NCBI GenBank assembly: GCA_014208095.1
Contig: JACHMT010000005.1
Location: 868,001 to 932,000, forward strand
Origin: Actinospineispora eucalypti
Lineage (GTDB): Bacteria > Actinomycetota > Actinomycetes > Mycobacteriales > Pseudonocardiaceae
DNA: 64,000 nucleotides
Direction of reading: 5' to 3'
A model generated the notes under the pieces. The model had not been told where the DNA came from. It worked only from the letters and a program-made list of their open reading frames with translations, and made no database searches. Each line of letters starts with the position of its first letter. The stretch's first letter is position 1. This document shows positions 1-64,000 of the stretch, piece after piece. The position numbers and the translations under genes are program-made.

Positions 1-1
1 C

Positions 2-1459
2 AGCTCAGCGGTCTTCCCGGTGGAGACGATGGCGGTGCCCGGCGGCCAGGAGACCATCGTGCGCGGCGGCCGGCACCTGTTCGGCTCGCTCGTGGAGGGC
101 TTCGCCGGGGTGCGCCGGATCGGGGTGCTCGGCTGGGGGCCGCAGGGCCGGGCGCAGGCGCTGAACCTGCGCGACTCACTGGCCGGCAGCGGCATCACCG
201 TCACGGTCGGGCTGCGCCCCAGGTCCGCATCGGCGGCGGCCGCGCGCGCCGAGGGGTTCACCGAGGAGGACGGCACCCTGGGCGACTGGCTGGCCGTCGC
301 GGCGGACAGCGACCTGGTGCTGCTGCTGGTCGCGGATGCCGCCGTGGCCCGGCACTACCCGGAGATCTTCGCCGCGCTGCGCCCGGGCAGCACGCTCGGG
401 CTGTCCCACGGCTTCCTGCTCGGCTACCTGAAGGAGACCGGCGACCGGTTCCCGGACGGGGTGAGCGTGATCGCGGTGTGCCCCAAGGGCATGGGCGACT
501 CGGTCCGCCGGCTGTACGTGCAGGGCGCACGGGTGAACGGCGCGGGCATCAACGCCAGCTTCGCGGTGCACGCCGACCACGACGGGCGGGCCACCGACCG
601 CGCGCTGGCCTGGTCGATCGCGCTCGGCGCGCCCTACACCTTCCGCACCACGCTGCGCGACGAGTACCTGTCCGACATCGTGGGGGAGCGGGCCATCCTG
701 CTCGGCGCGGTGCACGGCATCGTGGAGAGCCTCTACACCCGCGCCCGGCTGGCCGGCGCCGACCCGGTCGCCGCGTACCGGCGGTCCTGCGAGAACATCA
801 CCGGCCCGATCGCCCGGGCCATCTCCGCCGACGGGCTGCTCGGCGTCCGCGACGCCCTGTCCGGTGAGGGCCGCGAGGTGTTCGACCGGGCGTACGCCGC
901 CGGCTACCGCCCGGCCCGCGAGCTGATCGCGGAGATCTACCAGGAGGTGGCCGACGGCACCGAGCTGCGCAGCGTCGTGCTCGCCGGCGAGCGGCTGCGG
1001 TCCACCCCGATGACGCCGATCAGCGGGTCACCGATGTGGTCCGCCGCCGCCGAGGTGCACGCCCGGCGGGGCGCCGAGGCGGTGCCGGTCGACCCGTTCG
1101 CGGCCGGCGTGTTCGTGGCCACCATGACCGCGCAGGTGGACCTGTTCGCCGAGCTCGGCCACCCCTGGTCGGAGATCGTCAACGAGTCGATCATCGAGGC
1201 GGTGGACTCGCTGCTGCCGTACATGCACGCCCGCGATGTGGCGCACATGGTGGACAACTGCTCCACCACCGCCCGGCTCGGCGCGCGCCGCTGGGGCCCG
1301 CGGTTCCAGGCGGTGCTGGAGCAGATCGTCTTCCCGGCGGCCGACGGTGCGGGCGGCGGCGACCCCGCGCTGGTGGAGGCGTTCCTGGCCAACCCGGTGC
1401 ACGAAGCACTGGCCGCCGCGGCCAAGCTGCGCCCGCCGGTGGACATCGCGGTCGCTTAG
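2..1459 (+). CDS. ilvC: Ketol-acid reductoisomerase, class II (plant-type), 5' end outside window
   Basis: Catalyses the NADPH- and Mg-dependent isomeroreduction of acetolactate or acetohydroxybutyrate in valine/isoleucine synthesis. The Rossmann motif GWGPQGRAQALNLRDS lies about 40 residues in. The run PKGMGDSVRRLYVQG with NGAGIN, then ILLGAVHGIVESL, SEIVNESIIEAVDSL and MVDNCSTTARLG are hallmarks of the long KARI form with the duplicated knotted domain (about 480-500 aa; class I is about 330-340 aa). A GTG at 20 could start it, but the frame is open to base 2 and the codons before it read SSAVFP, which fits the N-terminal strand of the plant-type family. I therefore treat it as truncated by the window edge. 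485 codons are visible. The gene upstream is unknown. Confidence 0.9.
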   Translation, partial: SSAVFPVETMAVPGGQETIVRGGRHLFGSLVEGFAGVRRIGVLGWGPQGRAQALNLRDSLAGSGITVTVGLRPRSASAAAARAEGFTEEDGTLGDWLAVAADSDLVLLLVADAAVARHYPEIFAALRPGSTLGLSHGFLLGYLKETGDRFPDGVSVIAVCPKGMGDSVRRLYVQGARVNGAGINASFAVHADHDGRATDRALAWSIALGAPYTFRTTLRDEYLSDIVGERAILLGAVHGIVESLYTRARLAGADPVAAYRRSCENITGPIARAISADGLLGVRDALSGEGREVFDRAYAAGYRPARELIAEIYQEVADGTELRSVVLAGERLRSTPMTPISGSPMWSAAAEVHARRGAEAVPVDPFAAGVFVATMTAQVDLFAELGHPWSEIVNESIIEAVDSLLPYMHARDVAHMVDNCSTTARLGARRWGPRFQAVLEQIVFPAADGAGGGDPALVEAFLANPVHEALAAAAKLRPPVDIAVA

Positions 1460-1486
1460 AGCGGAGCGGTGCCGGTCTAAGGATCG

Positions 1487-1801
1487 CTTGGACGGCGCGG
1501 CTCGGGCTGGTCTGCCGCGGCCCGCGTGCGGCCGTTGCGTCCCTTCTCGTTCGTCACTTGCGTTTCACGAGGGGGACATGGTGGGGCTTGCGGCAAGATC
1601 AAACCCGCATGGTGTACCCCTCACGCAACCAGAGTGACAGCTGAGGCTGCTCCGAGGTGGTGATCGCTGTCTGTGGCGGTTCAGCATCGAAAATCGAGGC
1701 TAAACCGCCACGGTTGGCGATCAAGCTGGCTCGGGCCGGGCCGTTGACGCAACGGGCGGCACCCAAGCCGCGGCAGACCAGCCCGAGCCGCGCCGTCCAA
1801 G
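1487..1801. repeat. Intergenic inverted repeat R1-A, 34-bp perfect arms
   Basis: The gap 1460-1827 between two convergent genes has no credible gene. Arms 1487-1520 and 1768-1801 are perfect 34-bp reverse complements, beginning CTTGGACGGCGCGG, and similarity continues outward and inward (CCGTTGCGT near both inner ends). A smaller hairpin is nested inside (1673-1685 with 1699-1711, GTGGCGGTT / AACCGCCAC core, 12 of 13 paired). The same arm sequence recurs at 34871-35132 and in part at 51831-51857, so this is a dispersed family. It may also act as a bidirectional terminator. Confidence 0.8.
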
Positions 1802-1827
1802 TCGGTCTTAAACCGCACCCGTACCGC

Positions 1828-2931
1828 TCAGAGCGTTGTCGGGATGGTCGGGTGCCGCTCGAACACGATGGTGCCGCGCACGATCGTCTCCTTGTACCGG
1901 GCGGCCAGCCGGCCGGTGAGGATCGCCTCGCGCGGGCTGTCGTCGGCGTGCACGAACTGCACCAGGGCGTCCTTGCGGCCCAGGCTGATGCACTGGTTCA
2001 GGTAGCGGAACCGCATCGGCTTCGGCTCCCGGTCGGCCAGCCGGTCGGCCAGCGCGCGCACCCCCTGCTGGGCGGCCGGCAGGCCGGTGGCGCAGGCCAT
2101 GCGCAGCTCCTGCCCGCCGGGCCGGCGCACCGCGGCCGCGTCCCCGACGCCGGTCACCTCCGGGTGCGACACCGAGCGCAGCGTCTCGTCGACCACCAGG
2201 CGGCCGTTGTGGTCCACCGCGAACCCGGCCTCGGCGGCCAGCTCGGGCACCCGGAACCCGGCCGTCCACACCACGGTGTCCGCCGCGACCCGGTCGCCAC
2301 CGGCCAGCTCGAGGCCCGTGTCGTCCACCGAGATCACCTTGGCCTGCTCGTGCACCTGGACGCCGAGCCGGGCGAAGGTGCGCGCCAGGTGGCTTCGCCC
2401 GCGCCGGGAGAGCGTGTCGCCCAGCTCGCCGCCGGTGACCAGGTGCACCCGCAGGCGGGGCAGCGACTCGGCCAGTTCGGCGGCCGCCTCGATGCCGGTC
2501 AGCCCGCCGCCGACCACCGCGACCACCTCCGCCTCGGCCAGCCGCGAGCGCAGTACCTGCGCCTGCTCGACGCCGGCCAACGGGTACGCGTGCTCGGTGA
2601 CGCCGGGCACCGACTCCAGGTCCGCCTGGCTGCCCAGCGCGTAGACCAGCCGGTCGTAGCGCACCGGGGCGCCGGCTCGGAGGGTGATCTCCCGGCCGGC
2701 CGGGTCGATCGCGGTGACCCGGTCCACCACCAGCCGCACCCGGGTGCCCTCCAGCAGGTCCCGGATCGGTAGGTCGCGCAGCGCCTGGCCCGCGGCCAGC
2801 TGGTGCAGCCGCACCCGCTCCACGAACCGGTCCCGTTCATTGATCAGCGTGACGTGCGCGTCGGTCCACCGCGCGGCCAGTTTCGCCGCCGCAAGCCCGG
2901 CGTAGCCGGCGCCGATAACCACGATGTGCAC
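1828..2931 (-). CDS. FAD/NAD(P)-dependent oxidoreductase, NADH dehydrogenase (NDH-2)-like
   Basis: Predicted flavoprotein that oxidises NAD(P)H, possibly feeding the quinone pool. FAD-binding GAGYAGLAAAK lies at the extreme N-terminus, the NAD-binding motif GGGLTGIEAAAEL near residue 150, and a VGDAA flavin motif near residue 265, the order expected for NDH-2 and related pyridine nucleotide-disulfide family proteins. At 367 aa it is shorter than usual respiratory NDH-2 (about 430-470 aa), and I see no C-terminal membrane helix, so membrane attachment is doubtful. The GTG at 2931 is chosen because GAGGAGAGGAG lies just upstream; a longer frame reaches 2970. Its upstream gap is shared with the divergent P450 gene. 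The substrate is not determined. Confidence 0.8.
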   Translation of the reverse strand: MHIVVIGAGYAGLAAAKLAARWTDAHVTLINERDRFVERVRLHQLAAGQALRDLPIRDLLEGTRVRLVVDRVTAIDPAGREITLRAGAPVRYDRLVYALGSQADLESVPGVTEHAYPLAGVEQAQVLRSRLAEAEVVAVVGGGLTGIEAAAELAESLPRLRVHLVTGGELGDTLSRRGRSHLARTFARLGVQVHEQAKVISVDDTGLELAGGDRVAADTVVWTAGFRVPELAAEAGFAVDHNGRLVVDETLRSVSHPEVTGVGDAAAVRRPGGQELRMACATGLPAAQQGVRALADRLADREPKPMRFRYLNQCISLGRKDALVQFVHADDSPREAILTGRLAARYKETIVRGTIVFERHPTIPTTL

Positions 2932-3084
2932 TTGCCGTCTCCTCTCCTCGACACGGTTTAGACCGGGCACCGGATCGGTACGTGACAGCGCTTGGTATGA
3001 CCCTCGTCACCGGGTCATTGATCCCGCAATTAACATGTTGGTTCCGCGAGAAACGGGCTGGCCCGGTGGCGGCAAGGGGTGGGC

Positions 3085-4437
3085 ATGGCTGGTGTGGCGG
3101 TGTCACGAGCTCCGGAGGCCCCACTGGTCGGGGCGTTGCCCTGGCTGGTCAGGGATCCGGTGGGGGTCTGCGAGCGGGCGGCGGTGTCCGGTGGCGGCTT
3201 CGCCCGGCTTCCGCTGGGACCCGCGGCGGTGTACGTCGTCTCCGATCCGGACCTGGTGCGCCGGGTACTGGTCGGCAACGCCGCCAACTACACCAAGGGC
3301 CGGCTGATGAACGGCATCCGGATCGCCTTCGGCGACGGACTGTTCACCTCCGAGGGCGCGCTGTGGCGGCGCCAGCGCCGGCTCATGCAACCGGCCTTCC
3401 AGCCGGCGGCCATGTCGCTGACCGCCGAGGTCACCGCCGACATCTGGCGCCGCCGACTGGACGGGTGGTCGGGCCGGGTCGACCTGCTGGCCGAGTTCCT
3501 GCACCTGGACATTGCCGTCATCCTGCGCGTGCTGTTCTCCGCCGACCTGCCGGCCGGCCGGGCCGAGGAGCTGGTGCGGCTGGCCGACCGGGTGTTCGCC
3601 GGGATGGCCGGGCAGCTGCCCGCGTTCTTCCTGCCCCGCTGGGTGCCGGTGCCCGGCCGGGCCGGCTACCGGCGGGCGGTGGACGGGCTGGGCACGGAGA
3701 TCTCCCGGCTGATCTCGGAACACCGGCACGCCGGTTCCGGCGGCGAGCTGCTCACCGCGCTGCTCACCGAGCGCGACGAGACCGGCCGGCCGATGAGCGA
3801 CCGGCAGGTGCGGGACGAGGTCTTCACCATGTTCATGGCCGGCTACGAGTCCACCGCGACCAGCCTGGCCTGGACCTGCGACCTGGTGGGCCGGCACCCG
3901 TCGGTCGCCGAGCGGCTGCGCGCCGAGGTGGACGAGGTCCTGGGCGGCCGGGAGCCCACCCTGGACGACCTGCCCGGGTTGGAGTACGCGGGGCGGGTGC
4001 TGTCCGAGGGGCTGCGGCTGTATCCGGCGTTCCCCATGTACTTCCGCGCCGCCGTCGAGGCCGACCGACTGGGCGGGTACCACGTGCCGGCCGGGGCGCA
4101 GCTGGTCGTCTGCCCATGGGCGGCGCACCGCGACCCGGCCTACTGGCCGGAGCCCGAACGGTTCGACCCGGACCGGTTCACCCCGGAGCGGGTGGCCGCC
4201 CGGCACCGGGGCGCGTACTTCCCCTTCGGCGTCGGCCAGCGGCGGTGCATCGGCGAACCCATGGCGCTCACCATCGCGCGCTTGGCGCTGGTAATGCTGG
4301 CGCAGCGGTTCGAGCTGGCTCCGGCCGGCTCGCGGCCGGCCGGCCGGTACGCGATGACCTACCAGCCCAGGGGCGGCGTCCCGGTGAGGGTGACGCCCCG
4401 CGATTGGTTCCACCCCACCGAGCCGGTCGGCGGCTGA
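3085..4437 (+). CDS. Cytochrome P450
   Basis: Haem-thiolate monooxygenase, 450 aa, with no membrane anchor, so soluble. Family motifs appear in order: I-helix MFMAGYESTAT (oxygen activation), K-helix E-x-x-R as EGLRLYP, the PERF-like RFDPDRFTPER, and the haem loop FGVGQRRCIGEP with ligand Cys near residue 388. The style resembles the CYP4/CYP102-like bacterial branch more than the CYP107/CYP105 group. Start: ATG at 3085 behind AAGGGG; a GTG at 3079 is also possible. No ferredoxin or reductase gene is adjacent. The divergent flavoprotein could in principle be an electron donor, but nothing in the sequence proves this. The substrate is unknown. Confidence 0.9.
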   Translation: MAGVAVSRAPEAPLVGALPWLVRDPVGVCERAAVSGGGFARLPLGPAAVYVVSDPDLVRRVLVGNAANYTKGRLMNGIRIAFGDGLFTSEGALWRRQRRLMQPAFQPAAMSLTAEVTADIWRRRLDGWSGRVDLLAEFLHLDIAVILRVLFSADLPAGRAEELVRLADRVFAGMAGQLPAFFLPRWVPVPGRAGYRRAVDGLGTEISRLISEHRHAGSGGELLTALLTERDETGRPMSDRQVRDEVFTMFMAGYESTATSLAWTCDLVGRHPSVAERLRAEVDEVLGGREPTLDDLPGLEYAGRVLSEGLRLYPAFPMYFRAAVEADRLGGYHVPAGAQLVVCPWAAHRDPAYWPEPERFDPDRFTPERVAARHRGAYFPFGVGQRRCIGEPMALTIARLALVMLAQRFELAPAGSRPAGRYAMTYQPRGGVPVRVTPRDWFHPTEPVGG

Positions 4438-4470
4438 AGACCGAGCTGATCATTGCTCACTTGAGAAGCT

Positions 4471-4534
4471 TGATCGACATCAACCTGAGGTACCTCGAAC
4501 CCCGAGCAGACGTATGTGAGGTTGATGTCGATCA
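4471..4534. repeat. Palindromic repeat R2, copy 1
   Basis: Perfect 16-bp arms TGATCGACATCAACCT (4471-4486) and its complement (4519-4534) enclose a 32-nt loop that contains GAGGTACCTC. In reverse orientation the sequence aligns with 51569-51632 (shared GATCGACATCA, CCTCACA, ACGT, CTCG blocks). It sits 33 nt after the P450 stop and could double as its terminator. The rest of the gap 4535-4688 shows nothing I can name. Confidence 0.75.
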
Positions 4535-4688
4535 CCTCCAGGTCGGCGACCCGGCCAGGTGGCGGTCTCCTCAAACTCCCCACCAGCCACAGCATGTGAA
4601 TCCGCGTTGGCCGGTGTTGCGTATTTGTGCGCAGAGCAAAGCGGTCCGGGCGGAAGCCGTCGGGGTAGGCTTGGCCACATCTAGCTGT

Positions 4689-4700
4689 TGAAACGTTTCA
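4689..4700. promoter_or_regulatory. LacI-family-type operator upstream of the rhamnose operon
   Basis: TGAAACGTTTCA is a perfect 12-bp palindrome with the central CG typical of LacI/GalR-family operators. It ends 24 nt before the rhaI start, where it would block a promoter or initiation. No LacI-type gene is in the window, so the regulator is elsewhere. Assignment by motif type and position only. Confidence 0.65.
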
Positions 4701-4724
4701 CTTTCGGGTGCGGGAGACGTGGAC

Positions 4725-5885
4725 ATGAGCGAAGCCGTGCGAGAGGCGCTGCGCGGGCAGCGGATCGAGACGCCGTCCTGGGCGTACGCCAACTCGGGCA
4801 CCCGGTTCAAGGTGTTCGCGCAGGCCGGAGTGCCGCGTACGCCGGAGGAGAAGCTGGCCGACGCGGCTGTGGTGCACCGGCTGACCGGGGTGGCGCCGAC
4901 GGTCGCGCTGCACATCCCGTGGGACCGGGTGGACGACTACGGGAAGCTCGCCGGCTACGCGCGGGACCTGGGCATCCGCATCGGCGCGATCAACTCCAAC
5001 GTGTTCCAGGATGACGACTACAAGCTGGGCTCGGTGACCAACCCGGACCCGGCCGTGCGCCGCAAGGCCACCGATCACCTGCTGGAGTGCGTGGACGTCA
5101 TGGACGCCACCGGCTCCCGGGACCTGAAGCTGTGGTTCTCCGACGGCACCAACTACCCGGGCCAGGACGACATCCGCGCCCGCCAGGACCGGCTGGCCGA
5201 GGCGCTGGGCGAGGTCTACCGGCGGCTCGGCCCGGACCAGCGGATGCTGCTGGAGTACAAGCTGTTCGAGCCGGCCTTCTACACCACCGACGTGCCGGAC
5301 TGGGGCACCGCCTACGCGCACTGCGTGGAACTCGGCCCGAAGGCGACGGTGTGCATCGACACCGGGCACCACGCCCCGGGCACGAACATCGAGTTCATCG
5401 TGGCGTTCCTGCTGCGCGCCGGCCGCCTCGGCGCGTTCGACTTCAACTCCCGGTTCTACGCCGACGACGACCTGATGGTCGGTGCGGCCGACCCGTTCCA
5501 GCTGTTCCGGATCATGCACGAGATCGTCGCCGCCGGCGCCCTGGGTGCGGAGGCCGGAATCGCGTTCATGCTCGACCAGTGCCACAACATCGAGCCGAAG
5601 ATCCCGGCGATCATCCGCTCGGTGCTGAACGTGCAGGAGGCCACGGCGAAGGCGCTGCTGGTGGACGCGAAAGCGCTGGCCGACGCGCAGCGGGCCGGCG
5701 ACGTGCTGGGCGCCAACGCGGTGCTGATGGACGCCTTCGCCACCGACGTGCGGCCGCTGCTCGCGGAGCTGCGCGCCGAACAGGGCCTCGATCCGGACCC
5801 GCTCGCCGCGTACCGGGCGTCCGGGTACGCGGAGAAGATCGTGGCCGAACGGGTCGGCGGCGAGCAGGCGGGATGGGGCGCATGA
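4725..5885 (+). CDS. rhaI: L-rhamnose isomerase
   Basis: Converts L-rhamnose to L-rhamnulose, the first step of rhamnose breakdown; cytoplasmic, metal-dependent TIM barrel. 386 aa. The N-terminus has [16 protein letters not shown], typical of this isomerase group. Likely metal and substrate residues lie in [27 protein letters not shown] and the aspartate-rich [11 protein letters not shown] stretch. Start ATG 4725 has GGGAG 8 nt upstream; an in-frame GTG at 4719 is less well placed. First gene of a three-gene operon: its stop overlaps the next start (ATGA, 5882-5885), and the following genes supply the aldolase and kinase. The LacI-type dyad at 4689-4700 probably controls all three. Confidence 0.92.
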
Positions 5886-7915
5886 GCGGCCCGGTCGAGG
5901 ACCTGCTGGCCCGCTCGCACCGGTTGGGCGCCGACCCGCGCACCACCAACTACGCCGGCGGGAACACCTCGGCGAAGGGTACCGGCACCGACCCGGCCAC
6001 CGGTGAACCGGTCGAGCTGATGTGGGTGAAGGGCTCCGGCGGCGACCTCGGCACGCTCACCGAGCGCGGCCTGGCGGTGCTCCGGGTGGACCGGCTGCGC
6101 GGTCTCCGGAACGTCTTCCCCGGGGTGGAGCGGGAGGACGAGATGGTCGCCGCGTTCGACTTCTGCCGGCACGGCACGGGCGGCGCTCCACCGTCCATCG
6201 ACACCGCCATGCACGGGCTGCTGGACGCGCCGCACGTGGACCACCTGCACCCGGACGCCGGCATCGCGATCGCCGCCGCCGCCGACGGGGAGGCGCTGAC
6301 CAAGCAGATCTTCGGTGACCGGGTGCTGTGGGTGCCCTGGCGGCGCCCCGGGTTCCAGCTCGGCCTGGACATCGCGGCCATCGCCGCCGAACACCCGGAA
6401 GCCATCGGGGTCATCCTGGGCGGGCACGGCATCACCGCGTGGGGCGCCACGTCCGACGAGTGTGAGGCGCGGTCACAGGAGATCATCCGGAGGGCGCAGC
6501 GATTCCTGGATGAACGGGGCACCGCGGAGCCGTTCGGCCCGGTGCGGCGGGGGTTCGAGCCGCTGCCCACGGCGGAACGCCGGGCCCGCGCGGCGGCGCT
6601 CGCGCCGGTGATCCGCGGGCTGGCCAGCACGGACCGCCGGCAGGTCGGCCACTTCACCGACAGCGACCCGGTGCTGGACTTCCTGTCCCGGGAGAAGCTC
6701 GGCCCGCTGGCCGCGCTGGGCACCTCCTGCCCGGACCACTTCCTGCGCACCAAGGTGCGCCCGCTGGTGCTGGACCTGCCGGCGGATGCGCCACTCGGCG
6801 AGGCGATCGACCGGCTGCGTGAGCTGCACGCCGAGTACCGCGAGGACTATGCGGCCTACTACCGGCGGCACGCGGAGGCGGACTCGCCGCCGATGCGCGG
6901 CGCCGACCCGGCGATCGTGCTGGTGCCCGGCGTGGGCATGTTCAGCTTCGGCGCGGACGGGCGGACCGCCCGGGTGGCCGGGGAGTTCTACCTGAACGCA
7001 ATCAACGTGATGCGCGGGGCCGAGTCGGTGTCGCGCTACGCGCCGATCCCCGAGGCGGAGAAGTTCCGCATCGAGTACTGGGCGCTGGAGGAGGCCAAAC
7101 TGGCCCGCTTGCCCAAGGCGAAACCGCTGGCCGGGCGGGTCGCCCTGGTCACCGGCGGCGGCTCGGGCATCGGCCGGGCCGTCGCGCACCGGCTGGCCGC
7201 CGAGGGCGCCTGCGTGGTGGTGGCCGACCGGGACGCCGAGTCGGCCGAGCGGGTGGCCGGCGAGCTGGGTTCGGCCGATATAGCGGTGCCGGTGACCGCC
7301 GACGTGACGGACGCGGCCGCGGTGCGAGCGGCGGTGGATGCGGCGGCGTTGGCGTTCGGCGGGGTTGACCTGGTGGTGAACAACGCCGGGTTGTCAGTCT
7401 CCAAGTCGCTGCTGGAGACCACCGAGGCCGACTGGGACATCCAGCACGGGGTCATGGCGCGCGGGTCCTTCCTGGTTTCCCAGGCGGCGGCACGAAGCAT
7501 GATCGCGCAGCGCCTCGGGGGCGACATCGTGTACGTGGTCAGCAAGAACTCGGTGTTCGCCGGCCCGAACAACCTGGCCTACGGCGCCGCCAAGGCCGAC
7601 CAGGCGCACCAGGTGCGGCTGCTGGCCGCCGAGTTGGGGGAGCACGGCATCCGGGTGAACGGGGTGAACCCGGACGGCGTGGTGCGCGGTTCGGGGATCT
7701 TCGCCGGTGGCTGGGGTGCCCAGCGGGCGGCCGTCTACGGCGTGCCGGAGGAGGAACTGGGCGCCTTCTACGCCGGTCGCACACTGCTCAAGCGGGAGGT
7801 GCTGCCGGAGCACGTGGCAGCGGCGGTGTTCGCGCTGACCGGCGGCGAGCTTTCCCGGACCACCGGCACCCACATCCCGGTGGACGCCGGCGTCCCGGCC
7901 GCCTTCCCCCGGTGA
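5882..7915 (+). CDS. rhaEW: Bifunctional rhamnulose-1-phosphate aldolase / L-lactaldehyde dehydrogenase
   Basis: 677-aa fusion. The N-terminal half (about 1-400) is a class II aldolase/adducin-type domain with zinc-site features HLHPDAG and [10 protein letters not shown]; it splits L-rhamnulose-1-phosphate into dihydroxyacetone phosphate and L-lactaldehyde. The C-terminal part (about 415-677) is a short-chain dehydrogenase with cofactor motif [17 protein letters not shown], and catalytic Ser plus YGAAK, expected to oxidise lactaldehyde to lactate. The fusion is a known alternative to separate RhaD and AldA. It starts at ATG 5882 inside the rhaI stop, and its own TGA overlaps the rhaB GTG (7912-7915), so translation is probably coupled. 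Confidence 0.92.
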
Positions 7916-9360
7916 CCTCGACCAGTCGGGTGGTCACCGTGGCCGCCGTGGACCTCGGCGGGTCCAGTGGCCGGGTGGTGCTCGGCCGGGTCGGCCCGGG
8001 CGAGCTGACCACCACCGAGGTGCACCGCTGCTGGAACGGCCCCATTCGGCTGGGCGGGCGGCTGCTCTGGGACGCGCTGGGCCTCTACCGGGGCGTGCTG
8101 GACGGCCTGCGGGCCGCCGGGCCGGTGGTCTCGGTGGGCATCGACACCTGGGGCGTGGACTATGGGCTGCTGGACGCCGACGGCGACCTGCTGGGCAACC
8201 CGCATTCCCACCGCGACGACCGCACCCTGGGCGCGGTGGAACGGGTGTCGGCGCGGGTGCCGCCGGGCGAGCTGTACGCGATCAGCGGGCTGCAGGAGAT
8301 GCGGTTCAACACCGTCTACCAGCTGGCCGCCGCCGAGGGCAGCGCCGCACTGGCCGGCGCCCGCACGCTGCTGATGATGCCGGACCTGATCAGCTACTGG
8401 TTGACCGGCGTGGCCGGCGCCGAGGTCACCGCGGCATCCACCACCGGTCTGATGGGCGCACGCACCCGGGCCTGGGAACCCGATCTGATGCGCCGTCTGG
8501 GCATCGACCCCGGGCTGTTCCAGGAGCCGCGCGAACCCGGCACTCCGGCCGGCGAGCTGACCGGCCACGTGCTCGCCGAGACGAGGCTGGACGGGCCGAC
8601 GCCGGTGATAGCGGTGGGCGGGCACGACACGGCGTCCGCGCTGGTCGGCATGCCCGTGACCGCCGCGCGGTTCGGCTACATCTCCTGCGGCACCTGGTCG
8701 CTGGTGGGCCTGGAGCTGGACGCCCCGGTGCTCACCGACGCCAGCCGGGTGGCCTCGTTCTCCAACGAGCTCGGCGTGGACGGCACGGTGCGCTACCTGC
8801 ACAACGTGATGGGGCTGTGGCTGCTGTCCGAGTCGATGCGCACCTGGCGGCGCACCGACCTGGCCGAGCTGCTCGATCAGGCCGGGCGGCTGCCCGCGCT
8901 GGTCTCGGTGGTCGACCCGGACGCGCCGGAGTTCCTGCCGCCGGGGGACATGCCGGCCCGGATCGCGGAGGCCTGCCGACGGCTCGACCAGCCGGTGCCG
9001 GAAACGCCGGCCGCGCTGGTCCGGTGCATCCTGGACAGCCTGGCGCTGGCCTACCGGCGGACCCTGTTCGCGGCCTGCGAGCACGCCGGCCGGGACATGG
9101 ACGTGGTGCACCTGGTCGGCGGCGGCGCGCGCAACGCGCTGCTCTGCCAGCTCACCGCCGACGCCTGCCAGCGCCCGGTGATCGCCGGCCCCACCGAAGC
9201 CGCCGCACTCGGCAACGTCCTCATCCAGGCCCGCACCCTAGGGAGCGCGCCCACCACGCTGCCCGAGCTACGCACCCTGGTCGCCACCACCCAAACCCTG
9301 ACCCACTACCACCCCCGCACCCCCGCCACCCCCTGGACCGCCGCCACCCGCCGCCTCTAA
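7912..9360 (+). CDS. rhaB: Rhamnulokinase
   Basis: Phosphorylates L-rhamnulose at C1 with ATP, making the substrate of the preceding aldolase. 482 aa, FGGY carbohydrate kinase fold: ATP-binding VDLGGSSGR at the N-terminus, SVGIDTWGVDYGLLD near residue 75, catalytic aspartate region GGHDTASA near 240, YISCGTWSL, and HLVGGGARNALLCQLTADA near 400, all characteristic of RhaB. GTG start overlaps the upstream stop by 4 nt. Last gene of the rha operon; no transporter or mutarotase is present here. The last 40 codons are proline/threonine-rich, a mildly variable tail. The R3 repeat array begins 6 nt after its stop. Confidence 0.93.
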   Translation: MTSTSRVVTVAAVDLGGSSGRVVLGRVGPGELTTTEVHRCWNGPIRLGGRLLWDALGLYRGVLDGLRAAGPVVSVGIDTWGVDYGLLDADGDLLGNPHSHRDDRTLGAVERVSARVPPGELYAISGLQEMRFNTVYQLAAAEGSAALAGARTLLMMPDLISYWLTGVAGAEVTAASTTGLMGARTRAWEPDLMRRLGIDPGLFQEPREPGTPAGELTGHVLAETRLDGPTPVIAVGGHDTASALVGMPVTAARFGYISCGTWSLVGLELDAPVLTDASRVASFSNELGVDGTVRYLHNVMGLWLLSESMRTWRRTDLAELLDQAGRLPALVSVVDPDAPEFLPPGDMPARIAEACRRLDQPVPETPAALVRCILDSLALAYRRTLFAACEHAGRDMDVVHLVGGGARNALLCQLTADACQRPVIAGPTEAAALGNVLIQARTLGSAPTTLPELRTLVATTQTLTHYHPRTPATPWTAATRRL

Positions 9361-9365
9361 CTCCC

Positions 9366-9480
9366 GATTCAGTGCTTTCAGCAGGCTGATTCAGTGCTTT
9401 CAGCAGGGTGATTCAGTGTCTTCCGGCGCGCAGCGGCTGCTGAAGTGACTGAATCAGGGTGCTGAAGGCACTGAATCGGG
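9366..9480. terminator. R3 repeat array forming a long hairpin between convergent rhaB and marR
   Basis: Two 22-bp units beginning GATTCAGTGCTTTCAGCAG (9366-9387, 9388-9409) and part of a third are followed, after a GC-rich centre, by the same unit in inverse orientation (9435-9480, TGCTGAAGTGACTGAATCAG and a second copy). The whole region folds into an imperfect stem of about 45 bp. Placement between two converging genes suggests a bidirectional terminator. The same unit recurs at 13970-14071. Confidence 0.7.
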
Positions 9481-9497
9481 CGACGCGGGAGCGCGGG

Positions 9498-9959
9498 TTA
9501 GTCGGCCAGGTGGGTGAGGGTGTGGAGGAGGTTGTGGGGGTCGGCGATGTCGGCCACCAGGGTTTGTTCCAGGTCGGCCAGTTTCGCCGTGACCTTGCGG
9601 TGGGTGGCGCGGCCGCGGGAGCTGAGGTAGACGCGGACCCGGCGGCGGTCGGCGGGGTCCACCTCGCGGTAGGCCACGGCGGTGAGCACCAGCCGGTCGG
9701 TGACCCGGGTCAGGGTGGGGCCGGTGACCAGGGTGGCGGCCGCGAGCTCGGTCATCGTGGAGCCGCGTGCCGCGGCCAGCGCGTCGATGACCAGCCACTG
9801 GTCCAGGGTCAGGCCCGCCGACTTCAGCACCGGTTCCACCTTGGCGGTGACCCGCCGGGCGGCCCGGGTGAGCGTGCGGACCAGCCGGACGTCCGACTGC
9901 GTCTCCACCGGGCGCCAAACTGGGCGCCCGCCCGATGCCGGCTCCGCCGCTGTTTCCAT
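9498..9959 (-). CDS. MarR-family transcriptional regulator
   Basis: 153-aa winged-helix dimeric repressor type. The central winged helix reads LDQWLVIDALAA, TMTELAAATLVTGPTLTRVTDRL and VDPADRRRVRVYLSSRG, the DxRD/R wing pattern of the family. It is divergent from the amiC-like gene by 100 nt, so it is the obvious candidate to control the amidase operon; a 12-bp dyad at 11178-11189 before amiS is one possible target. The first 20 residues are unusual: part of a GC-rich repeat (9909-9949) also found inside fdsB encodes them. The ligand is unknown, with amides a guess from context. Confidence 0.85.
   Translation of the reverse strand: METAAEPASGGRPVWRPVETQSDVRLVRTLTRAARRVTAKVEPVLKSAGLTLDQWLVIDALAAARGSTMTELAAATLVTGPTLTRVTDRLVLTAVAYREVDPADRRRVRVYLSSRGRATHRKVTAKLADLEQTLVADIADPHNLLHTLTHLAD
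9909..9949 (-). repeat. Intragenic GC-rich repeat R5 in the 5' end of the MarR gene
   Basis: On the minus strand, CGGCGGAGCCGGC (9949-9937) is followed 6 nt later by a 22-nt block starting CGGGCGCCCAGTTTGG (9930-9909). Both blocks occur in fdsB at 30294-30338 (13 of 13 and 21 of 22 bases) with a 9-nt spacer. Length differences are multiples of three, so the reading frame is kept in both genes. Confidence 0.75.
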
Positions 9960-10059
9960 TCCGCCATCCCCGTACTTGTGTAAATCTTGTGCGATTGTAA
10001 GACTTCCACCTGAAAGTAAGCCAGCGCAGAAGGTTCCACCCTTTTCGGGAGGCGGTCAC

Positions 10060-11133
10060 GTGCAACCCGCCGCCGTCCGCGACCGGGCCAGCACCTGGCG
10101 GGTCGCGATGGTGATCCCGCTGCAGGGGCCGGCCGGCCTGTTCGGCCCGTCGTGCGAGGCGATCAGCCAGCTCGCCGCGCACGAGCTGAACCAGGAGGGC
10201 GGCATCCTGGGGCGCGAGGTGCGGGTGCGCATCGTGGACGGCGGCGCGCCGCCCGAGCGGGTGGCCGCCGAGCTGGGCCGGCTGCTGCGCGACGGTGAGG
10301 TCGACGCGGTCACCGGCTGGCACATTTCCTCGGTGCGGCACGCGCTGGCGCCGGTGCTGGCCGACCGGGTGCCCTACGTCTACACGTCGCTCTACGAGGG
10401 CGGCGAGCGGCGGGCCGGGATCTACTGCTGCGGCGAGGTCCCCCGGTTCCAGATCCGCCCCGCCCTGCACTGGCTGCGCGAGCACCTGGCCGTGCGCCGG
10501 TGGCACATCGTGGGTGACGACTACGTGTGGCCGCGCGGTTCGGCCGTCGCGGTTCGCCGGTACGCCCGCGAGCTGGACCTGGACATCGTGGGGGAGAGCT
10601 TCGTGCGGCTCGGCTCCGGAGCGGCCGGGCGGATGGCCGAGCGGGTCGCCGCCAGCGGCTGCGACGGCGTGCTGATGCTGCTGGTCGGGCAGGACGCGGT
10701 GCGGTTCAACCGGCGCTTCGGCGCGCTGGGCCTGCACGAGCGGATCGTCCGGTACTCCCCGCTGATGGAGGAGAACATGCTGCTGGCCAGCGGCGCCGGC
10801 GCGACCAGGAACCTGTTCGTGTCCGCCGGGTACTTCCGCTCGCTGGTCACCGCCGACGCGCTCGACCTGGTCGGCCGGTACACCGGCCTGCACGGGGCGA
10901 CCGCGCCGCCGTTGAACAACATGGCCGAGTCCTGCTACGAGGGCATGCACACGATGGCCCGGCTGGCCGGGCGGGCCGGGTCCGCCGACCTGCGCGCGCT
11001 GAACGCGGCGATCGACGGCGTGGCCTACCACGGGCCGCGCGGCACCGTGGAGTTCCACGGCCCGCAGGCCGCTCAGCACGTCTACCTCGCGGTGGCCGAC
11101 GGCCACGACTTCGATGTGATCACCCGCCTCTGA
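10060..11133 (+). CDS. AmiC/UrtA-type amide-binding periplasmic-fold protein
   Basis: 357 aa, type I periplasmic binding fold of the Leu/Ile/Val-, urea- and amide-binding group: WRVAMVIPLQGPAGLFGPSCE at the start, AAHELNQEGGILGREVRVRIVDGG near residue 40, and a mid-protein YVWPRGSA segment as in AmiC. There is no signal peptide, so it is probably cytoplasmic like Pseudomonas AmiC, the amide sensor that holds back the antiterminator AmiR. No AmiR is present here, so a sensor role would need another partner. GTG 10060 is chosen because GGGAGG lies 7 nt upstream; the frame is open much further 5' but runs through the marR gene on the other strand. First gene of the amidase operon. Confidence 0.82.
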   Translation: MQPAAVRDRASTWRVAMVIPLQGPAGLFGPSCEAISQLAAHELNQEGGILGREVRVRIVDGGAPPERVAAELGRLLRDGEVDAVTGWHISSVRHALAPVLADRVPYVYTSLYEGGERRAGIYCCGEVPRFQIRPALHWLREHLAVRRWHIVGDDYVWPRGSAVAVRRYARELDLDIVGESFVRLGSGAAGRMAERVAASGCDGVLMLLVGQDAVRFNRRFGALGLHERIVRYSPLMEENMLLASGAGATRNLFVSAGYFRSLVTADALDLVGRYTGLHGATAPPLNNMAESCYEGMHTMARLAGRAGSADLRALNAAIDGVAYHGPRGTVEFHGPQAAQHVYLAVADGHDFDVITRL

Positions 11134-11177
11134 TCTGCGCCGACCCGCGCGGCAGGGGCCTTGTTGCGATCTATTAG

Positions 11178-11189
11178 TTTCATATGAAA
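11178..11189. promoter_or_regulatory. Palindromic operator candidate upstream of amiS
   Basis: TTTCATATGAAA is a perfect 12-bp dyad within an AT-rich island (11171-11195), flanked by TATTAG and TAGTTC, which is the style of MarR-family operators. It lies 48 nt before the amiS start and 45 nt after the amiC-like stop, so amiS-amiE-amiB may have their own regulated promoter. The local drop in GC stands out. Confidence 0.55.
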
Positions 11190-11236
11190 TAGTTCTATGT
11201 GACGGTCAACCCACGCAACGAAGCGGGAGGATGACG

Positions 11237-11860
11237 ATGAGCAATGTCGGCCTGCTCTATGTCGGAGCGGTCCTTTTGGTCAACGGCCTGATGCTGCTGG
11301 GCCACGTACCGGCCCGGTCGGCGGCGGTGCTAAACCTGTTCGTCGGGGCGCTGCAGTGCGTCACCCCGGTGGTACTGATCATCCAGGCCGGCGGCAACGC
11401 GGACGCCATCCTGGGCGCCTCCGGGCTGTTCCTGTTCGGTTTCACCTACCTGTACGTCGGCATCGTCAACCTGGCCGGCCTGGAGCCGGAGGGGATCGGC
11501 TGGTTCTCGCTGTTCGTCGCGGGCGCCGCCGTGGTGTACGCCGGGCTGTCCTTCGGTCACCTCGCCGACCCGGTCTTCGGCGTCATCTGGCTGGCCTGGG
11601 CCGTGCTCTGGACGCTGTTCTTCCTGGTGCTCGGCCTCGGCCGGGAGCGGCTGACCCGGTTCACCGGCTGGGCCGTGGTGCTGCTGTCCCAACCCACCTG
11701 CACCGTGCCGGCGTTCCTGGGCATGACCGGCGGCTACCGGTCCACCGGCGGCCTGGCGCTGCTCGCCGCGCTGGTCTTCGCCGCCCTGTTCGGCCTGGCC
11801 GCGGTGCTCGGTCGGCACCACCAGAACGCGCCGGCACCCAACTCGATCGTTCCCGCCTGA
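11237..11860 (+). CDS. amiS: AmiS/UreI-family amide or urea channel
   Basis: 207-aa integral membrane protein with six to seven hydrophobic segments from the first residues ([19 protein letters not shown], then about 25-45, 55-80, 85-105, 110-135, 140-165, 168-190). The family forms small channels for short aliphatic amides or urea in the inner membrane. ATG 11237 has GGGAGG 6 nt upstream; the ATG at 11231 directly abuts that site and is less likely. Gene order amiC-like, amiS, amiE, amiB-like matches the components of the Pseudomonas amidase operon in a different order. It would deliver the substrate to AmiE. Confidence 0.9.
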
Positions 11861-11879
11861 TCAACCGAAGGAGAAACGC

Positions 11880-12917
11880 ATGCGACACGGTGACATCTCA
11901 GCCAGCCCGGACACCGTCGGCGTGGCGGTGGTGAACTACAAGATGCCCCGGCTGCATACCAAGGCCGAGGTGCTGGACAACGCGCGCAAGATCGCCGACA
12001 TGCTGATCGGCATGAAGACCGGGCTGCCCGGCATGGACCTGGTGGTGTTCCCGGAGTACTCCACCCAGGGGATCATGTACGACCAGGAGGAGATGTACGC
12101 GACGGCGGCCACCGTGCCCGGTGAGGAGACCGACATCTTCGCCGCCGCCTGCCGGGAGGCCAACACCTGGGGCGTCTTCTCCATCACCGGTGAGCAGCAC
12201 GAGGACCACCCGAACAAGCCGCCGTACAACACCCTGGTGCTGATCAACAACCGCGGCGAGATCGTGCAGAAGTACCGCAAGATCCTGCCCTGGTGCCCCA
12301 TCGAGGGGTGGTACCCGGGCGACTCCACCTACGTCACCGAGGGGCCGAAGGGCCTGAAGATCTCGCTGATCATCTGCGACGACGGCAACTACCCGGAGAT
12401 CTGGCGGGACTGCGCCATGAAGGGCGCCGAGCTGATCGTGCGCTGCCAGGGCTACATGTACCCGGCCAAGGACCAGCAGGTGCTCATGGCCAAGGCGATG
12501 GCCTGGGCCAACAACTGTTACGTGGCGGTGGCCAACGCGGCCGGGTTCGACGGCGTCTACTCCTACTTCGGCCACTCGTCGATCATCGGCTTCGACGGCC
12601 GCACGCTGGGCGAGACCGGCGAGGAGGAGTACGGCATCCAGTACGCGCAGCTGTCGCTGTCCGCGATCCGGGACGCCCGCGAGTTCGACCAGTCGCAGAA
12701 CCACCTGTTCAAGCTGCTCCACCGGGGCTACTCAGGCGTGCACGCGGCCGGCGACGGGGACAAGGGCGTCGCGGACTGCCCGTTCGAGTTCTACCGCGAG
12801 TGGGTCACCGACGCGCAGAAGACCCAGGAGCGGGTGGAGGCGATCACCCGGAGCACCGTCGGGGTGGCCGACTGCCGGGTGGGCGAGCTGCCCGTCGAGC
12901 GGACCATGCAGGCCTGA
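11880..12917 (+). CDS. amiE: Aliphatic amidase
   Basis: Hydrolyses short aliphatic amides such as acetamide to the acid and ammonia; cytoplasmic nitrilase-superfamily enzyme forming a homohexamer in known members. 345 aa. The catalytic set sits exactly where expected: Glu59 in FPEYST, Lys134 in KYRKILPW, Glu142 in IEGW and nucleophile Cys166 in [13 protein letters not shown] 11880 follows AAGGAG. Placed 19 nt after amiS and 11 nt before the amiB-like gene, so clearly one operon. Identity to the family is very high over the whole length, so this is the firmest call in the locus. Confidence 0.96.
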
Positions 12918-12928
12918 GCGCGGGTGCC

Positions 12929-13975
12929 ATGCCGTTCCTGACCGACATGTACCACGAACAGAACCGCCGGCGGGACGGCCGGGCCGACGGCGCGCCGGTC
13001 GCCATTGCGGATGGCCGGCCGCCGCCGGGGACGTTCGACGCCTCGGCGGTGGCCGAGCGGCTGCGGGCCAGGGTGATCGGCCAGGACCGGGCGGTGGCGG
13101 CGGTGTTGCGTGGGCTGGTGCTCGCGCGCGCCGGCGTCAACGACCCGGACCGGCCGTTGGCCAACCTGCTGCTGGTCGGCCCTACCGGGGTGGGCAAGAC
13201 CGAGCTGGTCCGCCGGGTGGCGGCCGAGCTGCGCTCCGGGCCGGACGACCTGTGCCGGGTGGACATGAACTCGCTGGCCCAGGAGCACTACGCCGCGTCG
13301 TTCAGCGGTGCGCCGCCCGGCTACGCCGGGAGCAAGGAGGCGTTCACGCTGTTCGACCCGACCACGGTCGAGGGCGACCCGTACACCCCGGGGATCGTGC
13401 TGTTCGACGAGGTGGAGAAGGCCCACCCCACGGTGCTGCGGGCGCTGTTGCAGGTGCTGGACAGCGGCACGCTGCGGCTGGCCAGCGGGCAGCGCACCAT
13501 CTCGTTCCGCAACTCGTTCGTGTTCCTCACCTCCAACCTGGGCTCCACCGAGCTGGCCCGCCGGGCCGGATCCCGCTGGCGGCGGATCCGGTACCGGGAC
13601 GACGAGTCGGTGGTGCGCGGGGCACTGCGGGACTTCTTCGACCCGGAGTTCCTCAACCGGATCGACGAGACCGTCGTGTTCGGCTCGCTGGACCGCGCGG
13701 CGTGCGCGCGCATCGCCGCCCTGGAGGCGGCGCTGCTGGTCAAGCGGCTGAGCCGGCGGCGGGTCGAGCTGTCCGTGGACGAGTCGGCGATCCGCCTGCT
13801 GGCCGAGCGCGGCTTCGACCCGGTGTACGGGGCGCGCGGGCTGCGCCGGGTGGTGCGCGAGCTCCTGGCCACCCCGGTGGCCGAGCTGCTCACCCGCCCC
13901 GGCGAGCGGCCGACCCGGCTCGGTGCGACGGCGCGGGACGGGAGGATCACCGTGGGGGAGTGGGCAATCGACTGA
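12929..13975 (+). CDS. AmiB-like AAA+ ATPase (ClpA/B second-domain type)
   Basis: 348 aa, a single AAA+ module resembling the D2 domain of ClpB: Walker A GPTGVGKTEL near residue 90, Walker B IVLFDEVEKAHP near 160, sensor 1 FLTSNLGS near 195, arginine-finger region FLNRIDETVVF near 245 and sensor 2 GARGLRRVV near 310, plus the C-terminal small domain. It lacks the N-domain, D1 and the middle coiled coil of true ClpB. Pseudomonas AmiB is a similar stand-alone ATPase in the amidase operon, proposed to energise amide uptake or act as a chaperone. The stop codon TGA (13973-13975) lies within the first R3 repeat unit. Confidence 0.82.
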   Translation: MPFLTDMYHEQNRRRDGRADGAPVAIADGRPPPGTFDASAVAERLRARVIGQDRAVAAVLRGLVLARAGVNDPDRPLANLLLVGPTGVGKTELVRRVAAELRSGPDDLCRVDMNSLAQEHYAASFSGAPPGYAGSKEAFTLFDPTTVEGDPYTPGIVLFDEVEKAHPTVLRALLQVLDSGTLRLASGQRTISFRNSFVFLTSNLGSTELARRAGSRWRRIRYRDDESVVRGALRDFFDPEFLNRIDETVVFGSLDRAACARIAALEAALLVKRLSRRRVELSVDESAIRLLAERGFDPVYGARGLRRVVRELLATPVAELLTRPGERPTRLGATARDGRITVGEWAID

Positions 13976-14071
13976 ATCACCGTGCTGAAGTGACTGAATC
14001 AGCGTGCTGAAGTGACTGAATCAGCGTGCTGAAGTGACTGAATCACCGTGCTGGAGTGACTGAATCAGGGG
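13970..14071. repeat. R3 tandem array: four and a half 22-bp units
   Basis: Units begin at 13970, 13992, 14014 and 14036, each starting GACTGAATCA followed by the GTGCTGAAG block, with one or two differences, and a partial fifth begins at 14058. They contain no spacers, so this is not CRISPR. The unit carries TGA on the top strand and TGA on the bottom strand (TGAATCA / TGATTCA); the stop codons of both converging genes (13973-13975 and 14065-14067) are inside the array. Same family as 9366-9480. Confidence 0.85.
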
Positions 14072-15663
14072 GGTGGGGGGCCGAAGTGGGTGGGGGTGGC
14101 GGCGGTCCAGTCGTGGGCCCAGGCTTCGGGGGGTGAGTCCAGGAGTTCGCCGGGGCGTAGCCAGTCGTAGAGCTCGGCGTAGCTGCGCACCTCGGTGGGG
14201 GAGATCCGGCGGCGCAGCAGGCCGGGGTGCAGCTCGCCGGGGTCGTGCACGCCCAGCGAGGCCATGATCCGGGTGGCGCTGGCCACCGTGGCCCGGTGGA
14301 ATCTCTCCACCCGGTGCGACTTGTCCGGCACGTCCAGCGCGCGCGCCCGGCGCCGGTCCTGGGTGGCCACGCCGACCGGGCAGGTGTTGGTGTGGCAGCT
14401 CTGGGCCTGGATGCAACCGACGGCGAACATCATCGCCCTCGCCGCGTTGGTGTAGTCCGCGCCCTGGCACAGCCGCTTCACGATGTCCGACCCGCTGGCC
14501 ACCTTGCCCGAGGCGCCGATCCGCACCCGGTCCCGCAGGCCGGCGCCGACCAGCGCGTTGTGCACGGTGATCAGGCCTTCGGTGAGCGGCGTGCCGACGT
14601 GGTCCAGGAACTCCAGCGGCGCCGCGCCGGTACCGCCCTCCGCGCCGTCCACGATGATGAAGTCCGGCGCGGTGCCCACCTCGCGCATCGCCTTGCACAT
14701 TGCCAGCACATCGCGGCGCTGTCCGACGCACAGCTTGAAGCCGACCGGCTTGCCCTCGGCCAGCTCGCGCAGCTCGGCCACGAACTCGATCAGCCCGACC
14801 GGGGTGCTGAACGCCCGGTGTGCCGGCGGGGAGATCACCGTCCGGCCGATCGGCACCCCTCGCACACCGGCGATCTCCGCGTTCACCTTCGGCCCGGGCA
14901 GCACCCCGCCCAGGCCGGGCTTGGCGCCCTGGGACAGCTTGATCGACACGCAGCGAACCGCCGGGTGCGCGGCCTTCTCCTTGAACTGGGCCGGGTCGAA
15001 GTCACCGTCCGGGGTCCGGCAGCCGAAGTAGCCGGTGCCGAGCTCCCAGACCAGGTCGCCGCCCGGGCGCAGGTGGTACTCGGACAGCCCGCCCTCGCCG
15101 GTGTCGTGGGCGAAGCCGCCGTGCGCCGCGCCGGTGTTCAGGGCCAGGATCGCGTTGGAGGAGAGCGAGCCGAAGGACATCGCCGAGACGTTCAGCAGCG
15201 ACATCCGGTACGGCTGGCGGCAGTCCGGGCCGCCGATCCGCACCGTCGGCGGCGCCTCCGGCATGGGCAGCGGGCACATCGCGTGCACGAAGTGCTCGTA
15301 GCCGACCTCGTAGACCTCGCGCTCGGTGCCGAACGGCTCCTCGGCCTCGGTGCCCTTGGCCCGCTGGTAGACCAGCGAGCGGACCTCCCGGTCGTACGGC
15401 TGGCCGTCGGTGTTGCGTTCCACGAAGTACTGCTGGACCTCCGGGCGGATCGACTCCAGCAGGAACCGCATGTGGCCGGTGATCGGGTAGTTGCGCAGCA
15501 CCGAGTGCTGCCGCTGGGCCAGGTCGAACCCGCCGAGCACGCACAGAGCCAGCAGCGGGACGGCGGCCAGCCACCACCAGGGGCTGGTGGCTGCCAGCCA
15601 GATCGTCACGACGGCGCCGGCGACAACGGCGGCGACCGGGAGGTAGCGCGTCACACCCGGCAC
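14065..15663 (-). CDS. FMN-binding glutamate synthase-like protein (GltB domain, membrane-anchored)
   Basis: 532 aa. Two N-terminal hydrophobic segments (about 7-25 and 29-45) precede a GltB-type (alpha/beta)8 FMN domain. Visible family features: NVSAMSFGSLSSNAILALN, GGLSEYHLRPGGDLVWELGTGYFGCR, VSIKLSQGAKPGLGG, DFIIVDGAEGGTGAAPLEF, IGASGKVASGSDI and the Fe-S type cysteines in CIQAQSCHTNTCPVGVATQ. There is no glutaminase domain and no GltD partner nearby, so it is one of the stand-alone flavoproteins whose reaction is unknown; ordinary glutamate synthase function is unlikely. GTG start at 15663, with another GTG three codons in. 24 nt separate it from the F420 gene upstream. Confidence 0.85.
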   Translation of the reverse strand: MPGVTRYLPVAAVVAGAVVTIWLAATSPWWWLAAVPLLALCVLGGFDLAQRQHSVLRNYPITGHMRFLLESIRPEVQQYFVERNTDGQPYDREVRSLVYQRAKGTEAEEPFGTEREVYEVGYEHFVHAMCPLPMPEAPPTVRIGGPDCRQPYRMSLLNVSAMSFGSLSSNAILALNTGAAHGGFAHDTGEGGLSEYHLRPGGDLVWELGTGYFGCRTPDGDFDPAQFKEKAAHPAVRCVSIKLSQGAKPGLGGVLPGPKVNAEIAGVRGVPIGRTVISPPAHRAFSTPVGLIEFVAELRELAEGKPVGFKLCVGQRRDVLAMCKAMREVGTAPDFIIVDGAEGGTGAAPLEFLDHVGTPLTEGLITVHNALVGAGLRDRVRIGASGKVASGSDIVKRLCQGADYTNAARAMMFAVGCIQAQSCHTNTCPVGVATQDRRRARALDVPDKSHRVERFHRATVASATRIMASLGVHDPGELHPGLLRRRISPTEVRSYAELYDWLRPGELLDSPPEAWAHDWTAATPTHFGPPPP

Positions 15664-15687
15664 ATTAGTCCGACGACGGATTGTCGC

Positions 15688-16710
15688 TCAGGTCACCAGG
15701 TCGGTGATCAGCCGGAGCGTGTCCGGGCTGCCGCTGACCACCATGGTGGTGAGCAGCGAGTCCCGCCACTGGGGCAGCTCTTCGGCGATCTTCGCCTTGG
15801 GTCCGATCAGCGCGACCTGCTCGACCAGCGACAGCGGCACCGAGGCGATCGCCTGGTCCTTGCGCCCGGACAGGTAGAGCTCCTGGATCTGGGCGCACTC
15901 GTCCTCGTAGCCCATCCGGGCGAACACGTCGTAGTGGAAGTTGGCGCCCTTGGCGCCCATGCCGCCGATGTACAGCGCCAGGTGCGGTCGGATCTGGTTG
16001 GCGGCGGTCTCCACGTCGTCGTCCACCACCACGCTGACCATGCCGACGACCTCGAAGTCGTCCGGCTTGCGCCGGGCACCCGGGCGGGCGAAGCCCTCGG
16101 CCAGCGCGTCCCGGTAGTGCTGGTCGGCGCGCGGGGCGTAGAACAGCGGCTGCCACCCGTCGCCGATCTCGGCGGCCATCGCCACGTTCTTCGGGCCTTC
16201 GGCGGCCAGCAGGATCGGGATCTCCTCCCGCAGCGGGTGCAGCGTGGACCGCAGGGGCTTGCCCAGCCCGGCGCCGCCCGGGTGCGGGATGGTGTAGTGA
16301 TCGCCTTCGAACCGGACGGTCTCCCGGGCGATGGTGGAGCGCAGGATCCGCACGTACTCCCGGGTGCGGGCCAGCGGCTTCGGGTACGGCTGGCCGTACC
16401 AGCCCTCCACCACCTGGGGCCCCGACGCTCCGATGCCGATCACCACCCGGCCGCCGGAGAGGTGATCCAGGGTCATCGCGGCCATCGCCGTCGCGGTGGG
16501 GGTGCGGGCGGACAGCTGGATCACCGAGGTGCCCAGGCGGATCCGCTCGGTGTGCGCGCCCAGCCAGGCCAGCGGGGTGAGCGCGTCGGACCCGTAGGCC
16601 TCGGCGGTCCACATCGAGTCGAACCCCAGGTCCTCGGCGGCGGCCACCTGCTCGGCGACCCCCGGCGGGGGCCCCGCTGACCAGTACCCGAGCGCCAACC
16701 CCAGCTTCAT
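15688..16710 (-). CDS. F420-dependent LLM-class oxidoreductase
   Basis: 340-aa luciferase-like monooxygenase family TIM barrel. MKLGLALGYWSAGPP at the start, DSMWTAEAYGSDALTPLAWLGAHTERIRLGTSV, and GRVVIGIGASGPQVVEGWYG are typical of the F420-using mycobacterial/actinomycete group, which includes hydride-transfer reductases and dehydrogenases. ATG 16710 has GAGGAG 8 nt upstream. The next gene upstream (GtrA) ends 5 nt away, so they are co-transcribed. The substrate is not predictable from sequence. F420 use is inferred from the subfamily, not from a decisive residue. Confidence 0.85.
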   Translation of the reverse strand: MKLGLALGYWSAGPPPGVAEQVAAAEDLGFDSMWTAEAYGSDALTPLAWLGAHTERIRLGTSVIQLSARTPTATAMAAMTLDHLSGGRVVIGIGASGPQVVEGWYGQPYPKPLARTREYVRILRSTIARETVRFEGDHYTIPHPGGAGLGKPLRSTLHPLREEIPILLAAEGPKNVAMAAEIGDGWQPLFYAPRADQHYRDALAEGFARPGARRKPDDFEVVGMVSVVVDDDVETAANQIRPHLALYIGGMGAKGANFHYDVFARMGYEDECAQIQELYLSGRKDQAIASVPLSLVEQVALIGPKAKIAEELPQWRDSLLTTMVVSGSPDTLRLITDLVT

Positions 16711-16715
16711 CGCCA

Positions 16716-17243
16716 CTACTCCTCGATCGCGGTTTGTCCTGAGATCGTGGCACGCCGGCTGCCGGCCGGCTTGGCGAACACCACCCAGCGCATGGCGCTG
16801 TAGATGAACACCGCCTCGCAGGCGCCCGCGATCAACCGGGCCACGTGGTACTGCAGGCCCAGTGCGGCGAGGCCGCCGCCGACGCCGAGCAGGATCACCG
16901 CGTAGTTGATCAGGATCACGATGAAGAACAGCAGCGCCTGCCGCCCGACCGGCGCGTGGGAGTGGAAGTTCAGCCACCGGTTCAGCACGAAGCTGAGCGA
17001 GAACGCGATCGCGTAGCCCACCGTGATGGACACCCGAACCGGCAGGTCCAGCCAGCTGTGCGCCAGGGTGAGCAGCAGCAGGTCGACGCCGAAGGTGAAC
17101 CCGTTGATCGCGGCGAAGCCGAGGAAGTTCGGCGGCACCACCCGGGACAGCCCGAACGGCAGACGGCGCGCCACGGCGTCGCACAGGTCGGAGAAACGAT
17201 CGGCCACAGGTTTCCGGCGCGGGACGCCGCCCTGGTCGGTCAC
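16716..17243 (-). CDS. GtrA-family membrane protein
   Basis: 175 aa with four transmembrane segments (about 38-60, 68-90, 101-125, 133-152) and the conserved positions of the GtrA/DPMS group (FLGFAAINGFTFGVDLLLL, SFVLNRWLNFHS, RWVVFAKP). Members are linked to export or flipping of lipid-linked sugars across the cytoplasmic membrane. No glycosyltransferase is adjacent, so its sugar is unknown. GTG start at 17243. It lies 35 nt downstream of the pyruvate oxidase stop and directly precedes the LLM gene. Confidence 0.82.
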   Translation of the reverse strand: MTDQGGVPRRKPVADRFSDLCDAVARRLPFGLSRVVPPNFLGFAAINGFTFGVDLLLLTLAHSWLDLPVRVSITVGYAIAFSLSFVLNRWLNFHSHAPVGRQALLFFIVILINYAVILLGVGGGLAALGLQYHVARLIAGACEAVFIYSAMRWVVFAKPAGSRRATISGQTAIEE

Positions 17244-17278
17244 GTCTCCAGGATGCCAGGCCGCCGCGCGCGGGGTTT

Positions 17279-19015
17279 CTAGGGCCTCGGGATGGAGCGC
17301 AGGTTGCTGCGGGCCAGCTCGATCATCTTGCCCACCCCGCCGTCCAGCACGGTGCGGGTGGCGGCCAGCGCGAAGCCGCGCACCTGGCTGGCCGTGATGT
17401 GCGGCGGGATGGACAGGGCGTTGGGGTCGGTGTGCACGTCCACCAGGTACGGGCCGGGGGCGCGCAGCGCCGTGCGCAGCGCCTTGGGCAGGTCGGCCGG
17501 GTCGTCGACGGTGACGGACGGCAGCCCGGCCGCCCTAGCCACCCCGGCGAGGTCGGCCACGCCGTGGTCGGTCTGGAAGGACGGGTAGCCGGCGACCATC
17601 ATCTCCAGCCGGATCATGCCCAGCGAGCCGTTGTTGAATGCCACGATCTTCACCGGCAGGTCGTGCTCGGCCACGGTGAGCAGCTCGCCCAGCAGCATGG
17701 TCAGCCCGCCGTCGCCGGACATGGAGACGATCTGCCGGCCCGGCGCCGCGTAGGCCGCGCCGATCGCGTGCGGCAGTGCGTTCGCCATGGTGCCGTGCCG
17801 GAACGAGCCGATGATCCGCCGCCGACCCGTCGGGGTCAGGTAGCGGGCCGCCCACACGTTGCACATGCCGGTGTCCACGGTGACCACCGCGTCGTCGTCC
17901 ATCTCCTCGTCCAGCAGCGCGGCCAGGTACTCCGGATGCACCGGGCGCAGGTTCTGGGCGTTCGCGGTGTACGCGCTGACCACCTTCTCCAGCGCGGCCG
18001 CGTGCCGGCGGAGCATGCGGTCCAGGAAGCTCCGGTCGGTCTTGCGGCCCAGCAGTGGCAGCACCGCGCGCAGGGTGGCACCCACGTCGCCCTGCACGCC
18101 AAGCTCCAGTTTGGTCCGCCGGCCCAGGTGGGCGGCCTCCCGGTCCACCTGCACGGTGCGGGCCTGGGGGAGGAACGTGTCGTAGGGGAAGTCGGTGCCC
18201 AGCAGGATCAGCAGATCCGCCTCGTGCGTGGCGTCGTAGCAGGCGCCGTAGCCGAGCAGCCCGCTCATGCCGACGTCGTACGGGTTGTCGTACTGGATCC
18301 ACTCCTTGCCGCCGAGCGAGTGCCCGATCGGCGCGTGTACCCGGCCGGCCAGCTCCAGCACCTCGTCGCGGGCGTCCCGCACCCCGGCACCGACGAAGAG
18401 GGCGACGGACCCGGCGTTGTTGATCTTTTCGGCCAGTGCGCGGACCTTGTCCGGGTCCGGCTGCAGCACGGCGGTGGGGGAGACCAGGTCGCTGTGCCCG
18501 GTCGGGTGGGGGGCCGGCTCGCCGCCCAGGTCGCCGGGCAGCACCAGCACGCCGACGCCCTGACGGGCCAGCGCGGTCTGCATGGCGATCCGCTGCAGCC
18601 GGGGCAGCTGCTCCGGGCGCGAGACCAACTCGCAGTAGGCGCTGCATTCCAGGAACAGGTGTTGTGGGTGGGTCTCCTGGAAGTAGTTGGTGCCGATCTG
18701 GGTGGACGGGATGTGTGAGGCGATGGCCAGCACCGGGGCGCCGCTGCGGTGCGCGTCGTAGAGGCCCTGCACCAGGTGCGTGTTGCCCGGCCCGCAGCTG
18801 CCCGCGCACACCGCGAGCCTCCCGGTGAGCTGGGCCTCGGCGGCCGCGGCCAGCGCGGCTGCCTCCTCGTTGTGGACGTGCACCCAGTCCATGTCCGGGT
18901 TGCGCCGGATCGCGTCGGCGATGGGGTTCAGGCTGTCCCCGACCAGCCCGTACACCCGGCGCACGCCGGCCTGGGTGAGTACCTCGATCATCTGGTCGGC
19001 AACGGTCTGCGCCAT
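17279..19015 (-). CDS. poxB: Pyruvate dehydrogenase (quinone)/pyruvate oxidase, TPP-dependent
   Basis: 578-aa thiamine-diphosphate enzyme expected to decarboxylate pyruvate to acetate and CO2, passing electrons through FAD to the membrane quinones. The N-terminal PYR domain has GVRRVYGLVGDSLNPI and the TPP-activating glutamate in HNEEAAALAAAAEAQL; the central FAD domain has ALFVGAGVRDA; the C-terminal PP domain has the TPP/Mg motif beginning GDGGLTMLLGELLT and ending FNNGSLG. Length agrees with PoxB (about 570-580 aa). Start ATG 19015; the upstream frame is open but contains the PEPCK terminator. As it lies downstream of pckG behind a strong hairpin, it is probably separately transcribed. Confidence 0.88.
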   Translation of the reverse strand: MAQTVADQMIEVLTQAGVRRVYGLVGDSLNPIADAIRRNPDMDWVHVHNEEAAALAAAAEAQLTGRLAVCAGSCGPGNTHLVQGLYDAHRSGAPVLAIASHIPSTQIGTNYFQETHPQHLFLECSAYCELVSRPEQLPRLQRIAMQTALARQGVGVLVLPGDLGGEPAPHPTGHSDLVSPTAVLQPDPDKVRALAEKINNAGSVALFVGAGVRDARDEVLELAGRVHAPIGHSLGGKEWIQYDNPYDVGMSGLLGYGACYDATHEADLLILLGTDFPYDTFLPQARTVQVDREAAHLGRRTKLELGVQGDVGATLRAVLPLLGRKTDRSFLDRMLRRHAAALEKVVSAYTANAQNLRPVHPEYLAALLDEEMDDDAVVTVDTGMCNVWAARYLTPTGRRRIIGSFRHGTMANALPHAIGAAYAAPGRQIVSMSGDGGLTMLLGELLTVAEHDLPVKIVAFNNGSLGMIRLEMMVAGYPSFQTDHGVADLAGVARAAGLPSVTVDDPADLPKALRTALRAPGPYLVDVHTDPNALSIPPHITASQVRGFALAATRTVLDGGVGKMIELARSNLRSIPRP

Positions 19016-19076
19016 GAAACCGACTCTAGCCCCGGATCTCCGACGACCCCGGCCCACGGTCAGTAGCCGACGCACA

Positions 19077-19154
19077 CCCGACGCCGCACGGTAAGCCGTC
19101 ACGCCGCGCATGGTGCGAGCTGTGCGGCGTGACGGCTTCTTGTGCGGCGTCGGG
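19077..19154 (-). terminator. Two-tier hairpin after pckG
   Basis: Outer arms CCCGACGCCGCAC (19077-19089) and complement (19142-19154) pair perfectly over 13 bp. After symmetrical 3-nt bulges, inner arms 19093-19110 and 19121-19138 pair 17 of 18, with a 10-nt loop. It lies 34 nt after the PEPCK stop, before poxB on the same strand. There is no T-run, as is usual for high-GC actinobacterial terminators. Confidence 0.8.
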
Positions 19155-19188
19155 TGGCTGGCCGGCGGCGGTGCCGGGCCTCGGACCG

Positions 19189-21015
19189 TTAGGTAAGGCG
19201 CTCGCGGAGGGCGTCGAGCTCGTCGGCCAGAGAGGCGGGCAGGCGGTCGCCGATCTTGTCGAACCACTCCTCGATCAGGGCGAGCTCGTCGCGCCACTCC
19301 TCGGGGCGCACGGCCAGCGCCTCGTCGATGTCGCGCGCGTCGGCGTCCAGGCCGGCCAGGTCCAGGTCGGCGGCGGCGGGCACGAAGCCGACCGGGGTCT
19401 CGGTTGCGTTGCCGGTGCCCTCGATCCGCTCGGTGATCCACTTGAGCACGCGGGAGTTCTCCCGGAAACCGGGCCACAGGAAGCGCCGGTCGGTGCCGCG
19501 GCGGAACCAGTTCACGTGGAAGATCCTGGGCAGCTTGGCCGCGTCGGCGTTCTTGCCCAGGTCCAGCCAGTGGCTCAGGTAGTCGCCGGCGTGGTAGCCG
19601 AGGAAGGGCAGCATGGCCATCGGGTCGCGGCGCACCACGCCGACCTTGCCGGTGGCCGCCGCAGTCGTCTCCGAGGAGAGGGTCGCGCCGAGGAACACGC
19701 CGTGCTGCCAGTCCCGGGACTCGGTGACCAGCGGCACGGTGTTCGCCCGCCGCCCGCCGAACAGGATCGCCGAGATCGGCACCCCGGCCGGGTCCTGCCA
19801 CTCCGGCGCGACGATCGGGCACTGGTCGATGGGCGTGCAGAACCGGGAGTTCGGGTGCGCCGCCGGTTCGTCCGAGGCCGGCGACCAGTCGCGGCCCTTC
19901 CAGTCGGTCAGGTGCGCGGGCGCCTCGGGCGTCATGCCCTCCCACCACACGTCGCCGTCGTCGGTCAGCGCCACGTTGGTGAACACCGAGTTGCCCCGCT
20001 CGACCGTGCGCATGGCCACCGGGTTGGTGGTCTCGCCGGTGCCCGGCGCGACGCCGAAGAAGCCGAACTCCGGGTTCACCGCGTACAGCCGCCCGTCCGG
20101 GCCGAACCGCATCCAGGCGATGTCGTCGCCCAGGGTCTCGGCGGTCCACCCGGGAATCGTGGGCTGCAGCATGGCCAGGTTGGTCTTGCCGCACGCGCTG
20201 GGGAACGCCGCCGCGACGTAGTAGACCTTCTTCTCCGGGCTGGTCAGCTTGAGGATCAGCATGTGCTCGGCCAGCCAACCCTCGTCGCGGGCCATGGCCG
20301 AGGCGATGCGCAACGCATAGCACTTCTTCCCCAGCAGCGAGTTCCCGCCGTAGCCGGAGCCGTAGCTCCAGATCGTGCGCTCCTCCGGGAAGTGGCTGAT
20401 GTACTTGGTGGGGTTGCACGGCCACGGCACATCGGTCTCGCCCGCCTTCAGCGGCGCCCCGACCGAGTGCAGCGCCTTCACGAACTCCCGCTCGCCACCG
20501 TCCGGCGTGGTGAACCGCTCCAGCGCCTTGGTGCCCATCCGGGTCATGATCCGCATGGACAGCACCACATACGCCGAGTCGGTGATCTCCACCCCCAGCT
20601 TGGGCTCCTCGGCGTCCAGCGGGCCCATGCAGAACGGGATGACGTACATGGTGCGGCCGGCCATCGAACCCCGGTAGTACTCGGTCATGATGACCTTCAT
20701 GTCCACCGGGTCCATCCAGTTGTTGGTGGGCCCGGCGTCCGCCTCTTCCTTCGAGCAGATGTAGGTGCGGTCCTCCACCCTGGCCACGTCGCTCGGGTCG
20801 GAGGCGGCGTAGAACGAGTTCGGCTTCTTGGCCAGCCGGACCAGAGTGCCCGCGCTGACCAGCTCGGTGGTCAGCCGGCGCCACTCGTCATCCGACCCGT
20901 CACACCACACGACCCGGTCCGGGGTGGTCAGCTCGGCCACCTCGCTGACCCAGTCGAGAAGTTCTCGGTGTTCGGTCGGTGCCTGGTCGAGTCCGGAAAC
21001 AAATGTCGCGGTCAT
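19189..21015 (-). CDS. pckG: Phosphoenolpyruvate carboxykinase (GTP)
   Basis: Interconverts oxaloacetate plus GTP and PEP plus CO2 plus GDP, the entry to gluconeogenesis; cytoplasmic, Mn/Mg-dependent. 608 aa, the normal size. The kinase P-loop with the reactive cysteine, [12 protein letters not shown], has Cys near residue 275. [22 protein letters not shown], the EYYRGSM arginine region and the GTP-pocket segment FPFCxG-like IPFCMGPLD are all present, as is [25 protein letters not shown] near the C-terminus. ATG 21015 is preceded by AGGAG at 9 nt; the longer frame to 21060 lacks a site. The 331-nt upstream gap should hold its promoter. Confidence 0.96.
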
Positions 21016-21346
21016 CTCTAAATCTCCTAGTCGCGGCCGCGCCCGGTGCGGTCCGCGCATCTGCTCGATATCCGTGAGGGTAGTCGGTAGGCAAACTTGT
21101 GGTCCCTATCCTGTGTGCCCGTTAACGAACGGCGCAAGCATGGGAGACCAGGCTCATCCGTGAGATTGCCCAGGTCGGACCCCTGGCCGACGTCGCGGGT
21201 CAGCGCGCTGTGGCGAAGGTCGCCGAATAAACCGGTACTCCTTGTTAGTTAGGTCACGCCGCGTCGCTGTCGTCGATACGGGTGAATGTTTAACGATTCA
21301 GTCCCGCTATAGGACGATGCAATTCGCGATGGAATCTAACTAAGAG
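21016..21346. other. 331-nt gap upstream of pckG and downstream of TetR
   Basis: No gene seen. The segment 21190-21350 is clearly AT-richer than its surroundings. It holds a dyad TGAATGTTTAACGATTCA (21283-21300; outer five pairs and central TTAA match) and repeated GTTAAC/TTAGTTAG words, which look regulatory. A pckG promoter should lie here, but I cannot place -35 and -10 boxes with confidence. Confidence 0.45.
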
Positions 21347-21970
21347 TTAACGCGATTGTTCCAATGACTGGTTCAGGACACTCATCCGTCGGCGCGGGCC
21401 AACCATGGCGAACAGCCGGTCCAGCAGCTCGCCGGGGGCGTCGGGCCGCTGCGCGTCCAGCCAGTGCCGGCACATCACGTCGAACGCGCCGAGCGCGGTC
21501 ACCACCAGGACGTCGGCCTCCAGCGGTGAGGCGACGCGTTCGCGCAGGGCCTCGCCGAGCAGGCGTCGCCAGTGGTCCTGTTTGTCCTGCTGGCGGGCGC
21601 GCAGCGCGGGCGTGCCGTGGATGAGCCGGAGCAGGGCGCGCACGTCGTCCGGCCGGGCGTCGAAGCCGGCCAGCGGCACGGCGAAGGCGGCGCGAAGGGC
21701 GGTCCACGGGTCCTCGGCGGCCGGGCGGGCGGCCACCGCGTCGGCCAGCTGCTGACCCAGCTCCAGCACGAACCCGAGGACGGTGTCCTCCTTGGTGGGG
21801 AAGTAGCGGAAGAAGCTGCGCCGGGACAGCCCCGCGGCCGCCGCGATCTCGTCCACCGTGGTCCGCTCGAAGCCGTTGCGCAGGAACAGCTCCAGCGCCA
21901 CGGTGGCGATCTCCGCGCGCACCGCCCGCCGGGTGCGCGACCGCAGGTCCTCCGCGCCACCGGTCGTCAT
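21347..21970 (-). CDS. TetR-family transcriptional regulator
   Basis: 207 aa. N-terminal HTH (about residues 15-60): RAEIATVALELFLRNGFERTTVDEIAAAAGLSRRSFFRYFPTKEDTV split by the usual turn, followed by an unspecific all-helical ligand domain with the C-terminal motif of the MftR/SCO4008-like group (ADVLVVTALGAFDVMCRHWLD). It starts at ATG 21970 and is divergent from the SDR gene at 22056. A 15-bp perfect dyad lies between them, so it probably represses the SDR gene and itself. The ligand is unknown. Confidence 0.87.
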   Translation of the reverse strand: MTTGGAEDLRSRTRRAVRAEIATVALELFLRNGFERTTVDEIAAAAGLSRRSFFRYFPTKEDTVLGFVLELGQQLADAVAARPAAEDPWTALRAAFAVPLAGFDARPDDVRALLRLIHGTPALRARQQDKQDHWRRLLGEALRERVASPLEADVLVVTALGAFDVMCRHWLDAQRPDAPGELLDRLFAMVGPRRRMSVLNQSLEQSR

Positions 21971-22007
21971 GCCTCCGAGTGTAGGTGAGGGCACATTGCG
22001 CTGCACT

Positions 22008-22022
22008 TGGCACTCAGTGCCA
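22008..22022. promoter_or_regulatory. TetR operator between tetR and the SDR gene
   Basis: TGGCACTCAGTGCCA is a perfect 15-bp dyad (7-bp arms, central C) placed 37 nt from the tetR start and 33 nt from the SDR start. Such a site in a tetR-target intergenic gap is the standard arrangement. Confidence 0.75.
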
Positions 22023-22055
22023 TACTCTGGGCAGCCCACTTCCATGGAGGACGAC

Positions 22056-23006
22056 ATGGCGCACTGGACGGCAGCGGACATCCCGGACCTGAGCGGCAAG
22101 GTCGCCCTGGTCACCGGGGCGAACACCGGGCTCGGGTTCGAGGAATCGCTGGAGCTGGCGAAGCACGGCGCGCGGGTGCTGCTCGCCGCGCGCAACCCGG
22201 AGAAGGGCGCGGCGGCGATCGCCCGGCTGCGTGACCGGGTGCCGGGGGCGAACGTGGAGCTGGTCAGCCTGGACCTGGCCGACCTGGACTCGGTGCGCGC
22301 GCTGGCCGCCGACCTGACCGGCCGGCTGGACCGGCTGGACCTGCTGCTGAACAACGCCGGGGTGATGGCCCCGCCCCAGCGGCGCACCACCGCGCAGGGC
22401 TTCGAGCTGCAGTTCGGCACCAACCACCTGGGCCACTTCGCGCTCACCGGGCTGCTGCTGCCGCTGCTGTCCGCCACCGAGGGCGCCCGCGTGGTGACGC
22501 TCAGCAGCTTCATGCACAAGCTGGGCCGGCTCAACTTCGACGACCTGCAGAGCGAGCGGTTCTACACCCCGTACTTCACCTACAGCACCTCCAAGCTGGC
22601 CAACGCGGTGTTCACGCTCGAGCTGGACCGGCGGCTGCGCGCGGCCGGCCTCGGCGTGCTCAGCGTCGGCGCCCACCCCGGCTACAGCGCGACCGAGCTG
22701 CAGACCAGCGGCCCGAGCCTGGCCGGGGGCGGCCCGCTGGCCCGGCTGAACGGCAAGGTCACCGGGCTGGTCACCCCGTTCGTCGCGCAGTCCGCGCCGC
22801 GCGGAGCGGAGCCGGCGCTGCGGGCCGCCACCGACCCCGCCGTGCGCGGGGGCGAGTACTACGGGCCGAACCTGGAGTTCCGGGGACACCCGGTGCGCGC
22901 CCGGTACATCTCCCGCGCCCACGACGAGTCGGCCGGTGAACGGCTGTGGGCCGCCTCGGCCCGGCTGACGGCGGTCGAGTACCCGCGGCCGGCGGCTCCC
23001 CGGTAG
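22056..23006 (+). CDS. Short-chain dehydrogenase/reductase (retinol dehydrogenase/oxidoreductase-like)
   Basis: 316-aa classical/atypical SDR. Cofactor motif VTGANTGLGFE near residue 20, NNAGVMAPP near 95, Ser in VTLSSFMHKLG and the catalytic YSTSK near 180, followed by SVGAHPGYSATEL. The long form with NHLGHFALTGLLLPLL is the daunorubicin C-13 reductase/retinol-dehydrogenase-like group, normally NADP(H)-using. ATG 22056 has GGAGG 5 nt upstream; an ATG at 22044 overlaps that site. It is a single gene controlled by the divergent TetR protein, a layout common for detoxifying SDRs. Substrate unknown. Confidence 0.88.
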   Translation: MAHWTAADIPDLSGKVALVTGANTGLGFEESLELAKHGARVLLAARNPEKGAAAIARLRDRVPGANVELVSLDLADLDSVRALAADLTGRLDRLDLLLNNAGVMAPPQRRTTAQGFELQFGTNHLGHFALTGLLLPLLSATEGARVVTLSSFMHKLGRLNFDDLQSERFYTPYFTYSTSKLANAVFTLELDRRLRAAGLGVLSVGAHPGYSATELQTSGPSLAGGGPLARLNGKVTGLVTPFVAQSAPRGAEPALRAATDPAVRGGEYYGPNLEFRGHPVRARYISRAHDESAGERLWAASARLTAVEYPRPAAPR

Positions 23007-23033
23007 GTCGCTCCATCGGTTGCCGGTGGCCCT

Positions 23034-23046
23034 CGTACGTTGTACG
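23034..23046. promoter_or_regulatory. CGTAC-N3-GTACG dyad (site 1) upstream of the acyl-CoA dehydrogenase
   Basis: CGTACGTTGTACG, followed by TTCGG, 71 nt before the FadE start. The same arms with the same TTCGG extension occur before the P450 (28583-28595), and a near copy precedes the VOC gene (35261-35273), so I read them as operators for one TetR-type protein. Confidence 0.65.
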
Positions 23047-23117
23047 TTCGGTCCGCCGGAGAAAACAGGCAGCGCTGTATGTGAATGCGCCCGGCCGAAC
23101 CGAATGGAGCCGCCGAC

Positions 23118-24344
23118 GTGATCGAATGGTCGGAGACCGAGCTGCTGGTGCGGGACAGCGTGCGCGCCTTCGTGGACAAGGAGATCCGGCCCCGCGCCGA
23201 CGAGCTGGAGCACGGCGACCTGCCGCCGTACGACATCATCCGCAAGCTGGCCAAGAGCTTCGGCCTGGACGCGCTGGCCAAGGACCGCTTCGCCAAGTCG
23301 ATCGAGCGGCAGAACGCCGGCACCGCCGGTGAACCGGAGAAGGACGACTCGGGCGGGTCGCTCAGTGCCGAGGACGCGGCGACCATGCTGGCCTACATCG
23401 AGATCTGCAAGGTGAGCCTGGGCATCACGGCGGCCATGGGGGTCAGCGTCGGCCTGGCCGCGCAGACCATCATGTCCAAGGGCAGCGTCGAGCAGCAGCA
23501 GCGCTGGGCGCTGGACCTGCTCACCTTCGACAAGATCGGCGCCTGGGCGATCACCGAGCCGAACTCCGGTTCCGACGCGTTCGGCGGCATGACCACCTCG
23601 GTCCGCTCGGTGGACGGCGGGGGGTACGTGCTGAACGGGCAGAAGACGTTCATCACCAACGGGCCGTACGCGGACACCATCGTGGTCTACGCCAAGCTGG
23701 ACGACGGCTCCGAGCCGGACCGCCGGCGCCGCCAGGTGCTCACCTTCGTGCTGGACACCGGCATGCCCGGGCTGACCCAGACCAAGCCGATGCGCAAGAT
23801 GGGCATGCACTCGTCGCCCACCGGCGAGCTGTTCTTCGACAACGTGCACCTGGACCCGGACCGCCAGTTGCTCGGCGGCAGCTCGGACGGCCGGGAGAGC
23901 GCCCGCTCCAACTTCACCGTGGAGCGCGTGGGCATCGCGGCCATGTCGCTGGGCATCATCGAGGAGTGCCTGCGGCTGTGCGTGGACTACGCGCGCAGCC
24001 GTGAGCTGTGGGGCCAGAGGATCGGCTCGTTCCAGCTGATCCAGCTCAAGCTGGCGCAGATGGAGGTGGCCCGGCTGAACGTGCAGAACATGGTGTTCCG
24101 GGCCATCGAGATGGGCCGGGCCGGCCGCCAGATGACCCTTGCCGAGGCGTCCGCGCTCAAGCTGTACTCGTCTACGGCGGCGACCGAGGTGGCCATGGAG
24201 GCCGTCCAGCTGTTCGGCGGCAACGGGTACATGTCCGAGTACCGGGTCGAGCAGCTGGCCAGGGACGCCAAGTCGCTGATGATCTACGCGGGGAGCAACG
24301 AGGTACAGGTCACGCACATCGCGCGCGGCCTGCTCAGCGACTAG
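23118..24344 (+). CDS. Acyl-CoA dehydrogenase
   Basis: Flavoprotein for the first beta-oxidation step. 408 aa. FAD/substrate motifs AITEPNSGSDAFGG (near residue 145) and YVLNGQKTFITNGPYAD; C-terminal QLFGGNGYMSEYRVEQLARDAK. The place of the usual catalytic Glu is Ala (IYAGSNEVQ); a Glu in NFTVERVGIAA sits where isovaleryl-type enzymes keep their base, so it is probably active. GTG 23118 has GGAG 8 nt before it. An insert at about 65-85 (TAGEPEKDDSGG) is charged and unlike shorter members. Only 9 nt before the acyl-CoA ligase, so one operon, and both follow the CGTAC dyad. Confidence 0.88.
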   Translation: MIEWSETELLVRDSVRAFVDKEIRPRADELEHGDLPPYDIIRKLAKSFGLDALAKDRFAKSIERQNAGTAGEPEKDDSGGSLSAEDAATMLAYIEICKVSLGITAAMGVSVGLAAQTIMSKGSVEQQQRWALDLLTFDKIGAWAITEPNSGSDAFGGMTTSVRSVDGGGYVLNGQKTFITNGPYADTIVVYAKLDDGSEPDRRRRQVLTFVLDTGMPGLTQTKPMRKMGMHSSPTGELFFDNVHLDPDRQLLGGSSDGRESARSNFTVERVGIAAMSLGIIEECLRLCVDYARSRELWGQRIGSFQLIQLKLAQMEVARLNVQNMVFRAIEMGRAGRQMTLAEASALKLYSSTAATEVAMEAVQLFGGNGYMSEYRVEQLARDAKSLMIYAGSNEVQVTHIARGLLSD

Positions 24345-24353
24345 GGAGGCGCC

Positions 24354-26162
24354 GTGCGGGACCGGGGAACGCTGCTCGAGCTGATCGACCGCAACGCCGA
24401 GGAATACCCCGGCGTGCTGGCCACGGTGGACGGGGACCGCCGGCTGACCTGGGCGCAGTACCGGGAACGCGCGCGGGCGATCGCGCTGGCCCTGCTGGAC
24501 CTGGGCGTGCGGCACGGCGAGCTGGTCGGGCTGCACCTGGTCAACCGGGCGGAGCACGTGCTCGCGGATGCCGGCGCGCTGCTCGCCGGGGCCACCACCA
24601 GCAGCTACTACTACACGCTCGCGCCCGACCAACTGGCCTACGTGGCCGGTGACTCGGCCGCCGTGGTGGCCGTGGTGGACGCGGAGAAGCTGGACCAGTG
24701 GCTGGAGATCCGGGACGAGCTGCCCGCGCTGCGCCACCTGGTGGTGCTCGACCTGCCCGCCGACCAGCAGCCGCCGGCCGGGGTGTCCCGGTTCGAGGAG
24801 CTGGTGGAGAAGGCCGCCGCCCAGCTGGCCGACCGGGTCGGCGAGGTGGTCGAGGCGGGCGCGTCGACCACCAGGGACGACACGCTGACCATCGTCTACA
24901 CCTCCGGCACCACCGGGCCGCCGAAGGGCACCGTGGTCACCCACGGCGGGGCGCGGTGGGTGATGGACGACGTGCGGCGCCAGCTCGAGGAGTCCTCCTG
25001 GGAGAGCCCGGTGGGCAAGGTCGCACTGTCCTACCTGCCGCTGGCGCACATGGCCGAGCGGATGTTCAGCCATTACCTGGCGATCGGCCAGGTGATCACC
25101 GTGCACTACGTGCGCGACCCCAAGCTGCTGCCCGAGGCGCTGCCGGTGGCCCGGCCGCACGTGTTCCTGGGCGTGCCCCGGATCTGGGAGAAGATCTACG
25201 GAACCATCGCCGAGCGGGCCGCCGCCGAGCCGAAGGCGGCGCGCCGGGCACTCGGCCAGCTGGCCATCCGGGTGGCCGTCTCGGTCGGCCGGGCCACCTT
25301 CGGCGGGCCGGCGCCGAGCCTGGTTGACCGGCTGCTGCACCCCCTGCTGCACCGGTTGGTCTACCGCCGGATCGCCGCCGTGATCGGCCTGGACCGGGTG
25401 GAGTACGCGGTGAGCGGCGCCGCTCCGCTCTCGGCCGAGGTGCTGGCCTTCTGGTCGGGCATCGGCATCGACATCTACGAGGCCTACGGCATGACCGAGA
25501 CCACCTGCGTGCTGACCACCAACCCGGCCGACGCGCCCCGCCCCGGCACGGTGGGCAAGGCGCTGCCCGGGGTGGAGCTGCGCATCGCGCCGGACGGGGA
25601 GATCCTGGCCCGGGGGCCGAACATGACCCCGGGCTACCTGAACAACCCGGCGGCCACCGCCGAGCTGATCGACCGGGACGGCTGGCTGCACACCGGCGAC
25701 ATCGGCGAGCTGGACGCGGACGGCTACCTGCGGCTGACCGGCCGGAAGAAGGAACTGATCATCAACGCGGCCGGCAAGAACATCTCGCCGGCCAACATCG
25801 AGCAGGCGTTGTCCGGGGCGTCCGCGCTGCTCGGGCCGGTGTGCGTGTACGGCGACGGGAAGCCGTACCTGGTCGCGCTGCTCACCCTGGACCCGCTGGG
25901 CTGGCGGGAGTGGTGCGCCGCGCGCGGCATCGCGGCCGAGACGCCGGCCGAGGCGGTGGCCGACGAACGGGTGCGCGCCGAGGTGGACCGGGCGGTCACC
26001 GAGGGCAATGCCGGGCTGTCCCGGGTGGAGCAGGTGAAGCGCTGGACGCTGCTGGACCGGCTGTGGGACGTGCCGACCGGCGAGCTGACCCCCACCCTGA
26101 AGCTGAAGCGCCCGGTGGTCAACGAGCGCTACCGCGACGAGATCGAGCGGCTCTACGCGTAG
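24354..26162 (+). CDS. Long-chain acyl-CoA ligase (AMP-forming, FadD15-like)
   Basis: 602 aa adenylate-forming enzyme that activates fatty acids to acyl-CoA. AMP-binding loop IVYTSGTTGPPKGTVVTH near residue 180, YGMTETTC near 380, TGDIGELDADGYLRLTGRKKELIINAAGKN split over residues 440-470 and the terminal lysine region GELTPTLKLKRPVV. The long-chain subtype is supported by the LPLAHMAERMFSHY and FLGVPRIWEKIYGTI segments, shared with FadD15 and eukaryotic ACSL. GTG 24354 has GGGAGG 5 nt before it. Functionally couples to the preceding dehydrogenase: activation, then first oxidation. I see no signal peptide; association with the membrane is typical of the family. Confidence 0.9.
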   Translation: MRDRGTLLELIDRNAEEYPGVLATVDGDRRLTWAQYRERARAIALALLDLGVRHGELVGLHLVNRAEHVLADAGALLAGATTSSYYYTLAPDQLAYVAGDSAAVVAVVDAEKLDQWLEIRDELPALRHLVVLDLPADQQPPAGVSRFEELVEKAAAQLADRVGEVVEAGASTTRDDTLTIVYTSGTTGPPKGTVVTHGGARWVMDDVRRQLEESSWESPVGKVALSYLPLAHMAERMFSHYLAIGQVITVHYVRDPKLLPEALPVARPHVFLGVPRIWEKIYGTIAERAAAEPKAARRALGQLAIRVAVSVGRATFGGPAPSLVDRLLHPLLHRLVYRRIAAVIGLDRVEYAVSGAAPLSAEVLAFWSGIGIDIYEAYGMTETTCVLTTNPADAPRPGTVGKALPGVELRIAPDGEILARGPNMTPGYLNNPAATAELIDRDGWLHTGDIGELDADGYLRLTGRKKELIINAAGKNISPANIEQALSGASALLGPVCVYGDGKPYLVALLTLDPLGWREWCAARGIAAETPAEAVADERVRAEVDRAVTEGNAGLSRVEQVKRWTLLDRLWDVPTGELTPTLKLKRPVVNERYRDEIERLYA

Positions 26163-26217
26163 GGCTCTTTTCGGGTGACGCATGTTTGAGCAGGGGTGAT
26201 CGAGCCCATCGTCGTTC

Positions 26218-26619
26218 ATGACCATTTCTCGTGTGGCAGTCATCGCGGGCGCGGCGCTGGCCCTCACGGCCTGCGCGGGCTCGAGCCCGGTCGCGGTCAA
26301 CGCGCCGCCCGGCGCCAGCTCGATGAACGTGCGGATCGGCACCGACGGCGACGAGTCGAAGCCGATGAAAGTCAGCTACACCTGCCCGGGCTCCGGGACC
26401 GGGTCGGTGTGCGGGCCGGAGACCATCGAGGGGCACTGGGCGAAGACGCTCAACGCGCCGGTAGGCACCGCGCTGTGGATGCAGGTCGAGCGGGCCGATC
26501 CGAACTCGTCCGGGACGACACCCAACTGCTGGATCTCCGACGAGTCCGGCGGCAAGGTCTACATCAAGGACGCCAAGGGCACCTGCGTCCTCCGGGTGGA
26601 ACCGGCCCCGCCTAGCTAG
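26218..26619 (+). CDS. Small putative lipoprotein
   Basis: 133 aa. The signal sequence MTISRVAVIAGAALALTACAG ends in a lipobox-like LTAC, so Cys19 should be lipidated and the protein anchored outside the membrane. The mature part has three further cysteines in a beta-rich pattern (YTCPGSGTGSVCGPE, NCWISDE, GTCVLRV) and could be disulfide-bonded. I do not recognise the family. It is 55 nt after fadD and its stop overlaps the convergent TetR gene by 8 nt. It may be the tail of the fadE-fadD operon or separately expressed. Confidence 0.72.
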   Translation: MTISRVAVIAGAALALTACAGSSPVAVNAPPGASSMNVRIGTDGDESKPMKVSYTCPGSGTGSVCGPETIEGHWAKTLNAPVGTALWMQVERADPNSSGTTPNCWISDESGGKVYIKDAKGTCVLRVEPAPPS

Positions 26620-27250
26620 GCGGCTGGGCGAGGACGTGCTCGAACAGCACGCGCAGGTCGGCCTTGGCCCGGCGCCAGCGGGCGTCGTACTCGGCATCCG
26701 AACCGGGCAGCGCGAGCTTGCCGAGCATGATGCCCCGGACCGCGTCCCCGGCGGTGTAGACCGCGTGCAGGATGGCCGGGTCGTTGCCCCGGCCGAACAG
26801 CCGCCGGGTGAACTCGACCACCGAGCCGGAGGTGCTCTGCTCCATGATCTTCACCCGGCGGCCCAGGTCGGGCTCGGTCCGGGCGGCCACCCACAGCTCC
26901 AGTACCGCGGTGAGCACCGGCCCCTGGTGCAGCGACCAGATCAGGTCCAGGCAGGCCTCGATCGGGTCGTCGGCGGCTTGGGCCCGCTCGATCGCGCCGA
27001 GCAGCTCCTGGGTACGGGACGCGGCGATGTGGCCGACGGCGGCCACCACCATGTCGGTCTTGGACGCGAAGTGGTGGGCCAGTGCGCCCCTGGTCACCCC
27101 GGCCAGCTCGACCACCCGCACGGTGGTGGTCCCCCCGTAACCGTGCTCGGCCAGGCATCTCACCGTCGCGTCCAGGATCAGCCTGCGGGTGGCGGCGCTG
27201 CGCTGTTCCTGGGTGCGGCGGGGGGCGCGCGCGGAGGCCGGACTGCTCAC
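26612..27250 (-). CDS. TetR-family transcriptional regulator
   Basis: 212 aa. HTH at about residues 18-65 (TRRLILDATVRCLAEHGYGG, VVELAGVTRGALAHHFASKTDMV). The C-terminal domain is of the TetR_C group that includes LYWTAVL-like HGPVLTAVLELWVAARTEPDL. It lies 45 nt downstream of the P450 gene on the same strand, so the two probably form an operon; the CGTAC-N3-GTACG dyad before the P450 would then give autoregulation, and the same dyad before fadE would bring lipid genes into the regulon. That link is inference. It overlaps the lipoprotein gene end-to-end by 8 nt. Confidence 0.87.
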   Translation of the reverse strand: MSSPASARAPRRTQEQRSAATRRLILDATVRCLAEHGYGGTTTVRVVELAGVTRGALAHHFASKTDMVVAAVGHIAASRTQELLGAIERAQAADDPIEACLDLIWSLHQGPVLTAVLELWVAARTEPDLGRRVKIMEQSTSGSVVEFTRRLFGRGNDPAILHAVYTAGDAVRGIMLGKLALPGSDAEYDARWRRAKADLRVLFEHVLAQPPS

Positions 27251-27295
27251 CGGGCCAGGATAGCGCCGGCTACCGGCAGGCGTGCAGGTAAGTCT

Positions 27296-28537
<1,242 letters not shown>

Positions 28538-28582
28538 GGGTCGAGCATCCCCGCATTCAACGGGTGTGGACAATCCGCCGAA

Positions 28583-28595
28583 CGTACGATGTACG
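28583..28595. promoter_or_regulatory. CGTAC-N3-GTACG dyad (site 2) upstream of the P450-TetR operon
   Basis: On the minus strand it reads CGTACATCGTACG followed by TTCGGCGG; arms pair perfectly. Spacing to the P450 start is 46 nt. Matches site 1 in arms and in the downstream TTCGG. Confidence 0.65.
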
Positions 28596-28652
28596 TGCCC
28601 GGTGCAACAACTCAGCGTTATGACTTTGCGGTGACCGCACTAGGCTGCGGGC

Positions 28653-29594
28653 GTGCTGCTTCGCCAGCTGGAGTACCTCGCCGCGCTCGCCAAGGAGCGG
28701 CACTTCGCGCGCGCGGCGGACGCCTGTCACGTCTCCCAGCCCGCGCTCTCGGCGGGCATCCGGCGGTTGGAGGCGGAGCTGGGCGTGCAGGTGGTGCTGC
28801 GCGGCCGGCGGTTCGAGGGGTTCACCCCGGAGGGCGAGCGCGTGGTCGACTGGGCGCACCGCATGCTGGCCGACCAGGACGGCCTGCTGCAGGAACTGTC
28901 CGCGCTGCGCGAGGGGCTCACCGGCCAGCTGCGGATCGGGGCCATCCCGACGGCGCTCACGGTGTCCTCGCTGCTCACCGAGCCGTTCCGGCTGCACCAC
29001 CCCCGGGTGCGGATCAGCCTGGAGTCGCTGTCCTCCCGGGAGATCGTGCGCCGGCTGGCCGAGTTCGAGCTGGACGTCGGGATGACCTACGTGGACGGTG
29101 AGCCCCTCGGCGCGGTGCGCACCGTCCCCCTCTACCGGGAGCGCTACCTGCTGCTCACCCCGGAGGACGGCCCGTTCGCCGGCCGGGCCGAGGTGGGCTG
29201 GGCGGACCTGGCGGACACCGAGATGTGCCTGCTCGCGCCCAACATGCAGAACCGGCGCATCCTGGACCGCAACTTCGCCGAGGCGGGGGCCAGCGTGCTG
29301 CCCTCGGTGGAGGCGGACGCGGTGTCCGTGCTGTACGCGCACGTGGGCACCCGCCGGTGGTCGACGGTCATCGCGCACGCCTGGCTGCACATGTTCGGCG
29401 TGCCGGCCGGCATGCGGGTGATCCCGATGGCCGCGCCGCCGCACTCCCACCGGGTCGGCCTGGTCCTCGCCGACCGCGACCCGGAGCCGATGCTGGCCCG
29501 GGCGCTGCTGGAGGTGGCGGCGGCGGTCGACGTGCGGGCCGAGCTGAACGCGGTGCTGCGCGGGCACCTGCGCCCGGTCGACCGGCCGGACTGA
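28653..29594 (+). CDS. LysR-family regulator, likely activator of formate dehydrogenase
   Basis: 313 aa. N-terminal winged HTH (residues 1-60: LRQLEYLAALAKERHFARAAD, CHVSQPALSAGIRRLEAELG) and a type 2 periplasmic-fold effector domain (about 90-300). LysR proteins in front of fds-type formate dehydrogenase operons are common in actinobacteria. The fdsG gene starts 71 nt after its stop, and a perfect dyad with the T-N11-A LysR signature (29592-29610) begins at the stop codon itself. So read-through transcription or activation of fds from within the LysR 3' end are both possible. GTG start at 28653. Confidence 0.87.
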   Translation: MLLRQLEYLAALAKERHFARAADACHVSQPALSAGIRRLEAELGVQVVLRGRRFEGFTPEGERVVDWAHRMLADQDGLLQELSALREGLTGQLRIGAIPTALTVSSLLTEPFRLHHPRVRISLESLSSREIVRRLAEFELDVGMTYVDGEPLGAVRTVPLYRERYLLLTPEDGPFAGRAEVGWADLADTEMCLLAPNMQNRRILDRNFAEAGASVLPSVEADAVSVLYAHVGTRRWSTVIAHAWLHMFGVPAGMRVIPMAAPPHSHRVGLVLADRDPEPMLARALLEVAAAVDVRAELNAVLRGHLRPVDRPD

Positions 29595-29610
29595 TAAACC
29601 GCGTTTATCA
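29592..29610. promoter_or_regulatory. LysR-type binding site before fdsG
   Basis: TGATAAACCGCGTTTATCA has perfect 8-bp arms and a 3-nt centre and contains the T-N11-A pattern of LysR targets. It is 55 nt from the fdsG start. Its first three bases are the lysR stop codon. A second AT-rich motif, TGTATACA (29641-29648), lies nearer the start. Confidence 0.7.
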
Positions 29611-29665
29611 ACCCATAGCCAAGAGTGCTTTGACGGCGACTGTATACAACGGTCAGAGTTCGGCT

Positions 29666-30142
29666 ATGACAGTTGGCCTCACCGGCGAGACCACCGAGCG
29701 GCGGGTGCGAGGGATCGTCGCCGAACACCGCGAAGAGCGGGGCGCGCTGTTGCCCATCCTGCACGCGGTACAGGCCGAGTTCGGCCACGTCGACCCGGCC
29801 GTGGTGCCGGTGCTGGCCGAGGAGCTGAACCTGTCGGTCGCCGAGGTGCACGGCGTGGTCACCTTCTACCGGGACTTCCGGCGGGAGCCGGGCGGCCGGA
29901 CCACGGTGCGCATCTGCCGCGCGGAGGCCTGCCAGGCGGTCGGTGCGAACGAGCTGGCCGACCACGCCCGTGACCGCCTCGGCGTCGGCTTCGGGGAGAC
30001 CACGGCGGACGGCGCGGTCAGCCTGGACGAGGTGTTCTGCCTGGGCAACTGCGCGCTGGGGCCGGCGGTTCAGGTGGGCGGCCGGCTGCACGGGCGGGTC
30101 GGCCCGGCCCGGCTGGACGCGCTGCTCGGGGAGGCCCGGTGA
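29666..30142 (+). CDS. fdsG: NAD-dependent formate dehydrogenase, gamma subunit (NuoE-like)
   Basis: 158-aa thioredoxin-like ferredoxin subunit carrying one [2Fe-2S] cluster. The four ligands are in CRAEACQ (about residues 85-90) and CLGNC (about 128-132). The N-terminal helical region ALLPILHAVQAEFGHVDPAVV, VAEVHGVVTFYRDFR is the NuoE signature. It passes electrons between the catalytic and NADH-binding subunits of a soluble complex. ATG 29666; its stop overlaps the fdsB start (30139). First gene of fdsGBAD. A longer open frame runs back through lysR but is not coding. Confidence 0.92.
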   Translation: MTVGLTGETTERRVRGIVAEHREERGALLPILHAVQAEFGHVDPAVVPVLAEELNLSVAEVHGVVTFYRDFRREPGGRTTVRICRAEACQAVGANELADHARDRLGVGFGETTADGAVSLDEVFCLGNCALGPAVQVGGRLHGRVGPARLDALLGEAR

Positions 30143-31809
30143 AGCTTTACGTACCGAGGGACTCGGCGGCGCGGTCGGTCGGAGCCGACGAGGTGGCCGA
30201 GCGGCTGGCGGCGCTCGTGCCGGACGCCGAGATCGTGCGCACCGGCTCGCGCGGCATGCTCTGGCTGGAACCGCTGGTCGAGGTGGAACTCGCCGGCGGA
30301 GCCGGCGCGCTGGGTCGGGCGCCCAGTTCGGCGCCCGACGGAGACACCGCCGGCGGAGCCGGCGCGCTGGGTCGGGCGCCCGACGGAAACATCGCCGGCC
30401 GCGTCGGCTACGGGCCGGTGCGGCCCGAGGACGTGGACGGCCTGGTCGCGGCCGGCATGCTGGACGGCGCCCCGCACGAGCTGGGCCACGGCCCGGTCGA
30501 GGAGCTGCCGTGGATGCGCGGCCAGCAGCGGGTGACCTTCGCCCGGGTGGGGGTGACCGACCCGCTGTCCGCCCGGGCGTACACCGAGCACGGCGGCATG
30601 GCCGGGCTGCGCCGGGCGCTGGAGATGACCCCGGCCGAGGTGGTCGCCGAGGTGACCGAGTCCGGCCTGCGCGGCCGGGGCGGCGCCGGCTTCCCCACCG
30701 GCATCAAGTGGAAGACGGTGTTGGGCGCGGCCGCGGACCAGAAGTACGTGTGCTGCAACGCCGACGAGGGCGACTCCGGAACCTTCGCCGACCGCATGCT
30801 GATCGAGGGTGACCCGTTCGCGCTGATCGAGGGCATGACCATCGCCGGCTACGCGGTGGGGGCCACCGAGGGCTACGTGTACGTGCGCTCCGAGTACCCG
30901 GACGCGGTGGCCACGCTGCGCTCGGCGATCGAGATCGGCTACGCGCACGGCTGGCTGGGGGAGCGGGTGCTCGGCTCGGACGCCCGGTTCGACCTGCACG
31001 TGCGGGTGGGCGCCGGGGCGTACATCTGCGGCGAGGAGACCTCCATGCTGGAGAGCCTGGAGGGCAAGCGCGGAATGGTCCGGCCCAAGCCGCCGATCCC
31101 GGCGCTGGAGGGCCTGTTCGGCCGGCCGACCGTGGTCAACAACGTGCTCTCGCTGGCCTCGGTGCCGGCGATCATGGCGGATGGTGCGGCGGCCTTCGCG
31201 GCGTTGGGCGTCGGCCGATCGAGGGGCACCCAGGTGTTCCAGCTGGGCGGGAACGTGGCCCGGGGCGGCGTGGTGGAGACCGCCTTCGGCGTGACCTTGG
31301 GCGAGCTGGTGGACACGTTCGGCGGGGGCACCGCGTCCGGCCGCCCGGTTCGCGCGGTGCAGGTGGGCGGCCCGTTGGGGGCCTACCTGCCGCCTGCGCA
31401 GTTCGGCCTCCCGATGGACTACGAGGCGTTCGCCGAGGCCGGGGCGATGGTCGGGCACGGCGGGATCGTGGTGTTCGACGACTCCGTCGACATGGCCGCC
31501 ATGGCCAGGTTCGCCTTCGAGTTCTGCGCCGAGGAGTCCTGCGGCCGGTGCACCCCGTGCCGGGTCGGCGCGGTGCGCGGGGTGGAGACCATCGACCGCA
31601 TCCGCTCGGGCGGAAACGATGCGGACCGGAAGAAGAACCTGGTGCTGCTGGACGACCTGTGCGAGCTGATGACCGACGGCTCGCTGTGCGCCATGGGCGG
31701 GCTGACGCCCATGCCGGTGCGCAGCGCCGTGCGGCACTTCGCGGAAGACTTCGCTGGAGCCGGTCTCGGCGCCGACCCCGTCGCTGGCCTGGGAGGAACA
31801 GTCCAATGA
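30139..31809 (+). CDS. fdsB: NAD-dependent formate dehydrogenase, beta subunit (NuoF-like)
   Basis: 556-aa flavoprotein that reduces NAD+ with electrons from formate. After a short N-terminal ferredoxin-like part, the FMN/NAD domain shows GRGGAGFPTGIKW near residue 180, CNADEGDSGTFADR and GAGAYICGEETSMLESLEG near 295; the C-terminal [4Fe-4S] site is CAEESCGRCTPCRVG near 460. Residues about 51-87 are an alanine/glycine/proline-rich insertion (AGGAGALGRAP twice) encoded by a tandem repeat, placed in the linker between domains where it is probably tolerated. GTG start inside the fdsG stop; ATGA overlap with fdsA. Confidence 0.92.
   Translation: MKLYVPRDSAARSVGADEVAERLAALVPDAEIVRTGSRGMLWLEPLVEVELAGGAGALGRAPSSAPDGDTAGGAGALGRAPDGNIAGRVGYGPVRPEDVDGLVAAGMLDGAPHELGHGPVEELPWMRGQQRVTFARVGVTDPLSARAYTEHGGMAGLRRALEMTPAEVVAEVTESGLRGRGGAGFPTGIKWKTVLGAAADQKYVCCNADEGDSGTFADRMLIEGDPFALIEGMTIAGYAVGATEGYVYVRSEYPDAVATLRSAIEIGYAHGWLGERVLGSDARFDLHVRVGAGAYICGEETSMLESLEGKRGMVRPKPPIPALEGLFGRPTVVNNVLSLASVPAIMADGAAAFAALGVGRSRGTQVFQLGGNVARGGVVETAFGVTLGELVDTFGGGTASGRPVRAVQVGGPLGAYLPPAQFGLPMDYEAFAEAGAMVGHGGIVVFDDSVDMAAMARFAFEFCAEESCGRCTPCRVGAVRGVETIDRIRSGGNDADRKKNLVLLDDLCELMTDGSLCAMGGLTPMPVRSAVRHFAEDFAGAGLGADPVAGLGGTVQ
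30291..30384 (+). repeat. In-frame tandem duplication inside fdsB (repeat R5)
   Basis: Copy 1 starts at 30291 and copy 2 at 30348, offset 57 nt (19 codons). The first 34 nt, beginning CGCCGGCGGAGCCGGCGCGC, are identical. Copy 2 then lacks 12 nt (AGTTCGGCGCCC) and resumes at GACGGA. Copy 1 matches the block in the MarR gene at 9909-9949. All length changes are multiples of three. Confidence 0.85.
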
Positions 31810-34640
31810 GCCTGCTCAAGGAACCGGACTACGGCACCCCGGCCCGCCCGGGCGCGGCCACCGTCGAGCTCACCGTGGACGGCATGCCGGTGAGCGTGCC
31901 GCCCGGCACCTCGGTGATGCGCGCGGCCAAGCACGCCGGCGTGGACATCCCCAAGCTGTGCGCCACGGACAGCCTGGAGGCGTTCGGGTCCTGCCGGCTG
32001 TGCGTGGTGGAGATCGACGGCGCGCGGGGCGTGCCGGCCTCCTGCACCACCCCGGTGGCTCCCGGCATGGTCGTGCGCACGCAGACCGAGAAGCTGGCCA
32101 AGCTGCGCCGGGGCGTCATGGAGCTGTACATCTCCGATCACCCGCTGGACTGTCTGACCTGCTCGGCCAACGGCGACTGCGAGCTGCAGGACATGGCCGG
32201 GGTGACCGGGCTGCGCGAGGTCCGCTACGGCTCCGGCTCCGGTGACGGCTCGGCGCCGGCCCACCATCTCGACGCCCCCAAGGACACCTCCAACCCGTAC
32301 TTCGACTTCGACGCGTCCAAGTGCATCGTGTGTTCCCGCTGCGTGCGGGCCTGCGACGAGGTGCAGGGCACGCTGGCGCTGACCATCGACGGGCGGGGTT
32401 TCGACTCGAAGGTGGCGGCCGGCGCGGGCGTGCCGTTCATGGAGTCGGACTGCGTCTCCTGCGGCGCCTGCGTGCAGGCCTGCCCGACCGCCACGCTGCA
32501 GGAGAAGACGGTCGTCGAGCTGGGCATGCCCACCCGGAGCGTGATCACCACCTGCGCGTACTGCGGGGTGGGCTGCTCGTTCAAGGCTGAGCTGCGCGGG
32601 GACGAGCTGGTCCGGATGGTGCCGTACAAAGGCGGCGGCGCCAACGAGGGGCACTCCTGCGTCAAGGGCCGGTTCGCCTTCGGCTACGCCTCGCACCCGG
32701 ACCGGGTGCTGGAGCCGATGGTGCGGGACTCGATCGCCGACGAGTGGCGCAAGGTCTCCTGGGAGGAGGCCATCGGGTTCACCGCCCGCCGCCTGCGGGA
32801 GATCCAGGCTTCCTACGGCCGCGACTCGATCGGCGCCATCACCTCGTCCCGGTGCACCAACGAGGAGGTGTACGTCGTCCAGAAGATGGTGCGGGCGGCG
32901 TTCGGCAACAACAACGTGGACACCTGCGCGCGGGTCTGCCACTCGCCGACCGGCTACGGCCTGAAGCAGACCTTCGGCACCTCCGCCGGCACCCAGGACT
33001 TCAAGTCGGTGGCCGAGGCCGACGTGATCATGGTGATCGGGGCAAACCCCACGGACGGGCACCCGGTCTTCGCCTCCCGGATGAAGCGGCGGCTGCGCGC
33101 CGGAGCGAAGCTGATCGTGATCGACCCCCGGCGGATCGACCTGGTCCGCTCGCCGCACATCCGGGCCGAGCACCACCTCTCGCTGGCCCCCGGCACCAAC
33201 GTGGCCGTGGTGAACGCGCTGGCCCACGTGGTGGTCACCGAGGGCCTGGTGGACCGGGAGTTCGTCGACGCGCGGTGCGAGGGCGTCGCGGAGTGGGAGG
33301 CGTTCATCGCCCGCCCGGAGCACAGCCCGGAGGCGGTGGAGCCGATCACCGGCGTGCCGGCGGCCGAGCTGCGCGCGGCGGCCCGGCTGTACGCCACCGG
33401 TGGCAACGCGGCGATCTACTACGGCCTCGGGGTCACCGAACACAGCCAGGGCTCGACCATGGTGATGGGCATGGCCAACCTGGCCATGGCCACCGGCAAC
33501 ATCGGCCGGGACGGGGTCGGGGTGAACCCGCTGCGCGGGCAGAACAACGTGCAGGGGTCCTGCGACATGGGCTCGTTCCCGCACGAGCTGCCCGGCTACC
33601 GGCACGTGGCGGACGAGTCGGTGCGCGACATCTACGAGTCGCTGTGGGGCACGCCGGTGCTGGACGAGCCGGGCCTGCGCATCCCGAACATGTTCGACTC
33701 GGCGCTGGACGGGTCGTTCCGCGCGCTGTTCGTACAGGGTGAGGACATCGCCCAGTCCGACCCGAACACCCAGCACGTGCACGCCGCGCTGGCCGCGCTG
33801 GACCTGGTGGTGGTGCAGGACCTGTTCGTCAACGAGACCGCCAAGTTCGCCCACGTGCTGCTGCCCGGCACCTCGTTCCTGGAGAAGGACGGCACCTTCA
33901 CCAACGCCGAGCGGCGGATCAACCGGGTGCGCCCGGTGATGACCTCGCGCACCGGCAAGCAGGAGTGGGAGATCATCTGCGAGATCGCCCAGGCGATGGG
34001 CTACCCGATGAGCTACGAGGACTCGGCGCAGATCATGGACGAGATCGCGCTGACCACGCCCACCTTCGCCGGGGTGTCCTTCGAGCACCTGGACCGGGTG
34101 GGCAGCGTGCAGTGGCCGTGCAACGAGAAGGCGCCGAACGGCACGCCGATCATGCACGTGGACGGTTTCGTGCGGGGCAAGGGACGGTTCGTGGAGACCG
34201 CCTACGTGCCGACCCGCGAGCGCAGTACCCGGCGCTTCCCGCTGATCCTGACCACCGGCCGGATCCTGAGCCAGTACAACGTGGGCGCGCAGACCCGGCG
34301 CACCGCCAACGTGGCCTGGCACCCGGAGGACCTGCTGGAGATCCACCCGCACGACGCCGAGGTGCGGGGCATCGAGGACGGCGACATGGTCACGCTGAGC
34401 AGCCGGGTCGGGCACACCACGCTGCGCGCCACGGTGGCCGACCGGATGCCGGTCGGCGTGGTCTACACGACCTTCCACCACCCGGTGACCGGCGCGAACG
34501 TGGTGACCACCGACCAGTCCGACTGGGCCACCAACTGCCCCGAGTACAAGGTCACCGCCGTGCAGGTGGCGCTGACCGGGGACCGGGAGGCCGCGCGGGC
34601 GGGCCGGGGGAGCAGGCCGATGGCGGTGGCCGGTGACTGA
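31806..34640 (+). CDS. fdsA: NAD-dependent formate dehydrogenase, catalytic alpha subunit (molybdenum/tungsten)
   Basis: 944 aa, oxidises formate to CO2 at a bis-molybdopterin centre. N-terminal NuoG-like part: [2Fe-2S] ligands Cys52, 63, 66, 80; His-Cys3 cluster around 112-125 (DHPLDCLTCSANGDC); two [4Fe-4S] sites at Cys173/176/179/183 and 216/219/222/226. The catalytic domain opens with the [4Fe-4S] ligands CAYCGVGC (250-257) and Cys285, and the active site is Cys378-His379 in CARVCHSP, so it is a cysteine, not a selenocysteine, enzyme. The C-terminal domain binds the cofactor. Overlaps fdsB (ATGA) and fdsD (8 nt). No fdhD sulfurtransferase gene is in the window. Confidence 0.95.
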   Translation: MSLLKEPDYGTPARPGAATVELTVDGMPVSVPPGTSVMRAAKHAGVDIPKLCATDSLEAFGSCRLCVVEIDGARGVPASCTTPVAPGMVVRTQTEKLAKLRRGVMELYISDHPLDCLTCSANGDCELQDMAGVTGLREVRYGSGSGDGSAPAHHLDAPKDTSNPYFDFDASKCIVCSRCVRACDEVQGTLALTIDGRGFDSKVAAGAGVPFMESDCVSCGACVQACPTATLQEKTVVELGMPTRSVITTCAYCGVGCSFKAELRGDELVRMVPYKGGGANEGHSCVKGRFAFGYASHPDRVLEPMVRDSIADEWRKVSWEEAIGFTARRLREIQASYGRDSIGAITSSRCTNEEVYVVQKMVRAAFGNNNVDTCARVCHSPTGYGLKQTFGTSAGTQDFKSVAEADVIMVIGANPTDGHPVFASRMKRRLRAGAKLIVIDPRRIDLVRSPHIRAEHHLSLAPGTNVAVVNALAHVVVTEGLVDREFVDARCEGVAEWEAFIARPEHSPEAVEPITGVPAAELRAAARLYATGGNAAIYYGLGVTEHSQGSTMVMGMANLAMATGNIGRDGVGVNPLRGQNNVQGSCDMGSFPHELPGYRHVADESVRDIYESLWGTPVLDEPGLRIPNMFDSALDGSFRALFVQGEDIAQSDPNTQHVHAALAALDLVVVQDLFVNETAKFAHVLLPGTSFLEKDGTFTNAERRINRVRPVMTSRTGKQEWEIICEIAQAMGYPMSYEDSAQIMDEIALTTPTFAGVSFEHLDRVGSVQWPCNEKAPNGTPIMHVDGFVRGKGRFVETAYVPTRERSTRRFPLILTTGRILSQYNVGAQTRRTANVAWHPEDLLEIHPHDAEVRGIEDGDMVTLSSRVGHTTLRATVADRMPVGVVYTTFHHPVTGANVVTTDQSDWATNCPEYKVTAVQVALTGDREAARAGRGSRPMAVAGD

Positions 34641-34848
34641 GCACGGCCCCGACCCGGTGCTGCGCCTGATGGACGACATCGCCCGGCACTTCGCGCACAA
34701 GCCCGCCGACCAGGCCGGCGCGGCGATCGCCGCGCACATCCGTTCGTTCTGGGACCCGCGAATGCGCCGCGCCCTGGACACCGCGTTCCGCCAGGGCGCC
34801 CTCACCGACCCCGGCGCCCGCTACGCCGCCGCCCTTCTCGGGGAGTAG
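34633..34848 (+). CDS. fdsD: Formate dehydrogenase, delta subunit
   Basis: 71 aa, the small FdsD/DUF-type subunit that closes fds operons and is needed for a stable complex in known cases. Core pattern LRLMDDIARHFAHKP, AAAIAAHIRSFWDPRMR and GALTDPGARYAAALL matches the family. GTG start overlaps the end of fdsA by 8 nt, so translation is coupled. Despite its size the call is firm because of position and the HIRSFWDPRM motif. A hairpin (34975-34982 with 34993-35000, CCTCGACA arms) in the following gap may terminate the operon. Confidence 0.88.
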   Translation: MTEHGPDPVLRLMDDIARHFAHKPADQAGAAIAAHIRSFWDPRMRRALDTAFRQGALTDPGARYAAALLGE

Positions 34849-34870
34849 GCCGGCCGCACCGGTGCTCGGT

Positions 34871-35132
34871 GCCGGTTCTGAAGATCGCTTGGACGGCGCG
34901 GCGGGGCATTCTGACGCCGGCGGAGCTCCGCCCGTTGCGTTCAGGCGGGTGGGCCGCTCTGGCGCTGGTGTAGCCCTCGACAAGGGAGTGGCTGTCGAGG
35001 AGTCTTCGGTTACCAACCGGTAGTTACCGTCCGTAACTGCTGGCCGTCCGCGCTCTGACCAGCCGCAACAGGCCGTCACCAACGGCGGAAGACCGCCCCG
35101 ACTGCGCCGTCCAAGCAATCTTTGTAACCGGC
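34871..35132. repeat. Intergenic inverted repeat R1-B
   Basis: The gap 34849-35302 (454 nt) has no gene. Its left part begins GCCGGTTCTGAAGATCGCTT and continues GGACGGCGCGG; its right part, read in reverse from 35132, gives GCCGGTTACAAAGATTGCTT then GGACGGCGC. These are the same arms as R1-A at 1487-1801. Between them lie a CCTCGACA hairpin (34975-35000) and the dyad AGTTAC-N5-GTAACT (35022-35038). Confidence 0.75.
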
Positions 35133-35162
35133 CCCGCGCCGGTATTGGCCTCGTCGTCGCAC

Positions 35163-35224
35163 CGCCGAGGTCGCGACCAAAGACGCCTTTCCTTGATCGA
35201 ACGTCTGTCATCGCGACCTCGGCG
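35163..35224. other. 14-bp perfect inverted repeat upstream of the VOC gene
   Basis: CGCCGAGGTCGCGA (35163-35176) pairs perfectly with 35211-35224 across a 34-nt loop that itself contains GACG/CGTC words. It lies between R1-B and the CGTAC-like site. It could be a terminator for read-through from fds or a regulatory element; no family recognised. Confidence 0.6.
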
Positions 35225-35260
35225 CGGAGCCCAGGTGAGAAACAGGTAGACCTGCCGGTA

Positions 35261-35273
35261 AGTACGGCGTACG
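35261..35273. promoter_or_regulatory. CGTAC-N3-GTACG-like dyad (site 3) upstream of the VOC gene
   Basis: AGTACGGCGTACG followed by CTCGG: nine of ten arm bases match sites 1 and 2, and the TCGG extension is kept. It is 29 nt before the VOC start, overlapping where a promoter would be. Confidence 0.5.
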
Positions 35274-35302
35274 CTCGGTTTGATATCAACCGAGGAGGCA
35301 GC

Positions 35303-35863
35303 GTGGCCAATCGGGAGTTCGAGCTGGGCGGGATCAACCACCTTGCGCTGGTCTGTTCGGACATGGAGCGGACGGTCGAGTTCTACACGGGCGTGCTGGG
35401 CATGCCGCTGATCAAGACGATCGAGCTGCCCGGCGGGCGCGGCCAGCACTTCTTCTTCGACTGCGGCAACGGGGACTGCGTGGCGTTCTTCTGGTTCCCC
35501 GGTGCGCCGGACGGGGTGCCCGGCATTTCGGCGCCGCCCGGCCGGCCGGACCAGGGCGACATCACCAGTGCGGTCGGCTCGATGAACCACGTCTCGTTCA
35601 GCGTCCCGCCGGAGCGGTTCGACGAGTACTACACCAAGCTGCGGGGCAAGGGCGTCGCGGTCAGCCCGGTGCTGAACCACGACGACAGCGAGGCCGGGGT
35701 GACCAGGGACCTGCACCCCGGCGTGTTCGTCCGGTCGTTCTACTTCACCGACCCGGACGGCATCCTGCTGGAGTTCGCCTGCTGGCTGCGCGAGTTCACC
35801 GAGGCGGACGTGGCCCACCGGCCGAAGAAGGCCAGCGACCGAACCCTGCCGGCCGGCGTCTGA
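35303..35863 (+). CDS. VOC-superfamily protein (glyoxalase/extradiol-dioxygenase fold)
   Basis: 186 aa with two beta-alpha-beta-beta-beta modules. Putative metal ligands fit the type I extradiol/glyoxalase pattern: His13 in INHLALV, His96 in MNHVSF and Glu157 in LLEFAC, so a divalent metal site is likely intact. The first module contains ERTVEFYTGVLGMPLIKTIELPGG, common in actinobacterial VOC proteins near fatty-acid or sterol genes. GTG 35303 has GAGGAGG 5 nt upstream. Followed 7 nt later by an alpha/beta hydrolase, so an operon. The reaction (ring cleavage, isomerisation or detoxification) cannot be settled from sequence. Confidence 0.85.
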   Translation: MANREFELGGINHLALVCSDMERTVEFYTGVLGMPLIKTIELPGGRGQHFFFDCGNGDCVAFFWFPGAPDGVPGISAPPGRPDQGDITSAVGSMNHVSFSVPPERFDEYYTKLRGKGVAVSPVLNHDDSEAGVTRDLHPGVFVRSFYFTDPDGILLEFACWLREFTEADVAHRPKKASDRTLPAGV

Positions 35864-35870
35864 CCGCCGG

Positions 35871-36986
35871 ATGGCGGACGTCAGCCGGGAGTTCGTCGGG
35901 CTGGAGTCGCCGCTGGCGCCGAGGGCCGGGGCGGGTGGCCACCCGTGCCAGGGGCTCTACCACCGGCCGGCCGGGGCCTGGCCGCGCACGGCGGTGATCG
36001 CCTGCCACTACAACGTGGACTTCGCCGAGCACTACCTGGCCGAGCACCTGGCCCGGCGGGGCTACGGTTTCCTCGGCTGGAACACCCGGTTCCGGGGCAA
36101 CGAGGCCTACTTCCTGCTGGACCACGCGCTGGCCGAGATCGGGGTCGGGGTGCGCTGGCTGCGCGAGCGGGCCGGGGTGGAACGGGTGGTGCTGCTGGGC
36201 AACTCCGGCGGCGGGTCGCTGATGGCCGCCTACCAGTCGCAGGCGGTGGCGCCGAACGTCACTCCGTCCGGCGACCGGGCGGCGGAGGCCATCGCGGAGC
36301 TGGCGCCGGGGGACTTCTACGTCTCCCTGGCCGCGCACCCCGGCCGGCCCGACGTGCTCACCGCGTGGCTGGACCCGTCGGTCACCGACGAGGCCGACCC
36401 GCTGTCCGTGGACCCGGCGCTGGACCCCTACGACCCGGCCAACGGCCCGCCGTTCGACGCCGGCTTCCAGGCCGCGTACCGGGCCGCGCAGCTGGCCCGC
36501 AACCACCGGATCACCGACTGGGCGGAACGGCGGCTGGCCGCGCTGCGCGGCGGCCGGGCGGCCGACCGGCTGTTCCACACCTACCGGTCCTGGGCCGACC
36601 TGAGGATGATCGACCCGGCCATCGAGCCCTCGTCCCGGCCCCCGGGACGCTGCTACGCCGGCGACCCGAAGGCGGCCAACTACGGGGTGTTCGGCATCGG
36701 CATGCAGTCCACCCTGCGCACCTGGCTGTCCATGTGGGGCATGCGCACCTCGCAGTGCCGGGCCGCACCGCACCTGGCCCGGATCACCCTGCCGGCGTTG
36801 GTCGTTCACGCCAACGGGGACAGCGGGGTGTACGAGAGTGACGCGCGCGGCATCCACGCGGGACTGGCCGGGGAGGACCGGGAGCTGCACCTGCTGGAGG
36901 GCGACCACTACTTCCGGCGCCCGGCCGGCGCCCGGGAGGAGCTGGCCGACCTGGTCGCCGGCTGGCTGGGCGCCCGGGGAGCCTGA
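35871..36986 (+). CDS. Alpha/beta hydrolase
   Basis: 371 aa. Nucleophile elbow LLGNSGGGSLM with Ser112; a late VVHANGDSGVY supplies the likely acid and EGDHYFRR the His of the triad, in the normal order. A lid-like insertion of about 150 residues (roughly 125-275) is rich in Asp, Ala and Pro. No signal peptide, so cytoplasmic. It is 7 nt downstream of the VOC gene, and the two probably act in one pathway: VOC cleavage followed by hydrolysis, as in meta-cleavage routes, is one possible reading. Substrate unknown. Confidence 0.82.
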   Translation: MADVSREFVGLESPLAPRAGAGGHPCQGLYHRPAGAWPRTAVIACHYNVDFAEHYLAEHLARRGYGFLGWNTRFRGNEAYFLLDHALAEIGVGVRWLRERAGVERVVLLGNSGGGSLMAAYQSQAVAPNVTPSGDRAAEAIAELAPGDFYVSLAAHPGRPDVLTAWLDPSVTDEADPLSVDPALDPYDPANGPPFDAGFQAAYRAAQLARNHRITDWAERRLAALRGGRAADRLFHTYRSWADLRMIDPAIEPSSRPPGRCYAGDPKAANYGVFGIGMQSTLRTWLSMWGMRTSQCRAAPHLARITLPALVVHANGDSGVYESDARGIHAGLAGEDRELHLLEGDHYFRRPAGAREELADLVAGWLGARGA

Positions 36987-37152
36987 GCGGGTGCTCAGAC
37001 CGGTCGCCGCTGGTCGAGCGGTGCGGACCGGCCTTACCTGAGCCGTTATCACTATTTGCTGTCAGTTTCCTGTGCGATCGTGCCACGCTTGCCCCGACCC
37101 GCGACCGTGCCGACTGGTTGGGGCGACCAGATGGGTGATCAGCGCTGTGCGA

Positions 37153-38430
37153 ATGAGCGAGACCGTGCCCGGGCCCCGGGTCGGACCGGCGCGCCCGATG
37201 CCCCGGCTGGGTGACAGCTGGTCCGATCTGGCGGTGCGCTCCGGGTTGCTGGTGGCGCGGCTGTCCCGCTCGCTCGGCCTCGGCGACGGCTCGAACGTCG
37301 GTGGCCGCGTGAGCCTGGCGCTGCATCCCGGCGCCCTGGGCCGGCTGGCCCAGGGCCGGCGGGTGGTGCTGGTCTCCGGCACCAACGGGAAGACCACGAC
37401 CAGCCACCTGCTGGCCGAGGCGCTGGGCACCCTGGGCGAGGTCGCGCACAACGCCTCCGGCTCCAACATGGCCGAGGGCGTCGCCGCCGCGCTGGCCACC
37501 GCTCGCGACGCGGACCGGGCGGTGATGGAGGTGGACGAGCTGCACCTGGCCCGGGTGGCCAGGCAGTCCCACCCGGTGCTGATCGTGCTGCTCAACCTGA
37601 CCCGGGACCAGCTGGACCGGGCGGCCGAGGTGCGGCGCACCGCCGCCGCGGTCGGCCGGGCGCTGGCCGAGCTGCCGCACACCACCGTGCTGGCCAACGT
37701 GGACGACCCGATGACGGTGTGGGCGGCCGGCCACGCCGCCGGGCCGGTGGTCTGGGTGGCGGCGGACACCGGTTGGCGGGCCGACTCGATGACCTGCCCC
37801 CGGTGCGGCCGGCCGCTGGCCGAACGGCGGTCCGCGTGGCGCTGCTCCTGCGGCCTGGCCCGCCCGGAGCCGGACTGGCGGCTGGCCGGGTCGGTGGCCA
37901 TCGGGCAGGACTCGGCCACTCCGCTGACGCTGAACCTGCCCGGCCCGGTGAACCGGGCGAACGCGCTGATGGCGCTGGCCGCCGCCCGCCACGAGGGCGT
38001 GGAGCCGGTGCGGGCCGCCGCCGCGATGGGCCGGGTGGAGCAGGTGGCCGGCCGGTACGCCACCTTCGACGTCGGCCCGCACCGGCTGCGCCTGCTCCTG
38101 GCCAAGAACCCCGCCGGCTGGGCGGCCACGCTGGGCATGCTCCGTCCCGGCCGGCCGCTGGTGGTCGCGGTGAACGCGCGCGAGGCGGACGGCCGGGACA
38201 CCTCCTGGCTGTGGGACGTGGACTTCGGCGCGCTGGCCGGCCGGCCGGTGGTGGCCAGCGGGGAGCGGGCCGCCGACATCGGGGTGCGGCTCAGCTACGC
38301 CGACCTGCCGCACCGGACCGAAGCGGACCCGCTGGCCGCGGTGGCCGGGCTGCCCGCCGGGGAGGTGGACGTGGTGGCCAACTACACCGCCTTCTTCACC
38401 CTGCGCCGTCGCCTGGCGGCGCGGGCATGA
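37153..38430 (+). CDS. murT: Lipid II isoglutaminyl synthase, MurT subunit
   Basis: 425-aa Mur-ligase-like subunit that, with GatD, amidates the alpha-carboxyl of D-glutamate in lipid II. P-loop VVLVSGTNGKTTTSHLL near residue 75, the central-domain VDELHLARVARQSHP and NLTRDQLDR, a Cys4 zinc ribbon (CPRCGRPLAERRSAWRCSC, about 217-235) specific to MurT, and the C-terminal DUF1727 domain with DTSWLWDVDF containing the catalytic aspartate. ATG 37153 is the best start; in-frame codons to 37072 are also open. ATGA overlap with gatD (38427-38430) confirms the pair. Confidence 0.93.
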   Translation: MSETVPGPRVGPARPMPRLGDSWSDLAVRSGLLVARLSRSLGLGDGSNVGGRVSLALHPGALGRLAQGRRVVLVSGTNGKTTTSHLLAEALGTLGEVAHNASGSNMAEGVAAALATARDADRAVMEVDELHLARVARQSHPVLIVLLNLTRDQLDRAAEVRRTAAAVGRALAELPHTTVLANVDDPMTVWAAGHAAGPVVWVAADTGWRADSMTCPRCGRPLAERRSAWRCSCGLARPEPDWRLAGSVAIGQDSATPLTLNLPGPVNRANALMALAAARHEGVEPVRAAAAMGRVEQVAGRYATFDVGPHRLRLLLAKNPAGWAATLGMLRPGRPLVVAVNAREADGRDTSWLWDVDFGALAGRPVVASGERAADIGVRLSYADLPHRTEADPLAAVAGLPAGEVDVVANYTAFFTLRRRLAARA

Positions 38431-39143
38431 CCCTGGACTCGTCGGTGCGCATCGGGCTGCTGCTGCCGGATGTGCTCGGTACCTACGCCGACGGCGGGAA
38501 CGCCACCGTGCTGGCGCAGCGCCTGCGCTGGCGGGGCGTGCCCGCCGAGGTGCTGTCCTGCCCGGCGAGCGAGGAACCGCCGACCGGCTGCGAGATCTAC
38601 CTGCTCGGCGGCGGCGAGGACGCGGCGCAGCTGTTCGCCGCCGACTGGCTGCGCGAGCGCCCGGCGCTGTGCCGCGCGCTGGCCGGGCCGGCGGTGACGC
38701 TGGCGGTGTGCGCCGGGCTGCAGATTCTCGGGCACACGCTGACCGACGCGGCGGGGCAACCCCGGCCCGGGGCCGGCCTGCTCGACCTGGCCACCCGCCC
38801 CAGGGCCGGCCGGGCGACCGGCGAGATCACCACGGAATGCCTGCTGCCCGGGGTCGGCCGGCTGAGCGGGTTCGAGAACCACCGGGGCGTGACCACCCTC
38901 GGACCCGACGCCCGGCCGCTCGGCCGGGTGCTGCGCGGGGTGGGCAACGGGGACCGGGGCCGGTGGGGCCGGGGCGGCGAGGGTGCCCGGGCCGGCCGGA
39001 TCTTCGGCACCTACCTGCACGGTCCGGTGCTCGCCCGCAACCCGGCGCTGGCCGACCACCTGCTGACCCTGGCCACCGGCTCGGAGCTGGCCGAGCTGGA
39101 GGTGGCGGACCAGGCCGCGCTGCGCCGGCAGTACCTGGGCTAA
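38427..39143 (+). CDS. gatD: Lipid II isoglutaminyl synthase, glutaminase subunit GatD
   Basis: 238-aa class I (CobB/CobQ-like) glutamine amidotransferase that releases ammonia for MurT. Nucleophile Cys in LAVCAGLQILG near residue 94 and His in GTYLHGPVLARNP near 190; ELTTECLLPG-like EITTECLLPGVGRLSGFENH is the family's substrate-interface stretch. Length and motifs agree with GatD of Gram-positive bacteria. A short glycine/arginine-rich loop (RGVGNGDRGRWGRGGEGARAG, about 170-190) is longer than usual. Start ATG 38427 overlaps the murT stop. Cytoplasmic face of the membrane. Confidence 0.93.
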   Translation: MTLDSSVRIGLLLPDVLGTYADGGNATVLAQRLRWRGVPAEVLSCPASEEPPTGCEIYLLGGGEDAAQLFAADWLRERPALCRALAGPAVTLAVCAGLQILGHTLTDAAGQPRPGAGLLDLATRPRAGRATGEITTECLLPGVGRLSGFENHRGVTTLGPDARPLGRVLRGVGNGDRGRWGRGGEGARAGRIFGTYLHGPVLARNPALADHLLTLATGSELAELEVADQAALRRQYLG

Positions 39144-39229
39144 TCTGGACGGGTTCGCGCGGTTCGGCGCGTGGACCCGGACGAGAGCGCTGCCGTACCC
39201 GGCCGAGCAAAGACGGCGCGCGCCATCTG

Positions 39230-39478
39230 ATGAACCTTCTGGACGTCGTTGAACTCGCCGGCTCGCTGCTCATCCTGACCGCCTTCGCGGCCGGCCAGAT
39301 GGGCCGGCTGGACTCGCGCTCGCCGACCTACCTCACGCTGAACCTGGTGGGCTCGGCCGCGCTCGCGGTGATCGCGCTGCTGCACCACTCGTGGGGTTTC
39401 CTGCTGCTGGAGGGCACCTGGGCGGTGGTGTCGGCGGTCTCCCTGGCGCTGCTGCTCGGCCGGCGGGTGCGCGCGTAG
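39230..39478 (+). CDS. Small membrane protein (CBU_0592-like)
   Basis: 82 aa with three hydrophobic segments (about 6-22, 35-50, 55-76). LLDVVELAGSLLILTAFAAGQ and YLTLNLVGSAALAVIALLHHSWGFLLLEGTWAVVS match the small CBU_0592-type family of unknown function, split here across the loop at 25-32. ATG 39230. It follows gatD by 86 nt without a clear ribosome site (only CGCGCGCCATCTG before it), so translation efficiency is uncertain. A strong hairpin lies 19 nt after the stop. Confidence 0.75.
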   Translation: MNLLDVVELAGSLLILTAFAAGQMGRLDSRSPTYLTLNLVGSAALAVIALLHHSWGFLLLEGTWAVVSAVSLALLLGRRVRA

Positions 39479-39497
39479 CCCGGGACCCCGGAAAATG

Positions 39498-39527
39498 CGA
39501 ACGGCCGGCCCCCCGGCCGGCCGTTCG
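39498..39527. terminator. Bidirectional terminator hairpin
   Basis: CGAACGGCCGGCC (39498-39510) pairs perfectly over 13 bp with 39515-39527 around a CCCC loop. It lies between the convergent membrane protein and IniB-like genes. Confidence 0.85.
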
Positions 39528-39541
39528 GGTCACCCGTGCGC

Positions 39542-40405
39542 TCAGTGGTGCACGTCGTAGTCGTGGCTGTCCGAGAACCGGTCGCTGTTGTGCGACTCGT
39601 AGTCCTCGTGGCTGTCCACGCTCGAGTGGTCCTCGTAGTCGCTGCGTGAGCTGTTGTCGTGGTGGGTCTGGTCGGCGTAGTTGTCGGCGTAGCCGTGGTC
39701 GCCGGCCGCGTTCACCGAGGTGTCCCCGTCGCCCGAGTTGTGCACCCGGGTGAGGGTGTCGTCGTCCGAGCTGTGCCCGTAGGAGTCCGCGCCGGCGGAC
39801 AGGGCGCTGCCGTCCCCGCCGTGGAAGCGCCCGATGTGCGAGCCGGCCGCGTCCCCGGAGCCGAACGCCGTGGAGTTGTCCCCGCCGGTCACGGCCTCGT
39901 TGTTGTGCCCGGAGATGTTGCGGTAGCCGGAGGTGACGGTGCTGTCGGTGAGGTCGCCGCCGGTGGCCACCGACTCGTCCCCGGAGGCGACGACCGGGTC
40001 GTTGTCCAGGGTCTGGTTGAAGTCGCCGTGGTCGTGCCAGTCGTTCCAGTCGTCGTGCCAGTGGTGGTCCCGGCCGTCGCGGGTCTCGATGTCCTGGTGG
40101 ACCGAGTTGTCCAGGTCGGTGTCGCTGTCGAACGCGTTCCGGTTGTCGTTGAAGTAGCCGCGCAGGTAGTGCGAGCCGTCCTGGTCGCCGTTGCTCTGCC
40201 AGTGCTTGGGTGCCGGATAGTGGAGCCCGTTGCCGAGATGCGCGCCGTTGTCCGCGATCAGGTTCAGCGCATCGTGCACATCGGCGCTGGACAGATGGTC
40301 GAACCCGTGTTCCTTGGCGTATTGGTTCGGGTGCTCCAGAAACGCATCGCGCGCATCCGTGTCGCGCATCAGGTGCTCGATCCAGTCCAACAATGGTGTG
40401 GCCAT
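39542..40405 (-). CDS. IniB N-terminal-domain protein with Asp/His/Ser-rich repetitive tail
   Basis: 287 aa. Residues 1-50 (LLDWIEHLMRDTDARDAFLEHP, then HLSSADVHDALNLI) match the IniB N-terminal helical module seen in mycobacterial IniB and Pseudonocardiales relatives. The rest is low complexity: an acidic His/Trp/Asp cluster around 110-130 (HHWHDDWNDWHDHGDF), then a Gly/Asn/Ser/Ala region (about 138-200) with short repeats such as GDNSTAFGSGDAAGS and SVATGGDLTDS that resemble beta-roll or YadA-head turns, and a Ser/Asp/His/Tyr tail ending YDVHH. No Cys and almost no Lys after the N-domain. No signal peptide or membrane helix. IniA/IniC dynamin-like partners are not nearby. Function unknown. 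Confidence 0.72.
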   Translation of the reverse strand: MATPLLDWIEHLMRDTDARDAFLEHPNQYAKEHGFDHLSSADVHDALNLIADNGAHLGNGLHYPAPKHWQSNGDQDGSHYLRGYFNDNRNAFDSDTDLDNSVHQDIETRDGRDHHWHDDWNDWHDHGDFNQTLDNDPVVASGDESVATGGDLTDSTVTSGYRNISGHNNEAVTGGDNSTAFGSGDAAGSHIGRFHGGDGSALSAGADSYGHSSDDDTLTRVHNSGDGDTSVNAAGDHGYADNYADQTHHDNSSRSDYEDHSSVDSHEDYESHNSDRFSDSHDYDVHH

Positions 40406-40932
40406 GATCGATCAGATCCTTCCAACAAGTCGAAACCGCAAGCCCAGCAGCCACTATGACCCCACTGGCCCCAGTGACATCGAAAACGCGCCGACTTCGG
40501 CTCGACACGCATCCCCTTTACCGCATTAGGGGTATGACGGAAGAATTGAGTGCACGACATTCAGTAACGGGTTCTAATGATTCGTTTCCGGTGACGGTCT
40601 ATGCATTTTAGGAACATATCGGGTGCTCGTACCTTTGGTCTCGGCGCGGGTTTGTCTCGGGCTGAGACGGCGCCGGCCGGGTGGCCTGCCGCGGCTCGGG
40701 TGCGGCCCGTTGCGTCGGCCCCCGTCGCGGCCGGCCGGCCCCCGGTTTCATGGTCATCAGGACATGGCGGCCGTTCCGCGGGCCTCCAAGCGACCACCAT
40801 GCCCTGATGACCATGAAAGCACGGCCCGGGTGATCCAACGCCGGCGTCGACCATCACGCAAGGGCTGCGGACCCCCTTGCCGGTGGGGTCGCTGTTTCTG
40901 GCGGTCAAGCTGGGGTTAGGGCCTCCGAGCGG
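40406..40932. other. 527-nt gap with a long hairpin and an R1-like segment
   Basis: No credible gene. A 22-bp inverted repeat pairs 40746-40767 with 40797-40818 at 21 of 22 positions (TTTCATGGTCATCAGG core) around a 29-nt loop. The segment 40640-40720 resembles R1 arms at its end (CTGCCGCGGCTCGGGTGCGG then CCCGTTGCGT). A 14-bp dyad CACTGGCCCCAGTG (40463-40476) lies 58 nt upstream of the IniB-like start and may be its operator. The region 40500-40620 is AT-richer and could hold that gene's promoter. Confidence 0.55.
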
Positions 40933-41562
40933 TCAGAAGCCGACGCTCACACAGGCGGCCCGGGCGCCCGCGGTGCCGGCCTTGCCGGGCGCGGTCTGGG
41001 TGGTCTCCGAGTGGATCACCACCGAGGCGGCGCGGGCGTTGGTGAACACCCACGGCACGGTGGTGGAGATGGTGGCGTTGCCCTGGGCGTCGGTCCGGAA
41101 GTCCAGCCAGATCTCGTTGGCCGGGTTGGCGTAGTTCGGGTCCACCGAAGGCTTCACCGGGTCCGCCTGGTGCTGGAAGTGCGGGCCGGCGTCGTCGCCC
41201 TTGGGGCCGCAGGGCTTGGCGTGGGCGTGCGCACCGTAGGCGCGGTTGGGCACCAGGCCGCGCACGTTCAGCGTGACCGTGGTGGAGCCCTCGTACACGT
41301 ACTCGCCGACCAGCACCTTGGCGCCGTCCGGCACCAGCGCCTTGTCGTAGTTGGTCGCCGCGTCGTCCTTGCCGAAGCTGACGCCAACCACCGCCTGGCC
41401 CGGGTTGCTCGCCCCGGACGGCGCCTGCGCGCCGTGCGACTCGTTGTGCGGCTGGTTGGAGGGCTGCTGGTCGCCGGTGCCGCAGGCCGCGGTGGCGACG
41501 AGCACCAGACCGGCGAGGCCGAGGGCGGCGAAATGACGACTCAGGTAGTTGTGCGGACGCAT
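40933..41562 (-). CDS. Cu/Zn superoxide dismutase-like lipoprotein
   Basis: 209 aa. Signal peptide with Leu/Ala core ending in a lipobox (LVATAAC, Cys about 27), then a 30-residue Pro/Gln/Ser linker and a SodC-like beta-barrel. Metal-site features: HAHAKPCG (two His), AGPHFQH, an Asp in LDFRTD, and VVIHSE; GTAGARAAC near the end matches the SOD active-site arginine and disulfide cysteine. The metal loop between PHFQH and LDFRTD is altered compared with classical SodC, so activity is uncertain. It should sit on the outer face of the membrane. ATG 41562 chosen; the longer frame to 41616 has no signal-peptide sense. Confidence 0.78.
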   Translation of the reverse strand: MRPHNYLSRHFAALGLAGLVLVATAACGTGDQQPSNQPHNESHGAQAPSGASNPGQAVVGVSFGKDDAATNYDKALVPDGAKVLVGEYVYEGSTTVTLNVRGLVPNRAYGAHAHAKPCGPKGDDAGPHFQHQADPVKPSVDPNYANPANEIWLDFRTDAQGNATISTTVPWVFTNARAASVVIHSETTQTAPGKAGTAGARAACVSVGF

Positions 41563-41647
41563 AGGCACATCATCTAAGTGCCGCAACCTCGCGCTCGTGT
41601 TCTTATCCGAATCCACCGGATCGGGTCATGTGACTTGACGGCGGGGC

Positions 41648-41686
41648 ATCGATCCGGCACCGAAACACGATTGATGCCGGATCGAT
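41648..41686 (-). terminator. Hairpin after the amidase gene
   Basis: ATCGATCCGGCA (41648-41659) pairs perfectly with TGCCGGATCGAT (41675-41686), 12 bp with a 15-nt loop, starting 17 nt after the amidase stop on the minus strand. Confidence 0.75.
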
Positions 41687-41702
41687 CACCCACAGTTCGG
41701 TC

Positions 41703-43226
41703 TCAGCCGGTCGGAGGAGACGGGAAACCTCCGACCGCCTCCTCGTACGCGTGCGCCACCTGGAGCACCCGCGCGTCGTCGAAATGCTTCCCGATCAGCA
41801 TCAACCCGGCCGGCAGGCCGTCCACCAGCTCGGTGGGCACGCTGATCGCCGGGTGCCCGCTGACATCGAACGGCGCGGTGTTGCCGATCATGGACAACGC
41901 GCGCGGGGCGTAGTCCTCCAGCGGCGCGTCCAGCGGCAGCAGTTCCTGCGCGGTGAACGGCAGGGTCGGCATGGCCAGCAGGTCGTAGGAGTCCAGTGCC
42001 TGGTCGTAGGCCTTGCGCACCTCGAAGACCAGGTTCCGGGCCATCGCGTAGTGCTTGCCCAGGCCGACCTCGAACCCGTGCCGGCCGGTCAGCCCGACCA
42101 GCTTGACCGTCTTGGACAGGTCGGCGGCCCGCTCCCGCCGGCGCCGGCCGTAGTGGTCGATCAGCTCCGGGTCGTAGAGGCCCTGGGAGTTCATGCCGAA
42201 CGCGTTGCCGTCGATCATCTGGAACGCGCCGCCCTCGGTGATCACCACGTTCCACACCGCGAACGCGTCGACGTGCCAGGGGATGGACACCTCCTCGGCG
42301 GTGACGCCCCGGCCCCGCAGTACCTCGATCGCGTTGCGCACCGCGGCGTCCACCGCCGGGTCGGACACCGCCGTGCCGAAGCCCTCCCGGACGATCCCCA
42401 CCCGGATTCCGGCTACTGGTCGGTCCAGGGCGGCCAGGTAGTCCACCTCGGGCAGCACCGACGGCTGGCGGGGGTCCAGCCCGTCCACCCCGGCCATCAC
42501 GTTCAGCATCAGCGCCGCGTCGGCCACCGTGCGGGTGATCGGGCCGAGGTGGTCCACGGTCTGTTCGATGGGGAACGCCCCGGTGTACGGCACCAGGCCG
42601 TGCGTCGGCTTGTGCCCCACCGTGCCGCTGAACGAGCTCGGGATGCGCACCGAGCCGCCCTGGTCACCGCCGGTGGCCATGTCCACCACGCCGGCCGCGA
42701 CCAGCGCCGCGCTGCCGCTGGACGACCCGCCGGCGTTGCGCGTGGTGTCCCACGGGTTGCGCACCGGCCCCGGCCTAGAGGTGAAGCTGGCGCCGGAGAA
42801 GCACAGGTCCTCACAGACCGCCTTGCCGCTGATGGTGGCGCCGGCGGCGAGCAGCCGGGTGATCACCGTGGCGTCCCGGAGCGGGGTGAACCCCTTCACC
42901 GTGGCCGACCCGTTCATCATCGGCACCCCGGCGACGCAGGTGTTGTCCTTCACCGCCACGGTCCGCCCGGCCAGCGGGCCGGAGTCGGTCTCGGTGATCG
43001 AGGTGGTGACGTACCAGGCGCCGAGCGGGTTCTCCGTGGGCAGCTGCCAGGCGCGGTCCGGCGGCTTCGGAGCGGAGTCGGCGTAGAGCCGCTCCACGGT
43101 CGACCAGTGGTCCAGCGAGCCGGCGATCAGCGGGGCGTACTCGGTCAGTTCCGACTCGGTCAGTGCGAAGCCGTAGTGGTCGTTCAGGGCGGCTAGCTGG
43201 TCCGGGGTGGGCGGGGGGATGGACAC
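41703..43226 (-). CDS. Amidase-signature family amidase
   Basis: 507 aa hydrolase of carboxamides (or related C-N bonds) using the Ser-cisSer-Lys triad: Lys93 in TVAVKDNTCVAG, cis-Ser in GGSSSGSAALVAAG (about 166-178) and nucleophile Ser192 in GGDQGGSVRIPSS. An N-terminal helical domain (1-80) like that of the nitrile-hydratase-linked and Rhodococcus-type amidases is present. No signal peptide, so cytoplasmic. GTG 43226 has GGAGG 9 nt upstream. No nitrile hydratase genes adjoin; it appears monocistronic, divergent from the phosphopantetheinyl transferase. Substrate range cannot be read from sequence. Confidence 0.88.
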   Translation of the reverse strand: MSIPPPTPDQLAALNDHYGFALTESELTEYAPLIAGSLDHWSTVERLYADSAPKPPDRAWQLPTENPLGAWYVTTSITETDSGPLAGRTVAVKDNTCVAGVPMMNGSATVKGFTPLRDATVITRLLAAGATISGKAVCEDLCFSGASFTSRPGPVRNPWDTTRNAGGSSSGSAALVAAGVVDMATGGDQGGSVRIPSSFSGTVGHKPTHGLVPYTGAFPIEQTVDHLGPITRTVADAALMLNVMAGVDGLDPRQPSVLPEVDYLAALDRPVAGIRVGIVREGFGTAVSDPAVDAAVRNAIEVLRGRGVTAEEVSIPWHVDAFAVWNVVITEGGAFQMIDGNAFGMNSQGLYDPELIDHYGRRRRERAADLSKTVKLVGLTGRHGFEVGLGKHYAMARNLVFEVRKAYDQALDSYDLLAMPTLPFTAQELLPLDAPLEDYAPRALSMIGNTAPFDVSGHPAISVPTELVDGLPAGLMLIGKHFDDARVLQVAHAYEEAVGGFPSPPTG

Positions 43227-43385
43227 GGCGTGGCCTCCGTCTCGAAGTGAATGCTTGCGAATGAAAATATCCCGCTCGGGTGGCCGCCGATACCCCGGCG
43301 GGACGCGGGTTTGCGCCGTCGTGTCCCGCGACCGCCGAAGTGGGCGCACGCTCGGCGAGCGCGTTCCGCGCCGTATGCTCGGACC

Positions 43386-44057
43386 GTGCTTGCCGGTTCC
43401 CTGCTCGGTCGGATCCTGCCGGCGGAGGTGGTCGGCGTCGAGCTGCGGGGCGACGGCCCCTGCCCGGAGATGTTCCCCGAGGAAGCCGCCCAGGTGGCCA
43501 ACGCGGTGGCCAAGCGCCGGATGGACTACGCCTCGGCGCGGCACTGCGCGCGCAAGGCGCTGGCCGAGCTGGGCATCGCGCCGGTGCCGATCCTGTCCGG
43601 GTCGCGCCGCGAGCCGCTCTGGCCGGACGGCGTGGTGGGCAGCATGACCCACACCGCCGGGTACCGGGCGGCCGCCGTGGCCCGGTCCGGCCGGGTGCAC
43701 ACCGTGGGCATCGACGCGGAGCCGGACGGCCCGCTGCCCGACGAGGTGCTGCCGGCGGTGACCCTGGAGGACGAGCGGGCGCACCTGGCCGAGCTGGCCG
43801 CCGCCCGCCCGGACATTCACTGGGACAAGCTGCTGTTCTCGGCCAAGGAGTCGGTGTACAAGGCCTGGTACCCGCTGGCCCGGGCGTTCCTGGACTTCGA
43901 GCAGGCGCGGCTGCGCTTCGACCCGGAGGGCGGGGAGTTCACCGCCGAGCTGCTGGTGCCGGGCCCGGCGGTGGCCGGCCGGCGGCTGACCGGGTTCACC
44001 GGCCGCTGGCTGGTGGCGGACGGCCTGGTCATCACCGCGATCGCCCTACCGGGGTAA
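43386..44057 (+). CDS. 4'-phosphopantetheinyl transferase (Sfp/EntD-type)
   Basis: 223 aa. Transfers 4'-phosphopantetheine from CoA to carrier-protein serines of PKS, NRPS or fatty acid synthases. Family motifs: GSMTHTAGYRAAAVA, VGIDAEP (Mg-binding Asp and Glu) and FSAKESVYKAWYPL (Glu and Lys), in the correct order and spacing. The N-terminus (LLGRILPAEVVGVELRG) and length match the EntD-like group, as in actinomycete PptT. GTG 43386. There is no PKS/NRPS in the window, so it is probably a housekeeping or global PPTase. It is 43 nt upstream of the beta-helix lipoprotein gene. Confidence 0.92.
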   Translation: MLAGSLLGRILPAEVVGVELRGDGPCPEMFPEEAAQVANAVAKRRMDYASARHCARKALAELGIAPVPILSGSRREPLWPDGVVGSMTHTAGYRAAAVARSGRVHTVGIDAEPDGPLPDEVLPAVTLEDERAHLAELAAARPDIHWDKLLFSAKESVYKAWYPLARAFLDFEQARLRFDPEGGEFTAELLVPGPAVAGRRLTGFTGRWLVADGLVITAIALPG

Positions 44058-44100
44058 TCCGAATGTGCCGCGCTCACCGAGGCAACTACGCTGCCCCGAC

Positions 44101-45078
44101 GTGAGACGGTGGTGGATCGGATCGGCGCTGGCCGCCCTGGGGGCGTGCGTGGTGCTGGCCGGCTGTGCCGAGGAACCGGTGGTGCGGCCGCCGGGCGCGG
44201 CGGCCGACCTGCCCGCGATCGCTCCCGGGCCGCCGGGCAACCCCGGCGTCGGCGCCCCGACGCCCCAGGCCAACTGCACCAAGTCGGCCAGCGACGCGGC
44301 CGGCATGGCCCAAGCGGTCGGCGGGGCCACCCCGGGTGAGCGGATCTGCGTGACCGGCAACATGGGCGCCGAGCGGCTCACCGTGCGCTCCTCCGGCAGC
44401 CCGGACCGCCTGATCACCATCCTGGGCGGCGGCAAGGCCACGGTCGCCGGGATCACCGTCGAAGCGGACAACGTGATCGTCGACGGGTTCACCGTGCAAC
44501 AGCCGAGCGCCCCCGGCGCCTCGCTGACCGGCACCAACGTGATGCTGCGCAACACCGCGATCCGCAGCCCGCGCGGCGGCGACGGGGACGGCATCCGGTT
44601 CTGGGGCGACCAGATCCGGATCCTGCACAACACCATCTCGGACACCGTCGGCCAGGACCAGCGGCACGCCGACTGCATGCAGACCTTCGCCACCGACGAG
44701 CAGCACCCGGCCAGCACCGACGTGCTGATCGACGGCAACCGGTGCGAGAAGATCGACAACATCTGCCTGATCGCCGAGGGGCCGGCCAGCGAAGCGGGCG
44801 ATGGCAGCGGGCAGGGCAAGTCGCGGCACATCGTGTTCAGCAACAACTTCTGCGAGAACCGGGCCGGACAGGCGCTGTTCGTGGACGACGTCTCGGACAT
44901 GCAGGTGGTGGGCAACGAGATCGTCGGCGGCGTCGACAAGGCGTTCGCCTTCCAGAACGGTTCCACCGGCGCGAAGGTGAGCGGCAACCGCCTGGCCCAG
45001 GGCATCGACTACGAGGTCGGCATGGACGACTCCTCCCGCCAGGGCTACCAGGGCCCCGAACCCGGCGGCGGCCCCTAA
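44101..45078 (+). CDS. Lipoprotein with right-handed parallel beta-helix
   Basis: 325 aa. Signal sequence ending in lipobox VLAGC (Cys about 21), proline-rich linker to about residue 55, then beta-helix rungs with the usual hydrophobic pattern: RLITILGG, ITVEADNVIVDGFTV, TNVMLRNTAIRS, DQIRILHNTISDT, DVLIDGNRCEKI, SRHIVFSNNFCEN, VSDMQVVGNEIVGG, GAKVSGNRL. Acidic residues in RHADCMQTF sit where pectate-lyase-like proteins bind ligand, but no complete catalytic set can be named. Probably an extracellular membrane-attached sugar-binding or sugar-cleaving protein. GTG start at 44101. Confidence 0.8.
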   Translation: MRRWWIGSALAALGACVVLAGCAEEPVVRPPGAAADLPAIAPGPPGNPGVGAPTPQANCTKSASDAAGMAQAVGGATPGERICVTGNMGAERLTVRSSGSPDRLITILGGGKATVAGITVEADNVIVDGFTVQQPSAPGASLTGTNVMLRNTAIRSPRGGDGDGIRFWGDQIRILHNTISDTVGQDQRHADCMQTFATDEQHPASTDVLIDGNRCEKIDNICLIAEGPASEAGDGSGQGKSRHIVFSNNFCENRAGQALFVDDVSDMQVVGNEIVGGVDKAFAFQNGSTGAKVSGNRLAQGIDYEVGMDDSSRQGYQGPEPGGGP

Positions 45079-45083
45079 CCCCC

Positions 45084-45191
45084 GCCATGTCGCTGGTTTC
45101 ACCACGCCATGTCGCTGGTTTCGCCATGCCATGTCGCGCTCTTCAACTGGACGCAATCCGCGACATGCCCTGGTGGAATCCGCGACATGGC
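45084..45191. repeat. CATGTCGC repeat array with inverted copies
   Basis: Three forward copies of GCCATGTCGC, two extended by TGGTTTC (45084 and 45107 onwards), are followed by two inverse copies of AATCCGCGACATG (45154-45189). The outer copies can pair into hairpins. The array fills the 164-nt gap between the beta-helix gene and the acyl-CoA dehydrogenase and may terminate the former. Confidence 0.7.
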
Positions 45192-45242
45192 TGACTGGCG
45201 GTTGGCGGGCGGGGGCGGGGGAGTCGTGGCACTCTGCCGGGC

Positions 45243-46502
45243 ATGGATTTCGAGCTGCCGACAACGTTGACGGAGCGCCTCACCGAGCTTGACGACTTCA
45301 TCCAGCGGGAGATCGTGCCGCTGCAGGAGCAGGACGACAACCAGCGGTTCTTCGACCACCGCCGGGAGTGGGCGCGCACCGACTTCGAGGCGGGCGGCAC
45401 GCCCCGGCCCGAGTGGGAGGAACTGCTCGGCGAGATGAAGCGGCGCGCGGACCGCGCCGGCTGGCTGCGCTACGGCCTGCCCAAGGAGGTCGGCGGCTCG
45501 GACGGCTCCAACTTCGACATGGCGGTGATCCGCGAGCACCTGGCCCACAAGGGGCTGGGGCTGCACAACGACCTGCAGAACGAGTCCTCCGTGGTGGGCA
45601 ACTTCCCGGTGGCGCACATGCTGCTCGGCTTCGGCAGCCCCGAACAGCTGGCCGAGTACATGGAGCCCATGCTGGCCGGACAGAAGCGGATCGGTTTCGG
45701 CCTGACCGAGCCGGACCACGGCAGCGACGCCACCTGGATGGAGACCACCGCCGTCCGGGACGGTGACGACTGGATCATCAACGGCAAGAAGCGGTTCAAC
45801 TCGGGCATGCACTCCGCCACCGAGGACGTGGTGTTCGCCCGGACCTCCGGCGAGGACGGCGCCGCCCGGGGGATCACCGCGTTCTTCGTGCCGGTCGACG
45901 CGCCCGGGTTCTCGGTGGACTTCCACTGGTGGACGCTGAACATGCCCACCGACCACGCCGAGGTGACCCTGCGCGACGTCCGGGTGCCGAACAGCGCGAT
46001 CTTCGGCGAGGAGGGCGGCGGGCTGGCGGTGGCGCAGACCTTCGTGCACGAGAACCGCATCCGGCAGGCCGCGTCCGGGGTGGGCGCGGCGCAGTACTGC
46101 ATCGACCGGAGCGTGGAGTACGCCCGCGAGCGGGTGACCTTCGGCCAGCCGCTGGCCACCCGACAGGCCATCCAGTGGCCGCTGGTGGAGTTGCACACGG
46201 AGGCGGAGCTGGTGCGCGGGCTGGTGCGCAAGACCGCCTGGGAGCTGGACCGGGTACCGCACATGCAGATCAGCGACAAGGTCTCCATGTGCAACTACCG
46301 AGCCAACCGGCTGGTCTGCGACGCCGCCGACCGGGCGATGCAGGTGCACGGCGGGCTCGGTTACAGCCGACACACCCCGTTCGAGCACATCTACCGGCAC
46401 CACCGCCGCTACCGGATCACCGAGGGCGCCGAAGAGGTGCAGATCCGCAAGGTGGCGGCGTACCTGTTCCGTTTCGCCGGCCCGGACAAGGCGGGCCGGT
46501 GA
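45243..46502 (+). CDS. Acyl-CoA dehydrogenase (ACAD10/11-like)
   Basis: 419-aa flavoenzyme. FGLTEPDHGSDATWMETTA and WIINGKKRFNSGMHSA form the FAD/substrate region, and RITEGAEEVQIRK holds Glu near residue 394 at the classical base position. VHGGLGYSRHTPFEHIYRHHRRYRI splits into the flavin-end motif and tail. This subgroup resembles the dehydrogenase half of human ACAD10/ACAD11. The next gene, overlapping by 4 nt, is the APH-like kinase that is fused to the same dehydrogenase in those human proteins, where they convert 4-hydroxyacyl-CoAs through a 4-phospho intermediate. ATG 45243. Confidence 0.88.
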   Translation: MDFELPTTLTERLTELDDFIQREIVPLQEQDDNQRFFDHRREWARTDFEAGGTPRPEWEELLGEMKRRADRAGWLRYGLPKEVGGSDGSNFDMAVIREHLAHKGLGLHNDLQNESSVVGNFPVAHMLLGFGSPEQLAEYMEPMLAGQKRIGFGLTEPDHGSDATWMETTAVRDGDDWIINGKKRFNSGMHSATEDVVFARTSGEDGAARGITAFFVPVDAPGFSVDFHWWTLNMPTDHAEVTLRDVRVPNSAIFGEEGGGLAVAQTFVHENRIRQAASGVGAAQYCIDRSVEYARERVTFGQPLATRQAIQWPLVELHTEAELVRGLVRKTAWELDRVPHMQISDKVSMCNYRANRLVCDAADRAMQVHGGLGYSRHTPFEHIYRHHRRYRITEGAEEVQIRKVAAYLFRFAGPDKAGR

Positions 46503-47536
46503 CCTCGGCGCTGGCCGGCATCGACACGGCCCGGGTGGCGGACTGGCTGGCCGCGCACGTGCCGGGCCTGGTGGCGCCGGTGGAGTTCGAGCTGGTGGCG
46601 GGCGGCCGGTCCAACCTGACCTACCGGGTGACCGACGCCGCCGGCACCCGGTACGCGCTGCGCCGGCCGCCCACCGGCGGCGTGCTCTCCACCGCGCACG
46701 ACATGTCCCGGGAGTGGCTGTTCGTCTCCGCGCTGGCCCCCACCGACGTACCGGTGGCGCCGCCGCTGGCCTACTGCGCGGACGAGTCGGTGACCGGCGC
46801 GGCGTTCTACGTGATGGGCTTCGTGGACGGGCTGGTGCTGGCCGACCAGGAGGCCGGGTTGGAACTGCCGGTGGCGGCGCGCGAGCGGGCCGGGATGGAT
46901 GTCGTCGACGTGCTGGTCCGGCTGCACGAGCTGGACCCGGCGGCCGTGGGCCTGGGGGACATCGTGCGGTCCACCGGGTACGTGGAGCGCCAGCTGCGGC
47001 GCTGGCACCGGCAGGTGCAGCACTCGTCGGTCTCGTACCTGGACCTGCTGGGAGAGGTGCACGACCTGCTCGCGGCCAAGGTCCCGCCGCAGTCCAGCGG
47101 CATCGTGCACGGCGACTACCGGCCGGGGAACATGGCGTTCGACCCGGACGGCCGGGTGGTGGCGATCTTCGACTGGGAGCTGGCCACCTCCGGCGACCCG
47201 CTGGCCGACCTCGGCTGGCTGGTCTCCACCTGGCAGGAGCCGGGGGAGCCCACCCCGGGCACCACGGACGGCCCGAGCACCGCGCCCGGCTTCCCGGACC
47301 GGGCGGCGCTGGTGGCCCGCTACGCGCAGCGGTCCGGACGGGACGTGTCCGACCTGCCCTACTTCGTCGCGTTCAACCGGTGGCGGGCGGCCTGCATCGT
47401 GGCTGGGGTCAGCGCCCGCTACGAGGCCGGCGTGATGGCCGACGACGGCTACCGGGAGTCCGCCCGCGAGCGCGCCGAAGCGGCGCGCGAACTGGTCGAG
47501 CTGGCGCGGGAGGGGCTGCGCCCTCGGCGCTCGTGA
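46499..47536 (+). CDS. APH/choline-kinase-fold phosphotransferase
   Basis: 345 aa. Kinase-like fold: FELVAGGRSNLTYRVTD (nucleotide loop) near residue 30, YALRRPP with the ATP Lys/Arg position, MGFVDGLVLADQE, catalytic IVHGDYRPGNMAFD (His-Gly-Asp, Asp base and Asn) near 200, and the metal aspartate in AIFDWELATSGDPLADLGWLV near 222. It is the bacterial equivalent of the N-terminal kinase domain of ACAD10/11, so its likely substrate is a hydroxyacyl-CoA rather than an antibiotic. GTGA overlap with the dehydrogenase stop. Its own stop (47534-47536) lies in the left arm of the following hairpin. Confidence 0.86.
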   Translation: MTSALAGIDTARVADWLAAHVPGLVAPVEFELVAGGRSNLTYRVTDAAGTRYALRRPPTGGVLSTAHDMSREWLFVSALAPTDVPVAPPLAYCADESVTGAAFYVMGFVDGLVLADQEAGLELPVAARERAGMDVVDVLVRLHELDPAAVGLGDIVRSTGYVERQLRRWHRQVQHSSVSYLDLLGEVHDLLAAKVPPQSSGIVHGDYRPGNMAFDPDGRVVAIFDWELATSGDPLADLGWLVSTWQEPGEPTPGTTDGPSTAPGFPDRAALVARYAQRSGRDVSDLPYFVAFNRWRAACIVAGVSARYEAGVMADDGYRESARERAEAARELVELAREGLRPRRS

Positions 47537-47576
47537 GTGGCGAGTGTCGCTATGGCGTTACTCGCCACTCACGAGC
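47529..47576. terminator. Bidirectional hairpin containing both flanking stop codons
   Basis: GCTCGTGAGTGGCGAGT (47529-47545) and its exact complement (47560-47576), 17 bp with a 14-nt loop. The TGA in each arm is the stop of one gene: the kinase on the plus strand and TetR on the minus strand, so the two coding ends are mirror images (last codons TCG-TGA in each). Confidence 0.88.
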
Positions 47577-48210
47577 CCCGCGCGTCCACGACGCGCAGGG
47601 CAATGTCGGTGTACCGGGCGATGAGCTCCTCCAGGTCCACCTCGCCGGCCGGGTCGTACCACTGCGCGATGGCGTTGCACGCGGCCACCACGGTGCGCCG
47701 GGCGTCCTCCGGGTGGGCGCAGTGGAACACCCCGCGCCGGATGCCGTCGGCGATGATGTCGGTCCACAGCCTGGTCGCGGCGTCGGCCAGTTCGTTCAGC
47801 CGCTCCTGGTGCTCCGGCTCCAGGTTGCGCCACTCCTGCGCGATGATCTTGCTCTCCACCCGCCGGCGCACCCGGTAGGCCACCGAGGACCGCACCATCG
47901 CGCGCAGCCGCTGGGTGGGGTCGTCGCCGGCCGCCGCCAGCTCCCGCTCGCAGGCCTCGAAGTAGTCGTTCGTGCCCTCCCACAGCAGCGCGGCCAGCAG
48001 GTCCTGCTTGCTGGAGTGCCAGTGGTAGAGCGCGGACAGGCTCAGCCCGGCGCGCGCCGCGATGTCCCGGATGGAGGTGCCGTGGTAGCCGCGTTCGGCG
48101 AAGATCTCCCTGGCCGCGTTGGTGATCGCGGCACGCCCGGCGCCGCGCGGCGGGCCGCCGGCGGCCGGGCCGCCGTCCGTCGGGGTGGGCTGCTGAGTGG
48201 GGGCGCTCAC
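47569..48210 (-). CDS. TetR-family transcriptional regulator (KstR2-like TetR_C group)
   Basis: 213 aa. After a low-complexity start (PTQQPTPTDGGPAAGGPP), the HTH spans about 28-75 (ITNAAREIFAERGYHGTSIRDIA, ARAGLSLSALYHWHSSKQDLL). The ligand domain resembles TetR regulators that sense acyl-CoA thioesters in sterol or fatty acid breakdown. It is divergent from an acyl-CoA dehydrogenase operon, with a dyad in the gap (48234-48259), so it probably represses that operon. GTG start at 48210. Confidence 0.86.
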   Translation of the reverse strand: MSAPTQQPTPTDGGPAAGGPPRGAGRAAITNAAREIFAERGYHGTSIRDIAARAGLSLSALYHWHSSKQDLLAALLWEGTNDYFEACERELAAAGDDPTQRLRAMVRSSVAYRVRRRVESKIIAQEWRNLEPEHQERLNELADAATRLWTDIIADGIRRGVFHCAHPEDARRTVVAACNAIAQWYDPAGEVDLEELIARYTDIALRVVDARGS

Positions 48211-48233
48211 CCGGCAAGCATAGGGCCCATTGT

Positions 48234-48259
48234 GAACTTAACGAGTGATCGGTAAGTTC
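48234..48259. promoter_or_regulatory. TetR operator candidate
   Basis: GAACTTA (48234-48240) and TAAGTTC (48253-48259) are perfect 7-bp arms separated by 12 nt containing GAGTGATC. It is the only AT-rich patch in the 54-nt gap between tetR and the divergent dehydrogenase, so it overlaps both promoters. Confidence 0.65.
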
Positions 48260-48264
48260 GGGCC

Positions 48265-49470
48265 GTGGACCAACGAGAGGAATACCGGGCCGCCGCGCGG
48301 ACCTGGTTGCAAGCGCATGCGCCTCGTCCGGCCGACGGGCTGTCCGGTGAGGAGTACCTGCGCCGTGCCCGGGAGTTCCAGGCCGCGCTGTTCGCCGGCG
48401 GCTACGCCGGCATCACCTGGCCCAAGGACGCCGGCGGCCAGGGCCTCAGCACCGCCTACCAGCAGATATTCGGCGAGGAGTCCGCCGAGTACGAGCTGCC
48501 CACCGATCCGTTCATGATCGGCATGGGTATGTGCGGCCCGACGTTGGTCGACCTGGGCAGCGCCGAGCAGAAGCAGCGCTACCTGCCCAAGCTGCTCTCC
48601 GGCGAGGAGATCTGGTGCCAGCTGTTCTCCGAGCCCGGCGCCGGCTCCGACGTGGCCAGCCTGCAGACCAAGGCGGTCCGGGACGGGGACGGCTGGGTGC
48701 TCAACGGGCAGAAGGTGTGGACCACCAACGCCCAGTTCGCCGACTTCGGCGCGCTGCTGGCGCGCACCGACCCGGAGCGGTCCAAGCACGCCGGCATCAC
48801 CATGTTCGTGGTGGACATGCACGCGCCGGGGGTGACCGTGCGCCCGCTGCGGGACATGTCCGGGCGTGCGCCGTTCAACGAGGTCTACTTCGACGACGTG
48901 CGCATCCCGGCGGACGCGGTGATCGGCGAGCTGAACCGGGGCTGGCAGGCGGCGGTGACCATGCTCAGCCACGAGCGGGTGTCCATCGGGGCCAGCCGGC
49001 GGTCCCGGAACAGCCCGCTGGAGTTCGGCGCGCTGGTCGAGCTGGCCCGGCGCAACGGCACGGACCGCGACCAGGGCGTGCGGGAGGCACTGGCCGAGCA
49101 GTACGCGCACGAGCGGGCGCTCGAGCTGTTCAACGTGCGGATGCGGCAGGAGACCGCCGCCGGCAACCCGCCAGGGGCGCGCGGCTCGGTGGCCAAGCTG
49201 GCCGGCGCGCTGCTGCTGCGCCGGGCGATCGAGACCGCCGGCCAGGCGGCCGGCGCCGGCGCGGTGGCCTGGGACCCGGAGGACCACGCCACCTCGGAAC
49301 TGGTCAGGGGGATCAACTCGGTGCCGGCGTCCAACATCGCGGGCGGCACCAATGAGATCCAGCGGGGCATCATCGGCGAGCGCATCCTGGGCCTGCCCAA
49401 GGAGCCGCAGGTTGACCGGGACATGCCATTCCGCGAGCTCAAGGTCGGCACCCAACGCACCCCGGCCTGA
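48265..49470 (+). CDS. Acyl-CoA dehydrogenase, catalytic subunit of a two-gene enzyme
   Basis: 401 aa. QLFSEPGAGSDVASLQTKA and WVLNGQKVWTTNAQFADFG form the flavin/substrate site; MLSHERVSIGAS carries a Glu at the alternative base position; NIAGGTNEIQRGIIGERILGLPKEP ends the fold. The C-terminal GLPKEP form and pairing with a second, shorter dehydrogenase gene are typical of actinobacterial alpha2-beta2 enzymes such as those acting on sterol side-chains (FadE26-27, FadE28-29). GTG 48265. It is followed 27 nt later by its presumed partner and then by a crotonase, a coherent beta-oxidation operon under TetR control. Confidence 0.88.
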   Translation: MDQREEYRAAARTWLQAHAPRPADGLSGEEYLRRAREFQAALFAGGYAGITWPKDAGGQGLSTAYQQIFGEESAEYELPTDPFMIGMGMCGPTLVDLGSAEQKQRYLPKLLSGEEIWCQLFSEPGAGSDVASLQTKAVRDGDGWVLNGQKVWTTNAQFADFGALLARTDPERSKHAGITMFVVDMHAPGVTVRPLRDMSGRAPFNEVYFDDVRIPADAVIGELNRGWQAAVTMLSHERVSIGASRRSRNSPLEFGALVELARRNGTDRDQGVREALAEQYAHERALELFNVRMRQETAAGNPPGARGSVAKLAGALLLRRAIETAGQAAGAGAVAWDPEDHATSELVRGINSVPASNIAGGTNEIQRGIIGERILGLPKEPQVDRDMPFRELKVGTQRTPA

Positions 49471-49497
49471 TCCGGAACACCCCTTGAGGAGAGATTC

Positions 49498-50610
49498 GTG
49501 CAGCTCATCCTGACCGGCGAGCAGCAGGAGCTGCGCTCGGCCGTTCGCAAGTTCCTGATCGACCAGGCTCCGCCGGCCAAGGTGCGCGAGGCGATGGCCT
49601 CCGACGCCGGCTACGACCGCGACCTGTGGCGCCGGCTCGGCAACGAGCTGGGCCTGCTCGGCCTGGTCGTGCCGGAGGAGCGCGGCGGCGCCGGGGCCGG
49701 CCACCTGGAGCGGGCGGTGCTGGCCGAGGAGCTGGGCCGGGCGCTGGTGCCGACACCGTTCCTCGGCTCCTCGGTGCTGGCCGTGGACACGCTGCTCGCG
49801 CTGGACGACGACACCGCGCGGGCCGACTACCTGGCCGAGCTGGCCAGCGGCGAGGGCATCGGCGCCGTCGCGGTCGCGGAAGACGCCAGCGGCTGGGGGC
49901 GCACCGGCGGGGCGACCACCGCCGCCCAGCGCGACGGCGGCTGGCGGCTGGACGGCACCAAGACCCTGGTGGTCGCCGGGGACGCGGCCGACCTGCTGCT
50001 GGTCTACGCCCAGACCCCGGACGGGCCGGGCTGGTTCGCCGTGGACGGTTCCGCCGCCGGGCTGACCCGGACCACCCTGGGCGGCATCGACCCGACCCGG
50101 CGGCTGGCCAGGCTGACCTTCGCGGGCACCCCGGCCCGCCCGCTGACCGCCGCCGACCCGGCCGCCGTGCTGGACGTGGTGAGTGACCTGGCCGCCGTGG
50201 CGCTGGCCGCCGAGCAGGTCGGCGGGATGGAGCGGGCCATCGAGCTGACCGTGGACTACGCCAAGGTCCGGGTGCAGTTCGGCCGGCCGATCGGTTCGTA
50301 CCAGGCGGTGAAGCACGGCCTCGCGGACATGTACAGCGCCTGGGAGCACGCCGTCTCGGTGGCGCGCCACGCCGCGTGGGCCGCCGACCACGACCGCTCC
50401 GAGCTGCCGCTGGCCGCCGCGCTGGCTCGCACCTACATCGGCCCGGCGTACTTCGAGGCGGCCACCGGAATGGTCCAGTACCACGGCGGCATCGGCTACA
50501 CCTGGGAACACGATGCGCACCTGTACTACAAGCGGGCCAAGGCCTCCGAGCTGCTGTTCGGCCCGCCCGCCACGCACCGGGCCAAGCTGGCCGACCTCCT
50601 CAAGATCTAG
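49498..50610 (+). CDS. Acyl-CoA dehydrogenase, second subunit
   Basis: 370 aa. N-terminal all-helical region with TGEQQELRSAVRKFLIDQAPPAK, middle beta-domain with VAEDASGWGRTGG in place of the normal TEPxxGSD loop, and C-terminal QYHGGIGYTWEHDAHLYYKRAKASELLFG. Neither of the two usual base positions carries Glu, which is the state of non-catalytic partners in heterotetrameric enzymes, where the FAD site lies between the two subunits. GTG 49498 has GAGGAG 8 nt upstream. Located between the catalytic subunit and a crotonase in one operon. Confidence 0.86.
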   Translation: MQLILTGEQQELRSAVRKFLIDQAPPAKVREAMASDAGYDRDLWRRLGNELGLLGLVVPEERGGAGAGHLERAVLAEELGRALVPTPFLGSSVLAVDTLLALDDDTARADYLAELASGEGIGAVAVAEDASGWGRTGGATTAAQRDGGWRLDGTKTLVVAGDAADLLLVYAQTPDGPGWFAVDGSAAGLTRTTLGGIDPTRRLARLTFAGTPARPLTAADPAAVLDVVSDLAAVALAAEQVGGMERAIELTVDYAKVRVQFGRPIGSYQAVKHGLADMYSAWEHAVSVARHAAWAADHDRSELPLAAALARTYIGPAYFEAATGMVQYHGGIGYTWEHDAHLYYKRAKASELLFGPPATHRAKLADLLKI

Positions 50611-50670
50611 CGCGGCACGCGCCTGCCGAGCGCGTGCCCAGTTAGACACGCGCGGAAACGAAGGAATCGG

Positions 50671-51477
50671 ATGACCGACGAGTCGACCCTGCTCTCCGAG
50701 CACGACAAGGCCGGCGGGGTGCTCACCCTGACGATCAACCGGCCGCACCGGAAGAACGCCATCGACCTGCCCACCTGGGGCCTGCTGCGCGCCGCGCTGA
50801 CCGACGCGGCGGACAACCCCGACGTGCGCGCGCTGGTGCTCACCGGGGCCGGCGGCGACTTCTGCTCCGGGGCGGACCTGGGCGCCGACCGGGGGCCGGA
50901 CCACCCGCTGGAGCGGATGCGCAAGATCAACCAGACCGGCATCGCGCTGCACGAGCTGCCGGTGCCCTCGGTGGCCAAGGTGACCGGCGTCGCGGTCGGG
51001 GCCGGGGCCAACCTGGCGCTCGGCTGTGACCTGGTGGTGGCCACGCCGAAGGCGCGGTTCTCCCAGATCTTCGCCAAGCGCGGGCTGTCCCTGGACCTGG
51101 GTGGCAGCTACGTGCTGCCCCGGCTGGTGGGCATGCAGCAGGCCAAGCGGCTGGCCCTGCTGGCCGAGATGGTCGGCGCCCAGGAGGCCAAGGAACTGGG
51201 CCTGGTCACCTGGGTGGTGCCGGAGGACGAGGTCGACGAGTTCACCGCCGACGTGGCCAGGCGGCTCGCCGCCGCCCCTCCGGTGGCGCTGGCGCAGACC
51301 AAGGCCATGCTGAACGCCAGCTTCGGCCGCACCATCCGCGAGGCGCTGGACGCCGAGGCCACGGCGCAGACCGTCAACTTCGGCACCGAGGACGCCAAGC
51401 TCGCCTTCCAGGCCTTCGCCGACAAGACCGAGCCGGACTTCACCGGCCGCTGGATGGACGGCAGTCCGAAGGGCTAG
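50671..51477 (+). CDS. Enoyl-CoA hydratase/isomerase (crotonase family)
   Basis: 268 aa. Oxyanion-hole segments ALVLTGAGGDFCSGADL (near residue 65) and VGAGANLALGCDLVVAT (near 110) are present. In the third loop, RGLSLDLGGSYVLPRLVG has Asp rather than the second catalytic Glu, as in PaaG-like and isomerase-type members, so it may isomerise rather than hydrate. Third gene of the operon after the two dehydrogenase subunits, 60 nt downstream; ATG 50671 has AAGGA 7 nt before it. Its stop codon falls inside the hairpin 51476-51509. Confidence 0.88.
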   Translation: MTDESTLLSEHDKAGGVLTLTINRPHRKNAIDLPTWGLLRAALTDAADNPDVRALVLTGAGGDFCSGADLGADRGPDHPLERMRKINQTGIALHELPVPSVAKVTGVAVGAGANLALGCDLVVATPKARFSQIFAKRGLSLDLGGSYVLPRLVGMQQAKRLALLAEMVGAQEAKELGLVTWVVPEDEVDEFTADVARRLAAAPPVALAQTKAMLNASFGRTIREALDAEATAQTVNFGTEDAKLAFQAFADKTEPDFTGRWMDGSPKG

Positions 51478-51509
51478 TCCCAATGCCGTTGAGTTAGTGG
51501 TTTGGGACT
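51476..51509 (+). terminator. Hairpin at the crotonase stop
   Basis: AGTCCCAA (51476-51483) and TTGGGACT (51502-51509) pair over 8 bp across an 18-nt loop; the left arm includes two bases of the TAG stop. A weaker candidate than the others in the window. Confidence 0.5.
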
Positions 51510-51568
51510 TGTCGTCAGCCCAGACGCGCCGGTTCGTCGCGGCTATTCGGCGTTCCAGGGGTCGATGA

Positions 51569-51632
51569 AGATCGACATCATCCTCACAGACGTTCTACTC
51601 GCGGGTAACGTCTCTATCGATGATGTTGATCT
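51569..51632. repeat. Palindromic repeat R2, copy 2
   Basis: Arms AGATCGACATCATC (51569-51582) and GATGATGTTGATCT (51619-51632) pair 13 of 14; inner arms AGACGTT (51588-51594) and AACGTCT (51607-51613) pair fully. In reverse orientation it matches copy 1 at 4471-4534. The gap 51478-51924 (447 nt) otherwise contains no gene; bases 51640-51730 are AT-richer. Confidence 0.72.
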
Positions 51633-51830
51633 CCCACCATGAGCAGACCCCATTCCAGGATGCGCCGACCGATAGCCACAACAGACACGTGAACCACTTT
51701 TGACACTTCAGTCACAATAAGTGAACTCCGATTAGCCCAACCGCACCGTTGCCCAACCCCGAACCCGACCAACACCGGCCACGCTCCGCAATCCACACCG
51801 CCGGCCGGGCGCGCAAAGGTCGCCACCGCG

Positions 51831-51857
51831 CCGCCGTCCAGGCCATCTTTCGAAACC
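51831..51857 (-). repeat. Partial R1 arm (R1-D)
   Basis: On the minus strand it reads GGTTTCGAAAGATGGCCTGG followed by ACGGCGG, matching the R1 arm core GGTT-CTGAAGATCGCTTGG-ACGGCGCGG with three to four differences. No second arm is visible nearby. It lies 68 nt beyond the GntR stop. Confidence 0.55.
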
Positions 51858-51924
51858 AACCCCCGCCGACACCGCACGCCGACATTGACGACGGGCGCGG
51901 CGCCTTAACTGAGCAGCACTGGGG

Positions 51925-52665
51925 CTAGTCCGGCGTGCTCTGGCTCGCCGGCTTGCCCGGGCCGGTGAGCTCGCCCGTGGGGCTGCTCGCCGCCCTGGCG
52001 TAGGCGTCCCGCAGCTGCTGCTCGGCGTCGTCCAGGTACTCGTGGAGCAGCCGTTCGGCGAGCAGCCCGTCGCCGTCGCCGAGTGCGGCCAGGATCTCCC
52101 GGTTGCGCCTCAGGTACGGCTCGTGGAACCAGCGCACGTCGGTCATCACGTGGAAGACCAGGCGCAGTTCGGCCAGCACGCCGCGCATGAGCTCGTCGAT
52201 CCGGGGGCTGTCCGCGATGGCCGCGAGCGCCTCGTGGAACTGGATGTTGGCTGTGCCCAGCCCCCGCCAGTCCCGCTCGTCGATCGCGCGCTCACCCAGG
52301 CGGACGGCCTCGGTGAGGGCGCCGAGGTTGGCCGGCGGGCCGGTCACCGCGCGCACCACCGAGCACTGCACGTGCTTGCGCACCTTGTACAGGTCGAGCA
52401 CGTCGACCAGGTCCAGCTTGCGCACGAACATGCCCTGGTTGAGCTGGTGCACGAGCAGCCGCTCGTGGGTGAGCAGCCGGAACGCCTCGCGCAGCGTGTT
52501 GCGGGACACCCCGAGGGCCTTGGTGATCTCGTCCTCGGTGAGCCGCTCGCCGGGCGCGAAGTAGCCGGCGCTGATCCGGGCGCGCAGGATCCCCGCCACT
52601 CGCTCGGCGGTGCTGGTGCGACCGAGCAGCGCGCGGTCCGCGCTCAGGTCCTCCGTACTGGTCAC
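51925..52665 (-). CDS. GntR/FCD-family transcriptional regulator
   Basis: 246 aa. Winged HTH (about 20-80: TAERVAGILRARISAGYFAPG, TEDEITKALGVSRNTLREAFRLL) and a C-terminal FCD all-helical ligand domain (about 90-225) with the metal/ligand-type Asp and His positions in DVLDLYKVRKHVQ and IQFHEALAAIADS. GTG 52665 is preferred because the in-frame extension to 52707 would cross the dyad at 52691-52705. Divergent from pxpB, which it probably controls. It is paralogous to the second FCD regulator at 61264, with a near-identical HTH region. Confidence 0.87.
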   Translation of the reverse strand: MTSTEDLSADRALLGRTSTAERVAGILRARISAGYFAPGERLTEDEITKALGVSRNTLREAFRLLTHERLLVHQLNQGMFVRKLDLVDVLDLYKVRKHVQCSVVRAVTGPPANLGALTEAVRLGERAIDERDWRGLGTANIQFHEALAAIADSPRIDELMRGVLAELRLVFHVMTDVRWFHEPYLRRNREILAALGDGDGLLAERLLHEYLDDAEQQLRDAYARAASSPTGELTGPGKPASQSTPD

Positions 52666-52690
52666 GAAACGAAGTCTAGCCTGCTTGAGG

Positions 52691-52705
52691 GATTGTTCAA
52701 CAATC
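52691..52705. promoter_or_regulatory. FCD-GntR operator before pxpB
   Basis: GATTGTTCAACAATC is a perfect dyad of 7-bp arms with a central C, the TTGT-N-ACAA-like pattern of FCD regulators, 25 nt from the GntR start and 16 nt from the pxpB start. Confidence 0.72.
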
Positions 52706-52720
52706 ACCTATGGTGCCCGA

Positions 52721-53332
52721 ATGCACATCCTGCGTTGCGGCGCCGAGGCCGTCCTGGTCGAGCTGGACGACCGGGAGCAGGTGCTCGGGCTGCGTGCGGC
52801 GCTGCGCGAGGCCGGGCCGGACGGTCTGCTCGAGGTGGTGCCCGGCGCGCGCACGGTCCTGGTGCGGTTCGACCCGGCGCTCACCGGCCTGGCCCGGCTG
52901 CGCGAGCTGCTCGAGAAGCTGCCGCTGTCCGTGCGCGAAGACGCGGAGCCGGACGAGGTCGTCGTGCCGGTCCGCTACGACGGGGCGGACCTGGCCGACG
53001 TCGCCGAGCTCACCGGGTTGACCGTGCCCGAGGTCATCGCCCGGCACATCCAGGGCGAGTACAGGGTGGCGTTCTGCGGCTTCGCTCCCGGGTTCGCCTA
53101 CATCACCGGGCTGGACCGGCGCCTGCACGTGCCCCGCCGCGACAGCCCCCGCACCTCGGTGCCCACCGGCTCCGTCGCCCTGGCCGACGAGTACACCGGG
53201 ATCTACCCGAGTCCCTCGCCCGGTGGCTGGCGGCTGATCGGCCGCACCGAGCTGCGGCTGTGGGACCTGGACCGAGACCCGCCGACGCTGTTGGTCCCCG
53301 GCACCAGGGTGCGCTTCGAGGAGGCCGGGTGA
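52721..53332 (+). CDS. pxpB: 5-oxoprolinase subunit B (PxpB/KipI-like)
   Basis: 203 aa. One part of the ATP-dependent PxpABC 5-oxoprolinase that opens 5-oxoproline to glutamate; also related to allophanate hydrolase subunit 1. Family features: VPVRYDGADLADVAELTGL, VAFCGFAPGFAYITGLD (near residue 115), PRRDSPRTSVPTGSVALADEYTGIYPSPSPGGWRLIG split across 138-172. PxpB normally works with PxpC in a 2+2 complex. Here the following frame is a 14-codon stub and no pxpA is present, so this gene is an orphan and may be inactive on its own or pair with a distant subunit. ATG 52721. Confidence 0.85.
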   Translation: MHILRCGAEAVLVELDDREQVLGLRAALREAGPDGLLEVVPGARTVLVRFDPALTGLARLRELLEKLPLSVREDAEPDEVVVPVRYDGADLADVAELTGLTVPEVIARHIQGEYRVAFCGFAPGFAYITGLDRRLHVPRRDSPRTSVPTGSVALADEYTGIYPSPSPGGWRLIGRTELRLWDLDRDPPTLLVPGTRVRFEEAG

Positions 53333-53373
53333 CCCTGGCCATCTCGGTGTGCCGGAACCGCCCGGCGCGGTGA
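53329..53373 (+). pseudogene. Possible pxpC start remnant
   Basis: The pxpB stop overlaps a GTG (GTGA at 53329-53332), exactly as pxpB-pxpC pairs overlap in intact operons. The frame reads VTLAISVCRNRPAR and stops at 53371-53373. Its first residues resemble PxpC starts, but the remaining about 280 residues are missing. I infer a deletion that joined this point to the leader of the CoA-transferase gene. It is too short to be sure. Confidence 0.4.
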
Positions 53374-53413
53374 GACTGGGAGGGCAAGCTCAGCCAGCGG
53401 AAGGCGGTAATCG

Positions 53414-54610
53414 ATGACCCAGGCGGCGAACGGGACGCGCGGGCCACTGGACGGCGTACTGGTCGCCGACTTCTCCCGGGTGCTCGCCGGTCCCTACGCC
53501 ACCATGCTGCTCGCCGACCTCGGCGCCGACGTGGTGAAGGTGGAGAGCCCGGCCGGCGACGAGACGCGCACCTGGACGCCACCGGACCGCGACGGGGTGG
53601 CCACCTACTACCTGAGCATCAACCGGGGCAAGCGCTCCATCGCGCTGGACCTGCGTGACCCGGCCGATGCCGAGCTGGCCCGCGAGCTGGCCCGGCGCGC
53701 CGACGTGATGATCCAGAACTTCAAGCCGGGCGGGCTGGCCCGCTACCGGCTGGACTACCCGGGCGTGCGGGAGACCAACCCGAGCGTGGTCTACGCCTCG
53801 ATCAGCGGCTTCGGCGCCGCCGGGGGAGCCCACGTGGCCGGGTACGACCTGATGGTGCAGGCGGCCTCCGGGTTGATGAGCCTCACCGGTGAGCCGGACG
53901 GGCCGCCGATGCGGGCCGGCATCTCGGTGATCGACGTGATCGCGGGCAACCACGCGGCGATCGGCATCCTGGCCGCGCTGCGCCACCGCGACGTCACCGG
54001 CGAGGGGCAGCATGTCGAGGTGAACTTGCTCTCATCGGCGCTCACCGGCCTGGTCAACCAGGGGTCGGCGTACCTGGCCGGCGGGGTCGTCCCGTTTCGC
54101 ATGGGCAACCAGCACCCGAGCGTGTACCCGTACGAGCCGCTGCCCGCCGCCGACCGGCCGATCATCATCGCGGTGGCCAACGACGGGCAGTTCGCCAAGC
54201 TGTGCGGCGTGCTGGGCGTACCGGAGCTGGTCGACGACCCCCGGTTCCGGCGCAATGCGGACCGCACCGCGAACCGGGACGAGCTGCGTCCGCTGCTGGT
54301 CAAGGCATTGGCGGAGCGCACGGCGGGCGAGTGGTTCGACGCCCTGGTCGCGGTCGGCGTGCCGGCCGGTCCGATCAACACCGTGGACGGCGGGTTCGAG
54401 CTGGCCCAGCGGTACGGCCTGGACCCGGTCGCCCAGGCGGGGAAGGGGGACCGCGCCGTGCCCACCACCCGGCACCCCGTCACCTACTCGGCGACGCCGC
54501 CGCGCTACCCGCTCCCGCCGCCCGCTCTGGACGAGCACGGCACCGAACTGCGGGAGTGGTTGCAATCGCCGGGCGCCGTAACAGATCGTTCGACTTCGCG
54601 GAAGGGATAA
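53414..54610 (+). CDS. CaiB/BaiF-family (class III) CoA-transferase
   Basis: 398 aa. Moves CoA between carboxylic acids. GVLVADFSRVLAGPYATMLLADLGADVVKVE is split at the nucleotide-binding turn (about 14-45); NRGKRSIALDL, and catalytic Asp145 in VAGYDLMVQAASGLMS followed by TGEPDGPPMRAG. Length and order match family III enzymes such as formyl- or succinyl-CoA transferases. ATG 53414 with GGAAGG upstream. It is 81 nt downstream of pxpB on the same strand and may be under the same GntR control. The acid it activates is unknown. Confidence 0.88.
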   Translation: MTQAANGTRGPLDGVLVADFSRVLAGPYATMLLADLGADVVKVESPAGDETRTWTPPDRDGVATYYLSINRGKRSIALDLRDPADAELARELARRADVMIQNFKPGGLARYRLDYPGVRETNPSVVYASISGFGAAGGAHVAGYDLMVQAASGLMSLTGEPDGPPMRAGISVIDVIAGNHAAIGILAALRHRDVTGEGQHVEVNLLSSALTGLVNQGSAYLAGGVVPFRMGNQHPSVYPYEPLPAADRPIIIAVANDGQFAKLCGVLGVPELVDDPRFRRNADRTANRDELRPLLVKALAERTAGEWFDALVAVGVPAGPINTVDGGFELAQRYGLDPVAQAGKGDRAVPTTRHPVTYSATPPRYPLPPPALDEHGTELREWLQSPGAVTDRSTSRKG

Positions 54611-54701
54611 ACCGCCCGTTCGAGTGTCGGGTAAGTCAATGGTTCTCCGGGGCGAAAGGTGGTACTCGTGAAAGGGGGGCATGTGCGCGGGAGGAGACCA
54701 G

Positions 54702-54986
54702 ATGCTCAGTGAGCGGGAACGTCAGGTTCTCGGCGAGATCGAACGGACGGTCACCGCGAGCGATCCCGCGCTGGCCAGTCTGCTCGGCGCCAGCCGCCCG
54801 CCCCGCGCGTTCAACTGGAACCGGATCGCGTACGACGCGGTGACGGTGCTCGCCGTGCTCTCCGCGATGCTGTGCATCGCTCTCGGCGCCTTCGGCGCCG
54901 GCATGGTGGCGACGTTGTTCGCCATGGTGGTGCTCAGCGTGCGGCGGCTTCGGTTCCCGAAGAACCCGGTGCCCCGGCCGCGTTAG
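54702..54986 (+). CDS. DUF3040-type membrane protein
   Basis: 94 aa. LSERERQVLGEIERTVTASDPALASLL is the DUF3040 N-terminal signature found across actinobacteria, here split by the helix turn; one or two membrane helices follow (about 47-85: YDAVTVLAVLSAMLCIALG, AGMVATLFAMVVLSV). Function unknown in the family. ATG 54702 has GAGGAGA just upstream. Its 3' end overlaps the convergent MerR gene by 53 nt (54934-54986), an unusually long antisense overlap. Confidence 0.85.
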   Translation: MLSERERQVLGEIERTVTASDPALASLLGASRPPRAFNWNRIAYDAVTVLAVLSAMLCIALGAFGAGMVATLFAMVVLSVRRLRFPKNPVPRPR

Positions 54987-55410
54987 CGGAGCCGGGCAGC
55001 CGGCCCAGCGACTCGTCGACCCGCTTGCGCACCTGTTTGAGGGTGACCGGGCAGGTCATCGGGTTGTCGGCCGGGCAGCGCAACATGTGGTCGAGTCGCT
55101 CCCGTGCCTCGGTCAGCCGGGCAATGCGTTCGGTCACATCCGCGCGCGCCCTTTCGATCAGCGAGTGCCGCTCCTCCCGGCTGGTGCTCGCCACGGTCGC
55201 GGCGGTGTGCTCGAGGCTCATCATCGCGTCCACGCACCACATCTGCACGTAGACCAGCTGCTCCAGCGCGGCGCGGTCGTAGTGGCGCACCCTCGACCGC
55301 CGTACCGGCGCGGTAACCAGGCCGATGTCGTCGTAGTAGCGCAGCGTGGACACCGGCAGCCGGAAGGCGGCGGCCACCTCGCCGATCGAATACAAACCTG
55401 AGGAACTCAC
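54934..55410 (-). CDS. MerR-family transcriptional regulator
   Basis: 158 aa. Winged HTH at the N-terminus (LYSIGEVAAAFRLPVSTLRYYDDIGLV, then RSRVRHYDRAALEQLVYV), dimerising helix and a C-terminal part with Cys residues (RCPADNPMTCPV, about 110-122) that could sense metal or redox. GTG 55410. It is divergent from a DHA2 drug exporter by 80 nt, with a MerR-type dyad between them, so it is probably the exporter's activator and self-regulator. The overlapping convergent end with DUF3040 gene is 53 nt. Confidence 0.87.
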   Translation of the reverse strand: MSSSGLYSIGEVAAAFRLPVSTLRYYDDIGLVTAPVRRSRVRHYDRAALEQLVYVQMWCVDAMMSLEHTAATVASTSREERHSLIERARADVTERIARLTEARERLDHMLRCPADNPMTCPVTLKQVRKRVDESLGRLPGSANAAGAPGSSGTEAAAR

Positions 55411-55419
55411 AGCAAAATC

Positions 55420-55450
55420 CCTTGAACTCAAGCGCACTTGAGGTTCAAGG
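55420..55450. promoter_or_regulatory. MerR-type operator/promoter for the DHA2 exporter
   Basis: CCTTGAACTCAAG (55420-55432) and CTTGAGGTTCAAGG (55437-55450) are inverted repeats differing by one inserted base, the classical MerR pattern. A weak promoter TTGAAC (55422-55427), 19 nt, AAGGAT (55447-55452) has the lengthened spacer that MerR activators need. Lies 9 nt from the merR start. Confidence 0.72.
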
Positions 55451-55490
55451 ATAGGCATAGTGAGTTTGGGTAACGACTTGGTGGGTGACG

Positions 55491-57098
55491 ATGACACGCG
55501 CGGTTGAGGAAGTACGACCGCCCGAAGGGGCGGCTGCCTCGGTATCTCCATCATCCCCGCCCGCCCGACCCTTCACGCCCCCGCCACCCGCGCCGCGCCC
55601 ACCGGCCCCGGCCGCCGGGACCAACTGGCTGCTCGCGGTGGCCGTGCTGGTCGTCGGCAACTTCATGGCCGTGCTGGACATCACGATCGTCAACGTCGCG
55701 GTGCCGACCATCCAGAAGGAGTTCGGCGGCGGCCTCGACGACGTGCTGTGGATCGCCACGGCGTACACCCTGACCCTGGGTGTCGTGGTGCCGCTGAGCG
55801 GCTGGTTGGGTGACCGGTTCGGCCTGGTCAACGTGTACCTGGCGTCGCTGGCGGCGTTCGCGCTGGGTTCCGCGCTGTGCGGTCTGGCGTGGAACCTGGA
55901 CACGTTGATCGCGTTCCGCATCCTGCAGGCGGTGCCCGGCGGGATCATGCCGGTGGTGGCGATGACCCTGGTGTACCGGATCGTGCCGCCCCAGAAGATC
56001 GGCAGCGCGATGGGGCTGTTCGGCCTCGGCGTGATCTTCGCGCCGGCCACCGGCCCGGTGCTCGGCGGCTATCTGGTGCAGTACCTGGACTGGCGGCTGG
56101 TGTTCTACATCAACGTGCCGGTCGGCCTGCTCGGCGCGTTGGCCGCGTTCATGGTGTTGCCCAAGCTGCCCGCCGCGATCGCCCGGCCCTTCGACTTCCT
56201 GGGCTTCGGCTGCATCGCGTTCGGCCTGTTCGCCATCCTGCTCGCCGCGTCCGAGGGGGAGGACTGGGGCTGGACCGGCTACCGGGTGCTGCTGCTGGCC
56301 GCCGGCGGGGTGCTGGCGCTGACGCTGTTCGTGGTGATCGAGCTCGAGGTGGAGCACCCGCTGCTGGACGTGCGGATGTTCGGGATATGGCCGTTCACCA
56401 ACTCGCTGATCCTGATCTCCATCATCACCGTCAACCTGCTGGCGATCGCGTTCTACATCCCGGTGTTCCTGCAGCAGGGGCAGGGCAAGGAGGCCTTCGA
56501 CGCCGGCCTGCTGCTGCTGCCGCAGGCGGTGGCGACCGGCATGCTCGCGCCGATCTCCGGCCGGCTGTACGACAAGATCGGGCCGCGCGCGCTGAGCGTG
56601 ATCGGACTGATCGTCTGCGCCTTCGGGACGTACCTGCTTGCCGGCACCACCGCCGACCTGACCAGGGAACACCTGATCCTGTGGACCTGCGTGCGGGGCT
56701 GGGGCCTCGGCCTGGCCATGATGCCGATCATGACGGCGGGCATCGCGGCGGTGCCACCGAGCCGGACCAACCAGGCCAGCGCGCTGAACAACGTGGCCCG
56801 CCAGGTGGCCGGGGCACTGGGCCTGGCCGGCCTGGCCGCGCTGGCCAGCATCCAGCAGGCCCAGTTGATGGCCAACCGGGCGGCGCTGACCACGATCGGC
56901 CACGCAGGCGTCGACCCGGCCGCGCCCGGCGCCATGACCCAGCTCTACGGGCGCTACCGGGAGCTGTCCCTGCAGGTGCTGGCCACGTCCTACGCCAACA
57001 TCTTCCTGGTGGTGGCCGGGATAACCGCGGCGGGCGTCGTCCTCGCGCTGGGCATGCGCCCGCCGCCCCGCCGCGGCGGCCCCGCACTACCTGACTAG
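55491..57098 (+). CDS. MFS drug exporter, DHA2 family (EmrB/QacA-type, 14 TM)
   Basis: 535 aa. After a Pro/Ala-rich cytoplasmic start (about 1-43), 14 hydrophobic segments follow. Motif A-like GWLGDRFGLVNVYL lies after TM2, motif C-type GVIFAPATGPVLGGYLV in TM5, and NFMAVLDITIVNVAVPTIQ in TM1, the DHA2 signature with Asp in TM1. Exports amphipathic compounds by proton antiport across the cytoplasmic membrane. ATG 55491 is preferred; GTG 55485 is possible. The MerR dyad lies 41 nt upstream. Its end is 6 nt from the convergent membrane protein gene, with only a 6-bp hairpin (GCACTA, 57084-57101). Confidence 0.9.
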   Translation: MTRAVEEVRPPEGAAASVSPSSPPARPFTPPPPAPRPPAPAAGTNWLLAVAVLVVGNFMAVLDITIVNVAVPTIQKEFGGGLDDVLWIATAYTLTLGVVVPLSGWLGDRFGLVNVYLASLAAFALGSALCGLAWNLDTLIAFRILQAVPGGIMPVVAMTLVYRIVPPQKIGSAMGLFGLGVIFAPATGPVLGGYLVQYLDWRLVFYINVPVGLLGALAAFMVLPKLPAAIARPFDFLGFGCIAFGLFAILLAASEGEDWGWTGYRVLLLAAGGVLALTLFVVIELEVEHPLLDVRMFGIWPFTNSLILISIITVNLLAIAFYIPVFLQQGQGKEAFDAGLLLLPQAVATGMLAPISGRLYDKIGPRALSVIGLIVCAFGTYLLAGTTADLTREHLILWTCVRGWGLGLAMMPIMTAGIAAVPPSRTNQASALNNVARQVAGALGLAGLAALASIQQAQLMANRAALTTIGHAGVDPAAPGAMTQLYGRYRELSLQVLATSYANIFLVVAGITAAGVVLALGMRPPPRRGGPALPD

Positions 57099-57104
57099 TG
57101 CGAC

Positions 57105-57887
57105 CTACCGGAGCACCCCGACCGCCCGGGCCAGGATCAGCGCCACGGTGACCAGCGAGATCATCGCCTGGGTGAGCGTGGTGAGCTTGGCCCAGCGCGA
57201 CAGCGGCGCGTCGGCCGGGCTGAACGCGGTGGCGTTGGTGAACGAGACGTACAGGTAGTCCACCAACCGCGGCTCCCAGTTCGGGTCGACCAGGTCGGCG
57301 TTGCCCATCTGGGCGAACAGGAAGTCCGGGTTGCGTTTCCGGGCCAGCGCCCGGGCCGCCGGCCCGCCCCGGTCGAACTGCCAGTACCAGAGCGCGAACG
57401 CGATCACGTTGGTCAGCCAGATCGCCGCCCCCGCCGCCAGCAGCGGCCCCGCCTCCGAGCCGCCCTGTCCGGTGATCATCGAGGCGGCCAGCAACGCGGC
57501 GGACCAGCCGTTGGCCACGCTCAGCACGCCGGTCAGCGTGAGGCTGCCCAGCCGCAGCGCCCGGCTCTCCCGGTCGAACCGACTCGGGTTGGCCACCACC
57601 AGCGCAACCAGCAGCACCACCTCGATGCCCGGAAGCAGCCACCAGTGCGGCGGCAGCAGCCGGTCCGGCAGGGCCAGCTGCAGCCCGATGGCCAGCGCGA
57701 TCATGGCCACCACCGGCCAGTGGCTCTCCCCGCGCGTCACCCGCAGCCAGGCCGGCAGGGTCTCGCCGTCGTTCGAGGTGATCGGCTCGGTGATCAGCCG
57801 TTCCAGGCGGTCCAGCTCGGTGCGCACGGTGTGCAGCTGTTGAAGGTGTTCGGTGCTCGTCACGGCGCCGATTTGAACCGTACCCAT
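57105..57887 (-). CDS. Multi-pass membrane protein (DUF1345-like)
   Basis: 260 aa. About six hydrophobic segments (roughly 60-75, 85-100, 112-132, 145-165, 210-225, 240-258). The stretch LVDYLYVSFTNATAFSPADAPLSRWAKLTTLTQAMISLVTVALILARAVG, split here at the loop before PADAPLS, resembles the pore-like end of two-TM potassium channels and DUF1345 proteins, but no TVGYG filter is present. Function unknown. ATG 57887 overlaps the nucleoside hydrolase stop (TGATG); GTG 57863 is an alternative start. Last gene of the operon starting with the MFS transporter at 61193. Confidence 0.72.
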   Translation of the reverse strand: MGTVQIGAVTSTEHLQQLHTVRTELDRLERLITEPITSNDGETLPAWLRVTRGESHWPVVAMIALAIGLQLALPDRLLPPHWWLLPGIEVVLLVALVVANPSRFDRESRALRLGSLTLTGVLSVANGWSAALLAASMITGQGGSEAGPLLAAGAAIWLTNVIAFALWYWQFDRGGPAARALARKRNPDFLFAQMGNADLVDPNWEPRLVDYLYVSFTNATAFSPADAPLSRWAKLTTLTQAMISLVTVALILARAVGVLR

Positions 57888-59065
57888 CAGCGCGCCGGCG
57901 GCTTGCCCAGCTCGCCGGCGTACAGGTCGTAGAACCGGGGGATGTCGATGCGCTGGACGATCCGCGCCGGCTGGGCGCCGGCCGGCGCGCGGCCGGGTTC
58001 GAAGCCCATCGTGCGGCCGTAGTTGACGCCGTACTGGGTGTACACCTGCACCTGCCGCACCACCGACTGGGTGATCAGGTCCGGCCGCAGGAACACCGCG
58101 GCGGCGATCTGGTCCCACAGGTGGGTGCGGCGCCCGGGGTCCTGGTCGAACTTGGGTCCGTGCAGGTCCTTGAACTCCTGCTTGATCGGGGTGTTCTCGC
58201 CGGCGACCAGCCGGTCGTACTCCGGCTTGCCGTACCAGACGGTGTCGGTCACATCCAGCGGCACCACCAGCTGGTCCGGGAACGGCGTGCCGAAGGCGAT
58301 CCGGGCGGCCTCCGGGTCGAACCACACGTTGAACTCGGCGGCTGGCCCCTGGTTGCCCGGCACGTCGAACGCCCCGGCCATGTAGACCACCTGCTTGACC
58401 AGCGGCACGATCTCCGGGTTCTTCTTCACCGCCAGCGCCACGTTGGTGGCCGGTCCGAGCGCGAACAGGGTGACCTCGTGCGGGTACCGCTTGACCTGGT
58501 CCACGATGAAGTCGACCGCGTTGCCGTCGGCCCTGGCCGCCTTGGCGTAGCCGCCGTAGGGCGGCCGGGGGAGCTGCCGGTAGTCGGCCGGCTGGGGGTG
58601 TTCCCAGGCCCCGGCGTAGCTGATGTCCGCACCGAACCGCTGGGCCTCGGCGGCCAGCGTGGCCTGCCGGCTGCCGAACAGCGGATCGGCCGACCCCTGG
58701 TACACCGGGACACCCGGTTGGCCCTGCAGCTCCAGCTGGCGCAGGGCGTAAGCGGCGCCCTCCACCGACCAGGTGTTGCCGGACACCGTGGTCACCCCGA
58801 GCACGTTCACCCCGGCCTGCTGGAGCAGGAACAGGGCCTGGGAGTCGTCGTTGAGCTCGCCGAAGTCGGTGTCGAAGATGACCTTCGCCCCGGTCGGTGC
58901 CGGACCCGGTGCGGCGGGTGCCCGGGTGCCAGGTGGCTGTGCGGCGGACGGTTGGGCGGCGGACGGTTGGGCGGCCGGCGGCAGTGCGGGGCCGGCGCAG
59001 GCCGCCAGCGCCACGGCGGCGGCGAGCGCGGCACCCAGTACGGCGGAGGCCCGGCCAAGGGGCAT
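57887..59065 (-). CDS. Nucleoside hydrolase-family lipoprotein
   Basis: 392 aa. Signal peptide with lipobox LAAC (Cys about 23), an Ala/Gln/Pro linker carrying the repeat AAQPS, then an IunH-type fold. The Ca-binding N-terminal motif is altered: DTDFGELNDDSQALF instead of DTDPGxDDAxA, but the Asp residues remain. VTLFALGPATNVALAVKKNPEI and AEFNVWFDPEAARIAF are normal; VPLDVTDTVWY keeps the late DVT motif. It should be anchored outside the cell and cleave a ribosyl- or similar N-glycosidic bond, giving a base or cyclic product for the MFS importer encoded in the same operon. TGATG overlaps on both sides. Confidence 0.83.
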   Translation of the reverse strand: MPLGRASAVLGAALAAAVALAACAGPALPPAAQPSAAQPSAAQPPGTRAPAAPGPAPTGAKVIFDTDFGELNDDSQALFLLQQAGVNVLGVTTVSGNTWSVEGAAYALRQLELQGQPGVPVYQGSADPLFGSRQATLAAEAQRFGADISYAGAWEHPQPADYRQLPRPPYGGYAKAARADGNAVDFIVDQVKRYPHEVTLFALGPATNVALAVKKNPEIVPLVKQVVYMAGAFDVPGNQGPAAEFNVWFDPEAARIAFGTPFPDQLVVPLDVTDTVWYGKPEYDRLVAGENTPIKQEFKDLHGPKFDQDPGRRTHLWDQIAAAVFLRPDLITQSVVRQVQVYTQYGVNYGRTMGFEPGRAPAGAQPARIVQRIDIPRFYDLYAGELGKPPAR

Positions 59066-59853
59066 CAGGCGGCCCCGGCGGGCCGGTCGGTGAGGAACAT
59101 GTGGCCCGGCGCGTGGGTGATGGCGACCTCCGGGCGCACCTCGGCGAACACCGCCTGCGGGGTCACCCCGCAGGCCCAGAACACCGGCACCTCGCCCGGC
59201 TCCAGGGGCAGCGGGTCGCCCCAGTCCGGTCGCTCCACGTCCGCGATGCCCAGCTCGGCCGGGTCGCCCGCGTGCAGGGGCGCGCCGTGGGCCAGCGGCA
59301 GCCGCCCGGTGACCTCGGTGGCCCGGTCGACCTGGTCGGCGGCGATGGCCCGCATGGAGACCACCACCGGCCCGTGGAACCGGCCGGCCGGCGTGCAGCG
59401 CAGCGAGGTGCGGAACATCGGCACGTTGGTACCCAGCTCCAGGTGGCGCAGCCGCACCCCGGCGTCGTGCAGCGCGTCCTCCGCGCTGAAGCTGCACCCG
59501 AGCAGGAAGCCCACCGAGTCGTCCCGCCACAGGTCCTCGATGGAGGTCGGCTCGCCGGCCAGCTCGCCGTTCCGGTAGACCCGGTAGCGCGGCAGGTCGG
59601 TGCGCAGGTCCGCGCCGGGCGCGGTGGCCAGCCGGTCCGGCACCCCGGGCGGGGTGGCCTCCAGCAGCGGCAGCGGCTTCGGGTTGGCCGCGCAGAACTC
59701 GGCGAACTCCCCGGCCAGCTCGGCGGGCAGGATCGCCAGGTTGGCCTGCAGGTAGCCGGCGCACAGTCCGGTGGTGATCCCGGCCCACCGGCCTTCCCGG
59801 ATGCGGGCCCTCGCCTCGGCGGGCGAGTCGGCCGCGGTGATCACGGGGTTCAC
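59065..59853 (-). CDS. DUF1445 family protein (YcsI-like putative hydro-lyase / D-glutamate cyclase-like)
   Basis: 262 aa. Family hallmarks: AGITTGLCAGYLQANLAILP near residue 25, DSVGFLLGCSFSAEDAL near 125, NVPMFRTSLRC, GPVVVSMR and VFWACGVTPQAVF, AITHAPGHMFLTD at the end. In Bacillus subtilis the homologue ycsI lies in the operon with pxpA, kipI (pxpB) and kipA (pxpC), and the domain also occurs in mammalian D-glutamate cyclase. A role in 5-oxoproline or D-glutamate turnover is therefore likely though unproved. GTG 59853 overlaps the MFS stop (GTGA) and its stop overlaps the next start, so the operon is translationally coupled. Confidence 0.86.
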   Translation of the reverse strand: MNPVITAADSPAEARARIREGRWAGITTGLCAGYLQANLAILPAELAGEFAEFCAANPKPLPLLEATPPGVPDRLATAPGADLRTDLPRYRVYRNGELAGEPTSIEDLWRDDSVGFLLGCSFSAEDALHDAGVRLRHLELGTNVPMFRTSLRCTPAGRFHGPVVVSMRAIAADQVDRATEVTGRLPLAHGAPLHAGDPAELGIADVERPDWGDPLPLEPGEVPVFWACGVTPQAVFAEVRPEVAITHAPGHMFLTDRPAGAA

Positions 59854-61193
59854 TGGATGTCGACCTCCTTGGTCTCCGGGCCGAGCAGCGCGCCGGCCGT
59901 GCTCAGCGCACCGCCCAGCACGATGAGCACGATCGGCGTGTACTCGTAGGGCATCAGGTACCCCAACCCCAGCATGTAGAACGCGTAGAAGCCAGGGACG
60001 ATCACCGCCAGGCTGTAGCCGATGCCGTAGCCGGACGCCCGCACGCCGGTGGCGAACCGCTCCAGGATGTAGGTCGAGACGATGCCCCACGGGGAGACCG
60101 TCAACACCAGCGCGGCGGTGGCGAACACCATCACCGGCAGCAGGCTCCCGGCACCGGGTGTCGCCGCGTCAAACCCGGCCCGGACCATGGCGAAGAACAC
60201 GAACGGCGCCACCAGCACCGTCCACACCCCGGCCAGGACCAGCATCCGGCGCCGGCCGAACCGCTGGCCGAGCAGCGCCATCACCAGGTAGCCGATCGCC
60301 ACGAACACGTTGGCCACCAGCAGCCCGGTGGTCACCGAGCCGCTGGGCAGCCCGATCACCGTGGTGAGCAGGGCCGGGGTGGCGGAGAGCGTGGCCTGCA
60401 CGGTGAACCACATGCCGGTCATCAACAGCAGCACCTGCAGCAGCGCGCGCCGGTGGCCGCCGGTCAGCAGGTCCTTCAGCGGTTCGTTCGACGATTTCTC
60501 CCGTTGGCGCTGGGCCGCGCGGAACACCGCCGACTCCTCGACCCGGCGGTAGTAGAGCAGGAAGGCCACCGACAGCGCGGCGCCGACGAAGAACGGCACC
60601 CGCCAGCCCCACTGCACGTAGGGCGAGTCCAGGCCGCCGGCCGGGGTGAACTGGAACATGGTCGCCACCACCACCGAGATGGCGATGTAGCCGACCGGGT
60701 AGGAGGCGGCGATCAGCCCGCCGACCAGGCCGCGCAGCCGCTTCGGGCTGGCCTCCATGGCGAGCGGGTTGGCGCTGGAGTACTCGCCGCCCATGAACAC
60801 CCCGCCGACGAACCGCAGCAGCAGCACCAGCCCGATCGCCGCCCAGCCGATCGCCTGGTAGCCCGGCAGCAAGCCCATGAGCAGGGTGCACGCCCCCGCG
60901 CCGGCCACGCTGATCAGGGTCGCCCGCCGCCGGCCGGTGCGGTCGGCGATCCGGCCGAACACCACGGCGCCGACCGGCCGGCCGATCAGCGTGACGGCCA
61001 GCGTGACGTAGGCCAGCGTGGCGGCGGTCGCGGGGGAGGTGTGCGCCGGTTGGAAGTAGGCGATCGCCGGGGTGAGCGCGACCACCGGCAGGTAGATGTC
61101 GAAGTAGTCGACGGTGAACCCGAAGCACGCCCCTCGGATGGCCCGTTTCGCGGTCGGCCCCAGCCGCTCCGACTCCACCACCGCACTGGTCAT
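59850..61193 (-). CDS. MFS transporter, metabolite:H+ symporter type
   Basis: 447 aa, 12 TM segments. FDIYLPVVALTPAIAYF at TM1, GRIADRTGRRRATLISV (motif A) between TM2 and TM3, RFVGGVFMGGEYSSANPLAMEASPKRLRG (split around the TM4-5 loop), and WGWRVPFFVG after TM6 are typical of the sugar/aromatic-acid/organic-acid MHS group (ShiA, ProP, KgtP). It would import a small carboxylate, amide or lactam. ATG 61193 chosen over a frame to 61217. First gene of the minus-strand operon. A GntR-type dyad lies 45 nt upstream, identical to those before the hydantoinase gene. Confidence 0.88.
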   Translation of the reverse strand: MTSAVVESERLGPTAKRAIRGACFGFTVDYFDIYLPVVALTPAIAYFQPAHTSPATAATLAYVTLAVTLIGRPVGAVVFGRIADRTGRRRATLISVAGAGACTLLMGLLPGYQAIGWAAIGLVLLLRFVGGVFMGGEYSSANPLAMEASPKRLRGLVGGLIAASYPVGYIAISVVVATMFQFTPAGGLDSPYVQWGWRVPFFVGAALSVAFLLYYRRVEESAVFRAAQRQREKSSNEPLKDLLTGGHRRALLQVLLLMTGMWFTVQATLSATPALLTTVIGLPSGSVTTGLLVANVFVAIGYLVMALLGQRFGRRRMLVLAGVWTVLVAPFVFFAMVRAGFDAATPGAGSLLPVMVFATAALVLTVSPWGIVSTYILERFATGVRASGYGIGYSLAVIVPGFYAFYMLGLGYLMPYEYTPIVLIVLGGALSTAGALLGPETKEVDIQ

Positions 61194-61237
61194 CTCACCC
61201 GCACCCCCTCGCCCCAAGGTGATTCAGGACACTAATA

Positions 61238-61252
61238 GATCGTCCGACGATC
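61238..61252. promoter_or_regulatory. GntR operator copy 1 (MFS operon)
   Basis: GATCGTCCGACGATC is a perfect 15-bp dyad with a central C. It lies between the GntR stop and the MFS start, 45 nt from the latter, and is identical to the copy at 61969-61983. Confidence 0.85.
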
Positions 61253-61263
61253 CGCCAGCCTTC

Positions 61264-61917
61264 TCAGGGGGGGTCGATGAAGTTGGTGAGGAGTTCGGTC
61301 TCGGCGTCGTGGAGGTACTGGGCGAGCATCTGGGCGGCGGCTTCGGTGTTGCCGGTGCGGAGGGTGTCGGCGATCTCGCCGTTGCGTTTGAGGAACGCGG
61401 AGTGGAACAGCTGGGTGTCCCGCATGTAGGCGTAGGCCAGGCGGAACTCGGCCAGCACGCCGGAGATGATGGTGTCCAGCCGTTCGCTGCCGGCCAGCGC
61501 GACCACCGCCTCGTGGAACCGGATGCTGGCCGCCGCGACCTCGTCCCAGCGGCCCACCTCGGCGGCCCGCTGGCCATCGGTGATCGCGGCGGCCAGCCGC
61601 CGCAGCCCCGGCACGCTCAGGCTCTCGATGCTGCGCACGGCGGCGCACTCGATCACCCGGCGGGCCTGGTAGAGGTCCGCCACGTCGGGCCGGGAGAGCC
61701 GGCGCACGAACACCCCTCGGCTGAGCTCGTGCACCAGCAGCCGCTCGCGGATGAGCAGCCGGAACGCCTCGCGCAGCGTGCTGCGGGACACCCCGTGAGC
61801 CTGCCGCGCCCGGTCCTCGGAGATCCGGCTGCCGGGCACCAGTTCGCCGGCCAGGATCTGGGCCCGCAGCGCGTCGGCGACCCGGCTGGCCGCCCCGTCG
61901 GACGTGGGTTCGGTCAT
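61264..61917 (-). CDS. GntR/FCD-family transcriptional regulator
   Basis: 217 aa. HTH about 10-70 (SRVADALRAQILAGELVPGSR, ARQAHGVSRSTLREAFRLLI) and FCD domain about 75-205 (DVADLYQARRVIECAAVRSI, SIRFHEAVVALAGSERL). Closely related to the regulator at 51925. It lies between two sets of the dyad GATCGTCCGACGATC: one before the MFS operon and two before the divergent hydantoinase gene. It is therefore almost certainly the local regulator of both, and of itself. ATG 61917 with GAGGG upstream. A likely ligand is an intermediate of the pathway. Confidence 0.9.
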   Translation of the reverse strand: MTEPTSDGAASRVADALRAQILAGELVPGSRISEDRARQAHGVSRSTLREAFRLLIRERLLVHELSRGVFVRRLSRPDVADLYQARRVIECAAVRSIESLSVPGLRRLAAAITDGQRAAEVGRWDEVAAASIRFHEAVVALAGSERLDTIISGVLAEFRLAYAYMRDTQLFHSAFLKRNGEIADTLRTGNTEAAAQMLAQYLHDAETELLTNFIDPP

Positions 61918-61968
61918 CCGCTGCCCTCGCTCGTTGCTCGGTTGCCGTAGCCGGCCCAGCATACCGCC

Positions 61969-62006
61969 GATCGTCCGACGATCTGTTGCTCGATCGTCGG
62001 ACGAAA
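61969..62006. promoter_or_regulatory. GntR operator copies 2 and 3
   Basis: Copy 2 at 61969-61983 is GATCGTCCGACGATC. Copy 3 at 61992-62006 reads GATCGTCGGACGAAA, matching the complement of copy 2 in 13 of 15 positions. Their starts are 23 nt apart, about two helix turns. Copy 3 reaches to within 15 nt of the hyuA start. Confidence 0.85.
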
Positions 62007-62020
62007 TGTACCGTCCGGGC

Positions 62021-64000
62021 ATGGGCGAAGGCGGCGTGCTGCGGGTCGGCGTGGACATCGGCGGCACGTTCACCGACCTGGCAATCCTGGACGACGAGGG
62101 CATTCTGGCCATCGGCAAGACGCTCACCACGCCCCGGGACCCGGCCCAGGCGGTGCACACGGTGCTGCGCCGCGCGCTGGCCGACCACCGGCTGGACCCG
62201 GCCCGGGTCGGCCTGGTGGTGCACGGCACCACCCTGGTGACCAACGCCCTGATCGAGCGCCGGGGGGCGCGCACCGCGCTGATCACCACCGAGGGCTTCC
62301 GTGACGTGGTGGAGATGGGCCGGGAGCACCGTTACGAGCTGTACGACCTCAACCTGCGGCTGCCCCGCCCGCTGGCCGCGCGCCACCTGCGGTTCGGCGT
62401 GCGCGAGCGGCTGCTCGCCGACGGCACCGTGCAGACACCGCTGGACGCCGGCCAGGTGGAGCGGCTGGCCGGGGAGCTGGCCGCCGCCGGGGTCGAGGCG
62501 GTCGCGGTGTGCTTTCTGCACAGCCACCTCGACGACCGGCACGAGCGGCGCGCCCGGGAGATCATCAAGGCCGCCGCGCCGGGGCTGCGGGTGGCGCTGT
62601 CCAGCGAGGTGAACCCGGAGATCCGGGAGTACGAGCGGGCGTCCACCACGCTGGCCAACGTCTACGTGCAGGGGCTGGTCGAGGATTACCTGGACGACCT
62701 GCGCGGGCGGCTGCGCGGCCTGGGAGTGCCGGTGGACCCGCTGGTCATGCTGTCGCACGGCGGGCTGGCCACGGTGGACGTGGCGAAGCGGTTCCCGATC
62801 CGCATGCTGGAGTCCGGGCCGGCCGGCGGGGCGCTGGGCGCGGTGGCGTTCGGCCGCACCGGCGGGCGGCCGGACCAGATGTCCTTCGACATGGGCGGCA
62901 CCACGGCCAAGCTGTGTGTGATCGAGCGGCACCGGCCGCTGGTGACCCACGCGTTCGAGGTGGACCGGGTGTACCGGCTGCGCGCCGGTTCCGGCCTGCC
63001 GGTCCGGGCCCCGGTGATCGACATGATCGAGATCGGCACCGGCGGCGGCTCGCTGGCCCGGGTGAACGCGCTCGGCCTGATCACCACCGGGCCGGACTCG
63101 GCCGGCGCCGAGCCGGGTCCGGTCTGCTACGGGCGGGGCGGCGAGCGGTGCACGGTCACCGACGCCGACGCGGTGCTCGGCTACCTGGACCCGGAGCGGT
63201 TCGGCGGCGGCGAGGTGAAGCTGGACGTGGCGGCGGCCGCCGAGGCGATCCGCGAGCAGATTGCCGGGCGGCTCGGGGTGGGCCTGGCCGAGGCGGCCTG
63301 GGGCATCCACGCCTGCGCCAACGAGAGCATGGCCAACGCGGCCAGGGTGCACGCCATCGAACGGGGCCAGGACCCGGCCCGGCTGCCGCTGTTCACGTCC
63401 GGCGGCAACGGGCCGCTGCACGGGCCGGGGGTGGCCGCCGCGCTCGGCTCGCCGGCGTTGGTGGTGCCCCCGGCGGCCGGGGTGCTGAGCGCCCTGGGTT
63501 TCCTGTCCGCCCCGATGTCCATCGACGTGGTGCGGTCCCGGCACGAGCTGCTGGACGAGCTGGCCCCGGAGGACGCCGAGCGGCTGTTCGCGTCGCTGGA
63601 GCGGGAGGGGGCCGAGGTGCTCACCGGCTCCGGGCTGGCCGCCAAGGAGGTCCGCTACGAGCGGAGCATGGAGATGCGGTTCGTGGGCCAGGGCAGTGAG
63701 ATCGAGGTGCCGGTGCCGGCCGCGGGCCCGGACTGGCGGGCCGAGCTGGCGGAGAGCTTCCACCGGCAGTACGCCCGCCGGTTCGGGGACGTGGCTCCGA
63801 CCGGGGTGGCCGTCGAGGCGCTCACCTGGCGGGTCACCGCCAGCGGGCCGGCGCCGACCGCCCGGCTGCGCTTCGACGGCGGATCCGGCACGGGGGACGC
63901 CCTGCTGGACCACCGCGAGGCCTACTTCCCGGACGGCGGCTACCGCCCGACCCCGGTCTACGACCGCTACCGGCTGGCCGAGGGGGCCGAGCTGACCGGG
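62021..64000 (+). CDS. hyuA: Hydantoinase/5-oxoprolinase, A-type subunit, 3' end outside window
   Basis: 660 codons are visible, open at the window end (the family is about 680-720 aa). ATP-dependent opening of a cyclic amide: hydantoins, 5-oxoproline or related lactams. N-terminal actin-like domain: VGVDIGGTFTDLAILDD (phosphate loop), VVHGTTLVTNALIERRGARTALITTEGFRDV split at about 75-90; second domain SGPAGGALGAVAFG, SFDMGGTTAKLCVIE, EIGTGGGSLARV, and FTSGGNGPLHGPGVAAALG. HyuB normally follows and should lie just beyond. ATG 62021 is chosen; in-frame ATG 62006 overlaps operator copy 3. Divergent from its GntR regulator. Confidence 0.92.
   Translation, partial: MGEGGVLRVGVDIGGTFTDLAILDDEGILAIGKTLTTPRDPAQAVHTVLRRALADHRLDPARVGLVVHGTTLVTNALIERRGARTALITTEGFRDVVEMGREHRYELYDLNLRLPRPLAARHLRFGVRERLLADGTVQTPLDAGQVERLAGELAAAGVEAVAVCFLHSHLDDRHERRAREIIKAAAPGLRVALSSEVNPEIREYERASTTLANVYVQGLVEDYLDDLRGRLRGLGVPVDPLVMLSHGGLATVDVAKRFPIRMLESGPAGGALGAVAFGRTGGRPDQMSFDMGGTTAKLCVIERHRPLVTHAFEVDRVYRLRAGSGLPVRAPVIDMIEIGTGGGSLARVNALGLITTGPDSAGAEPGPVCYGRGGERCTVTDADAVLGYLDPERFGGGEVKLDVAAAAEAIREQIAGRLGVGLAEAAWGIHACANESMANAARVHAIERGQDPARLPLFTSGGNGPLHGPGVAAALGSPALVVPPAAGVLSALGFLSAPMSIDVVRSRHELLDELAPEDAERLFASLEREGAEVLTGSGLAAKEVRYERSMEMRFVGQGSEIEVPVPAAGPDWRAELAESFHRQYARRFGDVAPTGVAVEALTWRVTASGPAPTARLRFDGGSGTGDALLDHREAYFPDGGYRPTPVYDRYRLAEGAELTG

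Follow-up and report, generated by a model that had tools for sequence, protein, structure and literature searches.

We found that the FCD-GntR regulator GntR1, encoded in the window (the whole stretch of 64,000 nucleotides of DNA analysed here, from a soil-type actinobacterium), probably switches on an importer and an ATP-driven ring-opening enzyme together. Our preferred reading, to which we assign a probability of roughly two in three, is that these genes form a self-contained, repressor-controlled module that takes up a 5-oxoproline-like lactam and uses ATP to open it. As judged from sequence, the module is a conserved local FCD-GntR catabolic regulon and a paralogous PxpR-system variant that has an operator address, an importer and a ring-opening enzyme of its own. 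The operators, their conservation, their overlap with promoters, the gene set and the joint difference in operator and contact residues all emerge from the comparison of related loci.

Architecture and conservation of the GntR1 locus

GntR1 is encoded on the minus strand (61264..61917) and combines a GntR winged helix (PF00392, 48 bits) with a C-terminal FCD domain (PF07729, 59.5 bits), both above cut-off; its AlphaFold2 model has a pLDDT of 91. The gene is flanked on both sides by GATCGTCNGACGATC-type sites. Predicted operator 1, the gntR-proximal one, is an exact GATCGTCCGACGATC at 61969..61983 and lies 23 bp from predicted operator 2, the hyuA-proximal GATCGTCGGACGAAA (61992..62006, plus strand), which agrees with GATCGTCCGACGATC in 13 of 15 bases on the minus strand and in 12 of 15 on the plus strand and is situated between the -35 and -10 boxes of hyuA. 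Predicted operator 3, again an exact GATCGTCCGACGATC (61238..61252, minus strand), lies just upstream of the MFS gene's -10-like box, TAGTGT (61229-61234); the matching -35 is weak. A preliminary description of this DNA had placed three dyads at these positions around an FCD-GntR gene, and we could confirm the coordinates, the 13-of-15 copy and the protein domains.

Four genes are read from the minus strand beyond operator 3. They encode a metabolite:H+ symporter-like MFS importer (59850..61193; TIGR00883 match below its cut-off), a DUF1445 protein of the PF07286 "D-glutamate cyclase" family (59065..59853; 210 bits for PF07286, and 372 bits against a cut-off of 324 for the putative hydro-lyase model NF003969), a nucleoside-hydrolase-family protein (IU_nuc_hydro, 57887..59065) and a membrane protein (57105..57887; DUF1345 match below cut-off). 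From the MFS gene to the membrane protein gene, starts and stops overlap by four bases (GTGA, ATGA and ATGA, read from the sequence), and the genes with their coupled starts are as described before. On the plus strand, HyuA, the ATP-binding subunit (hydantoinase A, 691 aa), begins at 62021, runs to the window's end at 64000 and ends beyond it at C5:932096. It is directly followed, with an overlapping start outside the window, by HyuB (L007:309-2003; PF02538).

Among the matches listed, GntR1-type proteins of at least 63% identity are present in 8 of the 297 family genomes, the own genome included, and the next-best matches reach at most 54%. The gene order DUF1445-MFS-GntR1-HyuA-HyuB is kept in five genomes of one genus, with the MFS lost in one, and in Pseudonocardia spinosispora. 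Saccharopolyspora shandongensis, S. oryzae, S. hirsuta and S. elongata make up four of these five genomes; in S. elongata (L078:7407-8801) a TnpB-type transposon protein occupies the place of the MFS, the DUF1445 gene is cut and the importer-side operator is halved. The MFS of the window is 78-80% identical to that of the Saccharopolyspora and P. spinosispora loci. Two further loci, L081 and L082, combine GntR1-HyuAB with another MFS and have no DUF1445 in the region. In a phylum sample, GntR1 was found at E up to 1e-55 in only 1 of 396 genomes, the own one, which suggests that the module is rare.

The dyads follow the genes. All seven other loci found by protein search carry a site before hyuA, and five of them carry the pair with the 23 bp spacing seen in the window, while L081 and L082 have a single site before hyuA and no pair. 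A mismatch-free TCGTCNGACGA is found upstream of gntR in 8/8 protein-found loci, window included. An importer-side site is present in 13 of 15 GntR1 loci; none was found in L109, and L078 retains half a site. By this comparison the dyads are real and conserved.

Additionally, we scanned a collection that represents 84,980 species by one genome each (contigs of at least 3 kb) at the DNA level alone, using the pattern TCGTCNGACGA, twelve free bases, TCGTCNGACGA. The scan was run without a control pattern, and matches in the own or very near genomes may be left out. It gave 17 stretches, 12 of them at the GntR1-HyuA locus: six from Streptomyces, four from Saccharopolyspora, one from P. spinosispora and one from an Arthrobacter. 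GntR1 is present in 11 of the 12. The L107 stretch does not include HyuA, which is present in L076 from the same genome; in Streptomyces sp. SID8352 (L106:3381-4756), paired operators and hyuAB are present, and no GntR1 gene was found between the operators and the MFS. The remaining five stretches are one Gordonia locus and four from three metagenome-assembled genomes. Seven of the 15 GntR1 loci were found by the pattern, and their upstream pair and 23 bp spacing hold by construction; their genes, promoters, residues and importer-side sites, the last of which lie outside the scan pattern, count as independent evidence.

The locus occurs in two variants, one with the MFS and DUF1445 and the other with a different MFS and no DUF1445 in the stretch. 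This second MFS also belongs to the metabolite:H+ symporter group, with TIGR00883 below cut-off and ProP next in the three cases tested. Across the loci compared, the conserved core comprises GntR1, an MFS importer and HyuAB, and DUF1445 is part of one variant. The gene set and the sites thus recur in related loci, and the proposal that the MFS and DUF1445 genes are linked with the divergent hydantoinase through GntR and its dyads was borne out. Conservation of the dyads and co-occurrence of the operons were the two points on which the preliminary description had been prepared to be refuted; both held in the sequence comparison.

GntR1 and the PxpR-type regulators

The same window contains, 8.5 kb from the GntR1 module, a PxpR-type regulator with a known 5-oxoproline operator, which was absent from the earlier account. 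This regulator, GntR2 (51925..52665, minus strand), is classed as PxpR-type by its operator and its neighbour and served as our comparison regulator. The divergent neighbour on the plus strand (52721..53332) encodes a PxpB-like protein (TIGR00370, 142.7 bits at a cut-off of 145.6), and between the two genes lies the operator GATTGTTCAACAATC (52691..52705), identical to the 15-base core of the Corynebacterium glutamicum PxpR site. Beside the window's pxpB (51925-53375) there is no pxpA or pxpC, just a 14-codon frame with an overlapping start at the possible pxpC start. In the available part of the C. glutamicum report (PMC13274462), PxpR is described as a repressor that binds 5-oxoproline at 726 nM; its operator is AGATTGTTCAACAATCT, and altering or deleting this operator raised reporter output 6.5-fold.

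In a tree of the regulators, the GntR1-type and PxpR-type rows are split by one branch (100/100); the tree is unrooted, does not include C. glutamicum PxpR and has two ungrouped long rows on the PxpR side. Judged by this tree, GntR1 and the PxpR-type regulators are paralogues. The two groups also differ in their operators. We detected TTGTTNAACAA in 28/28 PxpR-type loci, eight times perfectly and 20 times with one mismatch (one half-site TCGTT), whereas its best match in the GntR1 loci has two to four mismatches in 15/15 cases. Conversely, the best match of TCGTCNGACGA in PxpR-type loci has between one (in one locus) and three mismatches. Two control palindromes miss by one to four bases across the 43 loci. 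The 28 PxpR-type loci come from 28 genomes, several of them nearly identical in protein. Left out of the 43-locus count were second copies (L001, L002, L016-L023, L107, L111, L116 and L118), short loci equal to L085-L088 and L094, and L106, which has no GntR1 gene. L095 was also dropped, being about equidistant from both regulator groups and having no site under the strict rule.

The change in the operator amounts to two bases per half-site and is accompanied by a change of two residues in the DNA-binding domain: Ser46 and Ser66 are present in 15/15 GntR1 proteins, while the PxpR-type proteins have Asn46 (28/28) and Asn66 (27/28). Further differences in this domain are I56/T and R57/H (GntR1/PxpR-type) and positions 11, 20, 26 and 37. 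By ungapped correspondence, residues 46 and 66 equal Thr-46 and Gly-66 of FadR and are the contact positions 39 and 59 of the FadR-subfamily survey PMC4494728. The text of that survey gives two correlations, one of position 39 with bases 9/11, where Asn prefers A/T, and one of position 59 with bases 6/14, where Gly prefers G/C and Asn leans non-significantly towards A/T. If the palindrome centre is numbered 10, the half-site bases that differ here are 6 and 9, base 6 being T with Asn66 and C with Ser66, and base 9 being T with Asn46 and C with Ser46. Since each regulator group is one clade, this match of operator and residues is a single event and hence a correlation and not a proof. In the FCD domain, the groups differ consistently at positions 127-129, 131, 158, 162 and 163, which could mean that the ligand differs as well; Ala163 is found in 14/15 GntR1 proteins, compared with His or Tyr in 28/28 PxpR-type proteins.

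Like FadR-subfamily members in the survey, GntR1 joins a GntR domain to an FCD domain and has an TNGTNNNACNA dyad near its own gene, with double sites at a fixed distance in a divergon. It differs in the C/G of its operator at positions 6/14 and 9/11 and in the Ser at the two matching contact positions. A word search of the survey's main text gave no hydantoin or oxoproline group. The module also resembles the PxpR-pxpTABC system of C. glutamicum (PMC13274462): both have a divergent GntR gene next to an importer and an ATP-dependent lactam-opening enzyme, and the same 15-base operator frame. PxpR-type loci may also carry DUF1445 (7 of 10 regions, picked by eye). However, the module uses TCGTCNGACGA in place of TTGTTNAACAA, with paired operators plus one, an MFS protein replaces the APC-superfamily importer PxpT, HyuAB replaces PxpABC, and the regulator falls outside the PxpR-type rows of the tree. 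Because its operator and its targets are not those of PxpR, we do not file the module as a PxpR regulon. The window offers a natural pair, a PxpR-type regulator whose operator is known from experiment and a paralogue that uses another address. As two base pairs per half-site differ together with two DNA-contact residues, the way in which duplicated repressors become independent is testable by two point changes.

The candidate substrate

We favour a 5-oxoproline-like lactam as the substrate because of the kinship of the regulator, the ProP-group importers, the ATP motifs of HyuA and the fact that no carbamoylase was noticed in the partly searched flanks. A second enzyme for 5-oxoproline itself would not be needed, given that three PxpA-family (PF03746) and three PxpC-family (PF02626) matches are encoded elsewhere in the genome. 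A hydantoin or dihydropyrimidine-like ring, which HyuAB would open to an N-carbamoyl amino acid, has the homology of HyuAB to hydantoinases in its favour, and for both subunits the top match in a structural database is a solved N-methylhydantoinase. Nevertheless, we noticed no N-carbamoylase gene in the flanks, whose proteins were partly searched, and GntR1 is kin to the 5-oxoproline sensor group, so that we consider such a ring unlikely. Among the matches listed in our literature search for a GntR-hydantoinase or an oxoprolinase-Streptomyces regulon, we found no paper on this regulon. Two dyads 23 bp apart could serve as a searchable tag for a lactam-use module of which we found no description, and as a handle on the role of DUF1445.

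About 8-10 kb downstream of hyuB we observed a gene for an amidohydrolase (L007:10311-11885) that by eye resembles D-aminoacylase (Pfam Amidohydro_3). It stands near a CoA-transferase and a second MFS.

Promoters and regulation

The predicted hyuA promoter (61986..62014, plus strand) consists of TTGCTC (61986-61991), a 17-bp gap that is filled by operator 2, and TACCGT (62009-62014). When the hyuA-side sites are aligned on the operator, TTG appears at most 8 bases upstream in 16/16 and TANNNT 2-3 bases downstream in 15/16, and in 15 of the 16 loci the site fills the gap between -35 and -10. Eight loci of this comparison came from the site-pair pattern, which does not extend to the promoter boxes. 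On the importer side we found TANNGT in 11/11 and TTG in 9/11, the window's own site being an exception without a clear -35; this alignment excludes L077, L080, L078, L106 and L109, of which L077 and L080 do have a site.

With the hyuA-side site occupying the spacer between -35 and -10, GntR1 is likely to repress by promoter occlusion, which is the simplest mechanism by which the predicted operators would act. From these arrangements we infer binding, repression, ligand, transport and reaction as follows. GntR1 would bind the TCGTCNGACGA dyads, one of which fills the spacer of the hyuAB promoter. The second dyad, 23 bp or about two helical turns towards gntR, would likely be occupied cooperatively, in line with PMC4494728, where a constant distance between the double sites of a divergon is taken to mean cooperativity. 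The third dyad would cover the promoter from which the MFS and DUF1445 genes are transcribed. RNA polymerase would be kept out by the bound repressor until cytoplasmic lactam releases the latter. Import of the lactam through the MFS protein would follow, HyuA/HyuB would spend ATP on opening the ring to yield an amino acid, and DUF1445, in the variant that carries it, would act on substrate or product.

One may ask whether GntR1 is instead an activator or acts solely on its own gene. Operator 1 indeed lies towards gntR, whose promoter we could not locate with confidence, but operators are placed inside the core promoters of both hyuA and the importer gene, where a bound protein should block the polymerase. 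With PxpR itself described as a repressor (PMC13274462), we regard this alternative as very unlikely.

The predicted -10 box of hyuA ends 6 bases before the ATG (window 62009-62021), which may make the transcript leaderless in this genome; in the Saccharopolyspora loci the leader is longer.

The probable ring-opening enzyme and DUF1445

HyuA contains the ATP motifs DIGGTFTDL, DMGGT and GAEPGP (family motifs DxGGT, DMGGT and GxxPGP), and HyuB is a Hydantoinase_B protein (PF02538, 483.5 bits). The best NCBIfam name for both subunits is caprolactamase, with 454.6 and 226.9 bits against a cut-off of 1000 and with the HyuA query cut at the window end. With the ATP-dependent lactamase family of CapAB, OplAB, hydantoinases and 5-oxoprolinase (PMC8453981, PMC11033972), HyuAB shares the ATP motifs, the Hydantoinase_B partner and the unfused subunits. 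In comparison with CapAB (PMC8453981), the module scores far below the equivalog cut-offs and the metal ligand His99 is replaced by Gln, as it is in 6/6 HyuB proteins aligned. The canonical Asp-His-Asp-His metal site is altered accordingly to D34, Q94, D97 and H119 in HyuB. The fused 7hk5 chain also departs from the canonical site, at the other His. By domain and fold, HyuAB belongs to the ATP-dependent lactamase family, with a changed canonical metal site. An invariant Cys-Cys-His (117-119) was seen at the second metal His in 6/6 HyuB proteins aligned.

Alternatively, HyuAB could act as a carboxylase that depends on ATP, like those for acetone and acetophenone, which belong to the same superfamily and both appear among its matches. 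However, the N-methylhydantoinase entry and caprolactamase match better, and HyuAB consists of two adjacent subunits as in lactamases, no third subunit gene being noticed by eye. We judge a carboxylase to be highly improbable.

DUF1445 accompanies only part of the loci; L081 and L082 showed none, and neither did the stretches from Streptomyces and Arthrobacter. Close relatives in L084 (72%) and L083 (65%) stand in 14 kb regions that have no GntR1, this MFS or HyuAB, which speaks against the module reading; the genome of L083 has its GntR1-HyuAB locus on another contig, L082. The Pfam name D-glutamate cyclase for PF07286 presumably derives from the mouse protein 9030617O03Rik. In the available part of the report on that enzyme (PMC5339696), which shares the DUF1445 domain with the module protein, D-glutamate cyclase activity was shown for the whole mammalian protein, and the racemase-like homology lies in its other domain, DUF4392. 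Among the matches listed in our DUF1445/YcsI literature search, none reports an activity for a DUF1445 protein alone.

Within our preferred reading of lactam uptake and opening, one may speculate further that GntR1 is a duplicated 5-oxoproline sensor that gained a new operator (N46S, N66S) and a new ligand. The module would then be devoted to a lactam that is not known to serve bacteria as a regulated nutrient. One example is 5-oxo-D-proline derived from D-glutamate; DUF1445 would handle the D-glutamate, and the Gln-site HyuB would open the ring. We regard this extension as possible, but clearly less likely than not.

The nucleoside hydrolase and the membrane protein

The preliminary description had treated the four minus-strand genes as one unit, which did not survive the comparison for its last two members. 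In 20 regions for gene-content comparison, picked by eye from search listings and including seven GntR1 loci, and in the 17 pattern stretches, we found no homologue of the nucleoside hydrolase or the membrane protein, as far as the stretches reach; both appear to be lineage-specific riders. Among 59 other genus genomes, the nucleoside hydrolase has two close relatives (71-72%), followed by the next at 42%, and neither of the two has GntR1, MFS, DUF1445 or HyuAB within about 9 kb. The most fitting view is therefore that the hydrolase gene was added to the operon in this lineage, where it may well be co-expressed with it, and we reject the hydrolase as a member of the pathway because homologues at related loci were not found and its close relatives stand apart from the module genes.

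This bears on the earlier proposal of an uptake and degradation unit in which the nucleoside hydrolase acts extracellularly on a ribosylated cyclic amide, which is then imported and opened. The start of the hydrolase gene does overlap the DUF1445 stop (ATGA) in this genome, and a lipobox-like LAAC was seen by eye at the start of the protein. With no homologue found at related loci, however, extracellular cleavage of a ribosylated substrate lacks comparative support, and we find it scarcely credible.

The dyad in the whole genome

With three mismatches allowed, the window holds 8 matches where 2.96 would be expected; a count of 8 was attained in 2 of 100 shuffles, which makes this a weak test. 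The whole-genome search is the stronger test of chance. In 9,624,083 bases, the ATCGTCSGACGAT core without mismatch occurs only at two sites, both in the window, and allowing one mismatch adds nine places, among them the third local site. As a control, the pattern read backwards gave one place in the genome against 11 for ATCGTCSGACGAT. That the dyads are chance repeats, as the mildly unusual three-mismatch window count might by itself allow, is refuted by their conservation in the protein-found loci and by this core search, and its probability is negligible.

We also considered a wider GntR1 regulon in this genome and rejected it, since at the eight one-mismatch sites elsewhere no related neighbour was recognised when the open frames were judged by eye. 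One of these sites adjoins what looks, by eye, like ftsZ.

Related dyads were seen in the scan stretches outside the GntR1-HyuA locus. In Gordonia jinhuaensis (L104:7521-7558), two GTCGTCTGACGAC dyads with the 23 bp spacing precede a different GntR gene (33%) and adjoin what by eye is a proline racemase-like gene. The four stretches from metagenome-assembled genomes of Thermoanaerobaculia, Saprospiraceae and Bacteroidota (L108, L114, L115 and L117) contain runs of TTCGTCNGACGAA-like dyads in steps of 14-23 bases.
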